A stretch of 64,000 nucleotides of DNA from Saprospiraceae bacterium (GTDB taxonomy: Bacteria > Bacteroidota > Bacteroidia > Chitinophagales > Saprospiraceae): contig JAHDFP010000010.1 in the NCBI GenBank assembly GCA_020628095.1, forward strand, positions 1 to 64,000. The letters are read 5' to 3'. The notes beneath the pieces are model-generated. The model saw nothing but the letters and a program-made list of their open reading frames with translations. It made no database searches and was not told where the DNA came from. Shown here piece after piece: positions 1 to 64,000 of this stretch; position 1 is the first letter of the stretch, and each line of letters begins with the position of its first letter. The translations under genes and the position numbers were made by a program.

Positions 1-22
1 CGACTTATAGTCGAAATCAAAT

Positions 23-55
23 CTACCGGCTTATAGACGGTAGTAGTTTAATTTT
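23..55 (+). terminator. Possible terminator of a gene lying left of the window
   Basis: A hairpin with six-base arms (ctaccg at 23-28, cggtag at 38-43) and a nine-base loop is followed by a T-rich stretch. Two smaller hairpins flank it, a cgact/agtcg stem at 1-13 and an atgag/ctcat stem around 57-70. No coding sequence is recognisable in 1-147, so this probably ends a transcript entering from the left and insulates the MarR gene. Confidence 0.3.
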
Positions 56-147
56 ATGAGATGGCTCATACGTATTCATTTAAATATAGTATTTTGACTC
101 ATAGAGCAAGGTTAAAGTCAGAATAAACCATTGCAAGTCGTCAGCTA

Positions 148-588
148 ATGTCCAAAACGAGAAACAAACAACTCAGCATCTATCATAGATTATACATAGA
201 TCTGCAAAAGAGTCAAATCAAAATCAAAGGCCAATTCAACCAAAAACTTAAAGAAAGTAAATTATCTATTTCTTTTGACCAATGGCTCATACTGCAAGAA
301 ATAAATATGACATTGGGTATCAACCAAAAAACAATTGCACAGAACTTGTCTAAAGATGTGGCCTCGATATCCCGTATTTTGACTAAGCTAGAAAAAGGAA
401 ACTTTGTCACCAAAGAGGTGAATAAAGAAAATTCGCGTGAGTTCAAATTATATCTCAAACCAGCTGGTATCGAAGTTATCCATCAAACAAAGCCAGAGTT
501 TGAAAAAATATTTAAGCAACAATTTGCAGGCATCTATGAGCAGGAGCTCAATCTCTTATTAGATATACTCAAGAGAATCAACAATTAG
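148..588 (+). CDS. MarR-family transcriptional regulator
   Basis: A 146-residue protein of the usual MarR size. Residues 40-105 form the winged helix-turn-helix: a helix containing LGINQKTIAQ, a recognition helix at about 70-82 (VASISRILTKL), and a wing around 86-103. Helices at both ends would make the dimer interface. MarR proteins bind DNA as dimers and usually release it when a small ligand binds; neither ligand nor target can be read here. The gene converges on the flippase with a four-base overlap, so neither flank identifies an obvious target and it may act elsewhere. ATG start at 148. Confidence 0.85.
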   Translation: MSKTRNKQLSIYHRLYIDLQKSQIKIKGQFNQKLKESKLSISFDQWLILQEINMTLGINQKTIAQNLSKDVASISRILTKLEKGNFVTKEVNKENSREFKLYLKPAGIEVIHQTKPEFEKIFKQQFAGIYEQELNLLLDILKRINN

Positions 589-1976
589 TCTCGATATCTT
601 AAATATCGGAGAGCTTCTAGGATAGAAATTACTAAGGTGAGTAGTCCAAGTGTTACTTTTTTATACAGCTCTGTGAGATCGGATTTTTCCATTATGGTCC
701 ACAGTAATACAAGGATAAGTGAGAACACGACGGGTATGTAATAGTCTCTTATTCTTAGGGACATTCCAGACTGATTAACGAGAAAATAACTCAGCATATA
801 AATGATCACATAATATACCCCGATAGATACAATCATGATGTTAAGACTAACGTGACAGCTGACCAGCATAATGATTAATAAGGGAACAGCCGTCATACAT
901 TGCCAAAGAAAAAATGTCCGTGTCTGACCTAGGCTATATAATATGATGTCTATCGGATTAGCAATAATAATGGACATCCCTAGTACACAAAGTGCCGCTA
1001 ACGTGCTTGTGTACTCGTGGTATGCTGGTGGAAAGAGATGTATGACCCAGTTATGACCAAGAAAGAGAATGAAAAGCACAGGAATAAATACCAACCGCGT
1101 GATGCACATGAAATCACGAAAGATAATATTGTAATGATATGGTCGATGTTTTTCTTTGGTTAATAATGGGAATACCACACTTTCTAATGCATTATAGATC
1201 ACAATTACCGGACGGAGAACAACTTTTTTGATTATATCATAGATGCCCAATGTATGAAGTCCAAAAACATGACCTACGACAAAGGTATCAGCGTATGATA
1301 TGATAGAAGATATGCCCTTATCTCCTATAATATACTTACCGTAGTCAAGATGTTTGGTCTTTAACTCTGACGAAGCATGTAACTTGAAATCTGTATAAAG
1401 CCAATCATTAATAATAAGCCAAAAGAGCATCGTTAGATGCTTAATAATATAGGCTACCACTAGAGACCATACACCGCAGTCAAAATACAGCAGAGTGATA
1501 ATAGAAAAGAAAAAAGTAAGATGTCCCACGATCTCTATCATGGAGATTTTGGCAAAGCCCAGATCTCTTTTGAGTCCTGCTATATGTATAGATAATACTG
1601 AGGACAAAAAAAGTAAGGGTAAGAGTCCTACTAACAGATATATCATCACATACTGTTGCTGATATAGTCCGATACCAGTAACCACAACGAGTGCAATAAC
1701 CGCTGTAATAATGCTTGTTTTGAAATTAAGAACCAATACAGCGGTATAATCTTCTTTGCTGACCTGATCAGAGTGTATAAGACTTGTAGGGAAAGCATAC
1801 TCTATAATCGTCAATCCCATAAAAACCAAAGCCGAGGATATGGCAAACGAACCCAAATCCACCGTCGATACATATCTCGGGATGATAAGGAAAGTTATCG
1901 TCTGTAGTATCAGGAATATACAAGACGATAAGACCGTCCACCTTGACTTGCTGAGTATCGTTCTGAGAAAATGCAA
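585..1976 (-). CDS. Wzx-like polysaccharide flippase (MOP superfamily)
   Basis: A 463-residue, almost wholly hydrophobic protein with about 12 predicted membrane segments, the size and pattern of flippases that move lipid-linked oligosaccharides across the inner membrane. The N-terminus (RTILSKSRWTVLSS followed by a long hydrophobic helix, then PRYVSTVDLG) resembles the first helix and loop of the polysaccharide-synthesis transporter family. The only in-frame start is TTG at 1976; an in-frame stop lies just upstream. No glycosyltransferases are adjacent, so this is a lone flippase, with other surface-sugar genes about 23 kb away. An exporter of another lipid-linked substrate is possible. Confidence 0.8.
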   Translation of the reverse strand: MHFLRTILSKSRWTVLSSCIFLILQTITFLIIPRYVSTVDLGSFAISSALVFMGLTIIEYAFPTSLIHSDQVSKEDYTAVLVLNFKTSIITAVIALVVVTGIGLYQQQYVMIYLLVGLLPLLFLSSVLSIHIAGLKRDLGFAKISMIEIVGHLTFFFSIITLLYFDCGVWSLVVAYIIKHLTMLFWLIINDWLYTDFKLHASSELKTKHLDYGKYIIGDKGISSIISYADTFVVGHVFGLHTLGIYDIIKKVVLRPVIVIYNALESVVFPLLTKEKHRPYHYNIIFRDFMCITRLVFIPVLFILFLGHNWVIHLFPPAYHEYTSTLAALCVLGMSIIIANPIDIILYSLGQTRTFFLWQCMTAVPLLIIMLVSCHVSLNIMIVSIGVYYVIIYMLSYFLVNQSGMSLRIRDYYIPVVFSLILVLLWTIMEKSDLTELYKKVTLGLLTLVISILEALRYLRYRD

Positions 1977-2025
1977 TGATTATAATCGTATTAAGGCGAA
2001 AATAATCATTACATGATAGGTCTCT

Positions 2026-3516
2026 TTATAGCTGCTTACGTAATCTCGCAACAGGTATGTTGAGTTGCTCACGATATTTAGCTACGGTACGCCTTGCGAT
2101 GTTATAGCCTTTTTTCTGTAGGAGTTCTTTTAACTTTTCGTCAGATTCTGGTTTCTTTTTATTCTCAGTTTCTATAATGTCTTTGAGAATATTCTTCACC
2201 TCTAGCGTAGAAACCTCCTTGCCATTCTGTGTTGTAATGGATTCTGAGAAGAAATCCTTAAGTCGACGTGTACCAAATTCTGTCTGTACGAATTTGCTAT
2301 TTGCCACCCTTGATATAGTGGATATGTCTAATCCAGTGATCTCCGATATATCTTTGAGGATCATCGGGCGGATTGTTCTTTCGTCACCAGTTGTAAAATA
2401 TAGAAACTGGAACTGCATGATGGCATACATCGTATTATGCAAAGTCTCTTGTCGTTGCTTTATAGCATCTATAAACCATTTGGCAGAGTCTATTTTTTGT
2501 TTGATGAACATAACTGCCTCTTTTTCTTTTCTCTCTGCTCGACGCCCTTTCGTGGTATCTTTAAAAGTCTTTAACATGTCCAGATAATGGTCATTGATCC
2601 TTAGATCTGGAGCATTTTTGCTGTTTAGAATTAATTCTAACTCTCCATCTCTATTATTGATAATGAAATCTGGTACGACATATTGATTGCCATTGAGATT
2701 ACGACCAGAAAAACCACTTGCTGGTTTGGGATTTAGTTTGAGAATCTCTTCGATGGCATCTCTTAGCTCATGCTCAGAGATAAAGAGATTCTTTTGTAGT
2801 TTTTGATAGTGTTTCTTGGTAAATTGTTCGAAGTGATTTTCTAATATCTTTAGTGCCGTCGCTTTCGCTTTTTTATTGTTGCCCTCTTCTTTATCTATTT
2901 TATTGACAATCTGTAATCTGAGGCACTCTTGCAGATTCCTTGCACCGACACCAGGAGGATCAAACTTCTGAATCTTCGTGAGCATCGTATTTATTTCCTC
3001 CTCTGTACAATCCACATTCTGAGTAAATAAAATATCATCTATCAGTGCGATAGGCTCTCGTCTAAGATACCCATCCATATCGATACTGCCAATGATCTGC
3101 TCTCCGATCATCTGGACTTTTTCGTCCTCTATCTTTAGCATTCCGAGCTGTTGTTCGAGATATTCGTGGAAAGAATTCTGTACAGCTATCGGTAGAGTCT
3201 TCTCTTCTATATCTTGTATAGAGTCACTTTTGATCTTATAACTTGTCGGATCATCTTCCATATATTCAGTTAGATAATCGTCCAGTTCAAAGTCTTCCGC
3301 CTTGGGCTCTTCATATTCCTCCTCTGAGTCTTCTGACTTTTCTATATCATATACCTCCGCACCTTCATCTCCTTCGTCGAGAGCAGGGTTGGACTCTAAT
3401 TCTTCCTTGATTCTTTGGTCTAATGTAGCTGTTGGAATTTGAAGTAACTTCATAAGCTGTATCTGCTGAGGAGACAGCTTTTGAGTCATTTTCTGGCTGA
3501 GATTTTGTCTAAGCAT
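2026..3516 (-). CDS. rpoN: RNA polymerase sigma-54 factor RpoN
   Basis: A 496-residue protein with full sigma-54 architecture. Residues 1-50 are the glutamine- and leucine-rich activator-interacting region (QKLSPQQIQLMKLLQIPT, then ELESNPALDE). Residues 50-95 are the acidic region II. The core-binding domain follows, and the diagnostic RpoN box ARRTVAKYRE lies at 474-483 near the C-terminus. Sigma-54 recognises -24/-12 promoters and needs an AAA+ activator, none of which is in this window. A weak -24/-12-like element lies upstream of the gene at 3591-3605. It is divergent from the aminopeptidase gene across 162 bases. Confidence 0.97.
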   Translation of the reverse strand: MLRQNLSQKMTQKLSPQQIQLMKLLQIPTATLDQRIKEELESNPALDEGDEGAEVYDIEKSEDSEEEYEEPKAEDFELDDYLTEYMEDDPTSYKIKSDSIQDIEEKTLPIAVQNSFHEYLEQQLGMLKIEDEKVQMIGEQIIGSIDMDGYLRREPIALIDDILFTQNVDCTEEEINTMLTKIQKFDPPGVGARNLQECLRLQIVNKIDKEEGNNKKAKATALKILENHFEQFTKKHYQKLQKNLFISEHELRDAIEEILKLNPKPASGFSGRNLNGNQYVVPDFIINNRDGELELILNSKNAPDLRINDHYLDMLKTFKDTTKGRRAERKEKEAVMFIKQKIDSAKWFIDAIKQRQETLHNTMYAIMQFQFLYFTTGDERTIRPMILKDISEITGLDISTISRVANSKFVQTEFGTRRLKDFFSESITTQNGKEVSTLEVKNILKDIIETENKKKPESDEKLKELLQKKGYNIARRTVAKYREQLNIPVARLRKQL

Positions 3517-3590
3517 TTTTCTTTGTACTAATTATTAACAATTTTTAGTCACTTCTCGTTCTCTGGCTGCATTATTATATATTGGTGTAA

Positions 3591-3605
3591 ACAAAAAGAA
3601 TGCCA
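3591..3605 (-). promoter_or_regulatory. Weak sigma-54-like -24/-12 element upstream of rpoN
   Basis: Read on the minus strand, the bases are TGGCATT, four T-rich bases, then TTGT. TGGCA and TTG match the -24/-12 consensus at the correct spacing, but the usually invariant GC at -12 is GT. It lies 75 bases before the rpoN start codon. The match may be chance in AT-rich DNA. Confidence 0.2.
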
Positions 3606-3678
3606 AAATATTAAATTATTTTATAATGTTTAAATTTATACTAACCAATGTTTTACATATTATAATATTATTTAATAT

Positions 3679-5451
3679 ATGATAATAGAAAGATTAGCTG
3701 CATTTAGAGCCAAAATGCAATCACATGATATAGCTGCTTATATCATACCTTCTACAGATCCGCATCAGAGCGAGTATTTACCGGAGTATTGGTCATGCCG
3801 AGCTTGGTTATCTGGCTTCACAGGATCTGCAGGATTGATGGTGGTGACATCCACTAAGGCGGGTTTGTGGACGGACTCCAGATATTTCTTACAAGCTGAG
3901 ACCCAACTGGAAGATACTACCATAGACTTTCATAAGGTTCTAGATAGAAGTAAAGCCTATTATCTGGATTATCTATGCCAAGAGCTCAAAAGTGGAGATA
4001 AAGTAGGTCTTTGTCCACTTCTATTTTCAAAACTTCAAATAGAAAGAATAAAAAAACACTTATCTGATTGTGGTATTGAGGTCGTACTAAGTGAAGATTT
4101 ATTCGAGGAAGTATGGATAGACCGACCTTCTTTGCCCACAGAAACTGTTTTCGATCATCCCATAGAATATGCAGGAGAGAGCCGTGCCAAGAAAATAGAA
4201 GTCGTAAGAACCGAAATGACCTCTTACGGAGTAGGCAATTATCTCGTGTCGACATTAGATGACATAGCATGGTTGCTCAATCTGAGAGGTCGTGACATAA
4301 GGCTTAACCCTGTGTTTATGTCCTACCTCTTAATCTGCAAGGAAAAAACATACTTATACATCAACGCTGATAAGGTAGAATCTGAATTGAAAGCAGAACT
4401 TGAGGATGTACAGATTTACATAAGAGAATATGCTGAAATATCTAATGACCTGAAAGCTCTCGAAAGTACAGACAGTCTATTATTAGATGCAAGAAGTGCT
4501 AATTATTCTTTATATCAAGCTCTAGGTCATCTAAAGGTGACAGAAGGAAAGAATATCGTCAAACATCTCAAGTCAAAAAAGAGCAAAACGGAAGTCCGAC
4601 ATATAGAAAACGCCATGATCAAGGATGGGGTGGCTCTTTGTCATGCCTTCCATTGGCTAGAGCAAGAAATAGAAAACAGAACCGTCAGCGAATATGACTT
4701 TGCTGTTAAGTTAGCCGCTTGCAGAGGCGAACAGGCTGATTATTATGGAGAAAGTTTTGATGCGATAGTGGGTTATAAATCTAATGGCGCCATCATACAT
4801 TACAGACCAGAAAAGGATCAATCGGCCATGATATCCAAGGATGGTGTTTTACTGGTAGATAGCGGAGGTCAATATATAGATGGGACGACCGATATTACCA
4901 GAACTTTTTGCTTAGGAGAGGTCACCCCAGAATTTAGTAAGGCTTATACTCAGGTGCTCAAAGGCTTTATAACTCTAGACAATGCCGTTATACCAGAGGG
5001 AACGAATGGTGGCCAGATAGATATACTGGCAAGACAATATCTGTGGGCATCAGGAAAAAATTATAGCCATGGTACGGGACACGGTGTCGGTTATTTTCTC
5101 AATGTCCATGAAGGTCCCCAAGGGATCTCTCCAGGTCGGTCTATGGGTGCGACTACCCCGCTAGAACAAGGAATGATCACATCTAATGAGCCAGGGTATT
5201 ATGTAGAAGGCCAGTATGGAATCAGAATAGAGAATGTCATATTATGCCAGCCGTCAGAATATGAGAATTTCCTATCATTCCGATCGCTGACGATGTATCC
5301 CATAGAGACAAAAGCCATAGATAAATCAATATTCTCAAAGGAAGAGCAGAAATGGCTCAATGATTATCACCAAAACGTCTACGATAGGTTAAGTCCATAC
5401 CTGAATGCTGAACTAAAGGCATGGCTACAAGAGAAATGTCAAAGTATATAA
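3679..5451 (+). CDS. Xaa-Pro aminopeptidase, M24B family, three-domain type
   Basis: A 590-residue metallopeptidase that removes N-terminal residues preceding proline. It has the long three-domain form related to eukaryotic cytosolic aminopeptidase P1, rather than the ~440-residue E. coli PepP form. Two creatinase-like N-terminal domains (residues 1-300; opening IERLAAFRAKM, then PSTDPHQSEYLPEYW) precede the pita-bread catalytic domain. The metal ligands are all present: D394 and D405 (DSGGQYIDGTTDITRTF), H468 (GTGHGVG), E504 (SNEPGYY) and E518 (IRIENV). There is no signal peptide, so it should be cytoplasmic. It is divergent from rpoN and likely transcribed alone. Confidence 0.95.
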   Translation: MIIERLAAFRAKMQSHDIAAYIIPSTDPHQSEYLPEYWSCRAWLSGFTGSAGLMVVTSTKAGLWTDSRYFLQAETQLEDTTIDFHKVLDRSKAYYLDYLCQELKSGDKVGLCPLLFSKLQIERIKKHLSDCGIEVVLSEDLFEEVWIDRPSLPTETVFDHPIEYAGESRAKKIEVVRTEMTSYGVGNYLVSTLDDIAWLLNLRGRDIRLNPVFMSYLLICKEKTYLYINADKVESELKAELEDVQIYIREYAEISNDLKALESTDSLLLDARSANYSLYQALGHLKVTEGKNIVKHLKSKKSKTEVRHIENAMIKDGVALCHAFHWLEQEIENRTVSEYDFAVKLAACRGEQADYYGESFDAIVGYKSNGAIIHYRPEKDQSAMISKDGVLLVDSGGQYIDGTTDITRTFCLGEVTPEFSKAYTQVLKGFITLDNAVIPEGTNGGQIDILARQYLWASGKNYSHGTGHGVGYFLNVHEGPQGISPGRSMGATTPLEQGMITSNEPGYYVEGQYGIRIENVILCQPSEYENFLSFRSLTMYPIETKAIDKSIFSKEEQKWLNDYHQNVYDRLSPYLNAELKAWLQEKCQSI

Positions 5452-5509
5452 AACGGATATTGTTTTTTTCTGTTTCTTTGCACCGTAAATTGTTAATAAT
5501 CATACCATA

Positions 5510-5638
5510 ATGGCAGGAGGCAATCAACAAAATTGGGGCAAAAAGGGAGAATACCTTGCTAAGTTTTTTATAGGCTTAATCGTATTTTTTATTCTTCTTA
5601 TTTGGGTATATAAGAAAAACCAAGCTGGTCTATCATAG
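5510..5638 (+). CDS. 42-residue single-span membrane microprotein
   Basis: An ATG-initiated frame encodes 42 residues: a short polar head (MAGGNQQNWGKKGEYLAKF), one strongly hydrophobic helix at about 19-34 (FFIGLIVFFILLIWVY), and a lysine-containing tail (KKNQAGLS). The positive tail suggests membrane insertion with lysines inside. It sits between the aminopeptidase stop and the converging kinase gene. Upstream, TTTCTTTGCA at 5473-5482 resembles the Bacteroidota -7 element, though I see no good -33 partner. I recognise no family. The head-helix-tail layout and lack of any competing frame support a real gene, but chance is not excluded. Confidence 0.5.
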   Translation: MAGGNQQNWGKKGEYLAKFFIGLIVFFILLIWVYKKNQAGLS

Positions 5639-5645
5639 CCGTTTA

Positions 5646-6557
5646 CTAAAGGTCTACACTCATCATTTGAGTGAATCTCTTGATTCTTTCCGCTATCTGA
5701 TCTTTATCTAAAGTTTTCAGTTTATCTAGGCTAAATTCTTCTACGCAGAAAGAAGCCATAGCACTACCATGTATTACTGCACGTTTGAGATTATCGAATG
5801 AGGTATCTCCCGTCTGAGCAATATGTCCCATAAGACCTCCTGCAAAAGTATCACCTGCACCAGTTGGATCTTTGACTAAAGCCAATGGCAATGCTGGAGC
5901 AAAGAACATTTCGTCCTTAGACATAAGCAGAGCACCATGTTCCCCTTTTTTGATGACTAAATATTTTGGCCCCATTTCGAATATCTTTTGAGCCGCATTG
6001 ACTAGAGAATATTCTCCTGATAACTGTCTGGCCTCTTCGTCATTGATGGTCAGTAGGTCTACTTTGGAGATTGCCTCTTTGAGCCTATCCATAGCGATAT
6101 CCATCCAAAAATTCATAGTATCCAAAGCAACGAATTGTGGATCTGTCAACTGTTCCATCACCCTGATCTGGATATCTGGTGTCAGATTACCCAGCATTAT
6201 GTACTTGCTATCCTTATAACTATCTGGTAGCTCTGGATCAAAATCATCAAGGACATTAAGGTCTGTGGTGAGGGTGTCCCGCTGGTTCATGTTCTCATGA
6301 TAGCGACCAGCCCAGAAGAAGGTCAAGCCATCTTTTACGATCTTGAGACCTTCCATATTGACTCCTCGTGCTTCGAGTGTTTTTATCTCTTCTGCTGGAA
6401 AATCGTGACCGACGATAGAAGTCAATCTGATATCATCAGTATAATATGATGCCGCCCAAGAAATATAAGTACAAGCGCCCCCTATAACTTTTTCTGCTTT
6501 TCCATAAGGCGTCTCGATACTATCAAAAGCAACCGTCCCGACCGTAAGTAAACTCAT
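5646..6557 (-). CDS. PfkB-family carbohydrate kinase
   Basis: A 303-residue ribokinase-fold kinase that transfers phosphate from ATP to a sugar, nucleoside or similar hydroxyl group. The second PfkB signature, DPTGAGDTFAGG, is near the C-terminus with the catalytic base at D236; the first glycine motif is VIGGACTYISWAASY near residue 25. The substrate cannot be read from sequence. This length and the opening VGTVAFDSIETP suggest the Bacteroidota group usually annotated only as sugar kinase. A strong promoter candidate lies immediately upstream at 6578-6607, overlapping the end of the RNase HII gene, so it probably has its own transcript. Confidence 0.9.
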   Translation of the reverse strand: MSLLTVGTVAFDSIETPYGKAEKVIGGACTYISWAASYYTDDIRLTSIVGHDFPAEEIKTLEARGVNMEGLKIVKDGLTFFWAGRYHENMNQRDTLTTDLNVLDDFDPELPDSYKDSKYIMLGNLTPDIQIRVMEQLTDPQFVALDTMNFWMDIAMDRLKEAISKVDLLTINDEEARQLSGEYSLVNAAQKIFEMGPKYLVIKKGEHGALLMSKDEMFFAPALPLALVKDPTGAGDTFAGGLMGHIAQTGDTSFDNLKRAVIHGSAMASFCVEEFSLDKLKTLDKDQIAERIKRFTQMMSVDL

Positions 6558-6577
6558 GACTCTGTGTTTTAGGCAGG

Positions 6578-6607
6578 CAAAAGTATAGAATTAATCAAAT
6601 AAATCAA
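6578..6607 (-). promoter_or_regulatory. Bacteroidota-type promoter for the PfkB kinase gene
   Basis: On the minus strand, TTG (6605-6607) is followed after 19 bases by TACTTTTG (6578-6585), matching the TTG/TAnnTTTG primary-sigma pattern of Bacteroidota at canonical spacing. Transcription would begin near 6571, about 14 bases before the ATG at 6557. The -33 element lies inside the 3' end of rnhB. Confidence 0.55.
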
Positions 6608-7196
6608 GTTGATTGTAATCCTCGGTTAGTTTGAATGATTTTCTATGCAATGGCGTAATCCCATGAGTCACTATAGAGGCTCGATGAGCAGCTGTGGGAT
6701 ATCCTTTATTAGTCTCCCAGCTGTAGTAGGGGTATCGCTTAGAGGCTCTCTTCATATATCTGTCCCTTGCGACCTTAGCCAATACGGAGGCCGCCGCGAT
6801 GGAATAATACTTATCATCACCTTTTATAATGCAACTGAACGGTACCTTCTTATAGGGCTTGAACTTATTGCCATCTACGATGATGTAATCTGGTTGTACA
6901 GTAAGACCAGCTAGAGCATGATGCATCGCCAATATGGACGCATTAAGGATATTAATCTGATCTATTTTCTTAGGCGTGACCTTTTTTATAGCAAAAGAAA
7001 GCGCCGTTTGTTTGATAAGATTATAACATTCGTCCTTTTGGATAGAGTTTAACTTTTTGGAATCTCTCAGATAGGGGTGCGAAAAATCTCTTGGCAATAT
7101 AACCGCCGCCGCGAATACGGGCCCTGCTAGACATCCGCGTCCTGCCTCGTCTGTACCTGCCTCTAGTTCTTTATCCGAATAAAAAGATTTTAGCAT
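6591..7196 (-). CDS. rnhB: Ribonuclease HII
   Basis: A 201-residue type 2 RNase H, which nicks RNA in RNA-DNA hybrids and removes single ribonucleotides misincorporated in DNA. The opening GTDEAGRGCLAGPV carries the first two catalytic acidic residues (D16, E17). The third acidic residue is in IIVDGNKF and the fourth in AKVARDRYMKR. The protein has full family length and no extra domains. It lies 33 bases upstream of the kinase gene on the same strand and is divergent from the MMPL exporter, with a small inverted repeat at 7207-7222 between them. Confidence 0.95.
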   Translation of the reverse strand: MLKSFYSDKELEAGTDEAGRGCLAGPVFAAAVILPRDFSHPYLRDSKKLNSIQKDECYNLIKQTALSFAIKKVTPKKIDQINILNASILAMHHALAGLTVQPDYIIVDGNKFKPYKKVPFSCIIKGDDKYYSIAAASVLAKVARDRYMKRASKRYPYYSWETNKGYPTAAHRASIVTHGITPLHRKSFKLTEDYNQLDLFD

Positions 7197-7206
7197 AAGC
7201 TCTTAT

Positions 7207-7222
7207 ATTCTAAAAATAGAAT
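7207..7222. repeat. Short inverted repeat between rnhB and the MMPL gene
   Basis: Arms attcta (7207-7212) and tagaat (7217-7222) flank four A residues in the 66-base divergent region. It could be an operator for either gene. It is short and AT-rich, so chance is likely. Confidence 0.2.
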
Positions 7223-7262
7223 CTTTTGTTAATCCATTTCAGAAAATTTTTGTTTCCCTGTT

Positions 7263-9509
7263 ATGTGGTTTGATAAGTACTATGCGTCCAGAAAGAAATT
7301 GATTATAGGCTTTGTCCTTGTGAGTGTTCTGAGCGCTTGTTTACTTCCTTTTTTAAAGTTTGCATTCAATTTTGAGCAGTTTTTCCCTGTCGGGGATAAA
7401 GACTTGGAGTTTTTTCAGGAATTTATAGAAGAGTTTGAGTCAGACGATAACTTTTTGCTCATTGCTTTTGAGCATAAGCCTTCTATTTTCGATACTTCAT
7501 TTTTGAAAAAGGTAGACCAATTTACCGATGCGGCTCAGGATGTACCTTATGTAAAAAGTGTCCAGTCTCTGACTAATTTTTCTTTTCCGACCTTAACCCC
7601 CTTAGGACCAAGGATGATTCCTGCTGTTAGTATGGACGATCCCACAGAGATGAGCAGGGATAGCATACGATTGCTTAATGACGAAAGACTGGTCCATAAT
7701 CTAATAAATCAAAATGCCAGCTCCACAGTCGTTATACTCAAAACAGAAGAAAACACCCAAATAGAAGAATGCAAGAGTATCATGCATGGAGTCAACCAGC
7801 TGATTGCTCAACATAATCTACCAGACCACTATATGCTCGGTCGTGCCTATTTTCAGACGGAATTGTCGGCCTTGCAATTCAGAGAAATATTTATGTCTAC
7901 AGTAGTCAGTAGTATATTGATTTCTATCGTTATGATATTGATTTTTCGTAGATGGCGAAGCATTCTTATTGCGCTGGGATCTATAGGTGTGGGGCTGCTA
8001 ATTTTTATGGGACTACTTTCTTTACTCGGTCGTGAGCTTACTTTGATGGCGGCGCTATATCCTATTCTTATGCTCATCGTAGGTACGAGTGATGTTATAC
8101 ACATTATGACCAAATACTTCGATGAGCTCAAGAAAGGTTTTGATAAAAAAGCGGCACTAGAAACTACGATTCGCCAGATCGGTATGGCGACCTTATTGAC
8201 TTCTCTTACGACGGCAGCAGGATTTGCTACACTTTTGAGTTCTAGAATCATTCCGATTAAGGACTTTGGTATTAACGCGGCTATGGGCGTCGTTGTGGCC
8301 TATATTGTGGTTATTGGATTTACTTGTCCTTTGTTAAGTTATTTCAGAAAAGAACAACTTATCAAGAAGACGTCTACTGATACATTTTGGAACAATATAT
8401 TGTCCCGCACTAATGCTATTACTAAGCAATATCGAGTGGCTATTAGCATTGGATTTTTCTTGTTTATCGGTGCTTGTCTGTATGGTATGTCTATGATACA
8501 TACTAATTATGAGATCGCCATGAACCTTCCCAAAGGGGCCAAGATCACAGAAGATTTCAAATACTTTGAAAAAGAGTATGCGGGTTTTCGACCCATAGAG
8601 TTTGCCGTATTTATACAAGAAGGGTATAACTATGATGACTATGAGGTGTTAGAGGCCATTACTAAAACAGAAGATTACATAAGGACAAAAGAGGAAATAG
8701 CCAGCGTCATATCACTCGGTACCATAATGAAATCACTTAACCAAGCCGTCTATGGGAACAACCCAGCCGAGTATAAAATGCCCTCCCAAGAAACCTATGC
8801 CTTAGCCAAACCTGTATTCTCCATGCTATCGGCGCAAGGAGCGGAACTGTTAGTAAGTAAAGACAAACGAAAGTCGCGCATCAGTTCTAAGATCAAGGAT
8901 ATCGGCGCCGAAAAAATTAATATTGTATCCGCTGATATAGATCGCTGGATAGATGAAAACATTGATTCTAGTATTGTGCAATTTAATCAAACAGGAACGG
9001 GTCTCATACTGGATAAGAACTCTGAATTTGTAAGGGAAAGCCTGTTATACGGCCTTGGGATGGCACTGATCATCGTCAGCTTACTTATGGGAATGCTCTT
9101 CAGAAATATCAAAATGCTCCTACTAGCACTGATCCCTAATGTGATTCCCCTATTATTTGCGGCGGCTCTCATCGGTTATTTTGATATAGCCTTAGAAGCA
9201 GGAATATCTATTGTATTCGCTATCATTTTCGGTATAGCAGTAGATGATACGATCCACTTTCTATCTAAATATAAACTGGCAAAGGACAGACTTGGTGATA
9301 GAGAAGCCGCTCTGGAGGTGAGCTTTGTAGAAACTGGAAAAGCGATCATCTTTACTTCTATTATATTATTTTTTGGATTCGCCATTATGCTTTTTTCTTC
9401 TAATCTACCCAGCGTTATTATCGGTATGCTCATCTCTGTAACTCTAGTCAGTGCGATACTTGCAGATCTGATCTTTCTGCCTGTTATCATTAGGTTTTTT
9501 GACATATAG
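7263..9509 (+). CDS. MMPL/RND-family exporter (HAE3-like)
   Basis: A 748-residue inner-membrane transporter with the internal duplication of RND proteins: an N-terminal membrane helix, a periplasmic domain (about 35-205), a block of membrane helices (about 205-415), a second periplasmic domain (about 420-595) and a second helical block (600-748). The motifs LMLIVGTSDVIHIMTKY and IFGIAVDDTIHFLSKYK are the paired fourth-helix segments; the second has the acidic DD pair used for proton coupling in RND pumps. The family moves lipids, hopanoids and other hydrophobic molecules, but the substrate here is unknown. The next gene follows after 19 bases and is probably cotranscribed. Confidence 0.9.
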   Translation: MWFDKYYASRKKLIIGFVLVSVLSACLLPFLKFAFNFEQFFPVGDKDLEFFQEFIEEFESDDNFLLIAFEHKPSIFDTSFLKKVDQFTDAAQDVPYVKSVQSLTNFSFPTLTPLGPRMIPAVSMDDPTEMSRDSIRLLNDERLVHNLINQNASSTVVILKTEENTQIEECKSIMHGVNQLIAQHNLPDHYMLGRAYFQTELSALQFREIFMSTVVSSILISIVMILIFRRWRSILIALGSIGVGLLIFMGLLSLLGRELTLMAALYPILMLIVGTSDVIHIMTKYFDELKKGFDKKAALETTIRQIGMATLLTSLTTAAGFATLLSSRIIPIKDFGINAAMGVVVAYIVVIGFTCPLLSYFRKEQLIKKTSTDTFWNNILSRTNAITKQYRVAISIGFFLFIGACLYGMSMIHTNYEIAMNLPKGAKITEDFKYFEKEYAGFRPIEFAVFIQEGYNYDDYEVLEAITKTEDYIRTKEEIASVISLGTIMKSLNQAVYGNNPAEYKMPSQETYALAKPVFSMLSAQGAELLVSKDKRKSRISSKIKDIGAEKINIVSADIDRWIDENIDSSIVQFNQTGTGLILDKNSEFVRESLLYGLGMALIIVSLLMGMLFRNIKMLLLALIPNVIPLLFAAALIGYFDIALEAGISIVFAIIFGIAVDDTIHFLSKYKLAKDRLGDREAALEVSFVETGKAIIFTSIILFFGFAIMLFSSNLPSVIIGMLISVTLVSAILADLIFLPVIIRFFDI

Positions 9510-9528
9510 ATAAGTTACCTTTAGGCTT

Positions 9529-11217
9529 ATGTTAGCCATATTGCAATACTGGATTGTCGCACTTATAGTATGTGTTAGCCTAGGAGATTTCGTTCTCCAT
9601 ATCTTGTCAAAGTTATATAGAGAGGAAGCTGATCCGAGTTATAAGTTTTTGTGGCAATTTTTAATAGGACTGGCGACCATAACTTTTTTGGCTAATGTTA
9701 CTTCACTTTTTTTTAGGATCAATGCAGAGTTCTATTGTCTGGCAATAATACTTTCTGTTTTTTGGCTCATAAAGAATCGCTCACGGATAGTACATATACG
9801 CCCATATTTATTTGACCCATTAACAAGATCTCCTTTGTTGTCTTTCTTGTATGTTGTGCTGGTCCTCATCACGGCACATCAGTGTTGTCTACTTACAGAT
9901 AATGTTGATCAGTGGGGTTACTACCTTCCTTTAGTGCGCTGGATAGAAAACTATCCCTTGATTCCTGGCTTAGCCAATCTCAATGCGCGCTTTGGTTTTA
10001 ATTCTGCCTATCACATGTCTCACGCAATATTTAGTCAGACGTTTATTTTTAGAGATGGTATATATGCGCTGACAGGTTTGCTATACCTTATTTTTTCTTT
10101 CCAAATATTTAAAACCATCAAAGAATGGTGGGTAACTAAACAGGAATTACACCCAGAGCAGTTTCTTTTTTTGTCAGCATTCGTTTTCCCTTTTTTCTTT
10201 CTGATTAATTCTATGGATGCGGATTACCCGACCATATTCATAGGTGTTTTTCTTATCTCGGTTTGTATCAAAAGAATCAGGTTACAACAGATATGGAAAA
10301 TGGATGTAGAATTCTGGAGTTACGTGTTATTGGCATTATACCTATTTACTGTCAGGCCCTTTTCTATATTCTATCTTTTATATCCACTGATATTTTTAGT
10401 TCGCGGCATAAGAACAATTCCTCACAAAGAGTTGATCGTATTGATACTTCTACCCTTGATATATGTATTACCATGGTTAGTAAGAAATTATATCATGAGT
10501 GGGTATCTTATTTTTCCGCTCTACTTTATGGACTTTTTGGATGCCGACTGGAAAGTTTCTGAGCTAATGACAAAGAACTCTTATCTCATTATCAAAGAAT
10601 TTGCGAAGCTGGAATTGATTCGTCATGAGTACGATTATATGGGTGTGACATCCCCTGCATTCATGACATGGATTGGTCCTTGGTTGGAAAATAACTTTTC
10701 GTTGCTTATAGGTAAGATTGTTATCCTTGGTTTACCTCTTACTTTTATTGCGAGTGCCTTGCTGGTTTTTAAAAAGAAAATATCTCGACCCCATAAGGGC
10801 TTGATAGTTGTTCTCTCGCTTATTGTGGTGCTTTGGTTTTATAATTATCCTTCTATAAGATTTGGCTGGGCGTACATACTGTCGTTAATGATACTTTGCT
10901 TTTATCTAGGTATTAGCCCATATAAATCTATTGTAAAATTATCAACGTATATATTAATAGCGTTACTATTTATCTCATACGCCAGATCGGGAATAAGAGT
11001 AATCAAAAGTTATAACAAGGAATGCCTTATTAGTCCAATGGAATTGCCACGCCCAGAAACTCAGCCCACAACAAAAGATGGAATAAGTATCAAGAGAAGT
11101 AGTAGCCATTATTGTTATGGCATCTCGCCACCATGTATCCCATCCCATCATAATCAGGTCATAGAGCCGCGAGGCCAAGCTATAACCGATGGATTTAGAA
11201 CTAAAAAAAATCAATAA
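9529..11217 (+). CDS. LIC_10190-like multi-span membrane protein
   Basis: A 562-residue integral membrane protein with about a dozen hydrophobic segments, laid out like membrane glycosyltransferase or polymerase families (DNVDQWGYYLPLVRWIENYPLIPG early, AYHMSHAIF soon after). The polar C-terminal tail has two cysteines (YCYGISPPCIP) and ends LRG-like then DGFRTKKNQ (here EPRGQAITDGFR). From memory this matches the conserved tail of proteins annotated as the LIC_10190 family, so the odd C-terminus is probably native, not a frameshift product. The function is unknown; a role in envelope sugar or lipid assembly with the upstream exporter is inference. It overlaps converging rsgA by seven bases. 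Confidence 0.7.
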   Translation: MLAILQYWIVALIVCVSLGDFVLHILSKLYREEADPSYKFLWQFLIGLATITFLANVTSLFFRINAEFYCLAIILSVFWLIKNRSRIVHIRPYLFDPLTRSPLLSFLYVVLVLITAHQCCLLTDNVDQWGYYLPLVRWIENYPLIPGLANLNARFGFNSAYHMSHAIFSQTFIFRDGIYALTGLLYLIFSFQIFKTIKEWWVTKQELHPEQFLFLSAFVFPFFFLINSMDADYPTIFIGVFLISVCIKRIRLQQIWKMDVEFWSYVLLALYLFTVRPFSIFYLLYPLIFLVRGIRTIPHKELIVLILLPLIYVLPWLVRNYIMSGYLIFPLYFMDFLDADWKVSELMTKNSYLIIKEFAKLELIRHEYDYMGVTSPAFMTWIGPWLENNFSLLIGKIVILGLPLTFIASALLVFKKKISRPHKGLIVVLSLIVVLWFYNYPSIRFGWAYILSLMILCFYLGISPYKSIVKLSTYILIALLFISYARSGIRVIKSYNKECLISPMELPRPETQPTTKDGISIKRSSSHYCYGISPPCIPSHHNQVIEPRGQAITDGFRTKKNQ

Positions 11218-12158
11218 TCGCTATTCCTTTCCCAGTAGTTTTGGTCTTCTATTTCGTCCAAGATTTGTAGATAATTTTGGTAGCGATAGATGCTGACTTC
11301 TTCGGTTTCTAATTTTTCTTTGACCTTACACTTGGGCTCGTTACGATGTAGACAATTATCAAATTTACATTCTGCCGATAACTCGAAAAATTCTTTAAAA
11401 TTGTGAGCTACATCTTGAGTTTCCAGATGATTAAAACCCAAGGTTTTGATACCTGGACTATCAATGATTCTTGTGTCCGCATTGATCTCAAACATCTCCG
11501 CGAAAGTGGTCGTATGCTGCCCTTTACCAGTAAAATCTGATAATGATTTAGTCTTGAGATCGAGACCAGCATGGACTGCATTGATCAAGGAAGATTTGCC
11601 GACACCAGATTGACCGCTGAACAAAGTGGTGTTCTTTTGTAGAATGGTTCTTATCTCCTCTATTCCTGCACCTGTTTTGGCAGACAAGAGATAAGAAGGA
11701 TAGCCGATGTTCTCATATATTTCTTTGAGATGATGATATAGATCGAGGTCATATTCGTCATATAGGTCAGACTTATTATAACAGATATGCACAGGAATAT
11801 CATAAGGCTCCGTCATGAGTAAAAAGCGATCTATAAAGCCTTGCTTAAGTTTGGGATTCTTGATGGTAACTATAAGTATGGCTTGATCTATATTGGCGGC
11901 GAGTATATGTAAGAAGTGCTTTTTTCTCGGCGATTGTCTTATGACATAATTCTTTCTATCCAATATCTCATGTATTAATCCAGAGGCCTGCTTCTCTTCT
12001 CTCGTAATAAGGACACGGTCACCCACAGCAACGGGATTAGTCACTTTTTTATTCTCTAATCTGAATTTACCGACGATACGACAAGGTAAGATCTGACCTT
12101 CGGAGATTTTGACTTCGTACCAGCTGCCTGTGGATCTGATGATTAAGCCTTCCTCCAT
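11211..12158 (-). CDS. rsgA: Ribosome small-subunit GTPase RsgA
   Basis: A 315-residue circularly permuted GTPase that acts late in 30S ribosome maturation. The N-terminal OB fold (residues 1-75) is followed by the permuted GTPase motifs: G4 CYNKSDL, G1 GQSGVGKSS at 182-190, then G3 DSPGIKTLG. A C-terminal zinc-binding element has spaced cysteines and a histidine (CKFDNCLHRNEPKC). Its start codon directly abuts the stop of the upstream prenylglyceryl phosphate synthase gene, indicating cotranscription. Full family length. Confidence 0.96.
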   Translation of the reverse strand: MEEGLIIRSTGSWYEVKISEGQILPCRIVGKFRLENKKVTNPVAVGDRVLITREEKQASGLIHEILDRKNYVIRQSPRKKHFLHILAANIDQAILIVTIKNPKLKQGFIDRFLLMTEPYDIPVHICYNKSDLYDEYDLDLYHHLKEIYENIGYPSYLLSAKTGAGIEEIRTILQKNTTLFSGQSGVGKSSLINAVHAGLDLKTKSLSDFTGKGQHTTTFAEMFEINADTRIIDSPGIKTLGFNHLETQDVAHNFKEFFELSAECKFDNCLHRNEPKCKVKEKLETEEVSIYRYQNYLQILDEIEDQNYWERNSDY

Positions 12159-12911
12159 TTAGTTAAACACAGATTGCACAGAATGAATGGCTGCGGACAT
12201 GTCTATAATCAGATGACGATCTTGTTCTATCGCATTCCCTACGACAATCATATCTGCTCCGGCACGCGCATTAGCCTCTGCCTTTTCTGGAGTTCTTATA
12301 CCCCCACCTACTATTAACGGTATGCTTATATGCTTTCTGACGTCACTTATCATATCTGTGGATACTGGAATATTAGCGCCGCTACCGGCCTCTAGGTAAA
12401 TCATCTTATGGCCGAGCATTTCGCCAGCCATAGCCGTGGCGACGGCGATTTCGTTTTTACCTCTTGGGATGGCTTGTGTGTGACTCATATAATTAACAGC
12501 GGTAGTCTGACCGCCCTCTATTAGCATATATCCTGTAGATAATATTTCTAATTTAGATTGCCTTAATAGACCAGCTGTCTCTACATGTTTTCCTATGAGT
12601 AGATCAGGATTCCTTCCAGAGATCAGACTGAGTAATAATATGCCATCGGCATACGGCGTAATTTGATACCCGCTACCTGGAAATAGAATGCAGGATATCT
12701 CGCTATAATCTTTTATTATCTTGATGGTATCCTCTAGGCTTGTATCCATCATAACACTACCCCCGATCAAAAAATAATCGACATGTGCGTCATTAGAGAT
12801 TTTAACTAATTTTTCTAGATCTGTATGACTCGACTTATAGGGGTCGATTAAGACAGAAAAGAGTTTCTTTCCCTGTGACTGAGACGTTAATATCCTGTTG
12901 TATATATTCAA
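12159..12911 (-). CDS. pcrB: Geranylgeranylglyceryl/heptaprenylglyceryl phosphate synthase (PcrB family)
   Basis: A 250-residue TIM-barrel enzyme that joins a polyprenyl diphosphate to glycerol-1-phosphate through an ether bond, the archaeal-type reaction. Family signatures are KKLFSVLIDPYK near the start, FLIGGSVMM, LLSLISGRNPDLLIG, the conserved YLEAGSGA, and the phosphate-binding GGGIRTPEKA and VVGNAIE loops. Its length fits the longer group found in archaea and Bacteroidota rather than the ~230-residue Bacillus heptaprenyl form. The only in-frame start is TTG at 12911, since a TAA lies just upstream. It probably shares a transcript with rsgA. The chain length of its substrate cannot be read here. 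Confidence 0.9.
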   Translation of the reverse strand: MNIYNRILTSQSQGKKLFSVLIDPYKSSHTDLEKLVKISNDAHVDYFLIGGSVMMDTSLEDTIKIIKDYSEISCILFPGSGYQITPYADGILLLSLISGRNPDLLIGKHVETAGLLRQSKLEILSTGYMLIEGGQTTAVNYMSHTQAIPRGKNEIAVATAMAGEMLGHKMIYLEAGSGANIPVSTDMISDVRKHISIPLIVGGGIRTPEKAEANARAGADMIVVGNAIEQDRHLIIDMSAAIHSVQSVFN

Positions 12912-12983
12912 TCCAGATTCTTATCTTCCTAAAGGTATGTACATTGCATCAATATAAAAACCCACACACCATTATATGGTCTT

Positions 12984-14162
12984 ATGACATCTAATATAGT
13001 TATGCAAAAGTTATTACAGCTTGTGACAGGTTTGCTTGTGTATAGCACACTATCGGCACAGTCGGATAGTACCCTATATCACGCTCAGATAGCCTATGAG
13101 CAACAAGACTATCAGAGTGCTTTCGACCTTTATAATACTTGTTTTACGGCAGATTCTTCTAATGTATTTTGTTGTGAAAAAACGGGAATAAGTGCCTATC
13201 GGCTTGGTGATAGTCCATCAGCCAAAAGTATATTCTCACACCTTATTACGATAGATACATTCAGCAAAACAGGACACGCCCAACTCGCATCCATCTACGA
13301 GCAAGAAAAAAACACACCTAAAGCCATCAAGCATTATAACATACTCAAAAAACTTTTTCCTGATAATGCATACTATCAAAGAAAACTCGGACAGCAATAT
13401 ATGCAAGCCAACCTTATAAGAGAGGCTTTTGAAAATTATAGTAGTGCTTATAAACTAAATGATAAAGACATGGTCGCCTTGCAAGGCATTGCTGAGATCT
13501 TCCTTGCTAATGAGCAGTACACAGACGCGGACTCCATACTTACGATAGGTCTGCAGAGAGACTCTCTTAATGTGAAAATGAATCAACTCTATGCAAGAAG
13601 CCAATACAAACAGAAAAATTACAATAATACCATTGCATCCCTAGAAAAGATAAATGGTAGGATAGACCTCAGTCCTTATTTCAATAAGATGCTTGGATAT
13701 TCTTATATCCAGATTGATTCCTTTGAGAGGTCGATATTCTTTTTAGAAAAATCACTTATGGATGCAGGTAGTCGAGAATATGCGCACTATTATCTAGCGA
13801 CCGCTTACGAAAACCTTGATAATCAAGAATACGCGATATATCATTATAAAGAAGCGCTAAAAGAAGGTATCTCTAAGAATGTATCGACTTATCACCGCAA
13901 CCTGGCCAATATCTATAATGGTGACAGTAATCTCAAAGAGGCGATACCACATTATCAGGATGCCTATAAATACAATGACGATCCGATCATCTTATTTTAT
14001 CTGGCGCGGGCTTCTGATGATTATTATAAGGATAAGAACATCGCGATGCGCTATTACAAAAAGTACCTTAAGTCAGCCCATAAGAATAAACAGTACAAGA
14101 GTTATAGTGAAAAGAGAATAAGATATCTCAAAGAACTGAAACATCAGTCAGGCCAAGAATAA
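12984..14162 (+). CDS. Secreted or periplasmic TPR-repeat protein
   Basis: A 392-residue protein with an N-terminal signal peptide (MQKLLQLVTGLLVYSTLSAQ; translation may start at 12984 or at the second ATG, 13002). The rest is a tandem array of tetratricopeptide helices with the usual spaced Ala, Tyr and Gly residues: AQIAYEQQDYQSAFDLYNTC, then AQLASIYEQEKNTPKAIKHY, KLGQQYMQANLIREAFENY and further units to the C-terminus. Such superhelices bind proteins or peptides; there is no catalytic domain. It converges with the polyprenyl synthase gene four bases away. Confidence 0.8.
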   Translation: MTSNIVMQKLLQLVTGLLVYSTLSAQSDSTLYHAQIAYEQQDYQSAFDLYNTCFTADSSNVFCCEKTGISAYRLGDSPSAKSIFSHLITIDTFSKTGHAQLASIYEQEKNTPKAIKHYNILKKLFPDNAYYQRKLGQQYMQANLIREAFENYSSAYKLNDKDMVALQGIAEIFLANEQYTDADSILTIGLQRDSLNVKMNQLYARSQYKQKNYNNTIASLEKINGRIDLSPYFNKMLGYSYIQIDSFERSIFFLEKSLMDAGSREYAHYYLATAYENLDNQEYAIYHYKEALKEGISKNVSTYHRNLANIYNGDSNLKEAIPHYQDAYKYNDDPIILFYLARASDDYYKDKNIAMRYYKKYLKSAHKNKQYKSYSEKRIRYLKELKHQSGQE

Positions 14163-14166
14163 TGGA

Positions 14167-15150
14167 CTATTTCTTCCTACTTATGACATAATCCACGAGC
14201 TTCTCCATGCTTTCGCGACTTTCTGAGTTGGGGCATTTGTGTAAGAGTTCTAGGGCTTGATTTTTATAGTCCTGCATAATGGATTGGCTGTATTCTATGC
14301 CTCCTTTTTCATGGACGAATTGTATGACTTCTTTTATAACCTTTGGCTTAGTGGAGTGTTTTTTTATGCTTTTGATTATATGTCTTTTCTCCGATGAGCT
14401 GGATTGCGATAGGGCATAGATCAGAGGTAAGGTCATCTTCTTTTCTTTGATATCTATTCCTCGTGGTTTGCCTATGGAGCTTGTGCCATAATCGAACAGG
14501 TCATCTTTGATCTGAAAGGCAATACCTATTTTTTCACCGAACTTTCTCATCGTATCTATCGCCACCTTATTATCTGTTACCGAGGATGTCCCCGCTGCAC
14601 AAGAAGATGAGATAAGCGATGCCGTCTTTTGCCTTATTATATCAAAGTAGATGGATTCTTTGATGTCTAGCTTTCTGGCTTTTTCTATCTGCAATAGTTC
14701 CCCTTCACTCATTTCTTTGACAGCCTGAGATACGATCTTTAGTATATCAAACTCATCATTATCTAGGGCCAATAATAGCCCTCTCGATAAAAGATAATCG
14801 CCTACCAATACGGCTATCTTATTTTTCCATATCGCATTGATAGATAGAAAGCCTCTTCTTTCGTTGGAGTCATCTACGACGTCGTCATGTACCAATGTCG
14901 CTGTATGTAAGAGCTCTATAAGGGAAGCCGCATTATAAGTAGAACTATTCACTTCTCCCCACATCTTGGCACTAAGAAAAACGAACATCGGTCGGACTTG
15001 CTTTCCTTTCCTTTGCACGATGTAATATGTAATCTTGTCCAGTAGAGGGACATGAGATTTCATCGACTTTTTGAAATGCTTCTCAAATCGCAAGAGGTCC
15101 TCCTCAATGGGAGATTTGATGGATTTTATGGGAGAAGTGGTTAGGAACAT
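14167..15150 (-). CDS. trans-polyprenyl diphosphate synthase
   Basis: A 327-residue all-helical prenyltransferase that extends allylic diphosphates with isopentenyl diphosphate. The first aspartate-rich motif DDVVD is at 89-93 within LVHDDVVDDSNERRG; the second, DDLFD, is at 216-220 within FQIKDDLFDYG. Length fits the long-chain class (octaprenyl or heptaprenyl, for menaquinone side chains) better than the ~300-residue short-chain class. I place the start at ATG 15150; the frame opens nine bases earlier at a TTG. It lies 1.3 kb from the prenylglyceryl phosphate synthase gene and could supply its substrate, which is inference. Confidence 0.92.
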   Translation of the reverse strand: MFLTTSPIKSIKSPIEEDLLRFEKHFKKSMKSHVPLLDKITYYIVQRKGKQVRPMFVFLSAKMWGEVNSSTYNAASLIELLHTATLVHDDVVDDSNERRGFLSINAIWKNKIAVLVGDYLLSRGLLLALDNDEFDILKIVSQAVKEMSEGELLQIEKARKLDIKESIYFDIIRQKTASLISSSCAAGTSSVTDNKVAIDTMRKFGEKIGIAFQIKDDLFDYGTSSIGKPRGIDIKEKKMTLPLIYALSQSSSSEKRHIIKSIKKHSTKPKVIKEVIQFVHEKGGIEYSQSIMQDYKNQALELLHKCPNSESRESMEKLVDYVISRKK

Positions 15151-15203
15151 ATCGTGCAAGATACTTTATTCATTATCCAACTAACATATAGGAGTTATAA
15201 AAG

Positions 15204-15232
15204 TTGTGGCAATTAACTAAATCATATCTTTG
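15204..15232 (+). promoter_or_regulatory. Bacteroidota-type promoter of aspS
   Basis: TTG (15204-15206) and TATCTTTG (15225-15232) are separated by 18 bases, a close match to the primary-sigma promoter of Bacteroidota. Transcription should start near 15239, leaving a leader of about a dozen bases before the ATG at 15252. Confidence 0.6.
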
Positions 15233-15251
15233 CGGCGAATAATAAAAAAGT

Positions 15252-17030
15252 ATGTATAGAAGTCATAATTGTGGAGAACTCAGGATGGACCATGTAGGAC
15301 AAACAGTGACGCTTTCTGGATGGGTTCAGAAGAGTCGTGATTTGGGTGGGTTGACCTTTGTTGACCTGAGAGATAGATATGGAATTACGCAACTTGTTTT
15401 CAATATGGACGAAAATCAAGTCCTGACGGAAAAGGCCAGAAAGCTGGGACGCGAATTCGTCGTCAGAGCGGAGGGACAGGTACGTGAACGCAGCAGTAAA
15501 AATGCCAATAGAGCCACAGGAAATATAGAAATAGATGTCAAGGACTTACAAATATTAAATGCTTCTAAGACGCCTCCATTTACTATAGAGGAAGACACTG
15601 ACGGCGGTGAGGACTTACGTATGAAATACCGTTATCTCGACCTGAGACGCGGTCCTTTGCAACGTAATCTGATGTTCCGTAGTAAGCTCGCAGTAGAGAC
15701 GAGAAAGTATCTATCAGACGTCGGCTTTATAGAGGTAGAAACACCTAATCTTATAAAAAGTACACCTGAAGGGGCACGTGATTTTGTTGTACCAAGTCGT
15801 ATGAATCCGGGCGAATTTTATGCCCTGCCACAATCACCTCAGACCTTTAAGCAGATACTGATGGTGGGAGGATTTGATAAGTATTTTCAGATAGTCAAAT
15901 GCTTTAGGGACGAAGACCTCAGAGCGGATCGCCAGCCGGAGTTTACTCAGATAGACTGCGAGATGTCCTTCGTGACAAGAGATCAGATTTTGGATACGTT
16001 CGAGGGATTGACCAAGTATCTTTTTAAGCAAATGTTAGATACTGAATTGCCAGACTTTCCTAAGATGTCTTATGATGAGGCGATGGAAAGATATGGTAGT
16101 GATAAGCCAGATACTAGATTCGGTATGGAGTTCACAGATATGACAGAGACGGTTAAGGGCAAGGGTTTTGGTGTGTTTGATAGTGCAGAATTTATAGCGG
16201 GTATCTGTGCCGAAGGCATTGCAGAATCTTACTCTAACAAAGATCTCAAGCAACTAACAGAATGGCTACAGCGACCACAAATAGGTTGTAAAGGCTTAGT
16301 CTATGCCAAGCTGAATAATGATGGTACTATAAAATCCACAGTCGGCAAATTCTATTCTGATGATGATCTTAAGTTATGGGCTGAAAAAATGGGTGGTAAG
16401 TCAGGAGATATTTTGCTTCTTCTTTGTGGCGAAAAAGAAAAAACGCAAAAGCAACTGAATGAGTTGCGTCTGGAAATGGGTCGTCGATTGGGCTTGATGG
16501 ACCCTAAGGTATTTAATCCACTGTGGGTGGTGGACTTTCCATTATTAGAGTGGGACGAAGAGTCAGAGAGATTCCATGCTATGCACCATCCATTCACCTC
16601 TCCTAAGACAGAGGACATAGATAGAATGATGACTGGAGATCACGAGACGATGAAAGCACTCCGCGCTGATGCTTATGACTTAGTTATCAATGGTGTAGAA
16701 ATAGGAGGAGGTTCTGTAAGAATACATGATAGAGATCTGCAGTCTAAGAATTTTGATCTTCTAGGATTTACCAAAGAAGAGGCAGAAGCACAATTCGGTT
16801 TTCTTTTAGGTGCTTTTGAGTATGGTGCACCGCCTCATGGTGGTATCGCCTTCGGTTTTGATAGATTGAATGCTGTCATGAATGGTCAAAATTCTATAAG
16901 AGATTTCATTGCTTTTCCTAAGAATACAAGTGGACGAGATATGATGATAGATGCGCCATCGCCAGTAGATAATGAGCAACTGGACGAGTTATATCTATCC
17001 TTACAGGAGATAGAGAAATCAGGGGCATAG
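15252..17030 (+). CDS. aspS: Aspartyl-tRNA synthetase
   Basis: A 592-residue class IIb synthetase of the bacterial type that charges tRNA-Asp with aspartate. An N-terminal OB fold binds the anticodon (residues 1-110; [20 protein letters not shown]). Class II motif 2 is [14 protein letters not shown] at about 218-231, and motif 3 is GIAFGFDR at 531-538. The bacterial insertion domain lies between them at about 285-425. Full length, no missing motifs. A strong promoter lies just upstream and an AT-rich hairpin at 17054-17080 follows the stop. Confidence 0.98.
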
Positions 17031-17053
17031 ACCACAAATAAGGCTGTTCTAAT

Positions 17054-17080
17054 AAATTATTTAGACAAGTCTAATAATTT
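17054..17080. terminator. AT-rich hairpin between aspS and odhB
   Basis: Arms at 17054-17066 and 17069-17080 (aaattatttagac and gtctaataattt) pair almost perfectly around a two-base loop, with one extra T in the left arm. It may end aspS transcripts. There is no T-run after it, and the following TTG could serve as the -33 element of the next promoter, so a regulatory role is also possible. Confidence 0.35.
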
Positions 17081-17112
17081 GATCTGAGATTCTACATATT
17101 CTCATAATTTTG
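17079..17112 (+). promoter_or_regulatory. Candidate promoter of odhB
   Basis: TTG (17079-17081) and TAATTTTG (17105-17112) are 23 bases apart, at the long end for Bacteroidota promoters. The start codon follows at 17136. Confidence 0.35.
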
Positions 17113-17135
17113 TATTCAAAGCAAAGCGAAATAAA

Positions 17136-18359
17136 ATGAGTATCGTAGAAATGAAAGTCCCTACCATAGGGGAATCCATCACAGAAGTCACACTTTCATC
17201 TTGGTTAATAAAAGATGGTGACTATGTAGAATTAGATCAACCCATCTGCGAATTTGAATCAGATAAAGCGACACTTGAGTTTCCAGCAGAAGCCTCAGGT
17301 AAACTAATCCATGTAGCCGCAGAGGATGATGACTTAGAGATAGGCGCTCTTGTTGCCAAGATTGATACCAGCGTTGCTAAACCAGCCTCTGCTAAATCTA
17401 GTGCTGCTCCAGCACCCGCCGAAACAAAAAAGGAGGCTCCAACTACTGAAAGCACTAATTACGCAACTGGTCATCCTGCACCAGCTGCCGCCAAAATAAT
17501 GAAAGAGAAAGGGGTCGATCCATCCACTGTCAAAGGGACTGGTCGAGATGGTCGCATCACCAAGGAAGATGCTCAAAAAGCAAGTCCAACTCCTGCCAAA
17601 GAAAGTACAAAAGCGGTAGTTCCCCCAGCAAGTCTACAACCCTTAGTGCCATTCAGCAGAGAAGAGCGTCGTGAGAAGCTCAGCCGTATGCGTCGTACGA
17701 TAGCCAAGCGATTAGTTTCTGCTAAAAATAATACCGCGATGCTGACCACATTCAATGAAGCGGATATGTCAGCAATTTTTAAGCTAAGAAAGACTTATCA
17801 AGAAAAGTTTGTGGAGAAGTATGGCGTTAAGTTAGGCTTCATGTCCATATTCTCTAAGGCCTGTGCTCAAATCCTAAAAGAGATGCCTTTTGTCAATTCT
17901 CGACTGGATGGAGAAGATCATATCGTATTCCATGACTATGTAGATATTTCTATAGCTATATCCACTCCGACGGGACTAGTTGTACCTCCTATCAAGAATG
18001 TGGAGTCACTAAGTTTTGCTCAGATAGAATTGAAGATAAAAGAATTGGCAGCGAAAGCGCGTGATGGCTCACTTAGTCTGGACGAGATGAAAGGTGGAAC
18101 ATTCACTATCACCAATGGAGGAGTATTCGGCTCGATGATGAGTACACCGATACTTAACCAACCACAATCTGCGATACTTGGTATGCATAATATTATTCAG
18201 AGACCAGTCGTGGTAGATGGAGAGATTGTTATAAGGCCGATGATGTATCTGGCATTATCTTATGATCATAGAGTCATCGATGGTAGTACATCAGTGACCT
18301 TCTTGGTCAAAGTCAAAGAACTCTTAGAAGATCCTGTCAAACTTATGATGAATATCTAA
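17136..18359 (+). CDS. odhB: Dihydrolipoyllysine succinyltransferase, E2 of 2-oxoglutarate dehydrogenase
   Basis: A 407-residue E2 subunit that transfers the succinyl group to coenzyme A in the TCA cycle. Domains in order: a lipoyl domain (1-76) with the modified lysine K44 in ESDKATLEF; an Ala/Pro-rich linker (85-110); the E1/E3-binding domain (about 115-148, [17 protein letters not shown] and [11 protein letters not shown]); and the catalytic acyltransferase domain (170-407) with active-site H378 and D382 in DHRVIDG. One lipoyl domain and the [13 protein letters not shown] opening favour the 2-oxoglutarate over the pyruvate enzyme. The E1 partner gene is not in the window. A small membrane-protein gene follows ten bases downstream. 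Confidence 0.95.
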
Positions 18360-18369
18360 AAAGTATCTT

Positions 18370-18873
18370 ATGACCTTCGGCGATTTTCTGACTTATCTTA
18401 ATGATAATCCGTACTTCATTTTATTCTATTTTCTGGCGATTCCTTTGACAGCATTTTTGATTAATGTCGTCGGTAAAGGAGAGGGACACATGAGTCCGTG
18501 GTGTATTATCTACACTGCACTGATATATATGGTGGTGGTGCCAGGCATCTTTTCTATTCTGTTGAATATTTATCACATCTTATTCGAGAAGCAGAGTATA
18601 TATGATGCCAATATGATCGCTCAGATATTACCCATACTCAGCATGATCTTGACTCTCATGATTATCAAAAGAAATGTGGATTATAGTCAGATACCAGGCT
18701 TCGGTCGCATGACAAGTTTTTTGGGCACAGTCACAGCGGTTATGCTCATATTATTTATACTTAATAAGACGCACCTTATTGCATTCACTTACGTCAAGTT
18801 CCAGTATATCTTATTAATGCTGGTCATACTTTTTGTAGCCTTAAGGTATGGAACGCGTTTACTTTTTAAGTAA
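18370..18873 (+). CDS. Small multi-span membrane protein, unknown function
   Basis: A 167-residue protein with about five hydrophobic helices (near 15-33, 45-70, 82-100, 118-135 and 140-160) and short polar loops (GKGEGHMSPW, KRNVDYSQIPGFGRM). I recognise no family or catalytic motif. It starts ten bases after odhB and is probably cotranscribed. Its stop codon sits inside a bidirectional hairpin shared with the converging gene. Confidence 0.7.
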   Translation: MTFGDFLTYLNDNPYFILFYFLAIPLTAFLINVVGKGEGHMSPWCIIYTALIYMVVVPGIFSILLNIYHILFEKQSIYDANMIAQILPILSMILTLMIIKRNVDYSQIPGFGRMTSFLGTVTAVMLILFILNKTHLIAFTYVKFQYILLMLVILFVALRYGTRLLFK

Positions 18874-18890
18874 GACAACTTTTACTTAAA
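18865..18890. terminator. Bidirectional terminator between converging genes
   Basis: Perfect nine-base arms tttaagtaa (18865-18873) and ttacttaaa (18882-18890) surround an eight-base loop. A T-run precedes the left arm, so minus-strand transcripts would have the hairpin followed by A-rich and minus-strand A/T sequence. The arms contain the stop codons of both converging genes. Confidence 0.5.
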
Positions 18891-19682
18891 TATGATTTCA
18901 GTGACCTCTTTTTTGTTCAGTTTGTAATGAGCTTTAAAAGGGTCTGAGATGGCCTCTTTCAAGTTCATTTTGGATCTTGTACAGAATATATACTTATCAT
19001 CATGGCAGACTACTAATAATCTTTCACTTTTGAAATTTTCTCTTGTGACTAACACTTTCTTTTGTCGGTTTATATAACCTTGATCTAACAATAGGAGAAA
19101 CTGATCTCTTGTATTAAGGTTGCTATATTTTCTTTCGAGATGTTTTCTCCATAAGGACTTCGACTTAATTTCTTCAAAATGTAACACCGCCTCAATTTTA
19201 TCAATTTTTTTAGTGCTGTAAGCGGCCGCCGAGTGTATCGCAAAGACCCCTCCTCCCAAGAATAGAAGTAATGCGAATAGAAACAGTCCTCCGTTGCCAC
19301 AATCAGCCTGACAGTCGATGAAATTATAGTTTGCTTGAGTAGCTAAAAACAAAGCAAAGATCATTGCAAAAAGGCCCAATAGAATACGACCTAAGGGATT
19401 TCGTGCATAACGGATTTCCTTTACCTCTTGGAGCGCAACTCTGCGACCATCGGTGGGTGAAGTAATATTCTGTATATCAACCTTGTCCTGTACTAGATAC
19501 ATATATTGTTGGTCACAATTGACGAGGTAACCCCTTAGATTTTTCCCATTCTTAAGGATAACGTGGACCTTCGATTTTCGGAGATCCTTGTAAGAAAATT
19601 GTTGGTTAGAATTGGCTGGACTGACGGCAAAGACCTTTGATAAGCCCAAAAGAAGTAGAATGATGGTGAAAGTTATTCTCAT
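18882..19682 (-). CDS. Unknown membrane protein, Sm-like N-terminal segment; paralogue A of a tandem pair
   Basis: A 266-residue protein with a signal peptide (1-19), then a beta-rich segment (about 37-80: KVHVILKNGKNLRGYLVNCDQQYMYLVQ) that resembles an Sm-like barrel of the type that lets small proteins bind RNA or partners. Next comes a conserved RYARNP before two membrane helices (about 97-113 and 131-150), with a cysteine pair in the loop between them (DCQADCGNGG). A basic C-terminal domain (165-266) contains SKSLWRKHLE and LLLLDQGYI. About half its residues match the neighbour at 19757-20548. The signal-peptide prediction makes an RNA role unlikely; function unknown. Confidence 0.75.
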   Translation of the reverse strand: MRITFTIILLLLGLSKVFAVSPANSNQQFSYKDLRKSKVHVILKNGKNLRGYLVNCDQQYMYLVQDKVDIQNITSPTDGRRVALQEVKEIRYARNPLGRILLGLFAMIFALFLATQANYNFIDCQADCGNGGLFLFALLLFLGGGVFAIHSAAAYSTKKIDKIEAVLHFEEIKSKSLWRKHLERKYSNLNTRDQFLLLLDQGYINRQKKVLVTRENFKSERLLVVCHDDKYIFCTRSKMNLKEAISDPFKAHYKLNKKEVTEIIFK

Positions 19683-19712
19683 TTTTATTTATTAAGTAAC
19701 GTGGAAATTCAT

Positions 19713-19734
19713 GTTCTTACTAACTACTAAGAAC
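19713..19734 (-). terminator. Hairpin between the two tandem paralogues
   Basis: Seven-base arms gttctta (19713-19719) and taagaac (19728-19734) flank an eight-base loop in the 74-base gap. It could terminate or attenuate transcripts of the upstream paralogue before the downstream copy. There is no clear T-run. Confidence 0.3.
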
Positions 19735-19756
19735 CTACAAGTAGCTCATCGATTTA

Positions 19757-20548
19757 TTAAAAAATTATTCTCGCGATCGATTCCTTTTTCAATTTATGAT
19801 TAGCCTTATCAGAATCTATAAGGGCTTCCTTCAGATTGTCTAATGATCCCGAGGCGTATAGATATTGGTCATCTTGAGCGACTACATATAATTTGGGGCT
19901 ATTAGAGTTTTTTCTTTTGATTGTGACCTTCTTTTTTTGGTCGATGTAGCCTTGATCTAAGAGCAATAGGTACTGGTCCTTAGAGGACAAGTTGGCATAC
20001 TTTTTTTCAAGGTGTTTTCTCCAGAGAGATTTGGATTTTATTTCTTTGATCTGAAGGCTTGATTCTACCTGGGCAAGTTTAAGTTTGTGAGGCGCAACAG
20101 ATGATATGGCATAACCCAATCCAAACGCAAATAGAAAGAGCGAGAAAGTAGCCATTCCTCCATTACCACAATTTCTTTCGCAGTCTACATAACCGATATT
20201 ACTAACCAATATGAAAAAAGCGACGATCATAGTCAAAAGCCCAATGAGAATGCGATTAACTGGATTTCTTGCATAACGGACTTCTTTTATTTCATGGAGT
20301 GCCATTTTGCTACCATAGAAGGGTGTTGTTATATTTTTTACATCATGCCTGTCCTGCACGATGTACATATATTGCTCGTCACAATTGACCAGATAACCCT
20401 TAAAACTTTTCCCATCCTTGAGGATGACATGTACCTTAGACTTGCTGACATCCTTGTCGGTAAACTGGGGAGTCGTATGGGCATGATGGATAGAGTTTGC
20501 GTCGGATAAGCATAGAAGAAAGAAGGTAAGAGTGAAAATTATTCTCAT
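19757..20548 (-). CDS. Unknown membrane protein, Sm-like N-terminal segment; paralogue B of a tandem pair
   Basis: A 263-residue protein with the same order of parts as the gene at 18882-19682: signal peptide, beta-rich segment (SKVHVILKDGKSFKGYLVNC, EQYMYIVQD), RYARNP, two membrane helices, the cysteine loop DCERNCGNGG, and the C-terminal blocks EIKSKSLWRKHLEKKY and LLLLDQGYI. The last two blocks are nearly unchanged between copies while the helices and C-terminus have diverged, which points to an old tandem duplication with selection on those blocks. It should be expressed first in a two-gene unit. No family assigned. Confidence 0.75.
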   Translation of the reverse strand: MRIIFTLTFFLLCLSDANSIHHAHTTPQFTDKDVSKSKVHVILKDGKSFKGYLVNCDEQYMYIVQDRHDVKNITTPFYGSKMALHEIKEVRYARNPVNRILIGLLTMIVAFFILVSNIGYVDCERNCGNGGMATFSLFLFAFGLGYAISSVAPHKLKLAQVESSLQIKEIKSKSLWRKHLEKKYANLSSKDQYLLLLDQGYIDQKKKVTIKRKNSNSPKLYVVAQDDQYLYASGSLDNLKEALIDSDKANHKLKKESIARIIF

Positions 20549-20604
20549 CTTTTCTTTTTATCCCAATGTAATATGGAAATTCATCTTGTGATTATTTAGT
20601 TAGT

Positions 20605-20642
20605 CTTATCAGCCCTAATTATGGAAGTTGAGACCTGATAAG
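20605..20642. repeat. Inverted repeat upstream of the sorbosone-dehydrogenase-like gene
   Basis: Eight-base arms cttatcag (20605-20612) and ctgataag (20635-20642) are separated by 22 bases in the divergent region between paralogue B and the next gene. It could be a regulator-binding site serving either gene, or a chance match. Confidence 0.25.
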
Positions 20643-20665
20643 GTTAATAACAAAAAACATTTACG

Positions 20666-21826
20666 ATGCTCAAGAAAATCTTGATATTCCTTTTTTTACT
20701 GATAATAGCAGGCGTATGTGCCTTTACTTTATATCCATTTCATGGTCCGATCAAATTGCTCAAACATGATTATCAAGGGAACTTACCGCTAGATAATATC
20801 TCCTTACCTGATGGATTTCATATAGAGGTCTATTACGAAGGCATCGAGAATGCAAGGTCTTTGTGCCTTTCTCCGCAAGGGACGGTATTCGTAGGGACGC
20901 GTGGACTAGGATCTGTCTATGCGCTAGTAGATAGGAATAATGATTACCATGCCGACACGATGTATGTCCTGATGGAAGATGGCAATATGCCCAATGGCGT
21001 TGCTTATAAAGATGGGGATCTCTATGTGGCAGAAGTCAATCGCATCCTTAAGTGGACAGATATAGAAAGCAAGCTAGATAATCCTGGAGAACCAGAGGTC
21101 ATATATGACCAGTATCCCACGGACAAGCATCATGGATGGAAATACATTGCCTTTGGTCCTGATGATAAGCTCTATGTGCCAGTCGGCGCACCTTGCAACA
21201 TCTGCGAATCAGAAAACAAAATATATAATACGATTACGCGCTTAAATCCTGACGGGACAGATATGGAAATAGTCCAAGAGGGAGTCCGTAACACCGTAGG
21301 ATTTACATGGCATCCTGAGACTGGAGAATTATGGTTTACTGATAATGGTCGTGACTGGATGGGTGATGACCTGCCAGCGTGTGAGCTCAATCATGCACCT
21401 AATGATTACATGCACTTTGGATACCCCTATTGTCATCAGGGTGATCTTGCTGATCCAGAGTTTGGCGATAAGTTTCCTTGCTCTGATTTTACTCCGCCCT
21501 TCCAAAATCTTGGACCACATACAGCACCGTTAGGATTGGAGATAGTAGAGTCAGAGATGTTTCCTGAGTCTTGGCAAGGTAAAGTGCTCATCGCCGAGCA
21601 TGGCTCCTGGAATCGTTCCACTAAGATCGGCTATCGCATCTCTATGGTGGGTATCAAAGACGGAAAATCTCAAGGATACGAAACCTTTGCTGATGGATGG
21701 CTGAGTGATGCAGACCAAGAGGTGTGGGGAAGGCCCGTGGATCTGGAGTTCCTGCCAGATGGATCACTATTGATATCTGATGATTTTGGTGATGCCATCT
21801 ATAGGGTATATTATGAGAAAAAGTAA
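20666..21826 (+). CDS. Sorbosone/glucose dehydrogenase-like beta-propeller protein
   Basis: A 386-residue protein with an N-terminal membrane anchor or signal (residues 2-23), then a six-bladed propeller fold like soluble quinoprotein sugar dehydrogenases and L-sorbosone dehydrogenase. Visible family segments are GTVFVGTRGLGSVYALVDRN, MPNGVAYKDGDLYVAEVNRI, AFGPDDKLYVPVGAPCN and the C-terminal DLEFLPDGSLLISDDFGD. It probably acts in the periplasm, oxidising a sugar with PQQ if cofactor-dependent. No PQQ biosynthesis gene is in view, so the cofactor is unproven. It is transcribed alone and followed by a hairpin at 21836-21870. Confidence 0.85.
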   Translation: MLKKILIFLFLLIIAGVCAFTLYPFHGPIKLLKHDYQGNLPLDNISLPDGFHIEVYYEGIENARSLCLSPQGTVFVGTRGLGSVYALVDRNNDYHADTMYVLMEDGNMPNGVAYKDGDLYVAEVNRILKWTDIESKLDNPGEPEVIYDQYPTDKHHGWKYIAFGPDDKLYVPVGAPCNICESENKIYNTITRLNPDGTDMEIVQEGVRNTVGFTWHPETGELWFTDNGRDWMGDDLPACELNHAPNDYMHFGYPYCHQGDLADPEFGDKFPCSDFTPPFQNLGPHTAPLGLEIVESEMFPESWQGKVLIAEHGSWNRSTKIGYRISMVGIKDGKSQGYETFADGWLSDADQEVWGRPVDLEFLPDGSLLISDDFGDAIYRVYYEKK

Positions 21827-21835
21827 TCATGAAAA

Positions 21836-21870
21836 ATAAGGAGGTACAATTACTCCAGTGACCCCCTTAT
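21836..21870 (+). terminator. Terminator-like hairpin after the sorbosone-dehydrogenase-like gene
   Basis: Ten-base arms ataaggaggt (21836-21845) and acccccttat (21861-21870) pair with one mismatch around a 15-base loop, nine bases after the stop codon. The following bases are pyrimidine-rich (cttc) but not a clean T-run. Confidence 0.4.
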
Positions 21871-21910
21871 CTTCATACTGACTTAATAATACATTAAGCC
21901 TTAGTTTCTA

Positions 21911-22075
21911 TTATTCATTTCTGTACATCCATATTGGATCTCTTCTTGGAAACTTGGCTTTCTTTTCTTTGGTTTTAGATTTGAATAAATCCGAAATATA
22001 AGTTTTGAGAGGCTTCTTACTCTCTTTACTTTTCGGCATTTCAATTGTCATGTCTTTGTAGAGATTATTTTTCAT
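21911..22075 (-). CDS. Possible small basic protein, unknown
   Basis: An ATG-initiated frame of 54 residues, very lysine-rich (SKESKKPLKTY, FKSKTKEKKAKFPRRD) and ending IWMYRNE. There is no signal peptide or membrane helix. It stands alone in a noncoding interval, on the strand opposite to both flanking genes. The composition could reflect AT-rich noncoding DNA, so this is weakly supported. Confidence 0.3.
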   Translation of the reverse strand: MKNNLYKDMTIEMPKSKESKKPLKTYISDLFKSKTKEKKAKFPRRDPIWMYRNE

Positions 22076-22292
22076 CCTATTTGAATTGTTTTTTTTAATG
22101 AAAAAGCCAAGCAACAATGTTTGTTTTGCTGACTATATGCAATAAATTACTACTAATGATGTTAGTAACACTAACGTTTGTGGCTGGTTCACTAAAATGT
22201 TAGGTTTTTTATAAAAATTGATATTCGGATAAATAGAAATAAAGGAATTGTATCTTGATTACTACAGATCTAAAAAAACCATCAATAAGAAA

Positions 22293-23435
22293 ATGAATAC
22301 AAACAGGAGAGATTTTTTGGGAATGGGGCTTGCACTAGGGATAACACCAATTATAAATGCAAGTCCAGTAGGTAATCTAATCAACCATAAAAGGAGTGAA
22401 AAGAAATTAAAAATTCTGATTCTGGGCGGAACGAGTTTTTTGGGACCTCACCAAATTGCCTATGCATTAGATAGGGGACATGAGGTAACCACTTTCACGA
22501 GGGGAAAAACAATTCCGTCCGTTTACCAAGGGCTTTTTTCTAAAGTAGAAAAATTAGTAGGCGATCGTGAAGATAATTTAGAAGCACTCAAAAATAGAGA
22601 ATGGGATGTTGTCATTGACAACTCAGGGCGTAAGGTGAAATGGACCGAGGATACCGCTGAGCTATTAAATGATAAGGTAGGGTATTATATGTATACCTCC
22701 TCTATCAGTGTTTATTATCCTTATTATGGAGATAATTTTTCGGAAGATCGTTCGGTGGTATTAGAAGTGCCCGAGGATGCGGAAGGAGATGAAAGGTATA
22801 CTTACGAATACGGAGTGATGAAGGCAAACTCAGAATTAGCCGCTATAAAACATTTTGGTGTCGATAGATCTATTATAGTGCGACCAGCATTGATAGTTGG
22901 TCCGGGAGATAGAACGGATCGATTTCCGTATTGGTTGGCTAGACTGGAAAAAGGTGGTGACATAATTATCCCTGGAGGCCCCAACGAAGTAGTTCAATAT
23001 ATTGATGTGAGAGATCTTGCGGAGTGGATGATAAGACTTCTCGAAAATAAAGCCGCTGGCACATACAATGGATCTGGGCCAGGACATGATATGACGACCA
23101 ATGCTTTTGTACATGGCGTACATGCGAGCTATAACTCTCCAGTGAACTATATACAAATAGATGATCTTGATTTTCTGAAAGAAAATAGCATCATAGGCAT
23201 TCAGCCGTGGGTAATCCAATTGCCACAATATGCTGGGATGTCTAGGAGTGATAATAGTAAAGCGATAGAAGCGGGCCTTGCATTCAGACCATTATCAGAT
23301 ACTGTTAGTGCCACTAAAGATTGGTGGTATTCTGACGCTGTTACGCGGGAGCGGAGGGATAATATATTAAGTGGGGCGCGTTCGTTTATGCAAAGAGAAA
23401 AGGATATCTTATCAAAGTGGAAGATGAAGAAATAG
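22293..23435 (+). CDS. Exported NAD-dependent epimerase/dehydratase-like protein
   Basis: A 380-residue extended short-chain dehydrogenase-like protein. Residues 1-30 hold a twin-arginine-type signal (TNRRDFLGMGLALG), so a folded, cofactor-bound protein is probably exported. The Rossmann glycine motif GGTSFLG is at about 45-51 and a YGVMK segment gives the usual Tyr-x3-Lys catalytic pair. The family interconverts nucleotide sugars, but export argues for another substrate, perhaps a free sugar or glycoside; that is inference. I chose ATG 22293 because the frame's earlier TTG (22248) would bury the signal. Confidence 0.85.
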   Translation: MNTNRRDFLGMGLALGITPIINASPVGNLINHKRSEKKLKILILGGTSFLGPHQIAYALDRGHEVTTFTRGKTIPSVYQGLFSKVEKLVGDREDNLEALKNREWDVVIDNSGRKVKWTEDTAELLNDKVGYYMYTSSISVYYPYYGDNFSEDRSVVLEVPEDAEGDERYTYEYGVMKANSELAAIKHFGVDRSIIVRPALIVGPGDRTDRFPYWLARLEKGGDIIIPGGPNEVVQYIDVRDLAEWMIRLLENKAAGTYNGSGPGHDMTTNAFVHGVHASYNSPVNYIQIDDLDFLKENSIIGIQPWVIQLPQYAGMSRSDNSKAIEAGLAFRPLSDTVSATKDWWYSDAVTRERRDNILSGARSFMQREKDILSKWKMKK

Positions 23436-23468
23436 AGTAAGTCTAAAAAAACACAAATCAAAAAACAC

Positions 23469-23879
23469 CTACTCTAATACCGTTACCGTAAAAAATGCTT
23501 CCACGACAATAGGGTCAGTATTAGCGATGACATCGATTGTCTTTTTGATATCACCCAGGCGTTGGCCCGTGCTGTCGTAGGTGACTTCGATGATTCCCTC
23601 TGCTCCTGGAGGGACTGGCTCTACAGGGTAATCAAGTTTGGTGCATTTGCAAGACGTGACTAATTCTATGAAGAGTGGAGCATTTCCTACGTTTTTAAAC
23701 TTATAGGTTAGGTCTCTTTTTTCACCACGCTTGACCTCACCTAGATGAAGGGTTTGCTCTTCCCATTGCATAATGGGAAGAGGATTGTCTGGATTTATCT
23801 TTTGAGTTTTTGTAGTCTTGGATGTGGTTTTGCATGAGGCTAACAGCCCTATCGCAAGTATAAAGTACAGTGCTTTCAT
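23469..23879 (-). CDS. DUF1573 lipoprotein
   Basis: A 136-residue protein starting at ATG 23879, with a lipoprotein signal ending LLASC (acylated cysteine at residue 16) and a Lys/Thr-rich spacer. The DUF1573 domain follows (about 40-136): WEEQTLHLGEVKRGEKRDLTY, TSCKCTKLDY and a C-terminal beta region, an immunoglobulin-like fold. The TSCKCT cysteines are family hallmarks. Bacteroidota carry many copies; their function is not known. The frame opens earlier, but those 26 residues lack a signal. Confidence 0.9.
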   Translation of the reverse strand: MKALYFILAIGLLASCKTTSKTTKTQKINPDNPLPIMQWEEQTLHLGEVKRGEKRDLTYKFKNVGNAPLFIELVTSCKCTKLDYPVEPVPPGAEGIIEVTYDSTGQRLGDIKKTIDVIANTDPIVVEAFFTVTVLE

Positions 23880-23957
23880 TCTAATTATTAAAATGTCTTT
23901 TGTCCATAAAAATAATACATAAGCAAAATTGTCAAAACATGTACGGCCAACGGACAA

Positions 23958-25166
23958 TCAAGATTCTGCGTGAGCTAAAGTATCTCGTCTATCATAACCA
24001 CTCCGATAGATCGAATACCCTATCAAAAACCCTATCATGGATTGCATAAGCTGTATCTGAGTAAACAGTATCGTCATGAATAATATAAATGCAAAAAAAT
24101 GACTGTCCTTATATAGTAGACTTCTGAAAGCTAGGTAAACCGCTAAGGGGAAAAGCAAACCGATAAAACCCAGCTGAAACATTACCAAGTTGATACTTCC
24201 TCCGATGCGATCTTTTTCGAAGACAATGTATTCGTTGAGCAATTTTCTATATTGACCGCGCACATAGAGGCCCTTAAGGAATTCCTTGTAATATCCGAGG
24301 CCCATGGGCATCATATAATGATGCTTATAAGATATAAATGGGGCGATGGCACCAGTCACGCGGACACCAGTACTGGCGTCGAATTGTGTAATCATCATCG
24401 GGTTATCTATAAACGCATTAGCTAATAACCCAAATCTGGTCTCTTCTATTTTTTTCATACCAAAATGGAAACCTGCAAATAGAGTAATCGCAATCATAGA
24501 ACCCAGCGCGAAATATTTTAATCTAAGTCTCAGTATCTGAAAAACGATAAAGAGTAAAAGAGCGAACCCCAAAATGGCAAACCCTGTCGCTGATCTTGCC
24601 AGATATATCATCTGAAAAAGTAAAAAGGAAATGGCTATGATATTCTCCCTTTTGTTATAGGTGATCAGTGAAAAGATCATGAGAAAAAGACACATTGTGG
24701 CGTAGAAAGCAGGCTCGGGATTGAGAGAGATAACACCACGACCACCGAATAATACCTCGCCCCGACTCAGAAAGGATATCATAAAATCTGGAATGAAATG
24801 TAGTTGCACAAAACCCACTAAAAAATAAGTGAACAATATGCCCATAAACCATTTGAATGGGATATGGGTTTTCATTTTGAGAAACAAGTTATAACTGACA
24901 AAGGCAACAATCGGTGGTGCTAGATAATTCATCGAATTCTTGACATAAGAGAAGGTGGAAAGTTGGTTATGGAATATCAGAAACAAAGAAGCGAAAAATA
25001 GAATCAGTAATAATATGATGGGAGGATTGATCTTCTTTTCTTTCAACCCAAACAGCAAAATGCAACCAACGATTATCGCATTGGGCTGAGTATCATTGCC
25101 TAGTCCTAGCAGCGAGAGGTAGGGAAAAAAACAAAAGAAGAGAAATATATAAGCGAGGACGTGCAT
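23958..25166 (-). CDS. O-antigen polymerase/ligase-like membrane protein
   Basis: A 402-residue protein with about ten hydrophobic segments and the large periplasmic loop typical of Wzy and O-antigen ligase proteins. The motif LNPEPAFYATMCLFLMIF resembles the conserved loop that includes E-P-S/A in the family. Members join sugar repeat units or attach them to lipid A. I place the start at ATG 25166, which overlaps the stop of the acetyltransferase gene by one base (TAATG), indicating translational coupling. The open frame extends 50 codons upstream but those overlap the neighbour out of frame. Confidence 0.65.
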   Translation of the reverse strand: MHVLAYIFLFFCFFPYLSLLGLGNDTQPNAIIVGCILLFGLKEKKINPPIILLLILFFASLFLIFHNQLSTFSYVKNSMNYLAPPIVAFVSYNLFLKMKTHIPFKWFMGILFTYFLVGFVQLHFIPDFMISFLSRGEVLFGGRGVISLNPEPAFYATMCLFLMIFSLITYNKRENIIAISFLLFQMIYLARSATGFAILGFALLLFIVFQILRLRLKYFALGSMIAITLFAGFHFGMKKIEETRFGLLANAFIDNPMMITQFDASTGVRVTGAIAPFISYKHHYMMPMGLGYYKEFLKGLYVRGQYRKLLNEYIVFEKDRIGGSINLVMFQLGFIGLLFPLAVYLAFRSLLYKDSHFFAFILFMTILFTQIQLMQSMIGFLIGYSIYRSGYDRRDTLAHAES

Positions 25167-25651
25167 TAGGGAATTCTCTTTCTTATTTCCTTGGCATAAT
25201 TGCCAGCGACGATGCTGTTTTCTTCTACGTCCTTGGTCACAACACTTCCCGCAGCGACCACAGCACCAGATTTTATAGTAATCCCAGCTAGGATAATAGA
25301 TCCATGACCGATCCACACATTGCTTTGTACAGTGGTGGTTTTTTGTTCTGGCACACCAGCGTGCATGATGGGCGTATCCCCGATGTTATCTATAATGTGA
25401 TCGTCACCGACGAATGCCACATGAGAAGCAATAAGTACATCATCTCCGATAACGACATGAGAGGCAAAGTGTGTACATCTTCCAACGTATAGATTCTTAC
25501 CGGCTCTCACTTTATGTTTTCTTGACACATAGACGCCATTCATAAGAAAAAAACCAGAGCCAAGTGATATGTCCCTTAGGTTAGCCTTGAGCCAAAAAAG
25601 TCTCCAATGACCAAGTATAAATCGTCTATATTTTTTCAGTGCTTCTATCAA
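25166..25651 (-). CDS. Hexapeptide-repeat O-acetyltransferase
   Basis: A 161-residue left-handed beta-helix protein of the maltose/serine/WbbJ acetyltransferase group, which moves acetyl groups from acetyl-CoA to sugars. Hexapeptide turns are visible from about residue 60 on (VVIGDDVLIASHVAFVG, then NVWIGHGSIILAGITIKSGAV and VAAGSVVTKDVEENSIVAG). The GNYAKEIRKRIP end is typical of this group. The only in-frame start is TTG at 25651. With the downstream polymerase-like gene it forms a surface-polysaccharide pair; the sugar acceptor is unknown. Confidence 0.85.
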   Translation of the reverse strand: MIEALKKYRRFILGHWRLFWLKANLRDISLGSGFFLMNGVYVSRKHKVRAGKNLYVGRCTHFASHVVIGDDVLIASHVAFVGDDHIIDNIGDTPIMHAGVPEQKTTTVQSNVWIGHGSIILAGITIKSGAVVAAGSVVTKDVEENSIVAGNYAKEIRKRIP

Positions 25652-25745
25652 AAGTTCTTTGTGTCATCTCAAAATTACAGATTTTATATTCTGACGTAAC
25701 TGGCATAAGCTGATAGCCCACAAGTAATTCATAGTAGTTACTGTC

Positions 25746-26957
25746 TTATTTCTTTTCGTATTTCTTATGGGCATAGTCGATAGCCTCTAGTAGCCTGTCC
25801 AATGCTTCATGTAACTCGTCCTCCTGATAGATAAGTGGTGGAGCTAATCGGAAAGATCTGTTATTGAATAAAAAATAATCGACGATCACGCCATTGTCCA
25901 TTGCTTTATTGACCACATGCTTGAGATACTTTCTTTTAGTTAGTTCTACAGCCATCATCAGGCCAGAGGATCTTACTTCTTTGATGATCGGATGCTGTAG
26001 CTTGGACTTTATAATTTTTTCTTTAGTCGATACACCTGATATGATATCACTAGCTAATAAGGTCTGTAGGGTAGCGTATGCCGCAGCACACACGACGGGG
26101 TGACCGCCAAAGGTAGTGATATGACCTAAGTCAGGTTTTTTGGCAAATAGATTGATCAGCTCGTGATGTCCTACTAATCCGCCTATGGGCATCCCGCCTC
26201 CCATGGCCTTGCCTATACACATGAGATCAGGAATAACCTCATACTTCTGATGAGCGAATAGCTGACCTGTCCTCCCAAATCCAGTCTGTATCTCGTCCAA
26301 AACGAGTAACGCGTTCATCTCATGACATCTTGCGCGTAACTTCTTCAGGTAATCATTTTGTGGAGGAATGACGCCTGCCTCGGCTTGTACAGGTTCGGCT
26401 ATGACGGCAGCCGTACGAGAGCCTATTTTCTTTAGATCCTCTTCATTATTATATTCTATAAACTTTACTCCTGGTATCAAAGGAAGAAATGCACCAGAAT
26501 ATTCCAAATCAGACCTCAGTGATTCCGCTCCCTGTGTACTGCCATGGTATGCGTGACGACAAGCTATAATCTCACGTCTTCCGGTGGCGCGCTTGGCTAA
26601 TTTCATGGCGGCTTCTATGACTTCGCTACCTGAGTTAAGATAATAGACACAATCCAGAGATTCGTCTAGATTGTCCTTAAGTAGTTGTGCAAATTTTATT
26701 TGCGGAGATTGGATGTGTTCTCCATAGACCATGGTGTGGAGATACTTGTCCAGTTGATCTTTTATGGCCGATGTAACGGCTGGGTGTCTATGACCCAATG
26801 AGCTAACAGATATACCTGAGTTAAGGTCGAAATACTTTTTACCCTGTGTATCATAAATAAAAACACCTTCCGCCTTGGAGACTTCTAGAGCTAATGGAAA
26901 AGTACTTGTCTGGCCCACATGAGAAAGAAACAGATCTCGTTTAGAAAGCGCTTGCAT
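25746..26957 (-). CDS. Class III PLP aminotransferase (acetylornithine/GABA type)
   Basis: A 403-residue fold-type I aminotransferase. The motif LVLDEIQTGFGRTG positions the PLP ring, and the cofactor lysine is K250 in CIGKAMGGGMPIGG. LNSGSEVIEAAMKLAKRATGR binds phosphate. Class III enzymes act on omega-amino groups such as those of acetylornithine, ornithine or 4-aminobutyrate. Neighbours give no pathway clue, so the substrate stays open. It lies 95 bases from the acetyltransferase on the same strand and divergent from the thioredoxin pair. Confidence 0.9.
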   Translation of the reverse strand: MQALSKRDLFLSHVGQTSTFPLALEVSKAEGVFIYDTQGKKYFDLNSGISVSSLGHRHPAVTSAIKDQLDKYLHTMVYGEHIQSPQIKFAQLLKDNLDESLDCVYYLNSGSEVIEAAMKLAKRATGRREIIACRHAYHGSTQGAESLRSDLEYSGAFLPLIPGVKFIEYNNEEDLKKIGSRTAAVIAEPVQAEAGVIPPQNDYLKKLRARCHEMNALLVLDEIQTGFGRTGQLFAHQKYEVIPDLMCIGKAMGGGMPIGGLVGHHELINLFAKKPDLGHITTFGGHPVVCAAAYATLQTLLASDIISGVSTKEKIIKSKLQHPIIKEVRSSGLMMAVELTKRKYLKHVVNKAMDNGVIVDYFLFNNRSFRLAPPLIYQEDELHEALDRLLEAIDYAHKKYEKK

Positions 26958-27122
26958 TGGGATAAATTTATACCGACTAAGTTATACTGCTGTTAAAATT
27001 GTAAAGGATTGACTGTAAAATTCGTTTTAAAAATGGAATTCATGGTCTGATTTGTCCATTTTTGCATAAGAGAATGATTTTTAGACCTTTATCTTTAATT
27101 TTTCTATTTTAAAAAGAAAACT

Positions 27123-28298
27123 ATGCGCTTGCGATTATCTGGATTATTGGTTGTATTATTTTGCTCTTCATTGGTCTATGGACAGGGTATTCAGTTCTTT
27201 GATGGTACATGGAAGGAAGCCCTAGCAGAGGCACAAAAAGGAGATAAAATAGTTTTCGTGGATGCTTATGCAACCTGGTGTGGACCTTGTAAACGCATGG
27301 CGAAAAAAGAATTTACCAAAGCCGACGTAGGCGATTTTTATAATTCCAACTTTATCAATGTCAAATTGGATATGGAAAAATCTGACGGGATGAGTTTTGG
27401 AGCAAGTTATCCAGTGCAGGCATTTCCTACCTTATTCTATCTAGATCCAGAGGGGGAGATGCTCAAAAAAGTGACAGGAGGACAGACGGGAGATAAACTC
27501 ATAGAGTTAGCAAAACTGGCTATCAAGTCGTATGACAAAACCGACAAGTTTGCAGAGCTATACGAACAAGGAAAAAGAGACTATGATCTCATGGTCAATT
27601 ATGTAAAGGAACTCAACAAAGTAGGCAAACCAAGTCTCAAAATATCTAACGATTATATAAAGTCTAATCCAGATATATCTGATGTAGAAAAGGCGGCATT
27701 CTTAATGGAGGCTGTAACAGAATCAGATTCTAAATTATTTAATCAGTTGGCCTCACTCAGAGACGAAGCCATCGAAGCGAGTTCAGAAGAAGAATACAAA
27801 ATGGTGGTAGAAGAGGCCGTATTCGCCACTATAAAGAAAGCTGTAGAATATGATTATGAAGACCTTGTACAAGAAGCGATTACCCAATACAACAAGGCTG
27901 ATATAGGTGATAATAAAATGCTCGAGCAAAAGGCCTATATGGAATATTATAAGCTCAATGGCGACTATTCTTCTTGGGAAACAACATCCAAGAAATTACT
28001 GAAAAAGCAGGGTAAGAAAAATCCAGACTTATATAAAGAGCATCTGAGAATCATAGGTCAATACTATCGCCACAATGCCGAGTCAATGGATTATGCAGAT
28101 GAGATCTATCAGCAACTTATCAAGAAAGAAGATAGCACAGATAATTATCTGGGGTATATTCAGTTCTTATCCAAAAATAAAAGGATGGATGACGCGTTAA
28201 AGATTACGAATGACGCTATCAAAAAAGCGAAATCAAGAAAAGAAGATATAACTAACTTAGAGAGGATGTTAGACTATTTGAAAACCTCTCAAGGATAA
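27123..28298 (+). CDS. Secreted thioredoxin-fold protein with helical tail (first of a pair)
   Basis: A 391-residue protein with a signal peptide (1-20) and a thioredoxin domain (about 24-135) with redox pair C53 and C56 in TWCGPCKRMAKKEF, plus a cis-proline loop (AFPTLFYLDPEG). The remaining 255 residues are predicted helical, TPR-like, and unlike thioredoxin. It likely works in the periplasm on disulfides. The second gene follows 15 bases later with the same order of domains, so the two are probably cotranscribed. Confidence 0.88.
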   Translation: MRLRLSGLLVVLFCSSLVYGQGIQFFDGTWKEALAEAQKGDKIVFVDAYATWCGPCKRMAKKEFTKADVGDFYNSNFINVKLDMEKSDGMSFGASYPVQAFPTLFYLDPEGEMLKKVTGGQTGDKLIELAKLAIKSYDKTDKFAELYEQGKRDYDLMVNYVKELNKVGKPSLKISNDYIKSNPDISDVEKAAFLMEAVTESDSKLFNQLASLRDEAIEASSEEEYKMVVEEAVFATIKKAVEYDYEDLVQEAITQYNKADIGDNKMLEQKAYMEYYKLNGDYSSWETTSKKLLKKQGKKNPDLYKEHLRIIGQYYRHNAESMDYADEIYQQLIKKEDSTDNYLGYIQFLSKNKRMDDALKITNDAIKKAKSRKEDITNLERMLDYLKTSQG

Positions 28299-28313
28299 GC
28301 CCCATACGACCTT

Positions 28314-29717
28314 ATGTTGATAAGAATTCTGTTTTTTGTTCTCTTATGTCATGTCAGTTATGCACAGTCCAGTCAGATTAGATTTGCTAATATTGACTTA
28401 CGTGCGGCTAAGCAACGTGCGACCATAGAGGACAAGCTGATTTTTATTGACACCTATACACAATACTGTGTCGCTTGCAAAAGAATGAATCGCGAGTTCG
28501 CCGATCCTAAGGTGGCGAAGTACTTTAATAAGCATTTTATCAATGTCAAAATAGACATGGAAACAGAAGCGGGCGACATTCTTAAAAGTGCTTATCAGGT
28601 CGTCTTTTTGCCCACGCTGATGTTCGTGGATAAAAATGGGAATCTAAAATTTAAAGTAGATAATGCGATAAGTGGGGCAGAGCTATTGGCATTCGGTAAA
28701 CATTATCAAGAGAAAATCTATCCAGGGTCTAATCCTATCGTACATCATAGTACAGCAAGCAGCACAACTCGTCCCCCTAGAACTCCACCTACACAAAGAA
28801 AAACGACCTCAACCGTCTCTAAACCAACAAAAGCTGTAAGAACTAAAACTGAACCAGTTGTCGCGGCGGCAAGCACGAGGACAAGTACCAATACCAAGAC
28901 AAAGAAAGCCTCAAATCCACCAGTCATCGAAAAGACAAAGCCCAGTGCAGATGACATACAAGATGATGGAAGAGGCGAAAAGGTGCTCTATGTGATGGGG
29001 CAGGGTGGAGATAACCTTCCTCCAGAAATCTTGAAGCAAGAAGCCTATTTCAGATTACAACTAATGGATGGTAGTCATGTTGATGCCGCAAGTAAATATC
29101 TAGATACTCAGTCAGATTGGTCCAGTTCGGCTAATATCAAATTCATTTTTGATTTTCTTTACTCTGTACAGTCAAGAGAGTTTGATTACATGATAGAGCA
29201 GAAGCCTTTATTCGAAAAAATAATAGGCGCGGAAAAGGTTAAACAGACCGTAGATATATTGGTTACTAAAGAACTAGAACGAGCTTATCCCCGACCTAAT
29301 CTAGAACAAGCCAAAACGCTCTATGGTTATGTATCAGATAATCACGCTCAGGATGCTTATGAGTATATGTTATCACGATATATCAAGGAAGGCAACAAAG
29401 AAGAATTCGGATCATTGGCCGATAGATACTTTAAGACCTACGAAAGTCAAAATGCCAGCCTCTATAATGATTACGCCGTAAGTCTGTTACAAAAAAGCAC
29501 CGCCAAAAAAGTCATGAAATGGGCCTATGAAAACATAGATAAAGCCATCGTCTTAGATGATAAGCAAAGCAGTTACTTCCTGACTAAAGCCATCATAGAG
29601 CAAAGAATGGGTAAAGAAAAACAAGCTGCCGCAACTGCCCAGCAAGCCCTCATGATTGCCAAAGAAAGTGGTCAGAACATCTTAGAGATCAATAAGTTTA
29701 TTGATACGATCTTGTAG
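28314..29717 (+). CDS. Secreted thioredoxin-fold protein with Thr/Lys-rich linker and helical tail (second of a pair)
   Basis: A 467-residue protein with a signal peptide (1-17), then a thioredoxin domain (about 20-130) whose redox pair is C52 and C55 in QYCVACKRMNREF; the CVAC center is less common than CGPC. Residues 140-215 are a low-complexity linker rich in Thr, Lys, Ala and Pro, consistent with a flexible spacer. The last 240 residues are helical. The pair could be paralogues specialised for different partners. It ends 12 bases before the converging T9SS-cargo gene. Confidence 0.85.
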   Translation: MLIRILFFVLLCHVSYAQSSQIRFANIDLRAAKQRATIEDKLIFIDTYTQYCVACKRMNREFADPKVAKYFNKHFINVKIDMETEAGDILKSAYQVVFLPTLMFVDKNGNLKFKVDNAISGAELLAFGKHYQEKIYPGSNPIVHHSTASSTTRPPRTPPTQRKTTSTVSKPTKAVRTKTEPVVAAASTRTSTNTKTKKASNPPVIEKTKPSADDIQDDGRGEKVLYVMGQGGDNLPPEILKQEAYFRLQLMDGSHVDAASKYLDTQSDWSSSANIKFIFDFLYSVQSREFDYMIEQKPLFEKIIGAEKVKQTVDILVTKELERAYPRPNLEQAKTLYGYVSDNHAQDAYEYMLSRYIKEGNKEEFGSLADRYFKTYESQNASLYNDYAVSLLQKSTAKKVMKWAYENIDKAIVLDDKQSSYFLTKAIIEQRMGKEKQAAATAQQALMIAKESGQNILEINKFIDTIL

Positions 29718-29729
29718 TAGAAAATAGAG

Positions 29730-31430
29730 TTATTGAGACAATTTCAAGAACTTTTTACTTCCGTGATATCTTCCATCATTTAATATTCTTATAAAATACG
29801 ATCCTGAGGCAAGATCAGAGGTGTCTATTCTCTGAAGGCGAGTACCATTAGCAGGAATAACATCGATAATTCTTCCCATGATATCATATATCTCAATACT
29901 TCCGAATAATCTATAATTGGATCTAATTTGTACCTGAATAGAATTAGGGTTAGGAAATAGACTCCACTCTAGCTTGGATGGTGGCATAAGGACTCTCGTG
30001 ACTGGAATACCCATGTCCTCTGCACTAAATCTAAACCATTCTGGATGCCAAGAAGCTTTAGCACCATCTTTATAACAAGAATGAGTAATTTTCATGATAA
30101 CATCGCCGTCATCCAAGACCTCTAGAAACTCCACAGACCCAACCCAGTTTTGTTCTTTTATTGTTAGAGTCTTTAATGGTTGGATGTATCCGTCCTTGGT
30201 ACTTTGATATAGCGAAATATTAGAATTACCCTCTTCGATAAACTCTCTAAAAGGCATATAAAAAATGCTATCACTATGAAAAACAATATTTTTGGATGAG
30301 AAATAGCTAGGTTGTTCACCATTGAATAAAGGACGAAATGTTTTTATTAGCTCGAATTTTGTATTCAATAGAAAGTATTGCCGATCACAATTAATGTAAG
30401 AGGCGGTTTCTGGAAAAGTATTAGAACAAGAATGTAGTAGAATGTGATTCTTATCAACGTACACAAAATGAAGTCTACTAAAAGTATCTATTCCTATTTC
30501 TTGCAAGTTGACATCTCGCATCATCTCAAAGTCAGAATTATACTCGGTAATTATGGCGTCAAAAGTATATCCAGTTTCTATATTAGTCCTTGGTGAATAT
30601 TGCTCGATATGCAAATATGTATTATCGGGGCTCAATTTTAGTTGTCCCCTATTGTACGCTTCACTTTTTAGTAATTCTCTATTGCTAAAGCGTCCGACAA
30701 CAACAGTATCAGGTGGCTTAGTTAAATGACCTAAAGTATCTATTAGTGTCCTTCTTAAATTAAGTCCCTTTCCAACAATGTAGTTTTTGGCGTCAATAAA
30801 ATTCTCTAAGCGATCTTCGTAGAAAAAATTATAAGAACTACCCCTCTTATTCACATCGTATGCCATAGAATCTGATAAGGGCGGGGTAAAATATTTTAAT
30901 AGCTGTCCCGTATTTACATCATATATTCGGCAAAAATATTTTCCTGTGTTTTGTCCCGAGAAATTTATCGTTTCTGTAGATATAGAATCAGGCAGGTTTT
31001 CTCTAAACCCGTACACATATAAAGCCTCTTTCTTTACTTTTGCTTCGCTAATCTGTTCCCTAAAGGCATGACTTCTGATGTCCTCTAAGATTTGCCATTG
31101 AAGTTCCCCTGTTTCTAAATCTATTTTTTCTATTAAAGAACTGGATATATCGTGACATATCTCATGTTCGGTTATTGAATATATAAATCCATCGTGGATA
31201 AAAGAGCCTCCATCAAAACCAAAATGGATCATTCCGTCATTCTGTTCAACTTGCCAATCATAAAAACAAGAAGGCTCGTAACCAATCATGGAGCTATCTA
31301 TAGTCAGATAGCTCCACAAAGGTTCTGTGTCTTCAAAATCCAAGGATTTGTAAGAACATGGGAATAGTTGTGCATTAATGCCAGTACAAATTGTTTGTAA
31401 AAATATGGCTATATAAATCGTCTTCTTCAA
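29730..31430 (-). CDS. Secreted protein of unknown function with T9SS sorting domain
   Basis: A 566-residue protein with a signal peptide (about 1-20), a long body without a recognised domain that looks beta-rich (propeller-like repeats such as FDAIITEYNSDFEMMRDV are not clear), and a C-terminal T9SS domain (about 490-566): SLFPNPNSIQVQIRS, SIEIYDIMGRIIDVIPANG, then SGSYFIRILNDG. That tail sends cargo across the outer membrane. The only start in frame is TTG at 31430, eight bases after the stop of the broken lipoprotein gene, so the two probably formed one unit. Confidence is high for secretion, low for role. Confidence 0.8.
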   Translation of the reverse strand: MKKTIYIAIFLQTICTGINAQLFPCSYKSLDFEDTEPLWSYLTIDSSMIGYEPSCFYDWQVEQNDGMIHFGFDGGSFIHDGFIYSITEHEICHDISSSLIEKIDLETGELQWQILEDIRSHAFREQISEAKVKKEALYVYGFRENLPDSISTETINFSGQNTGKYFCRIYDVNTGQLLKYFTPPLSDSMAYDVNKRGSSYNFFYEDRLENFIDAKNYIVGKGLNLRRTLIDTLGHLTKPPDTVVVGRFSNRELLKSEAYNRGQLKLSPDNTYLHIEQYSPRTNIETGYTFDAIITEYNSDFEMMRDVNLQEIGIDTFSRLHFVYVDKNHILLHSCSNTFPETASYINCDRQYFLLNTKFELIKTFRPLFNGEQPSYFSSKNIVFHSDSIFYMPFREFIEEGNSNISLYQSTKDGYIQPLKTLTIKEQNWVGSVEFLEVLDDGDVIMKITHSCYKDGAKASWHPEWFRFSAEDMGIPVTRVLMPPSKLEWSLFPNPNSIQVQIRSNYRLFGSIEIYDIMGRIIDVIPANGTRLQRIDTSDLASGSYFIRILNDGRYHGSKKFLKLSQ

Positions 31431-31438
31431 ATTAAATG

Positions 31439-32204
31439 CTAATTACAACGACTTATACAATTTGCTTGCGTGCCAAATGGATGACAAGGGCTAGAAATTG
31501 TTCCTTCACATTCTCCAGAAAGATTTTCTGTCCACTGTTCTAATTTAATTGCTCTTCCATTTTCACCATTGCACCATTTTGTCCTTTCTATGCAGCACCC
31601 TGAGATAGATTCTCCACAGGAAGCATAAACTGCTGTTGGAATAGGAAGACTATTACTATCGCCTTGATCTGTTTCTGCCATTTCATAACACAGTTCTACG
31701 CAATTCATCATTATAAAATTAGAATGTACTGTAGAACCTCCTGAAGAGCAATCGTCTAGACTAGCTCTAATATCCATATAGAATTCTATCGCAAATTCAG
31801 ATGCACAAAGTCAAACTCCTTACTATTCATTACACAATTTACAGGACTGACTATTTCAATTCTGAAGTCTTCAAAATTGTATTCCACATTACCGTCAACG
31901 TAACACATATTGTAACGGTGGCGTATACATTGACAGTACAGTCAAAATATATACTTTTAAAGTCACTTATAAGCAAAATCTCTTCTGAAGGATCACAAAT
32001 TCCTTGAGGTTCGCAAGGCGCGCTTCGAGATTCTAACTGTGTGTCAAAAACTGTTTTGACCTCAGATTCACTTTGATTACAAGCGAAAAATAAAATAGAA
32101 CAGAAAATTAAAAAGAATGAAGCTCTGAAAATTAGTTTGTTTTGTGTTTTGTGTTTTGTGTCATCATGATAAGTTGTTTTTCTCAATATATTGGAAATTG
32201 ACAT
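31439..32204 (-). pseudogene. Lipoprotein gene broken by two frameshifts
   Basis: On the minus strand the gene opens with a lipoprotein signal (LIFCSILFFACNQ) and then CEPQGICDPSEEILLISDF in one frame, reaching a stop at 31851. From about 31940 the next frame reads RHRYNMCYVDGNVEYNF and IVSPVNCVMNSKEFDFVH, and from about 31815 the third frame reads CASEFAIEFYMDIRASLDDC and runs to 31439 with many cysteines. Each switch equals one missing base. Adding two bases gives 768, exactly 256 codons, supporting a single 255-residue ancestor. It is cysteine-rich with no known family. True decay or assembly error cannot be told apart here. Confidence 0.7.
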
Positions 32205-32297
32205 AATGCGGAATATTTTAACATATTTAGGCCTAATTAATTTCCATTTATTCTGATTAATGTCTCTAAAAACAAATAATCTAATTGCTTTTACAAC

Positions 32298-33920
32298 TTA
32301 ATCTTCTTCCACATACACCACCTCATACCGAGGCCTAAAACTCTCTGGATCAGCCATCGCCATATATTTTTGCCATCTTCTTGGAATGGATTCTTCGCTG
32401 AGTAGGCATCCTTCTGTGATGTATGGATATAATTCCTGATAGCTTCTGGATGTGTGTTGTTCTACTCTTTGATAGACGTGACTGCGGTTGATTTGGTCAG
32501 GGTGATTAATACCTGCGGCGGCCATGAGCTCTACGAATACTTTGACAGTTTCTTTGTGATAATTGGCGACGCGGACTTTTTTATCCGTGACATCCAGACC
32601 CTTGACTAAAGAAGGATTTTGGGAGGCGACACCAGTAGGACAGGTGTTATGATTGCACTCCAGCGCCTGTATGCAACCTAGTGCCATCATCATGGCTCTG
32701 GCAGAATAGCACACATCTGCACCGAGAGATATGTTTTTGAACATATCAAAACCAGAAACGATCTTGCCTGAGGCGATAAGTGTTATATCTCTTTTCAGAT
32801 CAAATCCCACGAGCGCATTATAGGCGAATGTTAGCCCTTCCTTTACGGGGACACCGACAGAATTACTAAACTCTAACGGGGCGGCACCCGTGCCACCTTC
32901 TCCACCATCTATAGAAATAAAATCTGGTTTTATACCAGACGACTTCATGGCTTTGCAGATGGCTAAGAACTCGCTGCGATGACCGATACATAGCTTGAAC
33001 CCTATAGGTTTTCCTCCTGATAAGTCCCGACACTTCTTGACGAACTGCAATAACTCCATAGGTGTCTTAAAGGCTTTATGATATGGCGGTGATAGTACAG
33101 CTTTGTAGGGTTCGATGTTTCTGATCTTGGCTATTTCTGGAGTCGCTTTTTTGGCAGGTAGAATTCCCCCATGTCCTGGCTTAGCGCCTTGCGATAATTT
33201 GATCTCGACCATCTTGACATTATCAGCAGCCGTTCTTTCACCGAATAGGTCTGGGTCAAAGTGGCCATCATCACGACGACATCCAAAGTAACCTGTCCCA
33301 ATCTGATAAATGAGATCTCCACCGAACTTATCATGATAGGGAGATATACCTCCTTCTCCCGTGTTATGTGCAAAGTCGCCAATCTTAGCTCCTCCATTAA
33401 GAGCCATAATTGCATTCTTACTAAGAGAACCAAAGCTCATGGCACTCACATTAAAGACACTGCAACTATATGGTTGCTTGCAATCCGGTCCGCCTATTGT
33501 TACCCTAGGATGTTGGATCAGATCATGATGATCTAGTGCTGCAATACTATGATTCATCCATTCGTATCCCTCTTGATATACATTGAGTTGTGTACCGAAA
33601 GGTGTGGTGTCATTGACCAGCTTAGATCTCTGATATACTATATTTCTTTTGAGCCTACTGAAAGGACGCCCATCTGTGTCAGGTTCTACAAAGTACTGAT
33701 AGAGCTTGGGGCGCAGCCATTCCGCGACGTACCTTGATCTTCCTACGAGTGGAAAATTTCTTTTTAGCGCATGCTTTTTTTGGAATATATCAATCCAGCC
33801 TAATGACATAAGAGGAACGAATAGCAATAGCAACCAAAACCAGATATTGCTGACATATAATCCCAAAAGAATGATCCCAATAGTGACTATGATAGAGAAA
33901 ATGATGAAGGCCGTACGCAT
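32298..33920 (-). CDS. FMN-binding glutamate synthase-like membrane protein
   Basis: A 540-residue protein with an N-terminal membrane helix pair (residues 2-45) and a large FMN-binding TIM barrel of the glutamate synthase type: MSFGSLSKNAIMALNGGAKI, NTGEGGISPYH, GQGAKPGHGG-like segment (here LSQGAKPGHGG), ISIDGGEGGTGAAP and CNHNTCPTGVASQ. It lacks the glutamine amidotransferase domain of true GltB, so it may use another nitrogen donor or catalyse a different FMN reaction. I start at ATG 33920; the frame opens earlier at a TTG. Annotated commonly as an FMN-binding glutamate synthase family protein. Confidence 0.9.
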   Translation of the reverse strand: MRTAFIIFSIIVTIGIILLGLYVSNIWFWLLLLFVPLMSLGWIDIFQKKHALKRNFPLVGRSRYVAEWLRPKLYQYFVEPDTDGRPFSRLKRNIVYQRSKLVNDTTPFGTQLNVYQEGYEWMNHSIAALDHHDLIQHPRVTIGGPDCKQPYSCSVFNVSAMSFGSLSKNAIMALNGGAKIGDFAHNTGEGGISPYHDKFGGDLIYQIGTGYFGCRRDDGHFDPDLFGERTAADNVKMVEIKLSQGAKPGHGGILPAKKATPEIAKIRNIEPYKAVLSPPYHKAFKTPMELLQFVKKCRDLSGGKPIGFKLCIGHRSEFLAICKAMKSSGIKPDFISIDGGEGGTGAAPLEFSNSVGVPVKEGLTFAYNALVGFDLKRDITLIASGKIVSGFDMFKNISLGADVCYSARAMMMALGCIQALECNHNTCPTGVASQNPSLVKGLDVTDKKVRVANYHKETVKVFVELMAAAGINHPDQINRSHVYQRVEQHTSRSYQELYPYITEGCLLSEESIPRRWQKYMAMADPESFRPRYEVVYVEED

Positions 33921-34061
33921 GACATTATTTTTATAAGTAAAAATTAGGATTCCTGAAAAGAAACAATCTACGAAATATATCAATATCCATTAATCGAAAA
34001 GATATGTGCCTGATAACCCATTTATTAAATATTAATTATTTTTATAATATAAATTAAAAAA

Positions 34062-34634
34062 ATGGGAAAGGTTCTAAAGATTATTTTGTGGATTGTTGTA
34101 TTATCAGTAATCTATATTTGGTTTTCGACAGTCTTTAACTCTTGTAGTGCTGACGCAGAAGGCTCAGAATCTATCATCGATGATACAGAAGCACTTATAG
34201 AGGATGTAGGAGATGGTATAGAGGAAGTATCGGCGGATAGTTTTGAAGATGAGGAGCTTGATTATTCTGATAGTGGAGAGGAAGATTTTGAGGACTTTGA
34301 GGAAGAGATAGTAGAAGAAATTATAGACGAAGAAGACATCGACCCAGAACCACCAGCGAGATATACTAAGAACACAAGTACAACTAAAACCTATAGTACA
34401 TCCTCTGGATCTTATATGCTCATAGCGGGCAATTATCTGGTAGAAACTAATGCAGGATCCATGCGTAGCAAGTTGAGCAACTTAGGTTATGGATCTGCGG
34501 AGATAGCTGTTTTTGATAATTCGCCTTACCATACAGTTATAGCTCAGCGGTATTCTGACTACAATTCTGCTTTTAGGGCATCTAATGATCTAAAGGACAA
34601 AGGCATAGAATGTTATGTCAAAAAAAGAAGCTAA
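34062..34634 (+). CDS. Membrane-anchored SPOR-domain protein with acidic linker
   Basis: A 190-residue protein: an N-terminal membrane helix (5-25), a strongly acidic linker (about 33-96; for example DEELDYSDSGEEDFEDFEEE), a Ser/Thr spacer (100-115), and a C-terminal SPOR domain (116-190; SYMLIAGNYLVETNAGSM through SDYNSAFRASNDLKDKGIEC). SPOR domains bind denuded peptidoglycan at division sites. The linker could span the periplasm; an early cysteine near residue 28 might allow lipidation, but the context is not a clear lipobox. A division role is inference. Confidence 0.8.
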   Translation: MGKVLKIILWIVVLSVIYIWFSTVFNSCSADAEGSESIIDDTEALIEDVGDGIEEVSADSFEDEELDYSDSGEEDFEDFEEEIVEEIIDEEDIDPEPPARYTKNTSTTKTYSTSSGSYMLIAGNYLVETNAGSMRSKLSNLGYGSAEIAVFDNSPYHTVIAQRYSDYNSAFRASNDLKDKGIECYVKKRS

Positions 34635-34662
34635 TCAATTAACTTAGAAAATAAAATCTTGA

Positions 34663-36087
34663 CTAGTAAGTGATCTTAACCAAACTAAGGTCATAATTCC
34701 GCTCACTGGGTATAAGAACTGAAGTGGAACTCAGTTGTATGGCATCCTTGAACCTCAATCTCATGTTTTGATACTCTGTACTCATCAGACTATTACGTGC
34801 CATTTGTCCGACGGGGTCTAAGAGGTATTCGCTTACGGTACTGTTGTTTTTTATTTCATCATTATAGATAAAGCGTAGACGACTCGGAGTTCTCATTACG
34901 AAGAAGGAAGAAAAGATGGCATCATCATCTTGTGAGAACTGTTTTTTGTAGAGTACCTTATTCCATTCTGTTTCTCCCTGAGGGTCTACATTGGTGATAA
35001 TAATATCTTCGTTATAGAAATCCATCCATCCTCTTCGGGATATGCCACTATGGGAAGAATTTCTATTGGAGAAAGCACTATTATATGCACTCCGTCGGGA
35101 GTATTCCTTGGTAATTTCGTTGATGAAAATTACACCACCATCGTTTCTGAAAAGGACTTCTTTGAGTTGGAGATCGTCCAGTATACGTTTTCGATTTTTA
35201 CGTTTGCCTTGTATTAGCTCTGCGCTCAGTCTTTGCTCATAAGGTATGAGATTAGGAACTTCGAGATTGAGTAGATTTTTTAGTTTCTTTTTGATGTAGT
35301 AGATTCCTTTTACATCTCGATCATGTTTTTCTGCATAGTTACCGCTGATAATAAGTTGTTCGTTTTTGTCATCGAAGTCTATGAGTATATCCTTATAAAA
35401 GTATAGACCCAAATTAATTTTTGTCGTCAGTGGCAGATTTTCGCCAGGAGTAACGACATGGAAAATGATTTCGTTATTGTTTTTAGATTGATTGCTTTCT
35501 CTGAGTATAATTTTACCTGTGTTTGTCAGATAGATTTCGTTGATTTTCTTTTGGAAGAGAATCCTTCCGTTCCAGATTATTTTTTTTCTCTTGTAATCAT
35601 ATAGGTAGAACAAGAACTCGTTTTCACTATTTTTTGTGGATAACAGAATTTTTTTCTTGTCTTTGGATATGGCAGAAGTTATGCGCTTCTTAATTATTCT
35701 TTTAGGGACTTTGATCAGTGTTGTGCTGTCTATCAGTCTTACTAATTTGTCATAATGTCTTAGTTTGAATACCATAGAATCTTTTTCCATATATCCATAT
35801 AGTACCTGAAACAAAGAGTCAAATCCGATAACATTGAAGACATCCGATTTTCTTTTTTCGAAATTGAGCTCAGATAATTGGGTATGCTCCATGTCCATAT
35901 TGAATATATCCACCTCCTTAGTAAAGCCTTTATCTCTATACAGAAGGATACGATTCTCTATCTGACCTATTAACTCGTAAGAAAAATAGTTGCGGACATT
36001 GATGGCTTCTGAGATGGCCACTTCCTGCGATAACAAGTTAGTGGATATGAAGAGGCAAAATATGGTCGAACAAAATAGTCTATACAT
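34663..36087 (-). CDS. Secreted protein of unknown function
   Basis: A protein of 474 residues if translation begins at ATG 36087, which puts the signal peptide MYRLFCSTIFCLFISTNLLS at the N-terminus; an ATG at 36129 would add 14 residues. The rest is beta-rich and basic, with repeated Lys/Arg-rich turns and no family I recognise. It probably ends a run of minus-strand genes starting at DUF983. Confidence 0.65.
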   Translation of the reverse strand: MYRLFCSTIFCLFISTNLLSQEVAISEAINVRNYFSYELIGQIENRILLYRDKGFTKEVDIFNMDMEHTQLSELNFEKRKSDVFNVIGFDSLFQVLYGYMEKDSMVFKLRHYDKLVRLIDSTTLIKVPKRIIKKRITSAISKDKKKILLSTKNSENEFLFYLYDYKRKKIIWNGRILFQKKINEIYLTNTGKIILRESNQSKNNNEIIFHVVTPGENLPLTTKINLGLYFYKDILIDFDDKNEQLIISGNYAEKHDRDVKGIYYIKKKLKNLLNLEVPNLIPYEQRLSAELIQGKRKNRKRILDDLQLKEVLFRNDGGVIFINEITKEYSRRSAYNSAFSNRNSSHSGISRRGWMDFYNEDIIITNVDPQGETEWNKVLYKKQFSQDDDAIFSSFFVMRTPSRLRFIYNDEIKNNSTVSEYLLDPVGQMARNSLMSTEYQNMRLRFKDAIQLSSTSVLIPSERNYDLSLVKITY

Positions 36088-36165
36088 CACTACTACAATA
36101 TAACGGAAATAATACTTTGCGAAAGTCATCTGTAAATAACAATATACTTTAGAAGAGATTTGTTG

Positions 36166-36834
36166 TCACGACTTATTCATTATTTGCGATAGAATCTTAT
36201 CCGATTTTTGTTTGAGAGTCTGTATGGTTTCTTCTCCTTTATATTGGAGGTAATAAGCCATCCATATGAGCCTTTCGTTTTGTAATATTCCATTGACGGT
36301 CATGGCCATGGTAAAAGAGTCCATGTCAGCTTGTTCGTAGGTCATGAGCATTATCATGGAGAAAGAGCGATCGTTTAGATTATAACTTTGGATAATGGTT
36401 GGTTGGGTCATTTCTATTTCTAAACCGATTTCGTCGACTTCTTCCTTGATAAGGTCCCAGTTTTCGACTAAGAAATTAGACTTAATGATCTGCTCCATTT
36501 CAGTAAGAAGCGCTTCGTCAGCAGGATAATCCTGAAGTTGTTTTGTTGCATATATTTTGAAATAATCATCAAACCCTATTTGCAAAAAGCTGTCTTTGTT
36601 TTCATGAGTTTTTTCGTTGAGATAGAAAGCTAATACTTGGTTGATAGGTGCTTCTGTACCATCAGCTAATTCTTTTACTAGAGAATCTTGATAACATTCG
36701 ATATAACCCGCTACAGGAGCAATATATATATCGATACTACCAAAATCTGCAAATCGCAAGCAGTCGGTGTCTTGTGAGGTAGCTGAGAAGCCAAGGAAGG
36801 CAGAAAGAATAATCGTCAGAAAGTGTTTATACAT
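36166..36834 (-). CDS. Secreted protein of unknown function
   Basis: A 222-residue protein with a signal peptide (MYKHFLTIILSAFLGFSATSQ, cleaved near residue 20) and a mixed alpha/beta body without a recognised domain. Features include FADFGSIDIYIAPVAGYIEC and a C-terminal helix rich in Lys and Gln. It starts 25 bases after the DUF983 gene and is likely cotranscribed. Confidence 0.7.
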   Translation of the reverse strand: MYKHFLTIILSAFLGFSATSQDTDCLRFADFGSIDIYIAPVAGYIECYQDSLVKELADGTEAPINQVLAFYLNEKTHENKDSFLQIGFDDYFKIYATKQLQDYPADEALLTEMEQIIKSNFLVENWDLIKEEVDEIGLEIEMTQPTIIQSYNLNDRSFSMIMLMTYEQADMDSFTMAMTVNGILQNERLIWMAYYLQYKGEETIQTLKQKSDKILSQIMNKS

Positions 36835-36859
36835 ATTGATTTTTTAGTAATAAGTTATC

Positions 36860-37237
36860 TTACTTTTCTGAGTCTTTTAGTAAAGCGGCATCATACTTAA
36901 CAATCATGTGCAACCATAGAGATCGGCTTCCTCTCAAAAACTTAAAATACAGCAAAGCCGTAATAAAAATCATCAAACCCATCGCTGCTTCAAAGGACCA
37001 CTTATAATAAAAGACCAATAGCAAAGGTACAGGCAATAGCAACAAGCTGCTGACGACATAAGAAATAAACATCGCGCCATAATAAAATCCTGGCTCTGGC
37101 TCAGTCAATTGACCGCAGTAAGTGCACTTATCAGGCATGTCTAAGGGCTTGGTGATATCGAATGGTTTAGAAAATATATCTCCCTGCCTACAGCGAGGAC
37201 ACTTATAATTCCACATGGCTCTGAAAGAAAAAGACAT
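36860..37237 (-). CDS. DUF983 membrane protein with zinc-ribbon-like cysteines
   Basis: A 125-residue protein with two CxxC pairs (C13/C16 in KCPRCRQG and C38/C41 in KCTYCGQ) that could hold zinc, then two or three membrane helices (about 52-72, 82-98). The sequence EPGFYYGAMFISYVVS is the DUF983 signature. Function is unknown for the family. A promoter candidate lies at 37254-37286, and this is the first gene of a minus-strand run. Confidence 0.88.
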   Translation of the reverse strand: MSFSFRAMWNYKCPRCRQGDIFSKPFDITKPLDMPDKCTYCGQLTEPEPGFYYGAMFISYVVSSLLLLPVPLLLVFYYKWSFEAAMGLMIFITALLYFKFLRGSRSLWLHMIVKYDAALLKDSEK

Positions 37238-37253
37238 ATTACATAATGTATCT

Positions 37254-37286
37254 CAAAGGTAGTCCTAATGATATGATTGGTGTCAA
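37254..37286 (-). promoter_or_regulatory. Candidate promoter of the DUF983 run
   Basis: Minus-strand TTG (37284-37286) and TACCTTTG (37254-37261) are 22 bases apart, acceptable for a Bacteroidota promoter. The ATG is 17 bases downstream. Confidence 0.45.
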
Positions 37287-37302
37287 AATTGACCTACATT
37301 TG
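37277..37302 (+). promoter_or_regulatory. Candidate promoter of ftcD
   Basis: TACATTTG at 37295-37302 matches the -7 element, 22 bases before the ATG. The nearest TTG (37277-37279) leaves only 15 bases between, which is short. It would overlap the opposing DUF983 promoter, so the two could interfere. Confidence 0.3.
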
Positions 37303-37324
37303 GATTCAAAATATATAAAAAACC

Positions 37325-39019
37325 ATGTCACAAGGCCAACTGATAGAGTGTGTACCTAATTTCAGCGAAGGTGTCAATATGGACATCATAAAAGCCATTG
37401 CGAAAGAAATAAAATCTGTAGAAAAAGTCAAGCTACTGGATATAGACCCTGGCAAAGCAACCAATAGGACAGTTGTGACTTTTGTCGGAGAACCACAAGC
37501 CGTCATAGAGGCGGCTTATCTGGCTATAAGCAAAGCCAGCGAACTCATAGATATGCGCTCACACACTGGAGAACATCCGCGCATGGGGGCTGCTGATGTC
37601 TGTCCTCTGATACCCATTGCCAATATAACAATGGAGGAAACCGTCGAATATGCAAATCAGCTAGGTAGAAGAGTGGGCAAAGAATTAGGTATTCCGATAT
37701 ACATGTATGAATCTGCGGCTAAGTCACCAGACCGAAAAAATCTGGCGAATATAAGATCGGGAGAGTACGAAGGATTTTCCAAAAAAATAAAAGATCCTAA
37801 CTGGAAACCAGATTATGGTCCAGACGAATTCAATCTGAAAGCAGGGGCTACAGTTATCGGTGCTAGAGATTTTTTAGTGGCTTATAATGTCAATCTAAAT
37901 ACAACATCGGTCAGACGGGCCAATGCCATTGCTTTCGACATAAGGGAGAAAGGACGGGTCAAAAGAGAAGGACATCCCGTAACTGGTAAAATAGTAAGAG
38001 ACGAAAACGGAGAAGCACTAAGAGCACCTGGCTTGCTCAAATCGGTCAAGGCTATCGGCTGGTATATAAAAGAATACGGCATCTCACAAATCTCGATGAA
38101 CCTGACAGACATCAATGTTACTAGCTTACATGAGGCATTTGAGACAACAAGAAAATGCGCTGCGGATAGAGGCCTCAGGGTAACAGGGTCAGAACTGGTC
38201 GGTCTTGTACCAAAAAAAGTTATGTTAGCCGCAGGTAAATACTTTCTCAGACAGCAAAAAAGATCTGTCGGTATCTCAGAAGAACAGATCATCCATATCG
38301 CGGTCAAGTCGATGGGACTTGATGAGCTTGCACCATTCGATCCGAAGAAAAAGATCATAGAGTACCTTCTCGAAGAAGACCAAAGTCGCCCTCTTATAGG
38401 TAGTAGTTTGACAGCATTTACTGATGAGACAGCCTCAGAGAGTCCTGCCCCTGGAGGTGGTAGCATAGCGGCTTATGTGGGCTCGCTTGGTGTAGCTCTT
38501 GGTACTATGGTAGCTAATCTATCAGCGATCAAAAGAGGCTGGGATGAGCAATGGAATTTTTTCTCCGAGTGGGCCGAAAAAGGACAGGGTATCAAAGAGC
38601 GCCTTCTCTATCTTGTAGATGAAGATACAGAAGCCTTCAATGGGATTATGTCTGCCATCCGTATGCCCAAATCTTCTGACGAAGAAAAAAGAAAACGTAG
38701 TCAAGCATTAGTCCGTGCTACTAAAAATGCCATAGAGATACCCCTTGAGGTCATGAAGACGGCTTACGATTCTTACGATCTCTTAGAGACGATGGCGGAA
38801 AAAGGTAACCCTGCATCGGTATCGGATGCGGGTGTCGGCGCCTTGTGCGCACATACTGCCGTGCATGGTGCGTACCTTAATGTATTGATTAACTGTGCAG
38901 ACTTTAAGGATACGGATTATGTCAATCAGAAAACATCAGAAGCCAAAAGCATATTACAACAATCTCTGACGCGACAGAAAGATATATTATCTAAGGTGGA
39001 ATCTGTTATACAAGCATAA
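37325..39019 (+). CDS. ftcD: Bifunctional formiminotransferase-cyclodeaminase (FtcD)
   Basis: A 564-residue two-domain enzyme of histidine breakdown. Residues 1-305 are the formiminotransferase, moving the formimino group from formiminoglutamate to tetrahydrofolate (CVPNFSEG, AHTGEHPRMGAAD-like SHTGEHPRMGAADVCPL, and GLVPKK). Residues 345-564 are the helical cyclodeaminase (PAPGGGSIAAYVGSLGVALG) that forms methenyl-THF and ammonia. No hutH, hutU or hutI gene is in the window. It leads a run of four closely spaced genes (gaps of 2, 6 and 41 bases). Confidence 0.93.
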   Translation: MSQGQLIECVPNFSEGVNMDIIKAIAKEIKSVEKVKLLDIDPGKATNRTVVTFVGEPQAVIEAAYLAISKASELIDMRSHTGEHPRMGAADVCPLIPIANITMEETVEYANQLGRRVGKELGIPIYMYESAAKSPDRKNLANIRSGEYEGFSKKIKDPNWKPDYGPDEFNLKAGATVIGARDFLVAYNVNLNTTSVRRANAIAFDIREKGRVKREGHPVTGKIVRDENGEALRAPGLLKSVKAIGWYIKEYGISQISMNLTDINVTSLHEAFETTRKCAADRGLRVTGSELVGLVPKKVMLAAGKYFLRQQKRSVGISEEQIIHIAVKSMGLDELAPFDPKKKIIEYLLEEDQSRPLIGSSLTAFTDETASESPAPGGGSIAAYVGSLGVALGTMVANLSAIKRGWDEQWNFFSEWAEKGQGIKERLLYLVDEDTEAFNGIMSAIRMPKSSDEEKRKRSQALVRATKNAIEIPLEVMKTAYDSYDLLETMAEKGNPASVSDAGVGALCAHTAVHGAYLNVLINCADFKDTDYVNQKTSEAKSILQQSLTRQKDILSKVESVIQA

Positions 39020-39021
39020 CT

Positions 39022-39378
39022 ATGTCCGCTTATGATCTTTTTGTAGATCGCATATCAGAGGAGCAAAGGCAGATTGTTTTTGTGCTTCATGATTTTTTTA
39101 TGGATTATCCACAGGTACAGATGAAAGTGAGACATCGCATCCCATTTTTCTATTTATACAGCTGGGTATGTTATCTCAATCCTGTCAAACCTAATGGTAT
39201 AGAACTCGCATTTATTAATGGCAAAAAACTGAGTAATAGTCAGGGCCTATTGGATGATCGAGGGCGTAAGATGGTGGCGGGGATTATAATGAATGATCCA
39301 CAGACTATACCTCTGGAATCTATAGGTGAGATATTTGCGGAAGCACTGATGCTGGATAAAGAATTGAAAAAAAGATAG
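39022..39378 (+). CDS. DUF1801 protein
   Basis: A 118-residue small alpha/beta protein with the DUF1801 features: FVLHDFFMDYPQVQMKVRHRIPFFY, a WVCYLNP segment, ELAFINGKKLSN and a KMVAGI strand near the end. The family is widespread and not characterised; it resembles YdhG and YjbR-like folds. It begins two bases after ftcD. Confidence 0.8.
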   Translation: MSAYDLFVDRISEEQRQIVFVLHDFFMDYPQVQMKVRHRIPFFYLYSWVCYLNPVKPNGIELAFINGKKLSNSQGLLDDRGRKMVAGIIMNDPQTIPLESIGEIFAEALMLDKELKKR

Positions 39379-39384
39379 ACAATA

Positions 39385-40041
39385 GTGAAAAGAACTTTTT
39401 TTATATCAGGTCTGGGAGCCAACGAAAGAGCGTTTGAAAAATTGAAAATTTCAAAACTCAACAGTGTATTTCTTCCTTGGTTAAAAAGCGAAGCCAACGA
39501 GTCTTTGGAGAGTTATTCTAAGCGATTGATACACGAATTTGACATTACCCAGGATGATGTGCTGGTTGGTTTGTCTTTTGGAGGAATAGTTGCTCAGCAA
39601 ATTGCTTTGATCTTAGGACTAAAGTATGTTATTCTAATATCAAGTTTTAGAACCAAAGAAGACTTAAATAAAATTTTTCAATTTGGTCTGAGAAACAAAT
39701 TATTTAGACTTATGCCGAGTTTCAAGTTTCCGATTATTAGTGAGGCGGTGGCGATTACTCTGAATGCTGGGTCACCAGATAGTAAGCCAATCATAAAGGA
39801 AATGTTAGATCAGACTGATATGGAAATGGTAAAATGGTCAATCCAAAAAATATATGAATTGGATCAACCAATAAAGCCAGAGATAATTAAATATAACGTG
39901 ATAGGCACGCAAGACAGAATTATAGACATGTGGAAGAACGAAACCACTTATGAGATAGAAGGTGGAAGTCATTTTATGGTTTACGAAAAAGCTGATGAGG
40001 TCTCTCGCATTCTTAATCAAATTATATCAAAGGAGACATAA
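39385..40041 (+). CDS. Alpha/beta-hydrolase
   Basis: A 218-residue hydrolase with the nucleophile elbow GLSFGGIVAQQ (serine about residue 64) and a C-terminal histidine in GGSHFMVYEKADE. The size suggests a compact esterase or thioesterase; the substrate is unknown. Start is GTG at 39385, six bases after the preceding stop. Confidence 0.85.
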   Translation: MKRTFFISGLGANERAFEKLKISKLNSVFLPWLKSEANESLESYSKRLIHEFDITQDDVLVGLSFGGIVAQQIALILGLKYVILISSFRTKEDLNKIFQFGLRNKLFRLMPSFKFPIISEAVAITLNAGSPDSKPIIKEMLDQTDMEMVKWSIQKIYELDQPIKPEIIKYNVIGTQDRIIDMWKNETTYEIEGGSHFMVYEKADEVSRILNQIISKET

Positions 40042-40082
40042 CGATACAGTTAGTCTATATTCTAATACTCGACCAATAATTT

Positions 40083-40679
40083 ATGGACAAAAGACCTCCA
40101 TTGGACAAAGAAATTAGCCTTAAGGACTTTAAAGAATTTTATTGGCTCAAGGAAGAACTTGTACAATTCTGCCGAACTGAAAATCTGAAACGAGGAGGCA
40201 GTAAAATAGAGCTAGCTCGTAGGATCGAGAATTATCTCCTTACAGGCGCACCTGATTCTTCTCCTTCACGAATAACTAAAAAAGTCGAATCAAATTTCGA
40301 TTGGCATAAGGCATTGATTACTGAAAAAACAGTGATAACAGATAACTATAGGAATACGGAAAATGTAAGGTCTTTTTTCCGAGATAAGCTAGGAAAGCAA
40401 TTTAAGTTCAATGTCAGATTTATGGATTGGATGAAATCTAACATTGGCAAAACGATGGCTGATGCCATAATCCAATGGAGAATAATAAAAATAGAATCCA
40501 AAACTAAAATAAACAAGAAGCATATCGCTCCTCAGTTTGAGTACAATAGATATATCAGGGACTTCCTTGCTGATAATCCCGATTCCTCCCGAAACGAAGC
40601 CATCAAACTATGGAACATAAAAAGAAGAATGCGCGGAGATAATCACTACAGTAAGCAAGATCTAAAACTCTTGAAATAG
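40083..40679 (+). CDS. SAP-domain protein with DUF6434
   Basis: A 198-residue basic protein. Residues 10-52 form a SAP helix-extended-helix motif (LKDFKEFYWLKEELVQFCRT, SKIELARRIENYL) that binds DNA in other proteins. From about 70 on is the DUF6434 domain (FDWHKALITEKTVITDNYRN, FMDWMKSNIGKT). The C-terminus is Lys/Arg-rich. A nucleic-acid role is likely from SAP but not shown. Possibly the last gene of the ftcD run. Confidence 0.75.
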   Translation: MDKRPPLDKEISLKDFKEFYWLKEELVQFCRTENLKRGGSKIELARRIENYLLTGAPDSSPSRITKKVESNFDWHKALITEKTVITDNYRNTENVRSFFRDKLGKQFKFNVRFMDWMKSNIGKTMADAIIQWRIIKIESKTKINKKHIAPQFEYNRYIRDFLADNPDSSRNEAIKLWNIKRRMRGDNHYSKQDLKLLK

Positions 40680-40719
40680 AAAGTTATACTAAATACTTCC
40701 AAGACCCTACAGATGTATT

Positions 40720-43050
40720 TTATCTCACGTAAAAACTAAAATGTTTGGGCTTCTCCTTCGACAAGTAACAGATGTAAGTCCCTTTTTGTAGTTCATCAAT
40801 ATTTATCTCAGACATACCATTTTTCATTTTAGCTTGCATAACAAGCTGTCCTTGGATATTAAAAATGAATAAGTCTGCATCTTCTTCATGATCGGAAATA
40901 ACATTTAGATGTTGACCGGCTTTTACAGGATTGGGATATACTAATAATTCGGAGCGATCATCTATATGGACAGCGCGGACATCGGAGAAAAACTCTTCTC
41001 CGTTATAGTCCACTTGTTTGAGCCTGTAATAGGAGGTGCCTGATAATGGATTGTTGTCTGTAATGGAATAATGTCTGAACGATTGGCTAGTACCTGCACC
41101 TTCTATTCTTTTGATATCTGTCCATGATTTATTGTCCTGACTTCTTTGTACGACATAGTATTGATTATTATTTTCTGATGCCGTGGACCAAGAGATGTGT
41201 ACATGATCATCTTCATTATTGCGCACGATAAAATCCAGTAGGTCTATCTCCAGCGTCGTACCATCTATAAACCCATTAAATGCAAGGCTGACCACGCCAT
41301 AGCATATTCCCAATCCGTCAATATCTTGTTGCAGCTCGTTTCTTATGACCGTATTAGTTTCTGCATGATACTGTATGGTGATGTTATCTATTTTTTGTTT
41401 GGCCCAGATTTTTGGTAGAAATGATTTTTCTATAACATTATCTGCTGTAAGCTCTATAGGAAATTCGTAATTGACATCCAGATTATAGGCTTGCCCCTCT
41501 AGTCGCATAATGACGGTCTGTGCTGAATCATACCTGCCAGAGACTATCAGTTGCTCTCCTTTGTAGAGATTAGGTAATCTATCCAGAGAGGGATAAGTCT
41601 CGTAGATCACTCCCGCTGGTTCCAGAGACATATCTATGTTAACAAGTACGGGGTTGTTTATCTTGAGAAAAAATTCGGTGATCTTAAGTTGTAGCTCTTC
41701 GTTATCTAAAAATTGCACCAGACCAGAGTTGTTAAGTGCTAATAGGGTCAACAACGTTTTATCCACATCTTGTCCTATACCGAAAGTAAATAAGAATATG
41801 TTGGTCTCTGAGGACTGTACTTGGTCCTCCACGGCTGATAGTATATCCTGAGTGTTGCGTAAGCCAGAAGTGGCTTGTCCATCTGTAAAGAAAATAATAA
41901 TGTTGGCTCTGTCGTCCTGAGTAGAATCGAATTGAGAGATTGCTTCACTTAGTGATCCAGATATATTAGTACTGCCAGTAGCAGGTATATTGGAGATATA
42001 ATGTAATGCTGTGCTCTTGTTCTGTTCGTTAACATCTTGATGCTCCGCAAACAAGCTATTGACACCCGACGAAAAGCTAATGATATTAAATCTATCACCT
42101 TCGTTAAGATTATTGACGATGAAACTTGCTGCTTCTCTAGCCTGTATTATCTTTCGGCCAGCCATACTTCCTGATTGATCAATTATAAGTGTAAAGTTTT
42201 TTTCTATGACATCGACCTGATCATTGGCTTCGGGTTCTATAATCATAGAGACGTATCCACTGCCGTTATTATCACAAGTATAAAGACTATCGGGCAGCAT
42301 CGTGCTTAATGTTGTAATGCCAAGATTATCCGACAATAGGCCATAATTCAAAGTGAAATCTTTCTCAAGTCTTACGAATCGTTCTTCGAAAGAAATAACT
42401 GCTTGGCTAGTATCACTGGTAATAGTCGACTGAGCAAAATTGGTTTCGATATTGTCTAGGTTACGATCCGTAGTTAGGACGATATTCATATAAGAAAGCT
42501 CTGGAGCCTCAAACTGAATGGGACTATAATCATAAGGATAATGAAACGAGACTTGTCCAAAGGAGTAGGGTAGTAGCTGGACATAAGTCATCTCCATAGT
42601 TATGCGCGAGCCAGTACTTATAGTGTCTGCCGGCTCAAAATACAGGCCACTTGCTCCTATGTAGTCGCTTATACTATTAGAAGAGATAGTTCCTGACCCT
42701 GTAGATGTCTGAGGTATGCTAGTGTTCTGTGTGCTCTCATCTACGATGGCTTCTTTCCAGTCATTATCATCTATTTTCCATCTCAGTCTTATCGGATTAG
42801 CATCTGCGGATAATGGGAATCCATATTTGATAATAGCCTCCTCGCCAGTACGATTAAGAAATACTTGCTCTGAACGGACTATGGCGATCTGATTATCTAT
42901 CTGTACGTCTACATAGGTCTCACTTAATTCGAATAATTGTCCAGATTGCTTATTAAGAACGATACCATGTGCGTCACTATGATTATCTATGCAGATAATA
43001 AGAATAACGAGTACCAAAATAGATTTAAGTTTCGTTTTGAGCTCAACCAT
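40720..43050 (-). CDS. Secreted VIT-VWA protein with T9SS sorting domain
   Basis: A 776-residue protein: signal peptide (about 1-27); VIT domain (about 28-150; VDVQIDNQIAIVRSEQVF, EAIIKYGFPLSADANPI); a spacer; a von Willebrand A domain (about 285-450) with the metal-binding MIDAS motif D291-x-S293-x-S295; a second beta-rich region; a fibronectin-like segment (HISWSTASENNNQYYVVQRS); and a C-terminal T9SS domain (LLVYPNPVKAGQHLNVIS through KGTYICYL). VIT-VWA proteins bind other proteins through the metal site. It lies 77 bases beyond the TonB-like gene on the same strand. Confidence 0.85.
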   Translation of the reverse strand: MVELKTKLKSILVLVILIICIDNHSDAHGIVLNKQSGQLFELSETYVDVQIDNQIAIVRSEQVFLNRTGEEAIIKYGFPLSADANPIRLRWKIDDNDWKEAIVDESTQNTSIPQTSTGSGTISSNSISDYIGASGLYFEPADTISTGSRITMEMTYVQLLPYSFGQVSFHYPYDYSPIQFEAPELSYMNIVLTTDRNLDNIETNFAQSTITSDTSQAVISFEERFVRLEKDFTLNYGLLSDNLGITTLSTMLPDSLYTCDNNGSGYVSMIIEPEANDQVDVIEKNFTLIIDQSGSMAGRKIIQAREAASFIVNNLNEGDRFNIISFSSGVNSLFAEHQDVNEQNKSTALHYISNIPATGSTNISGSLSEAISQFDSTQDDRANIIIFFTDGQATSGLRNTQDILSAVEDQVQSSETNIFLFTFGIGQDVDKTLLTLLALNNSGLVQFLDNEELQLKITEFFLKINNPVLVNIDMSLEPAGVIYETYPSLDRLPNLYKGEQLIVSGRYDSAQTVIMRLEGQAYNLDVNYEFPIELTADNVIEKSFLPKIWAKQKIDNITIQYHAETNTVIRNELQQDIDGLGICYGVVSLAFNGFIDGTTLEIDLLDFIVRNNEDDHVHISWSTASENNNQYYVVQRSQDNKSWTDIKRIEGAGTSQSFRHYSITDNNPLSGTSYYRLKQVDYNGEEFFSDVRAVHIDDRSELLVYPNPVKAGQHLNVISDHEEDADLFIFNIQGQLVMQAKMKNGMSEINIDELQKGTYICYLSKEKPKHFSFYVR

Positions 43051-43070
43051 TTCATTAGATTAATAGATAT

Positions 43071-43116
43071 AATAGACTACTCAGTGCATTCTAGGAATAC
43101 ACCAAAGCAGTCTATT
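43071..43116 (-). terminator. Possible terminator after the TonB-like gene
   Basis: Eight-base arms aatagact (43071-43078) and agtctatt (43109-43116) flank a 30-base loop just below the stop of the TonB-like gene. The loop is long and no T-run is clear, so support is weak. Confidence 0.2.
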
Positions 43117-43127
43117 TATCAAAGTCA

Positions 43128-44423
43128 TTAGAATCTCAGAGTGTAGTACAGTTCCACTTTCTGACTACCTCTAAATTTTTCTTCAAAAACGGCTCGTCTT
43201 ATGAGATTTTCTATCTCATTTTGACATTGTTCATTCACGGTGGTGATGTAATCGATTAGGTCTAAATTTCCGCTTTCATTTATTACTATGCGGAGTTGTA
43301 GTTTTTTGTGACCAGACCTCTGATTTCTGCATATATTCCAACTATTGACAAAGGTTTTGTCCAGTATTTCTGTGTAGTCTCTTTTTAGTTCTGACTGATT
43401 CATGGTCTCCTGTAGGAGTAATGGAGGTTCAGAAAAATCACTTTGAGCTTTTGATAATTCAAAGTCTAATTGGGGTTGTAGAGATTTCATTTCTGAGGTG
43501 TACCCTGCATAACTGACTTTGGCCTTTTGATCCATGTCTACGACATCCATAGAGTAAGATCCATCTGATAAGGTCATCGACGTATCCTTATCTTTATCGG
43601 TTATGACATAAGCATTTTTGATAGGTAGTCCGTCTAGGTCTTTGACATAGCCTCGTATAATATTGGACTTATTAGAGGTCGTTGAGGCTAGGGCATCATT
43701 GCTGATCGCGACACCATCTAGGACGAGTGCCTCACTTTCAGTTAGGTTGGATTTTTTTGCCCTGAAGGACTTTTCTTGTGTAATGCGTGTATTAGCTGCA
43801 GGTGCGTTTGCAGTTTCGTACTCTGCAATTTCTGTCGACTCAGTTTCTTCCTCTACCCTTGCTGGTAGATTTTCTAGGTTATTACTTTTTTCTTCTTGAT
43901 AAGAAGCGGAAGGACTTCTTTCAGATTCACTTTCTGTATATGTATTTTCTGATTCTCTATTCTGGTTTAACCAAGACTTATTATCGGATGCTGCCTTATT
44001 AGATACCGTTTGCGTACGAGTTTTTCCCTCCTCTATAGATTGATCTTCAGCATCTTTTAGGACCTCTTGTTTGGCAATAGTTTTTTCATTAGCAACATTT
44101 TCTTTTTGTGCCATATCTTGATGACTGGGCATAAGGCTACTGGATTGAGTTTGCATTAGCCAAAATGATACGCCCAGCAGTATAGCTAAGCTAGCTGCAA
44201 TGGATAAGGGTCTCCATAGCTTGATTGTTTTTGCTCTTAATTTTTGGTTGTGACTAGGGGTGAGGTTAGGTTTTTCTACAGCGTAATTATAATAACCCTC
44301 TAGCGCATCTGCCAAGAATGGATCATCCAAACTTGCTCGATCAAGCTGCCATTTTTCTTGCTCTGTGATAGTGCCATCATCTAATTTTTTGAGCAATAAA
44401 TGATATGTACGATCGGGGGACAT
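43128..44423 (-). CDS. Anti-sigma-like membrane protein with carboxypeptidase-regulatory fold and TonB-like C-terminus
   Basis: A 431-residue protein. Residues 1-60 are a soluble helical region resembling the start of anti-sigma factors (MSPDRTYHLLLKKLDDGTIT, LADALEGYYNY). A single membrane helix is at about 73-91. Residues 95-235 are a low-complexity, charged and Glu-rich linker. About 250-315 holds a CarboxypepD_reg-like fold (IIRGYVKDLDGLPIKNAYV, LSDGSYSMDV). The C-terminus (350-431) is a TonB/AgmX-like domain (LQLRIVINESGNLDLIDY). The start ATG at 44423 overlaps the stop of the sigma gene by one base (TAATG). It may sense an envelope signal and hold the sigma factor; inference. Confidence 0.75.
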   Translation of the reverse strand: MSPDRTYHLLLKKLDDGTITEQEKWQLDRASLDDPFLADALEGYYNYAVEKPNLTPSHNQKLRAKTIKLWRPLSIAASLAILLGVSFWLMQTQSSSLMPSHQDMAQKENVANEKTIAKQEVLKDAEDQSIEEGKTRTQTVSNKAASDNKSWLNQNRESENTYTESESERSPSASYQEEKSNNLENLPARVEEETESTEIAEYETANAPAANTRITQEKSFRAKKSNLTESEALVLDGVAISNDALASTTSNKSNIIRGYVKDLDGLPIKNAYVITDKDKDTSMTLSDGSYSMDVVDMDQKAKVSYAGYTSEMKSLQPQLDFELSKAQSDFSEPPLLLQETMNQSELKRDYTEILDKTFVNSWNICRNQRSGHKKLQLRIVINESGNLDLIDYITTVNEQCQNEIENLIRRAVFEEKFRGSQKVELYYTLRF

Positions 44424-44965
44424 TATTTTTCTATACAATTTTTAAGCATACGACGACCATTTTGTATTCTGGATCTGACTCTGTTCCAGCTTATTTTTTG
44501 CTCTTCCGCAATCATATCGTAGCTTTTATTTTTGAAATAAAACTCATCTATACAAGTCTTTTGTTCTTCGGTTAGTTTGCCAATACAATCTTGTAGTTTA
44601 TCATATAACTCTTCTTCTATACTATCAGGATGGAAAATATCACTAGAATACATATCGAAAGCTATATTTTCTTTTTCTATCTGCCTTTTTTCTTTTCTGA
44701 GCAGATCAAGGCAATAATTTTTGCTTACCACATATAACCAAGGCTTGAAGTCTTCTACTTTATTGGTTTTTAGTTTTTTGCAGAGTAATTCGTAGATGGA
44801 CATGACGGCGTCCTTAGATTTTTCTTGATCTTTTAGATATTTCAGACAGACTCCACGTACTAGGGGCATATAGGATTGGTACAGTTCTGCTAACGCAGTT
44901 TGATCCTGATTATCCACATATTGCTTGATGGCCTCATGCGCTCGTATGTTCTTTTCTTTTTCCAA
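44423..44965 (-). CDS. ECF sigma-70 factor
   Basis: A 180-residue sigma factor of ECF type. Region 2 (about 25-90) includes YQSYMPLVRGVCLKYLKDQE and DFKPWLYVVSKNYCLDLLRKE; region 4 (about 115-175) includes LTEEQKTCIDEFYFKNKSYD and SWNRVRSRIQNGRRMLKN, the DNA-contacting helix-turn-helix. The only in-frame start before the domain is TTG at 44965; no ATG precedes it. It is coupled to the membrane-anchored gene downstream and divergent from the VWA gene at 45071, an arrangement suited to autoregulation. Confidence 0.88.
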   Translation of the reverse strand: MEKEKNIRAHEAIKQYVDNQDQTALAELYQSYMPLVRGVCLKYLKDQEKSKDAVMSIYELLCKKLKTNKVEDFKPWLYVVSKNYCLDLLRKEKRQIEKENIAFDMYSSDIFHPDSIEEELYDKLQDCIGKLTEEQKTCIDEFYFKNKSYDMIAEEQKISWNRVRSRIQNGRRMLKNCIEK

Positions 44966-45070
44966 TCTTATACTAATCTCATAAAAAAATTACACTCATT
45001 TATGTAATCCACCTCATAGATGCATCATACAGATAAATTATCTCAATTCATTTATATAAATAATCATTCT

Positions 45071-46870
45071 ATGAAAACTTATTTGCTATCTCTCTTATTT
45101 GGCTTCACAACTTTAATATCTACTCAAGAAAAATCTATTGCTGTCACAGGCGTTGTGGTTGACGACAGTGGCCTCCCGCTAATAGGGGCTAACGTCGTTA
45201 TCAAGGGCACAGCGAAAGGAACGACCACGGACATTGATGGGATATTTTCTATAAGTGCATCTGATCTCGATGATGTACTAATCATCTCATACATTGGTTA
45301 TGAAACAAAAGAAATAAGCCTAGAAGAATCAAAAACACATTATAAGATGGTGATGAAGGAAACCAAGGTAATGGAAGAATGTCTTGTTATCTGTGGCGCA
45401 AGTAAAAAAACGAGACGCCGAGCTAAAAGAAATAAAAAGCGTACCATGGTGATGGATGGCGTACCTCTACGTGTCAAAAGACCTTCTAGCTCATCAGCGA
45501 CCATGTTGGCTAATTTCAGGGCGATATCGTCTGATGGGATGACGCCTTCTTTTGTAGAGAGCTACGAGATGCCAGACGCAGGACAGATCACAGCAGGAGA
45601 ATGGAACGACTTAAATAATTGGGAAGATTGGAAATCCTTGATAGCCCAACCTAACTATAAGTCACACCAAGAACACTGGGGTATATATCCACGGAGCAGG
45701 TTTTCTGTATTCGCTACGACGGATAATAATTATCCTCTCGTCAATGCTCAAGCCACATTATGGAGTAAAGATGGCACGGCAATATGGCAAACATACACGG
45801 ACCAATCAGGTAAAGCAGAGTTATGGAATGGAATAGATAATCAGCTAGCCAACATAGAAAAAATAACAATCCAAAAAGATGGTAATACATTTACTGTAGA
45901 TAAACCAAAGTCATCAGATGATGGGACTAATCATATCAAGGTTGCCCTTCCTTGCCAATCCTATAATGAGGTGGAGATAATGTTTGTCGTAGATGCCACA
46001 GGGTCTATGGGTGACGAAATTTCTTTTCTAAGATCAGAGTTGAGCGATGTCATAGATCGAGTTAAGGCTATCGACGATCAGATGGATTATCGGATGGGAG
46101 CCGTGTTCTATAAAGACACCAAAGATGATTATCTGACTCAAGAGACTCCGCTGAGTAGTGACATAGATAAGACTATAGATTTTATAAAGAAAACAACTTA
46201 TGGTGGTGGTGGCGATTTTCCAGAAGCTGTAGACGCGGCACTGGACAAAGCTCTTAATCAAGACTGGAATCCTGAGTCACTATCACGTATTATATTTCTA
46301 CTCCTCGATGCACCCCCTCATGATGACCAAAAGACAAAAGAACGTATCAGCAGACAGATGAGAGAAGCGGCTGCTAAGGGAATCAAAATAGTACCCATCA
46401 CGGCCAGCGGTATCGATCGACCAACAGAATTTTTGATGAAATTCTTATCTATTGCGACGAATAGCACTTATGTATTCATCACAGATCATAGTGGGATTGG
46501 CTCACCACACCTTGACCCAGTGGTAGAAGATTACGAAGTAGAAAAACTTAATGATCTATTAGTCCGAGTGATATCCAGTTATAGCATACAGGAAAATTGT
46601 ACTAAGTCGTCAGATGCAATTATATCCGATCTAAATATGAAGGTCTATCCTAATCCAGCTTCGCAATTTGTGAATATTGACCTTGATACACAAGTGGATA
46701 AGATTGTATTGCGATCTGCCTCTGGTAAAATTGTACTTTCTCTGGATGACCCTAAGAAAGGAACTAATACGATGAGACTAGATAATCTAGTGGGTGGAAT
46801 GTATATTCTTTCCGTTATAAAAGATGATAAGCCGATACAGACTAAATCTCTCATCGTTTTAGATAAGTAA
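45071..46870 (+). CDS. Secreted CarboxypepD_reg-VWA protein with T9SS sorting domain
   Basis: A 599-residue protein: signal peptide (about 1-22); a carboxypeptidase-regulatory-like fold (25-95; GVVVDDSGLPLIGANVVIKG, SYIGYETKEISL); a basic patch (SKKTRRRAKRNKKR) near 110-125; a von Willebrand A domain (about 300-500) with MIDAS D308-x-T-x-S in VDATGSMGDE; and a C-terminal T9SS domain (MKVYPNPASQFVNIDLDTQ through GGMYILSV). I chose ATG 45071 over the earlier 45020 because it starts the signal peptide. It is divergent from the ECF gene and is a likely target of it; inference. Confidence 0.82.
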   Translation: MKTYLLSLLFGFTTLISTQEKSIAVTGVVVDDSGLPLIGANVVIKGTAKGTTTDIDGIFSISASDLDDVLIISYIGYETKEISLEESKTHYKMVMKETKVMEECLVICGASKKTRRRAKRNKKRTMVMDGVPLRVKRPSSSSATMLANFRAISSDGMTPSFVESYEMPDAGQITAGEWNDLNNWEDWKSLIAQPNYKSHQEHWGIYPRSRFSVFATTDNNYPLVNAQATLWSKDGTAIWQTYTDQSGKAELWNGIDNQLANIEKITIQKDGNTFTVDKPKSSDDGTNHIKVALPCQSYNEVEIMFVVDATGSMGDEISFLRSELSDVIDRVKAIDDQMDYRMGAVFYKDTKDDYLTQETPLSSDIDKTIDFIKKTTYGGGGDFPEAVDAALDKALNQDWNPESLSRIIFLLLDAPPHDDQKTKERISRQMREAAAKGIKIVPITASGIDRPTEFLMKFLSIATNSTYVFITDHSGIGSPHLDPVVEDYEVEKLNDLLVRVISSYSIQENCTKSSDAIISDLNMKVYPNPASQFVNIDLDTQVDKIVLRSASGKIVLSLDDPKKGTNTMRLDNLVGGMYILSVIKDDKPIQTKSLIVLDK

Positions 46871-46983
46871 GATCTGAGGTATAGTTTACTTGGAACTAGT
46901 CAGAAGTATTATAGAGCGAGGAGGATGACGATTCATATTTGATAATTCAGTATTTTGCTGATATCAATAAATCAGCAAAAAAT

Positions 46984-48286
46984 ATGAAATTCATTTTCCT
47001 CGCTTTGTCTGCTATTATGATGGCAGTAAGCGTCAGTGGTCAATCAAAATATATAGAACAAGTTACTCAGCACGCAGAGAGTTACGAGGCTGAGGTTATC
47101 GAGATAAGAAGAGTATTTCACCAGTATCCGGAGTTGTCTAACCGAGAATATGAGACGGCCCAGCGTATCGCGGATATAATGAAAAAGATGGGCATGAAAG
47201 TAGAGACGGGCGTCGCAAAAACGGGCGTGATCGCGGTCCTGGACTCTGGCAAGCCTGGTCCCACAATTGGCCTCCGAGCAGATATAGATGGACTTCCTGT
47301 GACAGAGCGTACACCAGTTCCATTTGCGTCTAAAGAAAAGACGGAGTATTTGGGTCAAGAGGTCGGTGTGATGCATGCCTGTGGTCATGATACGCATATT
47401 GCAATGCTTATAGGAGCAGCCAAAGTCTTATCCAAAATGAAGTCTCAGCTCAAAGGGAAAGTCGTATTTATATTCCAGCCAGCCGAGGAAGGTGCACCTC
47501 CAGGAGAGGAAGGGGGTGCAGAACTCATGGTAAAAGAAGGACTGATGGAAAAGTATGGGATAGATGTCGTCTTTGGACAACACATAAGCTCTACGACAGA
47601 AGTCGGAAAAATCAACTATAGAGTAGGAGGTATTATGGCGGCCTCTAATAGATTTACGATCAAGGTAAAAGGCGCCCAGACGCACGGATCAAGACCATGG
47701 GCGGGTATAGACCCCGTTACCGTTAGTGCGCAGATAATATTGGGCCTACAGACGATCGTCAGTCGTCAGATGGAACTAACTAAAAATGCCGCAGTCATTA
47801 CCATAGGAAAGATCAATGCAGGGACGAGGAATAATAGTTATACCAGAGGAGGTAGAGATGATAGGCACAATAAGGACTTTGGACAGAGATATGCAGAAAG
47901 ATATACACGAGAGAATACACAAAACAGCGACCAATATTGCAGAGGCGTCAGGCGCGGTCGCGGAGGTGACCATCGAGAAAGGATACCCAGTTACATACAA
48001 TGATCCAGAACTTACAAGAGATATGATCGGGAGTCTCTACGCTGCCGCTGGAGAAGATAATGTGAGGGTAACAGCAGCGGTTACTGGCGCGGAGGATTTC
48101 TCTTATTTTGCACAAGAGGTGCCTGGATTATATTATTTCGTCGGTGGAAAACCGAAACCTCAGGAGGGAAAAGAACAGAAAGCGGCACCTCATCACACAC
48201 CTGATTTTTTTATAGACGAATCTGGAATGATAACAGGCGTCAAGGCCCTTTCGCATTTGACATTAGATTACATGGATAAAAATTGA
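46984..48286 (+). pseudogene. M20 amidohydrolase gene with one frameshift
   Basis: The first part (from ATG 46984) encodes a signal peptide (MKFIFLALSAIMMAVSVSGQ) and most of the catalytic domain of an N-acyl amino-acid amidohydrolase: HACGHDTHIAMLIGAAKVL, FQPAEEGAPPG and the dimerisation domain. Near 47836 the frame changes: IPEEVEMIGTIRTLD and the rest, including HHTPDFFID, continue in the next frame to 48286. Removing one base makes 1302 bases and a normal 433-residue protein with all metal ligands. It may be a recent mutation or a sequencing error. The S37 peptidase gene starts two bases after the stop. Confidence 0.8.
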
Positions 48287-48288
48287 TT

Positions 48289-49560
48289 ATGAGATATTTG
48301 TTTTTGACCCTTTTCTCATTTGCATCCTATACGCTTTCTGGACAAAGCCCTATAGAGATTGCCTTATTCGAATTACCAGATGTATTATTTAAGCAGATAG
48401 AAACCCCTGAAGGTTATGAGGCCGCTTTTGAGTTACGCATCAAACAGGAGATAGATCACAAGAATCCTGATAAAGGACATTTTTATCAGCGTGCCTATTT
48501 AAGTCATAAGGGTTTTGATAACCCGACGGCAATTATTACTAATGGATATGGTCGACCAAGTAATAATATCACAGAAGTTGCCAAACTCACTGAGGCTAAC
48601 CAGATCAATGTAGAGCACAGATACTTTCTGGAGTCATGTCCCGATAGTCTGGACTATGATTATCTCAATTTTGAACAAGTCACAGCAGACTTACATAAGA
48701 TCAATCAACTTTTCAGAGAAATCTATAAGGGAAAATGGATATCCACGGGCATCAGCAAAGGCGGAACGACCACCATTTTTTACAAATATTTCTATCCTAA
48801 TGATGTAGATGTTTCAATTCCCTATGTGGCACCCATAAATCATAGTGTGGAGGATAAGCGGATCTATAAATTCTTAGATAATGTCGGCAAGCCGTCATGT
48901 AGAAAGGATATATACGAATATCAAGTCCACATGCTGAAAAATGCAGATAATATGAAATCCAAACTCAAGTGGTATTCTAAGGGTAGCAATCTAAAATTTT
49001 CTTATCTCACCTTTGATCAGGCCTACGAATATGCCATACTGGAGTACCCTTTTTCTTTCTGGCAGTACGGGCATGATTGTACTAAAATACCAGAAAGCGG
49101 TGCGAGCGAAGACGAATTTTTACAGCATTTTATAGATATAGTAGGATTATCATTTTATTCTGATGCTGATATGGAGTCCTATGCCTCACATTATTATCAG
49201 TCAGGAACTGAGATGGGCTACTATGGTTTTGAGACGGATGACTTTAAAGGATTACTTAAACACTTAGGGACATCGACTAATCCATCAGCTGTTTTTATGC
49301 CTAATAAGATGAAAGCACCATTTAAAGGAGAACTTACTAATAAGGTATCTAAATGGGCTGAGACTGCGGACAATGTGATCTACATCAATGGTGCGCTGGA
49401 TACGTGGTCTGCAACTGCGGTACCACCTAACGACTCTAATTCTCTTTTCTTTTTTATGGAAGGAAAACATCACGGTAATGCCAGAATAAAAAACATGACC
49501 GATGAGAATAAAAGTTTGTTAATGAAAACAATGGACCAGTGGCTTAATGAGTCACCATGA
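48289..49560 (+). CDS. Secreted S37 (PS-10) peptidase
   Basis: A 423-residue serine peptidase, family S37, which removes N-terminal tri- and tetrapeptides before proline in characterised members. It has a signal peptide (1-18). The nucleophile is S156 in TGISKGGTTTIFYKYFY, and acidic and histidine partners are in the C-terminal half (NGALDTWSATA, EGKHHGNARI). Start at ATG 48289, two bases after the amidohydrolase gene, with a TTG six bases earlier. Together with the M20 gene it suggests a secreted exopeptidase unit. Confidence 0.88.
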   Translation: MRYLFLTLFSFASYTLSGQSPIEIALFELPDVLFKQIETPEGYEAAFELRIKQEIDHKNPDKGHFYQRAYLSHKGFDNPTAIITNGYGRPSNNITEVAKLTEANQINVEHRYFLESCPDSLDYDYLNFEQVTADLHKINQLFREIYKGKWISTGISKGGTTTIFYKYFYPNDVDVSIPYVAPINHSVEDKRIYKFLDNVGKPSCRKDIYEYQVHMLKNADNMKSKLKWYSKGSNLKFSYLTFDQAYEYAILEYPFSFWQYGHDCTKIPESGASEDEFLQHFIDIVGLSFYSDADMESYASHYYQSGTEMGYYGFETDDFKGLLKHLGTSTNPSAVFMPNKMKAPFKGELTNKVSKWAETADNVIYINGALDTWSATAVPPNDSNSLFFFMEGKHHGNARIKNMTDENKSLLMKTMDQWLNESP

Positions 49561-49694
49561 TTAAGTCGCTGGTAATGTTGATTTAATAGGTCATATTTCA
49601 TAAATTGGGTACTTAATACAAATCATTTTCCTAGTTTAATCGTTATAATTTTTTACATCACCGGCTATATTGCCAATGAGAGAAACTTGCCTTT

Positions 49695-52600
49695 ATGCCC
49701 AAGGAAATAAGTAGCTACGACACCCTGATTAACAAGTTGGACCAATTTATCCGCAAATTTTACCTTAATCAGATTATCAGAGGATTTCTGTACACGACGG
49801 CAATCGTATTGGGTATATTCCTCATTTTTAGTCTGCTAGAGCACTATTTCTATTTTGATAAGAGTATCAGAAAGCTCATATTTTTTGGATTTATAGGCAC
49901 GGCACTTGCTTCTTCCGTACTATTCATATTTAAGCCTCTACTTAACTATTTCAAACTAGGAAATCGTATATCTCACGAAAAAGCGGCTTTGATTATAGGA
50001 GATCACTTTAGTGATGTCAAAGACAAACTCCTTAACATACTCCAACTAAAAAGACAGAGCCAAAGTAGTGTTAGCCCAGATTTGATTTTTGCCAGTATTA
50101 ACCAAAAGTCGGATGCGATCAAGCTGGTACCATTCAAGTCGGCTATAGACCTAGGAAAGAACAAAAAGTATCTGAGATATGCCCTGCCGCCAGCTATGGC
50201 CTTATTATTTATACTTGTTGCGGCACCATCTCTTATAAAAGATTCTACCCACCGTATTATTAATAATGACAAGCACTTTGAGAAAGCAGCGCCATTCCAT
50301 TTTACACTTAATAATCAAGATCTGGATGTCGTACAATATGATGACCTATTAGTGTCTATAGAAGTAGATGGCGAAGTTATCCCCGATGAGGTGTTTATTG
50401 ATGTAGATAATTTCCAATATCGTATGAGAAAGGAGAATGCTAACACATTCTCTTATACCTTCAAAAATGTACAGAAAAATATACCATTTGAGTTTTTCTC
50501 AGGACAAGTAAGATCTGACGAGCATAATCTCAATGTATTGCTCAAACCAAGGTTGACTAATTTTGACCTGTATCTTGACTATCCATCTTATACAGGTAGA
50601 AAAGACGAGTCTCTTAGTAATATAGGAGACGTTGTTGTACCTCAAGGAACTGTCATCACATGGAATTTTGATTCAGAAAACACGGATGCGATTCAGTTAA
50701 AGTTTGCTTCTAAAGACAAACTATATGATGCTAAAAGGAAAAACTCTGATAGATATGGAATAAGTCATAAAATGCTGAAAGATGACTTATACAAAGTCTT
50801 ATATTCTAACGAGCTTATTGCGACGCCAGATTCTGTGACTTATAGCGTCAATGTATCACCAGACCAATATCCAGAAATAACTGTAGAAACATTTCAGGAT
50901 AGTATAGAGAGTGGGTTAGTCTATTTTATCGGTAGGGCATCGGATGACTATGGCCTGACATCGGTTAGTTTTAATTATAACATTACTAAAGCGAACGGTG
51001 CAGTTTCTACTCAGAAAGAGGTCATCCTCAATCCCAAGTCGAGAGAGGCGCAATATGATTATACGCTAGATGTGGATGAGTTTAAACTTAAGCCAGGGGA
51101 TAAGATTTCTTATTTCTTCGAGACCTATGATAATGATGCAGTTAATGGCAGTAAATCAGCCAAGACCTCGGTGATGGAATTAGAAAAACCAACAGTGGAG
51201 GAGTTTGAAGAGCAAGAAGACCAAAACGAAGAAGACATAAAAGATAAACTCCAGGAGGCATTGGAGGAATCCAGAAAAATAAAAGAAGACTTGCAGAAGC
51301 TGAGAGAAAAAATGCTGCAAAAGCAAGAGCCAGACTGGGAGGATAAGAAAGAGCTAGAGAAGCTCATGGAGCGACAAAAAGAGATGCAAGAGAAGATGCA
51401 GGAGGCTAAAGAGAAATTTGATGAGAATCTAAAGAACCAAGAGGAGTTTAGCGAAAGAGATGAGGAATTGCAAGAGAAGCAAGAGAAGATGCAGGAGTTG
51501 TTTGAGGAAGCAATGGATACCGAGACTCAAGAGCTAATGGATAAGATACAGCAGCTCATGGAAGAGCTCAATAAAGAGCAGATGCTCCAGCAGATGGAAG
51601 ACATGCAGATGAATGATGAATCTATGGAGCAAGATGTAGAACGACTGACGGAGCTCTTCAAAAGTCTGGAGGTAGAGAAAGAAATGAAGGATGCCATGGA
51701 AAAGCTCGAAGAGTTATCACAGAAACAGGAGGAGTTAGCTAACGAAACTGCCAAAGAAGAAAAACCGCAGGATCAACTGGAAAAGGAGCAGGAAGAACTC
51801 AATGAAGAGTTTGAGAAGTTGCAAGAGGATATGAAGGACTTAGAAGAAAAGAATGATGAATTAGAAAGACCTAAAGATATCCCAGAGGATGCTCAGGAGC
51901 AGATGGAGGACATCAAGGAGGACATGGAAAAAAGCCAGGAGCAACTAGAGCAAGAACAAAATAATGACGCCTCTCAAAAGCAAAAAGATGCCGCTCAGAA
52001 AATGAAAAAGATGGCTTCTAATATGGCTCAGAGTATGCAATCTGGTGAGATGGAACAGATGCAAGAGGATATGGCAGCATTGAGGCAGTTATTAGAGAAT
52101 CTAGTCAATCTTTCTTTTGATCAGGAAGACCTGATTAATGCCATCAAGAAGACCCAAATCAATACGCCCACTTATGTTGGGCACATACAGACCCAGTTCA
52201 AGCTAAAAGATGATTTTGGACTCATACAGGATAGCCTTCAGGCATTGGCAAAGCGTAATGATAAGATCGAAAGTTTCGTCACAGAAAAAGTACTGGAAGT
52301 AAAATCTAATATGGAATCTGGTCTGAAACAATTAGAAGACAGACAGAAGCCATTGGCCGAGGAGAATCAGAGATTCACTATGAAAAATGTGAATGATTTG
52401 GCTCTTATGCTGGCTGAAAGTATGGAACAGATGCAGCAGCAGATGTCTGGTATGATGTCAGGTAGCCAAATGTGTAATAAGCCAGGAGGCAGTGGTGGCG
52501 GAAAGAAAAATGTCCCTATGGACAAAATCACCGAAGGTCAAAAAGGACTCAATGAGCAAATGAAGAAAATGGCAGAGAAGAATAAGCAAGGTGGTAAAGA

Positions 52601-53042
52601 TGGTAAGGGAGGCAACTCCGCTAAAGAATTTGCTGAGGCTACAGCTAAGCAGGCAGCACTAAGAAGAGCGCTAGAGGAAATCCAACAATCTCAGCAAGAG
52701 CAAGGCAAGGGTAGTAAAGAACTACAGGGCATCATAGATGCCATGGACAAAATAGAAACGGATCTAGTCAACAAAAAACTAGATGTCCAGATGATGCAGC
52801 GACAGCAGGAGATAATGACGCGCCTCCTAGAAGCAGAGAAAGCCGACCGACAAAGAGAAAAAGATAATAAGAGAAAGGGCGAAACGGGAGATGAAAAGGT
52901 CAAAGAATTACCACCAGCACTAAAAGAATACCTCAAAGAGAGAGAATCAGAAATAGAGATGTACAAGAAGGTCTCACCCTCTCTGAGACCATTCTATAAG
53001 CACTTAGTCGACGAGTATTACAAAGCCTTAAAAGCATCATAA
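49695..53042 (+). CDS. DUF4175-family giant coiled-coil membrane protein
   Basis: An 1115-residue protein. Residues 1-190 carry three membrane helices (about 30-50, 58-80 and 163-182). About 200-490 is a beta-rich, Ig-like region (YPEITVETFQDSIESGLVYF and neighbours). About 495-800 is an extraordinary Glu/Lys/Gln/Met-rich coiled coil, with dozens of EEL and KMQE-type heptads, and another Met/Gln/Gly-rich region follows to 1000. The C-terminus is basic. Bacteroidota DUF4175 proteins have this plan; function is unknown, with a structural or envelope-spanning role likely. It begins an apparent four-gene operon. Confidence 0.88.
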   Translation: MPKEISSYDTLINKLDQFIRKFYLNQIIRGFLYTTAIVLGIFLIFSLLEHYFYFDKSIRKLIFFGFIGTALASSVLFIFKPLLNYFKLGNRISHEKAALIIGDHFSDVKDKLLNILQLKRQSQSSVSPDLIFASINQKSDAIKLVPFKSAIDLGKNKKYLRYALPPAMALLFILVAAPSLIKDSTHRIINNDKHFEKAAPFHFTLNNQDLDVVQYDDLLVSIEVDGEVIPDEVFIDVDNFQYRMRKENANTFSYTFKNVQKNIPFEFFSGQVRSDEHNLNVLLKPRLTNFDLYLDYPSYTGRKDESLSNIGDVVVPQGTVITWNFDSENTDAIQLKFASKDKLYDAKRKNSDRYGISHKMLKDDLYKVLYSNELIATPDSVTYSVNVSPDQYPEITVETFQDSIESGLVYFIGRASDDYGLTSVSFNYNITKANGAVSTQKEVILNPKSREAQYDYTLDVDEFKLKPGDKISYFFETYDNDAVNGSKSAKTSVMELEKPTVEEFEEQEDQNEEDIKDKLQEALEESRKIKEDLQKLREKMLQKQEPDWEDKKELEKLMERQKEMQEKMQEAKEKFDENLKNQEEFSERDEELQEKQEKMQELFEEAMDTETQELMDKIQQLMEELNKEQMLQQMEDMQMNDESMEQDVERLTELFKSLEVEKEMKDAMEKLEELSQKQEELANETAKEEKPQDQLEKEQEELNEEFEKLQEDMKDLEEKNDELERPKDIPEDAQEQMEDIKEDMEKSQEQLEQEQNNDASQKQKDAAQKMKKMASNMAQSMQSGEMEQMQEDMAALRQLLENLVNLSFDQEDLINAIKKTQINTPTYVGHIQTQFKLKDDFGLIQDSLQALAKRNDKIESFVTEKVLEVKSNMESGLKQLEDRQKPLAEENQRFTMKNVNDLALMLAESMEQMQQQMSGMMSGSQMCNKPGGSGGGKKNVPMDKITEGQKGLNEQMKKMAEKNKQGGKDGKGGNSAKEFAEATAKQAALRRALEEIQQSQQEQGKGSKELQGIIDAMDKIETDLVNKKLDVQMMQRQQEIMTRLLEAEKADRQREKDNKRKGETGDEKVKELPPALKEYLKERESEIEMYKKVSPSLRPFYKHLVDEYYKALKAS

Positions 53043-53069
53043 GCCAACAATCTTTTAATAGATAGATCT

Positions 53070-53474
53070 ATGCAGCAGAAGCTCATGCTACGGATTATTT
53101 CTAGCCCCAATCAGATCAGTAAGCTGGATTCTTATGTGCTGTCGCTTAAGGCCGAATGTAATCTTTCTCAAGAAACACATGATAATATTCTCATAAGTCT
53201 GACAGAGGCTGTTAATAATGCTATCATACACGGTAATAAGCAGGACCAGAAGAAGTATGTCAATATTAACTGTGTAGAATGTCAGACTAAGGTCATCATA
53301 AGGATTACTGATGAGGGAGCGGGATTTAACCCACATCAGGTCGCAGATCCTACATTGGTAGAAAACAGATCATGCTGTGGAGGTCGGGGTGTCTATATTA
53401 TGAAGCAATTATCTGATGCCATTCAGTTCTTAGATAATGGACGGACTGTAGAAATGCACTTCAATACGCTCTAG
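53070..53474 (+). CDS. RsbW-type ATP-binding anti-sigma/serine kinase
   Basis: A 134-residue GHKL ATPase of the anti-sigma regulatory type. The N box is LTEAVNNAIIHGN, the G1 box DEGAGFNPHQV and the G2 region GGRGVYIMKQLSDAI. It may bind ATP and inhibit a partner such as a sigma factor, or phosphorylate an antagonist. No STAS or PP2C partner is next to it. It lies 28 bases after the DUF4175 gene and five bases before ybeY. Confidence 0.88.
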   Translation: MQQKLMLRIISSPNQISKLDSYVLSLKAECNLSQETHDNILISLTEAVNNAIIHGNKQDQKKYVNINCVECQTKVIIRITDEGAGFNPHQVADPTLVENRSCCGGRGVYIMKQLSDAIQFLDNGRTVEMHFNTL

Positions 53475-53479
53475 TCATA

Positions 53480-53908
53480 TTGGAAAATCAGGAAAAAGGA
53501 TTTGTATTTCATTACGAAGGCGTAGAAGAGATCAGCTGGTCTGACCACATCAAAGACTGGCTTCTCAAGCCCTTTAGCGACCATCAAAAAACTATTGATA
53601 ATATAGATGTCATATTCTGTACGGATGATTATCTTTTGGAGATTAATAAAACGCATCTCGACCATGACTATTATACCGATATTATCACCTTTCCGTTGCA
53701 GGATGACCCTATAGAAGCAAATGTCTTTATCAGTATCGAAAGAGTAAAGGAAAATGCCGAACTTTATAAAGTATCCTTCGATGAAGAATTACATCGAGTC
53801 ATGATACATGGTATGTTACACCTTTGTGGTTATGGAGACAAAACAGATACTGAAAAAAGCCAAATGCGAAGCCAAGAAGATCATTATCTGGCTAGGCGTC
53901 CTCAGTAG
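53480..53908 (+). CDS. ybeY: rRNA maturation endoribonuclease YbeY
   Basis: A 142-residue UPF0054 protein that trims rRNA 3' ends. The metal motif is IHGMLHLCGYGDKTD: two histidines are present, but the third usual histidine position is D-like, as in other Bacteroidota I recall. It starts at TTG 53480, the only in-frame option, and its end overlaps the next gene by 77 bases in another frame. Confidence 0.88.
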   Translation: MENQEKGFVFHYEGVEEISWSDHIKDWLLKPFSDHQKTIDNIDVIFCTDDYLLEINKTHLDHDYYTDIITFPLQDDPIEANVFISIERVKENAELYKVSFDEELHRVMIHGMLHLCGYGDKTDTEKSQMRSQEDHYLARRPQ

Positions 53909-55583
53909 TACCTGCCTATTTAATTCTTCGGCTATCAGCCAGACGACCACAAGTGACAAAAATTATACAGAGTACGTAGAGCTAAGTATACCATACAGCA
54001 ATGGGGTGCTGGCTAAGCTAAATATGATTGAGGGAGTATATATCGATCATGGTTCTGACGAGAATTTCATAAATGTCTGTGCTAATGGTGCAGGTTATAG
54101 AGCACTTATAAAATCTCATATTCCTTACAGCCTAAGAGTAAGCGTGGAGCCAGAAATATCTATGATGGCAGCAGAAGAACTAAGTAGATGGCAGAGTCAA
54201 AAGGGAGAATGTATGACGGATATGGATTTTTATCTCAGTTATGAGGCTTACGTCCAAATGATGTATGACTTTGAGTCTAATTATCCTGAGTTATGTAAGA
54301 TTATCAATATTGGCACTTTGCCATCCGGAAGAGAATTACTGGTAGCGCAAATAGGCGATAATGTCCAATCCAACCAGAGAGAAGAAGAACCTAACTTTTT
54401 CTACACCTCTACCATGCATGGAGATGAACTAGCAGGATATCCACTGATGTTGCAACTGATCGATTATTTACTATGTCAATATGACAAAAGTGATGATATA
54501 AAGGCACTCTTGGATGACGTCAATATATATATCAACCCTTTGGCTAATCCCGATGGAACATATCGAGGTGGTAATGAGACAGTCGAGGATGCTATAAGAT
54601 TCAACCAATCATTCTTAGATCTTAACAGAAATTATCCAGATATAGACGAGGGAGATAATCCTGATTTCTCTTTTCTTCAGAAAGAAACAGAGTACTTTTT
54701 AGATTTTGCGGACAGTGTGCGTATCAATCTTGCATGCAACATACATTCTGGAGCAGAGGTGGTTAATTATCCCTGGGATCGCTATGCTGAGCTACATGCG
54801 GATGACGCATGGTGGCGACATGTATGTCGCAGATATGCAGATACTGTGCATAGTAATACAAATAATCTTAGGTATTTCCGAGACTTGGATAATGGTATTA
54901 CTAATGGTCACGCATGGTTTGAGGTCAGAGGAGGTCGACAAGACTATATGACTTATTACGAAAGATCAAGAGAGTTTACTTTAGAACTTACCAATCGAAA
55001 AATATTAGATTCTAGTAGATTGCCTGATGTATGGTCTGCTCACAGATCTTCGCTAATTGGCTACATGGAAGAAGCGCTCTATGGATTTCATGGAAAGGTC
55101 AGGGACTGCGAAACGGGAGAATATATAGAAGCAGAAATATTCATTCCTGGTCATGACAAGCTAAACTCTTCAGTCTTTTCGGATCCTACAGATGGTACTT
55201 TTTATCGGTACCTGTATGAGGACAATTATGACATTGAGATCAGAGCAGAAGGATATATTACAGAAGTACGCAATATAGACATAATTGACAAGTCAAGATT
55301 GTATATGGAGATTGAAATGTGCCCAGTGATGAGCTCTAGTGCCAATGATTATTTGTTGGATGATGTTTATTCTGTGGCAGAAGAGAATAAAATTTTCGTA
55401 AGAGGACTTAGAGATAATATAAATATGGATTACGGTCTATATGCGATACAAGGACAATTGCTTGACTCTGGAAAAACAATTGATAGATCAATTAAAATTT
55501 CTAATAATATGACAGAAGGCTTTTACATACTCAAATTGTCGCACAATGGACATAACAAAGTCTTGAAAGTCTTTCTTAAATAG
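53832..55583 (+). CDS. Secreted M14 zinc carboxypeptidase with T9SS sorting domain
   Basis: A 583-residue protein if begun at ATG 53832; earlier codons also give an open frame from 53808. Residues 10-40 form a signal peptide (IIIWLGVLSSTCLFNSSAIS). The M14 domain (about 115-420) holds the zinc ligands in STMHGDELAGYP (His, Glu) and CNIHSGAEV (His), and the catalytic glutamate in FTLELTNRK. A carboxypeptidase-regulatory-like fold follows (GKVRDCETGEYIEAEIFIPG), then a T9SS tail. It cuts C-terminal residues outside the cell. It overlaps ybeY, implying translational coupling. Confidence 0.88.
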   Translation: METKQILKKAKCEAKKIIIWLGVLSSTCLFNSSAISQTTTSDKNYTEYVELSIPYSNGVLAKLNMIEGVYIDHGSDENFINVCANGAGYRALIKSHIPYSLRVSVEPEISMMAAEELSRWQSQKGECMTDMDFYLSYEAYVQMMYDFESNYPELCKIINIGTLPSGRELLVAQIGDNVQSNQREEEPNFFYTSTMHGDELAGYPLMLQLIDYLLCQYDKSDDIKALLDDVNIYINPLANPDGTYRGGNETVEDAIRFNQSFLDLNRNYPDIDEGDNPDFSFLQKETEYFLDFADSVRINLACNIHSGAEVVNYPWDRYAELHADDAWWRHVCRRYADTVHSNTNNLRYFRDLDNGITNGHAWFEVRGGRQDYMTYYERSREFTLELTNRKILDSSRLPDVWSAHRSSLIGYMEEALYGFHGKVRDCETGEYIEAEIFIPGHDKLNSSVFSDPTDGTFYRYLYEDNYDIEIRAEGYITEVRNIDIIDKSRLYMEIEMCPVMSSSANDYLLDDVYSVAEENKIFVRGLRDNINMDYGLYAIQGQLLDSGKTIDRSIKISNNMTEGFYILKLSHNGHNKVLKVFLK

Positions 55584-55611
55584 CTCTATCTCTGAAGATG
55601 GTGAAAAGGGA

Positions 55612-57507
55612 TTAGGTATAGGCCCTTGCATCTATTCCTTCATAAAAATTAATAAAGGCACGGTTCACCACTTTCATACCTCCAGGTGTAGGATAATCTC
55701 CTGAGAAGTACCAATCTCCATTATTTTTTGGACAGGCTTGTCTTAGGTTATCGACGGTTTGGTATATGACCGTTACTTCTGGTTTGATATTCTTGGGTGT
55801 TACGATTTCCGCAATTTTATTAGATATGACATCATAATCAAAAATATCATAAAGGTCTTTGACTGGATTGGATATATCCCTGTCATCCTTTTTTAGTTCC
55901 TCTTTGCACTTGTGGTAGGTTTCGTCCAGCAGATGTTCTTTGCCAGATTCCTCCAGTAGCATATTGAGCGCTTTGAAGGCTACGAAATTTTTCATCTTAG
56001 ACATATCTATTCCGTAGCAATCTGGATATCTTATCTGAGGTGCTGAGGATACGATAATGATTTTCTTGGGTCTAAGTCTAGATAGAATCTGAATGATACT
56101 TTGCTTAAGCGTTGTTCCTCTGACGATGGAGTCATCTATTATGACAAGGGTGTCTTTTTCGTTCTTCACTAGACCATAAGTTACATCGTACACGTGAGAC
56201 ACCATGCCACTACGATTATGATCATCGGCAATAAAGGTTCTCATTTTGGCATCCTTGATTGCTAGTTTTTCCACCCGTGGTTTGAGACGAAATATGGAGT
56301 CTATCTCCTCCTTACTGATCTTATCACCAAGGTCAAGTATTCTTTTCTTTTTGATGGCATCTAGCTCGTTATTAAGTCCCTCCACTAGTCCATAGAAAGC
56401 GACCTCCGCCGTATTAGGAATAAATGAAAAGATGGCATTCTCTAGATCGTAATCAATTTCTTTGAGTATTCTTGGTGCTAGTAGTCGCCCTAATTTTTTT
56501 CGCTCGTTATAGATTTCCAGATCATTGCCGCGAGAAAAATAAATTCTCTCAAACGAACAAGCCTTTCTTTGTTCTGAATGACGGACGACTTCTTCTGATA
56601 CCTGACCATTCTTTTTTATAATCAAAGCGTTGCCCGGCTGTAACTCTTTGACCTTATCGATATGTATATCAAAAGTTGTCTGTATAGCTGGCCTCTCAGA
56701 AGCCATCACCACGATTTCTTCGTCCCTGTAGTAGAATGCAGGCCTTATACCAAAAGGATCTCTGAGTACAAAAGCATCACCGTGCCCTATCATACCAGCC
56801 ATCACATATCCCCCATCAAACTTCCTTGATGCACGCTGTAACATGCGTCGTACGTCAAGTTTCTTAGCGATCTCCTGAGTAATCAGCTGATTGTCGTATC
56901 CTTCTGCTTTAAACCAATTGAATAGTTTCTGTACCTCGTCGTCGAGAAAATGCCCTATTTTCTCCATGACAGTGACCGTATCAGACATCTCTTTAGGATG
57001 CTGACCAAAAGAAATTAGTTCGTCAAAGAGCTCATGTACATTGGTCAGATTAAAATTACCCGCCAATACAAGATTCCTTGTTATCCAGTTATTAAGCCTC
57101 AGGAAAGGATGGACGGATTCTATACTATTGATGCCGTGTGTTCCATATCTCAAGTGTCCAAGTAATATCTCTCCTATGTAGGGTTTATTCTGCTTGAGAT
57201 GAGTAAAGTCTATTTCTCCGGACATCTCTTCTGGACTGAAATAGTCATATACCTCATTAAAGATGTCTTCCAGATAGGTGGGGCTGTTACTTCTCTTACG
57301 GCTTATATATCGACTGCCAGGGGGCATGTCCAGTTTGATGGTTGCAATACCCGCTCCGTCCTGACCTCTGTTTCTCTGCTTTTGCATGAGCAACTGCAAC
57401 TTGTGCAATCCGTAGAGTGGTGAGCCGTATTTTTTTTGGTAGTACTCTAGCGGTTGTAGTAATCGGATAAGGGCTAAACCGCATTCGTGTTTGATGATAT
57501 CACTCAT
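55612..57507 (-). CDS. PurF-like amidophosphoribosyltransferase
   Basis: A 631-residue enzyme that begins purine synthesis by moving glutamine nitrogen to PRPP. The nucleophile cysteine C9 follows a short peptide (HECGLALIRL), which would be cleaved. The glutaminase domain runs to about 300 and the phosphoribosyltransferase domain follows with the PRPP motif VIIDDSIVRGTT. It is longer than the ~500-residue E. coli PurF, with insertions such as the coiled region near 370-410. Bacteroidota often have both forms; a second is not in the window. Confidence 0.88.
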   Translation of the reverse strand: MSDIIKHECGLALIRLLQPLEYYQKKYGSPLYGLHKLQLLMQKQRNRGQDGAGIATIKLDMPPGSRYISRKRSNSPTYLEDIFNEVYDYFSPEEMSGEIDFTHLKQNKPYIGEILLGHLRYGTHGINSIESVHPFLRLNNWITRNLVLAGNFNLTNVHELFDELISFGQHPKEMSDTVTVMEKIGHFLDDEVQKLFNWFKAEGYDNQLITQEIAKKLDVRRMLQRASRKFDGGYVMAGMIGHGDAFVLRDPFGIRPAFYYRDEEIVVMASERPAIQTTFDIHIDKVKELQPGNALIIKKNGQVSEEVVRHSEQRKACSFERIYFSRGNDLEIYNERKKLGRLLAPRILKEIDYDLENAIFSFIPNTAEVAFYGLVEGLNNELDAIKKKRILDLGDKISKEEIDSIFRLKPRVEKLAIKDAKMRTFIADDHNRSGMVSHVYDVTYGLVKNEKDTLVIIDDSIVRGTTLKQSIIQILSRLRPKKIIIVSSAPQIRYPDCYGIDMSKMKNFVAFKALNMLLEESGKEHLLDETYHKCKEELKKDDRDISNPVKDLYDIFDYDVISNKIAEIVTPKNIKPEVTVIYQTVDNLRQACPKNNGDWYFSGDYPTPGGMKVVNRAFINFYEGIDARAYT

Positions 57508-57662
57508 TATTTTTGGACAGGATCATGGATTTTATAAAGGTAGAGTATTTATGGTTTTATAACTATAATTTTAATTGTAATTAGCTCTTATGAGATAATA
57601 TCAGACACAACTTTTTTTCTTTATAATTCATCATATATTGTAATAGAAAGAAAATATCAGAG

Positions 57663-57983
57663 ATGAAGTTCATTTTTGGAAAAAGACCGCGTAATCTAAA
57701 GTTTGAGTATGTTCCTCGTTTTTATGACGAGCAGAAGGAAGACTTGGACAGAAGACTAGGTAATTATCAGGGTGATATGAATGATAAGGAAAAGGTCAAA
57801 GGAAGAATATCACAAGGACTCAGAAATAAACAATTCTCTAATAATAGCTATAAATCTAAGCTGGTAAAGAAATCTAATTTTACATTAATATATATCATCC
57901 TTATACTCTTACTGATTACATATTTGTTTCTAAAATCAGATGTTCTTATCAATTTTATCCACTCCATAGAAGGTCAGAAATAA
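57663..57983 (+). CDS. Small membrane protein upstream of mutL
   Basis: A 106-residue protein with a basic N-terminus (FGKRPRNLKFEYVPRFYDEQ), a polar middle and one membrane helix near 74-92 (LIYIILILLLITYLF). It is in front of mutL with 75 bases between and probably cotranscribed; similar short proteins before mutL are common in Bacteroidota, as I recall. Function unknown. Confidence 0.7.
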   Translation: MKFIFGKRPRNLKFEYVPRFYDEQKEDLDRRLGNYQGDMNDKEKVKGRISQGLRNKQFSNNSYKSKLVKKSNFTLIYIILILLLITYLFLKSDVLINFIHSIEGQK

Positions 57984-57984
57984 C

Positions 57985-57996
57985 CAACAATTGTTG
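57985..57996. repeat. 12-base palindrome before mutL
   Basis: The perfect palindrome caacaattgttg follows the stop of the small membrane-protein gene by one base. It could be an operator but is short enough to arise by chance. Confidence 0.2.
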
Positions 57997-58058
57997 AAAA
58001 CTTGAAAGGTTTTACTGGTAAAAAATATATTACTTGTGGCATCGAATAGGAAAACCAG

Positions 58059-59873
58059 ATGCCTGATATTATTAAGTTACTTCCAGAATCAGTAGCCAAC
58101 CAAATTGCGGCGGGTGAAGTAATACAACGACCAGCATCTGTCGTCAAAGAGTTACTGGAAAATGCAGTGGATGCAAAAGCCAATAGCATCACACTTATTA
58201 TAGGTCAAGCTGGTAAAACGCTCATACAAGTCATAGATAATGGCATCGGTATGTCGGAGACAGATGCGCGCATGAGTTTCGAGAGACATGCCACCTCTAA
58301 GATCCAATCCGCCAATGACCTTTTTCATATTAATACCAAAGGTTTTCGTGGTGAGGCACTAGCCTCCATTGCTTCTATTGCCGAGGTAGAAATGAAGACG
58401 CGACAACATGATTCTGACATGGCGAGTTACTTACTTGTCAAACACTCAGAAATAAAAGATCAATCATATTGCCAATCAGAGCCTGGGACATCTATTGCTG
58501 TCAAGAATTTGTTCTTTAATGTTCCAGCCAGACGGAAGTTTCTCAAATCTGATCCTGTAGAACTCAAGTATGTTTTAGAAGAATTTATACGCGTGGCATT
58601 GGCTCATTGTGATATCAAGTTCCGCGCGATACATAACGAAAACGAGCTTTATAATTTGCCTGTTTCTACGCTAAAGAAACGAGCCATCAAGCTCTTCCGA
58701 AAAACCTATGAAGATAAGCTCATCCGTGTAGACGAAGAGACAGATGTCATCAAAATAGAAGGTCTCATTGGTAATCCAGAGATAGCCAAAAAACAAAAAG
58801 GGGAACAATACATTTTTGTCAATCAAAGATTTATAAAAAGTAACTACCTCAATCATGCCATACGCAATGCTTATGATCAACTGATAAGCTCGGATCATGT
58901 ACCATTTTATATTTTGTTTTTAGAGATCAATCCTGAGAAAATAGACATCAATGTACACCCTACCAAGCAAGAGATAAAATTTGATGAAGAGAGGGTTATA
59001 TATAATTATCTGAAAGTTTCTATAAGGCATGCGCTAGGACGCTATAATCGTGTTCCCATTTTGGATTTTGAAAATGAAAATTCGGGATTTAGAAGAACGC
59101 CTCGATTGGCTACTAATAATACATCATCTACTCAGGCCTCGGGTCAGCCAAGAGCCTCTTTGTCAAGGTCCGCACCCGTTATGCGTAACTGGCAATCACT
59201 GTATCAGACTGACGAATCGATAGATCTAGAAGATGATAGCGATGACGAAGAATTGACTATTCCGAGTAGCGCGAGTGGAGATATACTGACCACCACCCTC
59301 ATAGATAGTCCGGAGATCAAAGAACCTGTACAAATACATAATCAGTATATAATCGTGCAGATGAAAAGTGGTTTTATTATCATAGATCAGCATCACGCAC
59401 ACCAGCGCATTCTTTTTGAGAAATATCTGGACAAGCTCAATAACAGCGAAGCCTTGGTGCAAAAGCAATTGTTTCCTATTACCATAGAGGTGACTAAGGA
59501 TAGAAAGCCTATAGTGGATGCTTTACAGCCCGAGCTCAAACAGTTGGGATTTGATATACAATCTTTTGGAGGAGACACTTACGTCGCTAATGGTATACCC
59601 GCCGGACTAGAAGACAGCAATCTACAAGAGATCATAGATCAGCTCATCGACCAGTATGCTAACAATATATCTCTCGACTTATCCAAAAACGAAAACCTTG
59701 CGAGATCAATGGCTTATAGTACAGCCGTAAAAAAAGGAAAAGAGTTGACTGTCAAAGAAATGAAAGCCATCATAGATGAGCTATTCGCCTGTCAGACACC
59801 TTATCTAAGTCCTACTGGTAAAAAGTGTTTCGTTAGTTATGAACTAGATGACCTCGAAAAACAGTTTAATTAG
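58059..59873 (+). CDS. mutL: DNA mismatch repair protein MutL
   Basis: A 604-residue GHKL ATPase coordinating mismatch repair. N-terminal motifs: KELLENAVDAKANSI, IDNGIGMSETDA, ATSKIQ and FRGEALASIASIAE. After a linker (350-420) is the C-terminal dimerisation domain (about 425-604). The endonuclease metal motif DQHAxxExxxxE is altered here: DQHHAHQRILFE has His and Gln at two key positions, and the ACR-type motif is replaced (MAYSTAVKKG). It probably lacks nicking activity. It is first of a mutL-rhomboid-endonuclease I operon. Confidence 0.95.
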   Translation: MPDIIKLLPESVANQIAAGEVIQRPASVVKELLENAVDAKANSITLIIGQAGKTLIQVIDNGIGMSETDARMSFERHATSKIQSANDLFHINTKGFRGEALASIASIAEVEMKTRQHDSDMASYLLVKHSEIKDQSYCQSEPGTSIAVKNLFFNVPARRKFLKSDPVELKYVLEEFIRVALAHCDIKFRAIHNENELYNLPVSTLKKRAIKLFRKTYEDKLIRVDEETDVIKIEGLIGNPEIAKKQKGEQYIFVNQRFIKSNYLNHAIRNAYDQLISSDHVPFYILFLEINPEKIDINVHPTKQEIKFDEERVIYNYLKVSIRHALGRYNRVPILDFENENSGFRRTPRLATNNTSSTQASGQPRASLSRSAPVMRNWQSLYQTDESIDLEDDSDDEELTIPSSASGDILTTTLIDSPEIKEPVQIHNQYIIVQMKSGFIIIDQHHAHQRILFEKYLDKLNNSEALVQKQLFPITIEVTKDRKPIVDALQPELKQLGFDIQSFGGDTYVANGIPAGLEDSNLQEIIDQLIDQYANNISLDLSKNENLARSMAYSTAVKKGKELTVKEMKAIIDELFACQTPYLSPTGKKCFVSYELDDLEKQFN

Positions 59874-59892
59874 TATCTAACTAAACTTATTA

Positions 59893-60489
59893 ATGCAACC
59901 TGTATCGGATATCGTCAAACACATGATTATAATCAATGTGTTGGTTTTTGTCCTTGTGTATTTTATCCCCTTAGGACAAATGTTACCTGATCTCAAATTA
60001 TGGTTTCCTCTCATGAATGAGTTTAAACCATATCAATTGGTGACACACATGTTTATGCATGCGAGTATTGGGCATATTGCTTTTAATATGCTCGGACTGT
60101 TTTTTTTGGGGCCTCATGTAGAAAGGTATATGGGAGCAAGAAAATTTTTGTTGCTATACCTACTTAGTGGATTAGGTGCTCTATTGGCGCATTTGGGAGT
60201 TCAGTATTTTGATTATTCACAGGGTGTCCGAGCCTTTGGTCCAGTCTTAGGAGCATCGGGTGCTGTATATGGCGTTGTCATTGCATTCGCCGTACTTTTT
60301 CCTAATGTCCGATTACAGTTATTATTTCCACCTATACCCGTCAGAGCCAAATATCTCGCAATGGCTTATATAGCCTACGACTTGTTTTCTGGGCTTTCGG
60401 GAGCTAATACAGGGGTTGCGCATTTCGCACATTTAGGTGGTGCTATTGCGGGAGCGATTTTGACGTATCTTTGGTATAAGAGAAGATGA
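59893..60489 (+). CDS. Rhomboid intramembrane serine protease
   Basis: A 198-residue protein with six membrane helices. The catalytic serine is in GASGAVYGVV and the histidine in HFAHLGGAIAG; the L1 loop and HMFMHASIGHIAFNMLGLFF carry family histidines and asparagine. It cleaves membrane-embedded segments; substrates unknown. It begins 19 bases after mutL and overlaps the next gene by four bases (ATGA). Confidence 0.93.
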   Translation: MQPVSDIVKHMIIINVLVFVLVYFIPLGQMLPDLKLWFPLMNEFKPYQLVTHMFMHASIGHIAFNMLGLFFLGPHVERYMGARKFLLLYLLSGLGALLAHLGVQYFDYSQGVRAFGPVLGASGAVYGVVIAFAVLFPNVRLQLLFPPIPVRAKYLAMAYIAYDLFSGLSGANTGVAHFAHLGGAIAGAILTYLWYKRR

Positions 60490-61541
60490 CAAAGAAAATT
60501 ATATTATTAGCCTTTCTTTTTCCATTGGTGGGATATACTCAGCAATATCATATCCCCGTATTCCCAGATTTGGATGGAGAAGAATTGAGAGACAATGTTG
60601 TGAGTGCCTATTTACCAGATACTGTGTTGAACCTATCACCATCCAAGGATACCTTATATAAGGTCGTCTTCCTTCATAAGGATTCTGTCGAGTGCATATA
60701 TTCTGGTCTGAGAAGGTATCTTGATCCAGATGCCGATCCATCACAGTATTTATTTGGTAATGGTACGTCTACGGATATCAATATGGAGCACAGCTATCCC
60801 AGAGGTATGGGATCAAGTACAGGGAATGCCAATAGCGACATGCACCATCTATTTCCTTCGCGCGTAGATGTGAATGCGGACCGGGGATCTGATCCATTTG
60901 CGGAGATTCCTGATGCAAATACGGATAGCTGGTATTATAGGGATCTGACCCAATCCCAACGCCCTAACGTCAATATAGATGCCTACTCAGAAGATAATGA
61001 TACTTCTTTTGAGCCTCGGGAATCTGTCAAAGGAGATATCGCCAGAGCCATTTTTTATTTCTATACGATGTATAAGGATCAGGCGGATTTGGCTAATCCT
61101 GATTTTTTTGAGAATCAGAGAAAGACCTTATGCCAATGGCATGAAGACGACCCTGTGGATTCTCTGGAATGGGAGAGAACCTTCAAGATAGCCAAGTACC
61201 AATTTGACAGGCCTAACCCTTTCATATTAGATTGTAGATTGGCAAGATTATACTGTGATTCTTTGGATGTGGGTTGTGTGGTGTCTAGCACAATTGATAG
61301 TTATGGACTCGATGCGGAAGTCTTTCCTACCATACTATCATCTCATGATATTATACATATAGAAACTAAATCTTCCGAAGAGTATCATATCACCATTACA
61401 GACAATCAAGGGCGACGGATGATGAATGATTCCTACGTAGGGACTCAGAGACGTATAGCTCTTAATTTTTCTTCAGGCTTATATTATTTACGCATAGCCA
61501 CTAAGGATAGATGGCAGGTAAATAAGGTCGTTATTCGCTAA
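60486..61541 (+). CDS. Secreted endonuclease I-like nuclease with T9SS sorting tail
   Basis: A 351-residue nuclease with a signal peptide (1-18). The endonuclease I domain (about 60-250) includes NMEHSYPRGMGSSTGNANSD and MHHLFPSRVDVNADRGSDPF, with the His/Asn metal center. It ends in a C-terminal T9SS-type tail (YHITITDNQGRRMMNDS, SSGLYYLRIATK). It likely digests nucleic acids outside the cell for nutrient uptake. It overlaps both the rhomboid gene (4 bases) and the converging glycosyltransferase gene (4 bases). Confidence 0.88.
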   Translation: MTKKIILLAFLFPLVGYTQQYHIPVFPDLDGEELRDNVVSAYLPDTVLNLSPSKDTLYKVVFLHKDSVECIYSGLRRYLDPDADPSQYLFGNGTSTDINMEHSYPRGMGSSTGNANSDMHHLFPSRVDVNADRGSDPFAEIPDANTDSWYYRDLTQSQRPNVNIDAYSEDNDTSFEPRESVKGDIARAIFYFYTMYKDQADLANPDFFENQRKTLCQWHEDDPVDSLEWERTFKIAKYQFDRPNPFILDCRLARLYCDSLDVGCVVSSTIDSYGLDAEVFPTILSSHDIIHIETKSSEEYHITITDNQGRRMMNDSYVGTQRRIALNFSSGLYYLRIATKDRWQVNKVVIR

Positions 61542-62677
61542 GAGACCTTTCTTCCTTTCCAGTTATATTTTTTGACAAATAGACTAAGCCAACCGACTAT
61601 CGCAAGGTAGGGTATGTGCAATAGGTTAGCGGGTAAAAAATATTTCATGGACGGACGCTGATCAAAAAACCTAGTGCCTTCGTCCAAGAGTAAATAGTCT
61701 GATGCCATTTTGATAAGAAGGTGTCCTACTAATAATGATATAGCCCATTCCGTATAAAAAAATATCATTATGAGATGTAGCAGTATCCAGCAAGCATTAG
61801 CAAAAGGTATGACCATCATTAGCTGCATAGATGGACTTTTCATGTATTTATTTTTAGTGCCCCATCTTATCCTCTGACTTACTAAAGAAGTAAGGTCAGG
61901 CTGAGGAGGAGACAAAATACTGGCCTGAGCGGATTTGAGAAATGATACTTTCTTGCCTTGTTTAACAAAATTTTGAATAGCAAATATGTCATCTCCGGAG
62001 GCGAGATCAGAATCATGGGTTGACATAGAGGATCGTCTATATATCATGTTGGCGCCATTAGCCAGATGCCATTGCCGGGATTGTATTCCTGCTGCCGTCA
62101 GTATCATCATACCGATGTAGTCGAGCAATTGGAATTGTTCTATTACTGATTTCGCAGGACTGAGTATAACAGGGCCTGCTATAAAATCGGGGTTATCTTC
62201 TCTTATTTTCTGTTCTACAATGTGGAAATAATCTGAGGGTACAATCGTATCCGCATCTAGCTGTATGACATATTCGTATTGAGCTATGGACAGACCATAA
62301 TTGATGGCTGCTTTTTTATAACTATTGTTTACCTCTTTGATCCGAATGTCATCTTTGAGTTCTAGAATTTTGATAATTTCTGAGTTATAAGATTGGATGA
62401 CCTCCAGCGTATTATCCTCTGAGTGATCGTCTATTATAATAAGCTCATATCTCAGAGGAGTCAAGTGACATGCTAGAATGGACTCTATACAAGCACCTAT
62501 ATTTTGACCTTCGTTACGCGCGGGAATTAGTATAGAGAAAGTAGAAGAACACTGATCTTTTTCTTGTACGTTTTTGGTGTCATCTATTTTATACCAATAA
62601 TGAAGTATATAATATATAAGAAAAGCATAGGCACTCGCAACTATAAGCGTCGCCGTAACATAGGTATAAAGAATCAC
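61538..62677 (-). CDS. Family 2 glycosyltransferase, membrane type
   Basis: A 379-residue GT-A fold enzyme anchored by an N-terminal helix and C-terminal helices. Nucleotide-sugar binding motifs are SILIPARNEGQNIG and IIIDDHSEDNT; the metal-binding segment is IQLDADTIVP; the acceptor motif is QRIRWGTK. This resembles processive beta-glycosyltransferases. Starts at GTG 62677, three bases after the neighbour's stop. The sugar is unknown. Confidence 0.88.
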   Translation of the reverse strand: MILYTYVTATLIVASAYAFLIYYILHYWYKIDDTKNVQEKDQCSSTFSILIPARNEGQNIGACIESILACHLTPLRYELIIIDDHSEDNTLEVIQSYNSEIIKILELKDDIRIKEVNNSYKKAAINYGLSIAQYEYVIQLDADTIVPSDYFHIVEQKIREDNPDFIAGPVILSPAKSVIEQFQLLDYIGMMILTAAGIQSRQWHLANGANMIYRRSSMSTHDSDLASGDDIFAIQNFVKQGKKVSFLKSAQASILSPPQPDLTSLVSQRIRWGTKNKYMKSPSMQLMMVIPFANACWILLHLIMIFFYTEWAISLLVGHLLIKMASDYLLLDEGTRFFDQRPSMKYFLPANLLHIPYLAIVGWLSLFVKKYNWKGRKVS

Positions 62678-62680
62678 CTA

Positions 62681-63154
62681 TTATGAAAATAGGTCGTCGT
62701 AAGTGTTGTCTCTTGTCTGTGCTTGTTTTTGAGGTGTCTTGTCTAGATCTCCGAGATCTAAGAAATCTTCTTCTTTTTCTTGGACTTCTTCATATTTGAT
62801 ATAGTCCCCTTCCTTGTCTTTTTCTTTTGGATTTCTTTTTGATCCTAATGATCTTTTGGTGTAAGCCTTTAGTGCGAGGTAGGCCGCCACGAGTGGATAG
62901 CCTATGAATGTCCCTAATGTGAATAGTAGTCCCTTTCCAGTATCTTCTTTGAGTAACTTAAATAGCCATCTGACATAATCTGTCACGACGGTATGATTCA
63001 TAAATAAAGCAAAGATGAGCATAATGGGCGCTATGACGCTCAGTATCCAGAATATACCAGATACCGCCTTAAAGATGACCCAAATCATTACAAACATAAA
63101 GAGCAGAAAAACAACACCTCCTATTGTACCCGCTTTTGATTGTCTGTTTGCCAT
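62681..63154 (-). CDS. Small membrane protein, unknown
   Basis: A 157-residue protein with two adjacent helices near 10-50 and another near 75-95, followed by a charged tail rich in Lys and Glu (KEKDKEGDYIKYEEVQEKEE). No family recognised. It precedes the glycosyltransferase gene by three bases and is likely cotranscribed. Confidence 0.7.
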   Translation of the reverse strand: MANRQSKAGTIGGVVFLLFMFVMIWVIFKAVSGIFWILSVIAPIMLIFALFMNHTVVTDYVRWLFKLLKEDTGKGLLFTLGTFIGYPLVAAYLALKAYTKRSLGSKRNPKEKDKEGDYIKYEEVQEKEEDFLDLGDLDKTPQKQAQTRDNTYDDLFS

Positions 63155-63223
63155 TATACTAGATGTTTTTATGTCTTTAAAAATAAAGATTAATCACGAT
63201 TGTAAATTATAGAAAAGTCCGTA

Positions 63224-64000
63224 TTAAGTCAGCATAGATTCCTCAAACTGTTTTTCGTACAACTTCTTATAGAACCCATCCTCTGAGTCTAATAGTTCCT
63301 CATGGGTTCCCTCTTCCATCTTCTTTCCAGAATCCAATACGATAATCTTATCTGCGTGCCTTATAGTAGATAGTCGATGGGCAATAATGATCGACGTTCT
63401 TTTTTCTATTAGCTTTTCTATGGCATATTGGATAATGGATTCTGTCTCTGAGTCGATAGAAGAAGTGGCCTCATCCAGAATCAATATATCTGGATCAAAC
63501 ACAAGAGCACGCACAAATGATATGAGCTGTCTCTGTCCCATAGATAGATTAGATCCCCTCTCGGTGATAACGAAGTCATATTCCCCTGGCAATTTCTCTA
63601 TAAAAGGATGCGCTCCGATCATCTTAGAGGCTTCTATTATTTTCTCACGTGTGATAGAGCCATCTCTTAGTCTGATATTATCCATCACCGTACCGTTAAA
63701 TAAAAACACATCTTGTAAGACCATAGCTACCCGATCCCTGAGTTCCTTTTTTGGGTAATGTTTGATATCGATCTTGTCTATGAGTATGTTCCCTTTCTGG
63801 ATGTCATAGAATCTATTAAGGATATTGATGATGGTCGTCTTTCCTGATCCCGTACTTCCGACGATGGCCAAGGTCTGTCCTGCGGGCAGCTTAAAACTTA
63901 TATTATCCAGTACAAAATTTTCTTCGTCATAAGCGAAACCCACGTTCTTAAACTGGACCTCGCCTTTTAGCTTATTGATGGCTTTCTCACCATAATCTGG
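63224..64000 (-). CDS. ABC exporter, C-terminal ATPase part (cut by window edge)
   Basis: The frame is open through the right edge, so only the last 258 residues are seen. It shows Walker A GSTGSGKTTI, the Q-loop MVLQDVFLF, signature LSMGQ, Walker B ILILDEATSSID and the H-loop AHRLSTI, all intact. Such sequences belong to half-type exporters with a fused membrane domain upstream (EVQFKNVGFAYDEE opens the ATPase). The substrate, often lipid or peptide, is not readable from this part. Confidence 0.93.
   Translation of the reverse strand, partial: PDYGEKAINKLKGEVQFKNVGFAYDEENFVLDNISFKLPAGQTLAIVGSTGSGKTTIINILNRFYDIQKGNILIDKIDIKHYPKKELRDRVAMVLQDVFLFNGTVMDNIRLRDGSITREKIIEASKMIGAHPFIEKLPGEYDFVITERGSNLSMGQRQLISFVRALVFDPDILILDEATSSIDSETESIIQYAIEKLIEKRTSIIIAHRLSTIRHADKIIVLDSGKKMEEGTHEELLDSEDGFYKKLYEKQFEESMLT

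Follow-up and report, generated by a model that had tools for sequence, protein, structure and literature searches.

In the FecI-FecR-FecA system, an ECF sigma factor is combined with an anti-sigma factor that has a periplasmic C-terminal part and with outer-membrane TonB-type coupling parts (PMC9249621). At the N-terminus of Bt1763, a SusC-type TonB-dependent transporter, an experimentally tested TonB box, VDEVVV, follows the N-terminal extension (NTE) (PMC7782687). Inner-membrane von Willebrand A (VWA) "force transducers," including those of Bacteroidetes, tie VWA folds to TonB/TolA-like envelope architectures; they resemble YfbK, and a single protein carries the VWA domain in place of the TonB domain (PMC12204202). 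Finally, in the PorA-PorXY-SigP route of Porphyromonas gingivalis, a surface protein with a T9SS tail feeds an ECF sigma factor (PMC7712824).

The locus analyzed here, which lies in a 64,000-nucleotide stretch of Saprospiraceae DNA (hereinafter, the window), shares elements with each of these systems and matches none of them. On balance, we lean toward the view that it represents a diverged version of an ECF sigma/anti-sigma cassette of Bacteroidota in which contact of a TonB-like anti-sigma factor with a surface partner would free the sigma factor. In contrast to FecI-FecR-FecA, no FecR domain was found in the cassette, no TonB-dependent receptor was detected among the neighboring proteins scanned, the anti-sigma factor itself bears the NTE and TonB-like domains, and a barrel-less VWA protein is the candidate partner. 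Unlike the NTE of SusC-type transporters, that of the cassette is fused to an anti-sigma factor or a VWA protein; unlike TonB itself, the TonB-like domain sits on an anti-sigma N-domain. The VWA and TonB-like domains belong to two separate, divergently encoded proteins, as opposed to the single protein described for the force transducers (PMC12204202), and the Porphyromonas route, as described in PMC7712824, runs through a two-component system rather than an adjacent anti-sigma factor. Neither an anti-sigma factor with NTE and TonB-like domains nor the sigma-VWA arrangement was found in the literature searched, in which a term search of one ECF review (PMC8103513) returned neither Bacteroidetes nor TonB; the 2021 ECF reclassification may mention either.

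The sigma/anti-sigma pair and its divergent VWA neighbor

The sigma factor gene (44423..44965, minus strand, TTG start, 180 aa) encodes a short protein with sigma-2 and sigma-4 domains (Sigma70_r2 and r4_2, above the Pfam cut-offs) that also scores above the cut-off of the sigma70-ECF superfamily model TIGR02937 and adjoins its cognate anti-sigma gene, all features of ECF sigma factors. Its identity to ten relatives is 39-56%, and its score against the Bacteroides sigma-70 subfamily model TIGR02985 (75.6 bits) is below the cut-off of 126.4. The anti-sigma gene (43128..44423, minus strand, 431 aa) begins with an ATG at 44423 that uses the last base of the sigma stop codon (TAATG), so that the one-base overlap reported in the first-pass annotation is correct. 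On the opposite strand, divergent from the sigma gene, lies a gene for a secreted protein (45020..46870, plus strand) with a SusC-type NTE (CarbD), a VWA domain and a T9SS tail, all above the Pfam cut-offs; codon 18 opens a signal-peptide-like stretch, MKTYLLSLL, recognized by eye, and the true start is probably at 45071. Downstream of the anti-sigma gene, on the minus strand, a VIT-VWA gene (40720..43050) also encodes a VWA protein with a T9SS tail. In both VWA proteins the type A T9SS sorting domain is C-terminal and above the cut-off, and MIDAS-like DxSGS/DxTGS motifs are seen by eye; GldM, the T9SS component searched for, is above the cut-off in the same genome. The four genes are borne out as originally described, including the placement, in the window, of two secreted VWA proteins on the flanks of the sigma/anti-sigma pair.

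In the Bacteroidota loci examined, the pair is constant: the anti-sigma gene directly follows the sigma gene in 80/80 named loci and in all 24 further loci (L257, in the further set, was a duplicate), with the pair at L078, L083 and L259 recognized by six-frame check and included in the neighborhood counts. A divergent VWA gene is present at 41 of the 80 loci (L077 counted as positive) and at 8/24 further loci, including a YfbK at L259 found by six-frame check; none was found at 39/80, 10 of which have less than 5 kb of upstream sequence, nor at 16/24. The VWA gene beside the sigma/anti-sigma pair is common but optional.

The usual neighbor is of the YfbK type (PF12450 + VWA + PF12034), which is divergent from the sigma gene in 39/80 loci. 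Locus L097, from Mucilaginibacter lappiensis ATCC BAA-1855, combines the sigma and anti-sigma genes with a divergent YfbK and the promoter motif described below. All tallied ORFs (39 YfbK and 4 VWA4, with L076 counted as two fragments) are upstream and divergent. Among the 41 divergent proteins, Pfam detects VWA in all, CarbD in 37 and YfbK_C in 36, and a TonB-box motif is present in 20 of the 41 (0.3 expected). By domain content, then, the divergent VWA proteins share the receptor-type extension of the anti-sigma factor, about half of them together with a TonB-box motif. Neither PF12450 nor PF12034 was found in the window VWA protein, and PF12034 has no match anywhere in its genome; as judged from its domains, the window carries a T9SS-tailed, VWA_4-type substitute for the YfbK-type protein. 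Only part of the proposed four-gene module is conserved: the sigma/anti-sigma pair with a divergent VWA gene recurs, whereas the VIT-VWA gene was not found to recur with it, and the window holds a diverged copy.

That the VWA neighbor reflects chance or simple linkage without a functional tie is, in our estimate, highly improbable. VWA4-type genes in relatives are mostly unlinked (of 18 further VWA4 loci, some cut by contig ends, none lies beside this sigma gene, and two others lie near it), only 3/20 further YfbK loci adjoin this sigma gene, and VWA genes are missing from many loci as noted above; against this, YfbK_C has at most five matches in any of 60 genomes and is nevertheless found beside the sigma gene at nearly half of the named loci, always in the same orientation and across several families.

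TonB-system-like parts in the anti-sigma factor

The AlphaFold model of the window anti-sigma factor comprises a helical, cytoplasmic N-domain, a single hydrophobic transmembrane helix (residues 71-94), a long disordered linker, a transthyretin/CarbD domain (residues 254-327; 43443..43664, minus strand; block means of 92-98 over residues 251-320) and a C-terminal domain of a-b-b-a-b topology (residues 343-431; 43131..43397, minus strand). The first-pass description of an anti-sigma N-terminus joined to a carboxypeptidase-regulatory fold and a TonB-like C-terminus agrees with these domains. Searched directly, the window protein finds little backing in Pfam (CarbD at 25.9 bits, below the cut-off of 32.3; no TonB_C match at E ≤ 0.01); the relatives supply it, with CarbD (PF13620) in 63 and TonB_C in 48 of the 79 anti-sigma members at the same threshold. 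The 15 Pfam families found in these members at E ≤ 0.01 do not include FecR. A single member gave a DUF3379 match (E 0.006), too weak to build on, and DUF3379 is named nowhere in the literature searched.

For the CarbD domain, the best PDB match is a SusC NTE (9hfj; Z 13.8, 78 aligned residues, rmsd 1.6), and a fold search with the whole window model returned a list filled almost solely by CarbD. The C-terminal domain was traced through the family: residues 354-431 are matched by a profile of the other 78 members (25.7 bits), hhalign links six close members to the rest with a probability of 89 over 44 columns, and a 20-member profile that includes the window protein retrieves TonB from the PDB as the first 15 of 23 matches at E ≤ 1 (best E 1e-5). 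Consistent with this, the C-terminal domain of a Mucilaginibacter member (L097 model) aligns to TonB 5lw8 with Z 9.0 over 83 residues (rmsd 2.9). A TonB-box motif is present in 21/79 anti-sigma factors, against 0.2 expected from shuffles, and in many members the L-x-E-VVV sequence that follows the NTE resembles the VDEVVV of Bt1763 (PMC7782687); the motif is absent from both the anti-sigma factor and the CarbD-VWA protein of the window. Some relatives of the anti-sigma factor also keep receptor-plug scraps. Taken together, the sequence and model comparisons suggest that the periplasmic part looks assembled from pieces resembling those of TonB systems, namely a SusC-type NTE, sometimes a TonB box, and a TonB-like C-terminal domain.

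Under the cassette model that we favor, the anti-sigma factor would hold the sigma factor in the resting cell, and its TonB-like domain would reach an outer-membrane partner that has a TonB box or NTE, for which the divergent VWA protein and a TonB-dependent transporter are the likeliest candidates. The sigma factor could then be freed by this contact, by tension or by competition with the true TonB. A narrower version, in which the anti-sigma factor is a dedicated TonB whose tip plugs into the TonB box of a barrel-less VWA "receptor" encoded by the divergent gene, so that binding or mechanical load at the surface leads to sigma release, strikes us as rather unlikely. Docking in cis, with the TonB box resting on the TonB-like domain, was not seen: in the one monomer model that carries it, the box is disordered and undocked. 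Somewhat better placed, though still doubtful, is the view that the anti-sigma factor keeps its NTE and TonB-like domains as inherited scaffolding; it would then be an inhibitor that senses a ligand or stress and undergoes regulated proteolytic cleavage without making TonB-type contacts. The rapid evolution of the protein (16-28% identity between the window member and eleven aligned relatives) and the lack of a strict TonB box in 58/79 members, that of the window included, are in line with such scaffolding, whereas the recognizable TonB_C domain in the majority of members and the TonB-box motifs, which greatly exceed the shuffled expectation in the anti-sigma and VWA proteins alike, argue against it. 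If the cassette model is correct, parts of TonB and its receptors have been reused as a transcription switch, and one inner-membrane protein is both a TonB-like transducer and an anti-sigma factor, which would provide a testable function for a widespread group of Bacteroidota proteins and the adjoining YfbK-type VWA proteins.

A putative promoter motif upstream of the sigma gene

A putative ECF promoter, GATGCA-N12-ATTACATAA (45000..45026, minus strand, 27.7 bits), reads into the sigma gene. The motif occurs before the sigma gene in 48/78 regions, on which it was both found and scored, and in 0/390 shuffles; in the further set, which is small and from the same phylum, the counts are 7/23 regions and 1/460 shuffles. 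At L120, the upstream sequence is too short for a score, and L078, L083 and L259 (3.3, -5.7 and 18.5, respectively) are excluded from these counts and from the p-values below. The presence of a VWA gene tracks the sigma motif (36/42 vs 9/30, p=1.8e-6, with six VWA-negative loci with less than 2.5 kb upstream left out; in the further set, 6/7 vs 1/16, p=4.6e-4; kinship ignored in both). Freed sigma factor could raise its own operon through this motif, and the locus may be an autoregulated surface-signaling cassette with the anti-sigma factor as a TonB-like relay. In such a cassette we would cast the VWA protein as a sensor or a partner and not as an established sigma target.

The first-pass annotation had instead proposed an adhesion regulon in which both secreted VWA proteins are under direct control of the sigma factor, and had suggested a shared upstream motif as a check. 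That a divergent VWA gene recurs, and that its presence goes together with the promoter motif, fits the proposal, as do forward copies before the VWA genes of L048, L050 and L096 (3/43) and L273 (1/8 in the further set). The check fails in the window because the motif faces the sigma gene and neither VWA gene is preceded by it (-2.2 bits before CarbD-VWA and nothing above 9 directly before VIT-VWA); a site at 44629 (plus strand), inside the sigma gene and facing CarbD-VWA, fits a shorter pattern exactly, but the site scores only 6.9. With 40/43 and 7/8 VWA genes in the two sets lacking a forward copy, and with the VIT-VWA gene not seen beside the sigma gene elsewhere, we regard direct control of both proteins as unlikely.

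Over the whole 4.2-Mb genome, GATGCA-N12-ATTACATA occurs exactly once, at the sigma promoter of the window. With up to two mismatches there are 47 sites, that exact one among them, against 27 for the reversed pattern; this excess is not taken as a regulon because the pattern with a spacer one base longer gives 58 against 48. Across 61 genomes of the family, the excess at up to one mismatch is small (197 sites vs 160 for the reversed pattern). A one-mismatch site between rplL and rpoB (L154, 17 bits) was taken as a chance occurrence because, among the 17 loci in which the rplL end could be located (30 fetched), only the window's own genome has it. Another one-mismatch site (L155) lies inside a long ORF. 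The other sites above 9 bits in the window (43771 and 45230, both on the minus strand, and three more) fall within the range of shuffled windows, in which the best score is 13.7. The motif offers a concrete means of defining the regulon in cultured strains.

The VIT-VWA gene

No VIT-VWA ORF above 300 bits is present in the flanks of the 78 sigma loci tallied. Conversely, this sigma gene was not found beside VIT-VWA orthologues at six loci in relatives, although at two of them (L251 and L254) the contig stops less than 1 kb away in the direction in which the sigma gene would be expected; the genome of L254 carries the pair on another contig. From this distribution, the VIT-VWA gene looks like a local neighbor of, or addition to, the cassette. 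Its inclusion in the sigma operon by read-through, as a local output, is a possibility that we entertain only tentatively: it is on the same strand, 77 bases after the anti-sigma gene, with no motif copy above 9 directly before it and no terminator of the scanned type in the gap, but the gap contains a strong hairpin (43068..43120, minus strand) that could mark a transcript boundary, and the adjacency is not seen in the relatives examined, within the limits set by the two truncated loci. The hairpin region (43045-43140) folds at -27.9 kcal/mol (z -4.64), and 0/200 shuffles are as stable.

In the VIT-VWA protein, the VWA domain and the T9SS tail are above the cut-offs, and VIT is just below (22.7 vs 26.5). 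The layout is that of the marine sortase-target VIT-VWA proteins (TIGR03788, E 2.6e-53); in contrast to these, the window protein has a T9SS tail and scores 181.4 bits against an equivalog cut-off of 551.65.

Organization and conservation of the sigma/anti-sigma module

The gene arrangement described in the first-pass annotation is seen in full in the window. The minus strand carries an ECF sigma gene (44423-44965, 180 residues), then an anti-sigma gene whose ATG at 44423 overlaps it by one base (TAATG), and next the gene for a VIT-VWA protein with a T9SS tail (40720-43050). Divergent from the sigma gene, on the plus strand, lies a gene (45020-46870) for a T9SS-tailed protein combining the carboxypeptidase-regulatory/transthyretin fold (PF13620, hereinafter CarbD) with a VWA domain. 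This last ORF opens at 45020, and because a signal-peptide-like stretch begins at codon 18, 45071 appears to be the more likely start. Given the presence of GldM in the genome, a T9SS in this organism is plausible. The adjacent M20 amidohydrolase (46939-48286, plus strand) is split into two overlapping frames (46939-48003 and 47816-48286), and its relative in locus L025 is a single frame; the split in the window reflects either a frameshift within the gene or faulty assembly.

A sigma-alignment search yielded the best 80 named Bacteroidota loci among the matches listed, with flanks of up to 10 kb. An anti-sigma gene follows the sigma gene in all 78 loci in which the sigma ORF was called, and the two loci initially dropped also possess it. 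A divergent VWA gene is located within 8 kb upstream in 41 of the 80; in 39 of these it is of the YfbK type (PF12450, VWA and PF12034), twice together with a gene of the window's VWA_4 type (VWA4), and in two it is VWA4 alone. Every VWA ORF of these two types tallied in this set is upstream and divergent. An evenly drawn sample of the phylum, with matches at E<=1e-45 in 22 of 198 genomes (own genome included), gave 25 loci, or 24 after removal of one duplicate, with an anti-sigma gene in 24/24 and a divergent VWA gene in 8/24. When the search was anchored on the VWA genes, with some loci cut by contig ends, the sigma gene of the pair stood next to the VWA gene at 3 of 20 additional YfbK loci, besides four already known, and at none of the 18 additional VWA4 loci. 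Thus, the sigma/anti-sigma pair is the core of the module and the VWA partner is a frequent, optional component, whereas VIT-VWA looks like a local addition. Of the proposed four-gene co-occurrence, the pair stands (80/80 and 24/24) and the divergent VWA gene stands in part, but VIT-VWA does not: no such ORF above 300 bits occurs in the flanks of the 78 loci tallied, where one 48-bit match (L096) was found. Nor was the sigma of the pair seen at six loci of VIT-VWA orthologues, although in two of the six the contig ends less than 1 kb away on the side that matters. Near one of the six orthologues lies another sigma gene, with only weak similarity (about 40 bits).

YfbK_C has no match in the window's genome (98.7% complete), and the T9SS-tailed VWA4 protein occupies the usual YfbK place. 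Among loci lacking a VWA gene, six (L043, L057, L070, L073, L084 and L106) have a divergent gene for a protein of 300-390 residues belonging to one linked group; that of L043, the same protein as the one in L025, combines a T9SS tail with two CarbD stretches, while others begin with a CHENW...CxxC motif. In one relative, an M14 carboxypeptidase of 2406 residues (L030:2260-9477, the same locus as L045), which has MAM and GEVED domains as well as a T9SS tail, is encoded between the sigma gene of the pair and the VWA4 gene.

Domain architecture of the anti-sigma and its partner

The N-terminal domain is the best conserved region of the anti-sigma (LDDPFLADALEGY). In the AlphaFold model (mean pLDDT 71.9, pTM 0.35), helices, among them a hydrophobic one at 71-94, are followed by a long disordered linker and by two confidently modelled domains, CarbD and a C-terminal domain of a-b-b-a-b topology. 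The best structural match of CarbD is the N-terminal extension (NTE) of a SusC transporter (9hfj; Z 13.8, rmsd 1.6, 78 aligned). Across 79 members, Pfam detects CarbD in 63 and TonB_C in 48; the C-terminal domain of the window protein is not recognized by Pfam and is matched by a profile of the other members with 25.7 bits. When the family profile of this domain (20 members, window included) was compared with PDB, TonB chains were the first fifteen of 23 matches (best E 1e-5), and the modelled domain of the family member at locus L097 matches three TonB structures with Z of 9.0 to 8.7.

TonB-box motifs of the L-x-E-VVV type are present in 21/79 anti-sigmas, mostly after CarbD, and in 20/41 divergent VWA proteins, against 0.2 and 0.3 in shuffled sequences; they are absent from the window proteins. 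Receptor-plug motifs occur in 6/79 and 11/41, with 0 in shuffles, and a second, IDG(V/I)-type plug motif in 4/79 (window included) and 2/41 (shuffles 0.1 and 0.3). In one study, the box of Bt1763 (VDEVVV) comes after the NTE, its deletion or mutation causes levan growth defects resembling those of a strain without SusD, and a role of the NTE in specificity for TonB homologues is proposed as a possibility (PMC7782687); another describes the NTE as implicated in TonB interaction (PMC12204202).

A putative sigma-directed promoter motif

Unbiased pair counting upstream of sigma in 78 regions, those of 77 loci plus that of the window, recovered GATG-N16-TACA and neighbouring pairs in up to 35 regions, against 0.4 expected. 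With a weight matrix (GATGCA-N12-ATTACATAA) trained on these regions, 48/78 of them and 0/390 shuffles exceed a score of 12, the window region reaching 27.7. Given this training, the phylum sample is the fair test, and there the motif is present in 7/23 regions against 1/460 shuffles, and before 3/212 other genes, one of them a YfbK gene. VWA presence and the motif are associated in both sets (36/42 vs 9/30, p 1.8e-6; 6/7 vs 1/16, p 4.6e-4; kinship ignored). Forward copies precede VWA genes in 3/43 and 1/8 cases, respectively. The anticipated shared upstream motif is not borne out in the window, where neither VWA gene is preceded by a forward copy; the exact sequence occurs just once in the genome, at the sigma promoter. 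A near-match directed at rpoB in the rplL-rpoB gap of the same genome (L154, 1497-1532; G000 contig C2) is probably due to chance, since the motif is missing from all 16 rplL ends that could be located among the relatives.

The gap between the anti-sigma and VIT-VWA genes contains a strong hairpin (43068-43120; -27.9 kcal/mol, z -4.64), so that read-through into VIT-VWA is uncertain. Long, with a 3-base loop and no clear T-run, this structure 3' of the anti-sigma gene is possibly a terminator of a type outside that scanned for.

A proposed signaling relay

Sequence comparison supports an ECF-type pair with a sigma-directed motif and an anti-sigma combining NTE and TonB-like domains, whose frequent divergent partner shares the receptor-type N-terminus. 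We propose that the TonB-like tip of the anti-sigma engages a partner with a TonB box or NTE at the outer membrane, the leading candidate being the divergent VWA protein; contact, or its loss, would release sigma, which would then boost expression of the operon it belongs to. The candidate VWA partner in the window has a T9SS tail, and no box motif is left; any contact there would therefore need NTE surfaces, which weakens the model for this locus itself.

Such a pair would work similarly to FecIRA-kind cell-surface signaling (PMC9249621), but no FecR domain is found in its anti-sigma. Among the literature matches listed, which do not cover the main ECF classification paper, we found no description of an anti-sigma with NTE and TonB-like domains. 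Force transduction has been proposed as the role of VWA proteins whose architecture is TonB-like (PMC12204202), and PorA-SigP is a precedent for a T9SS-tailed surface protein feeding an ECF sigma (PMC7712824).
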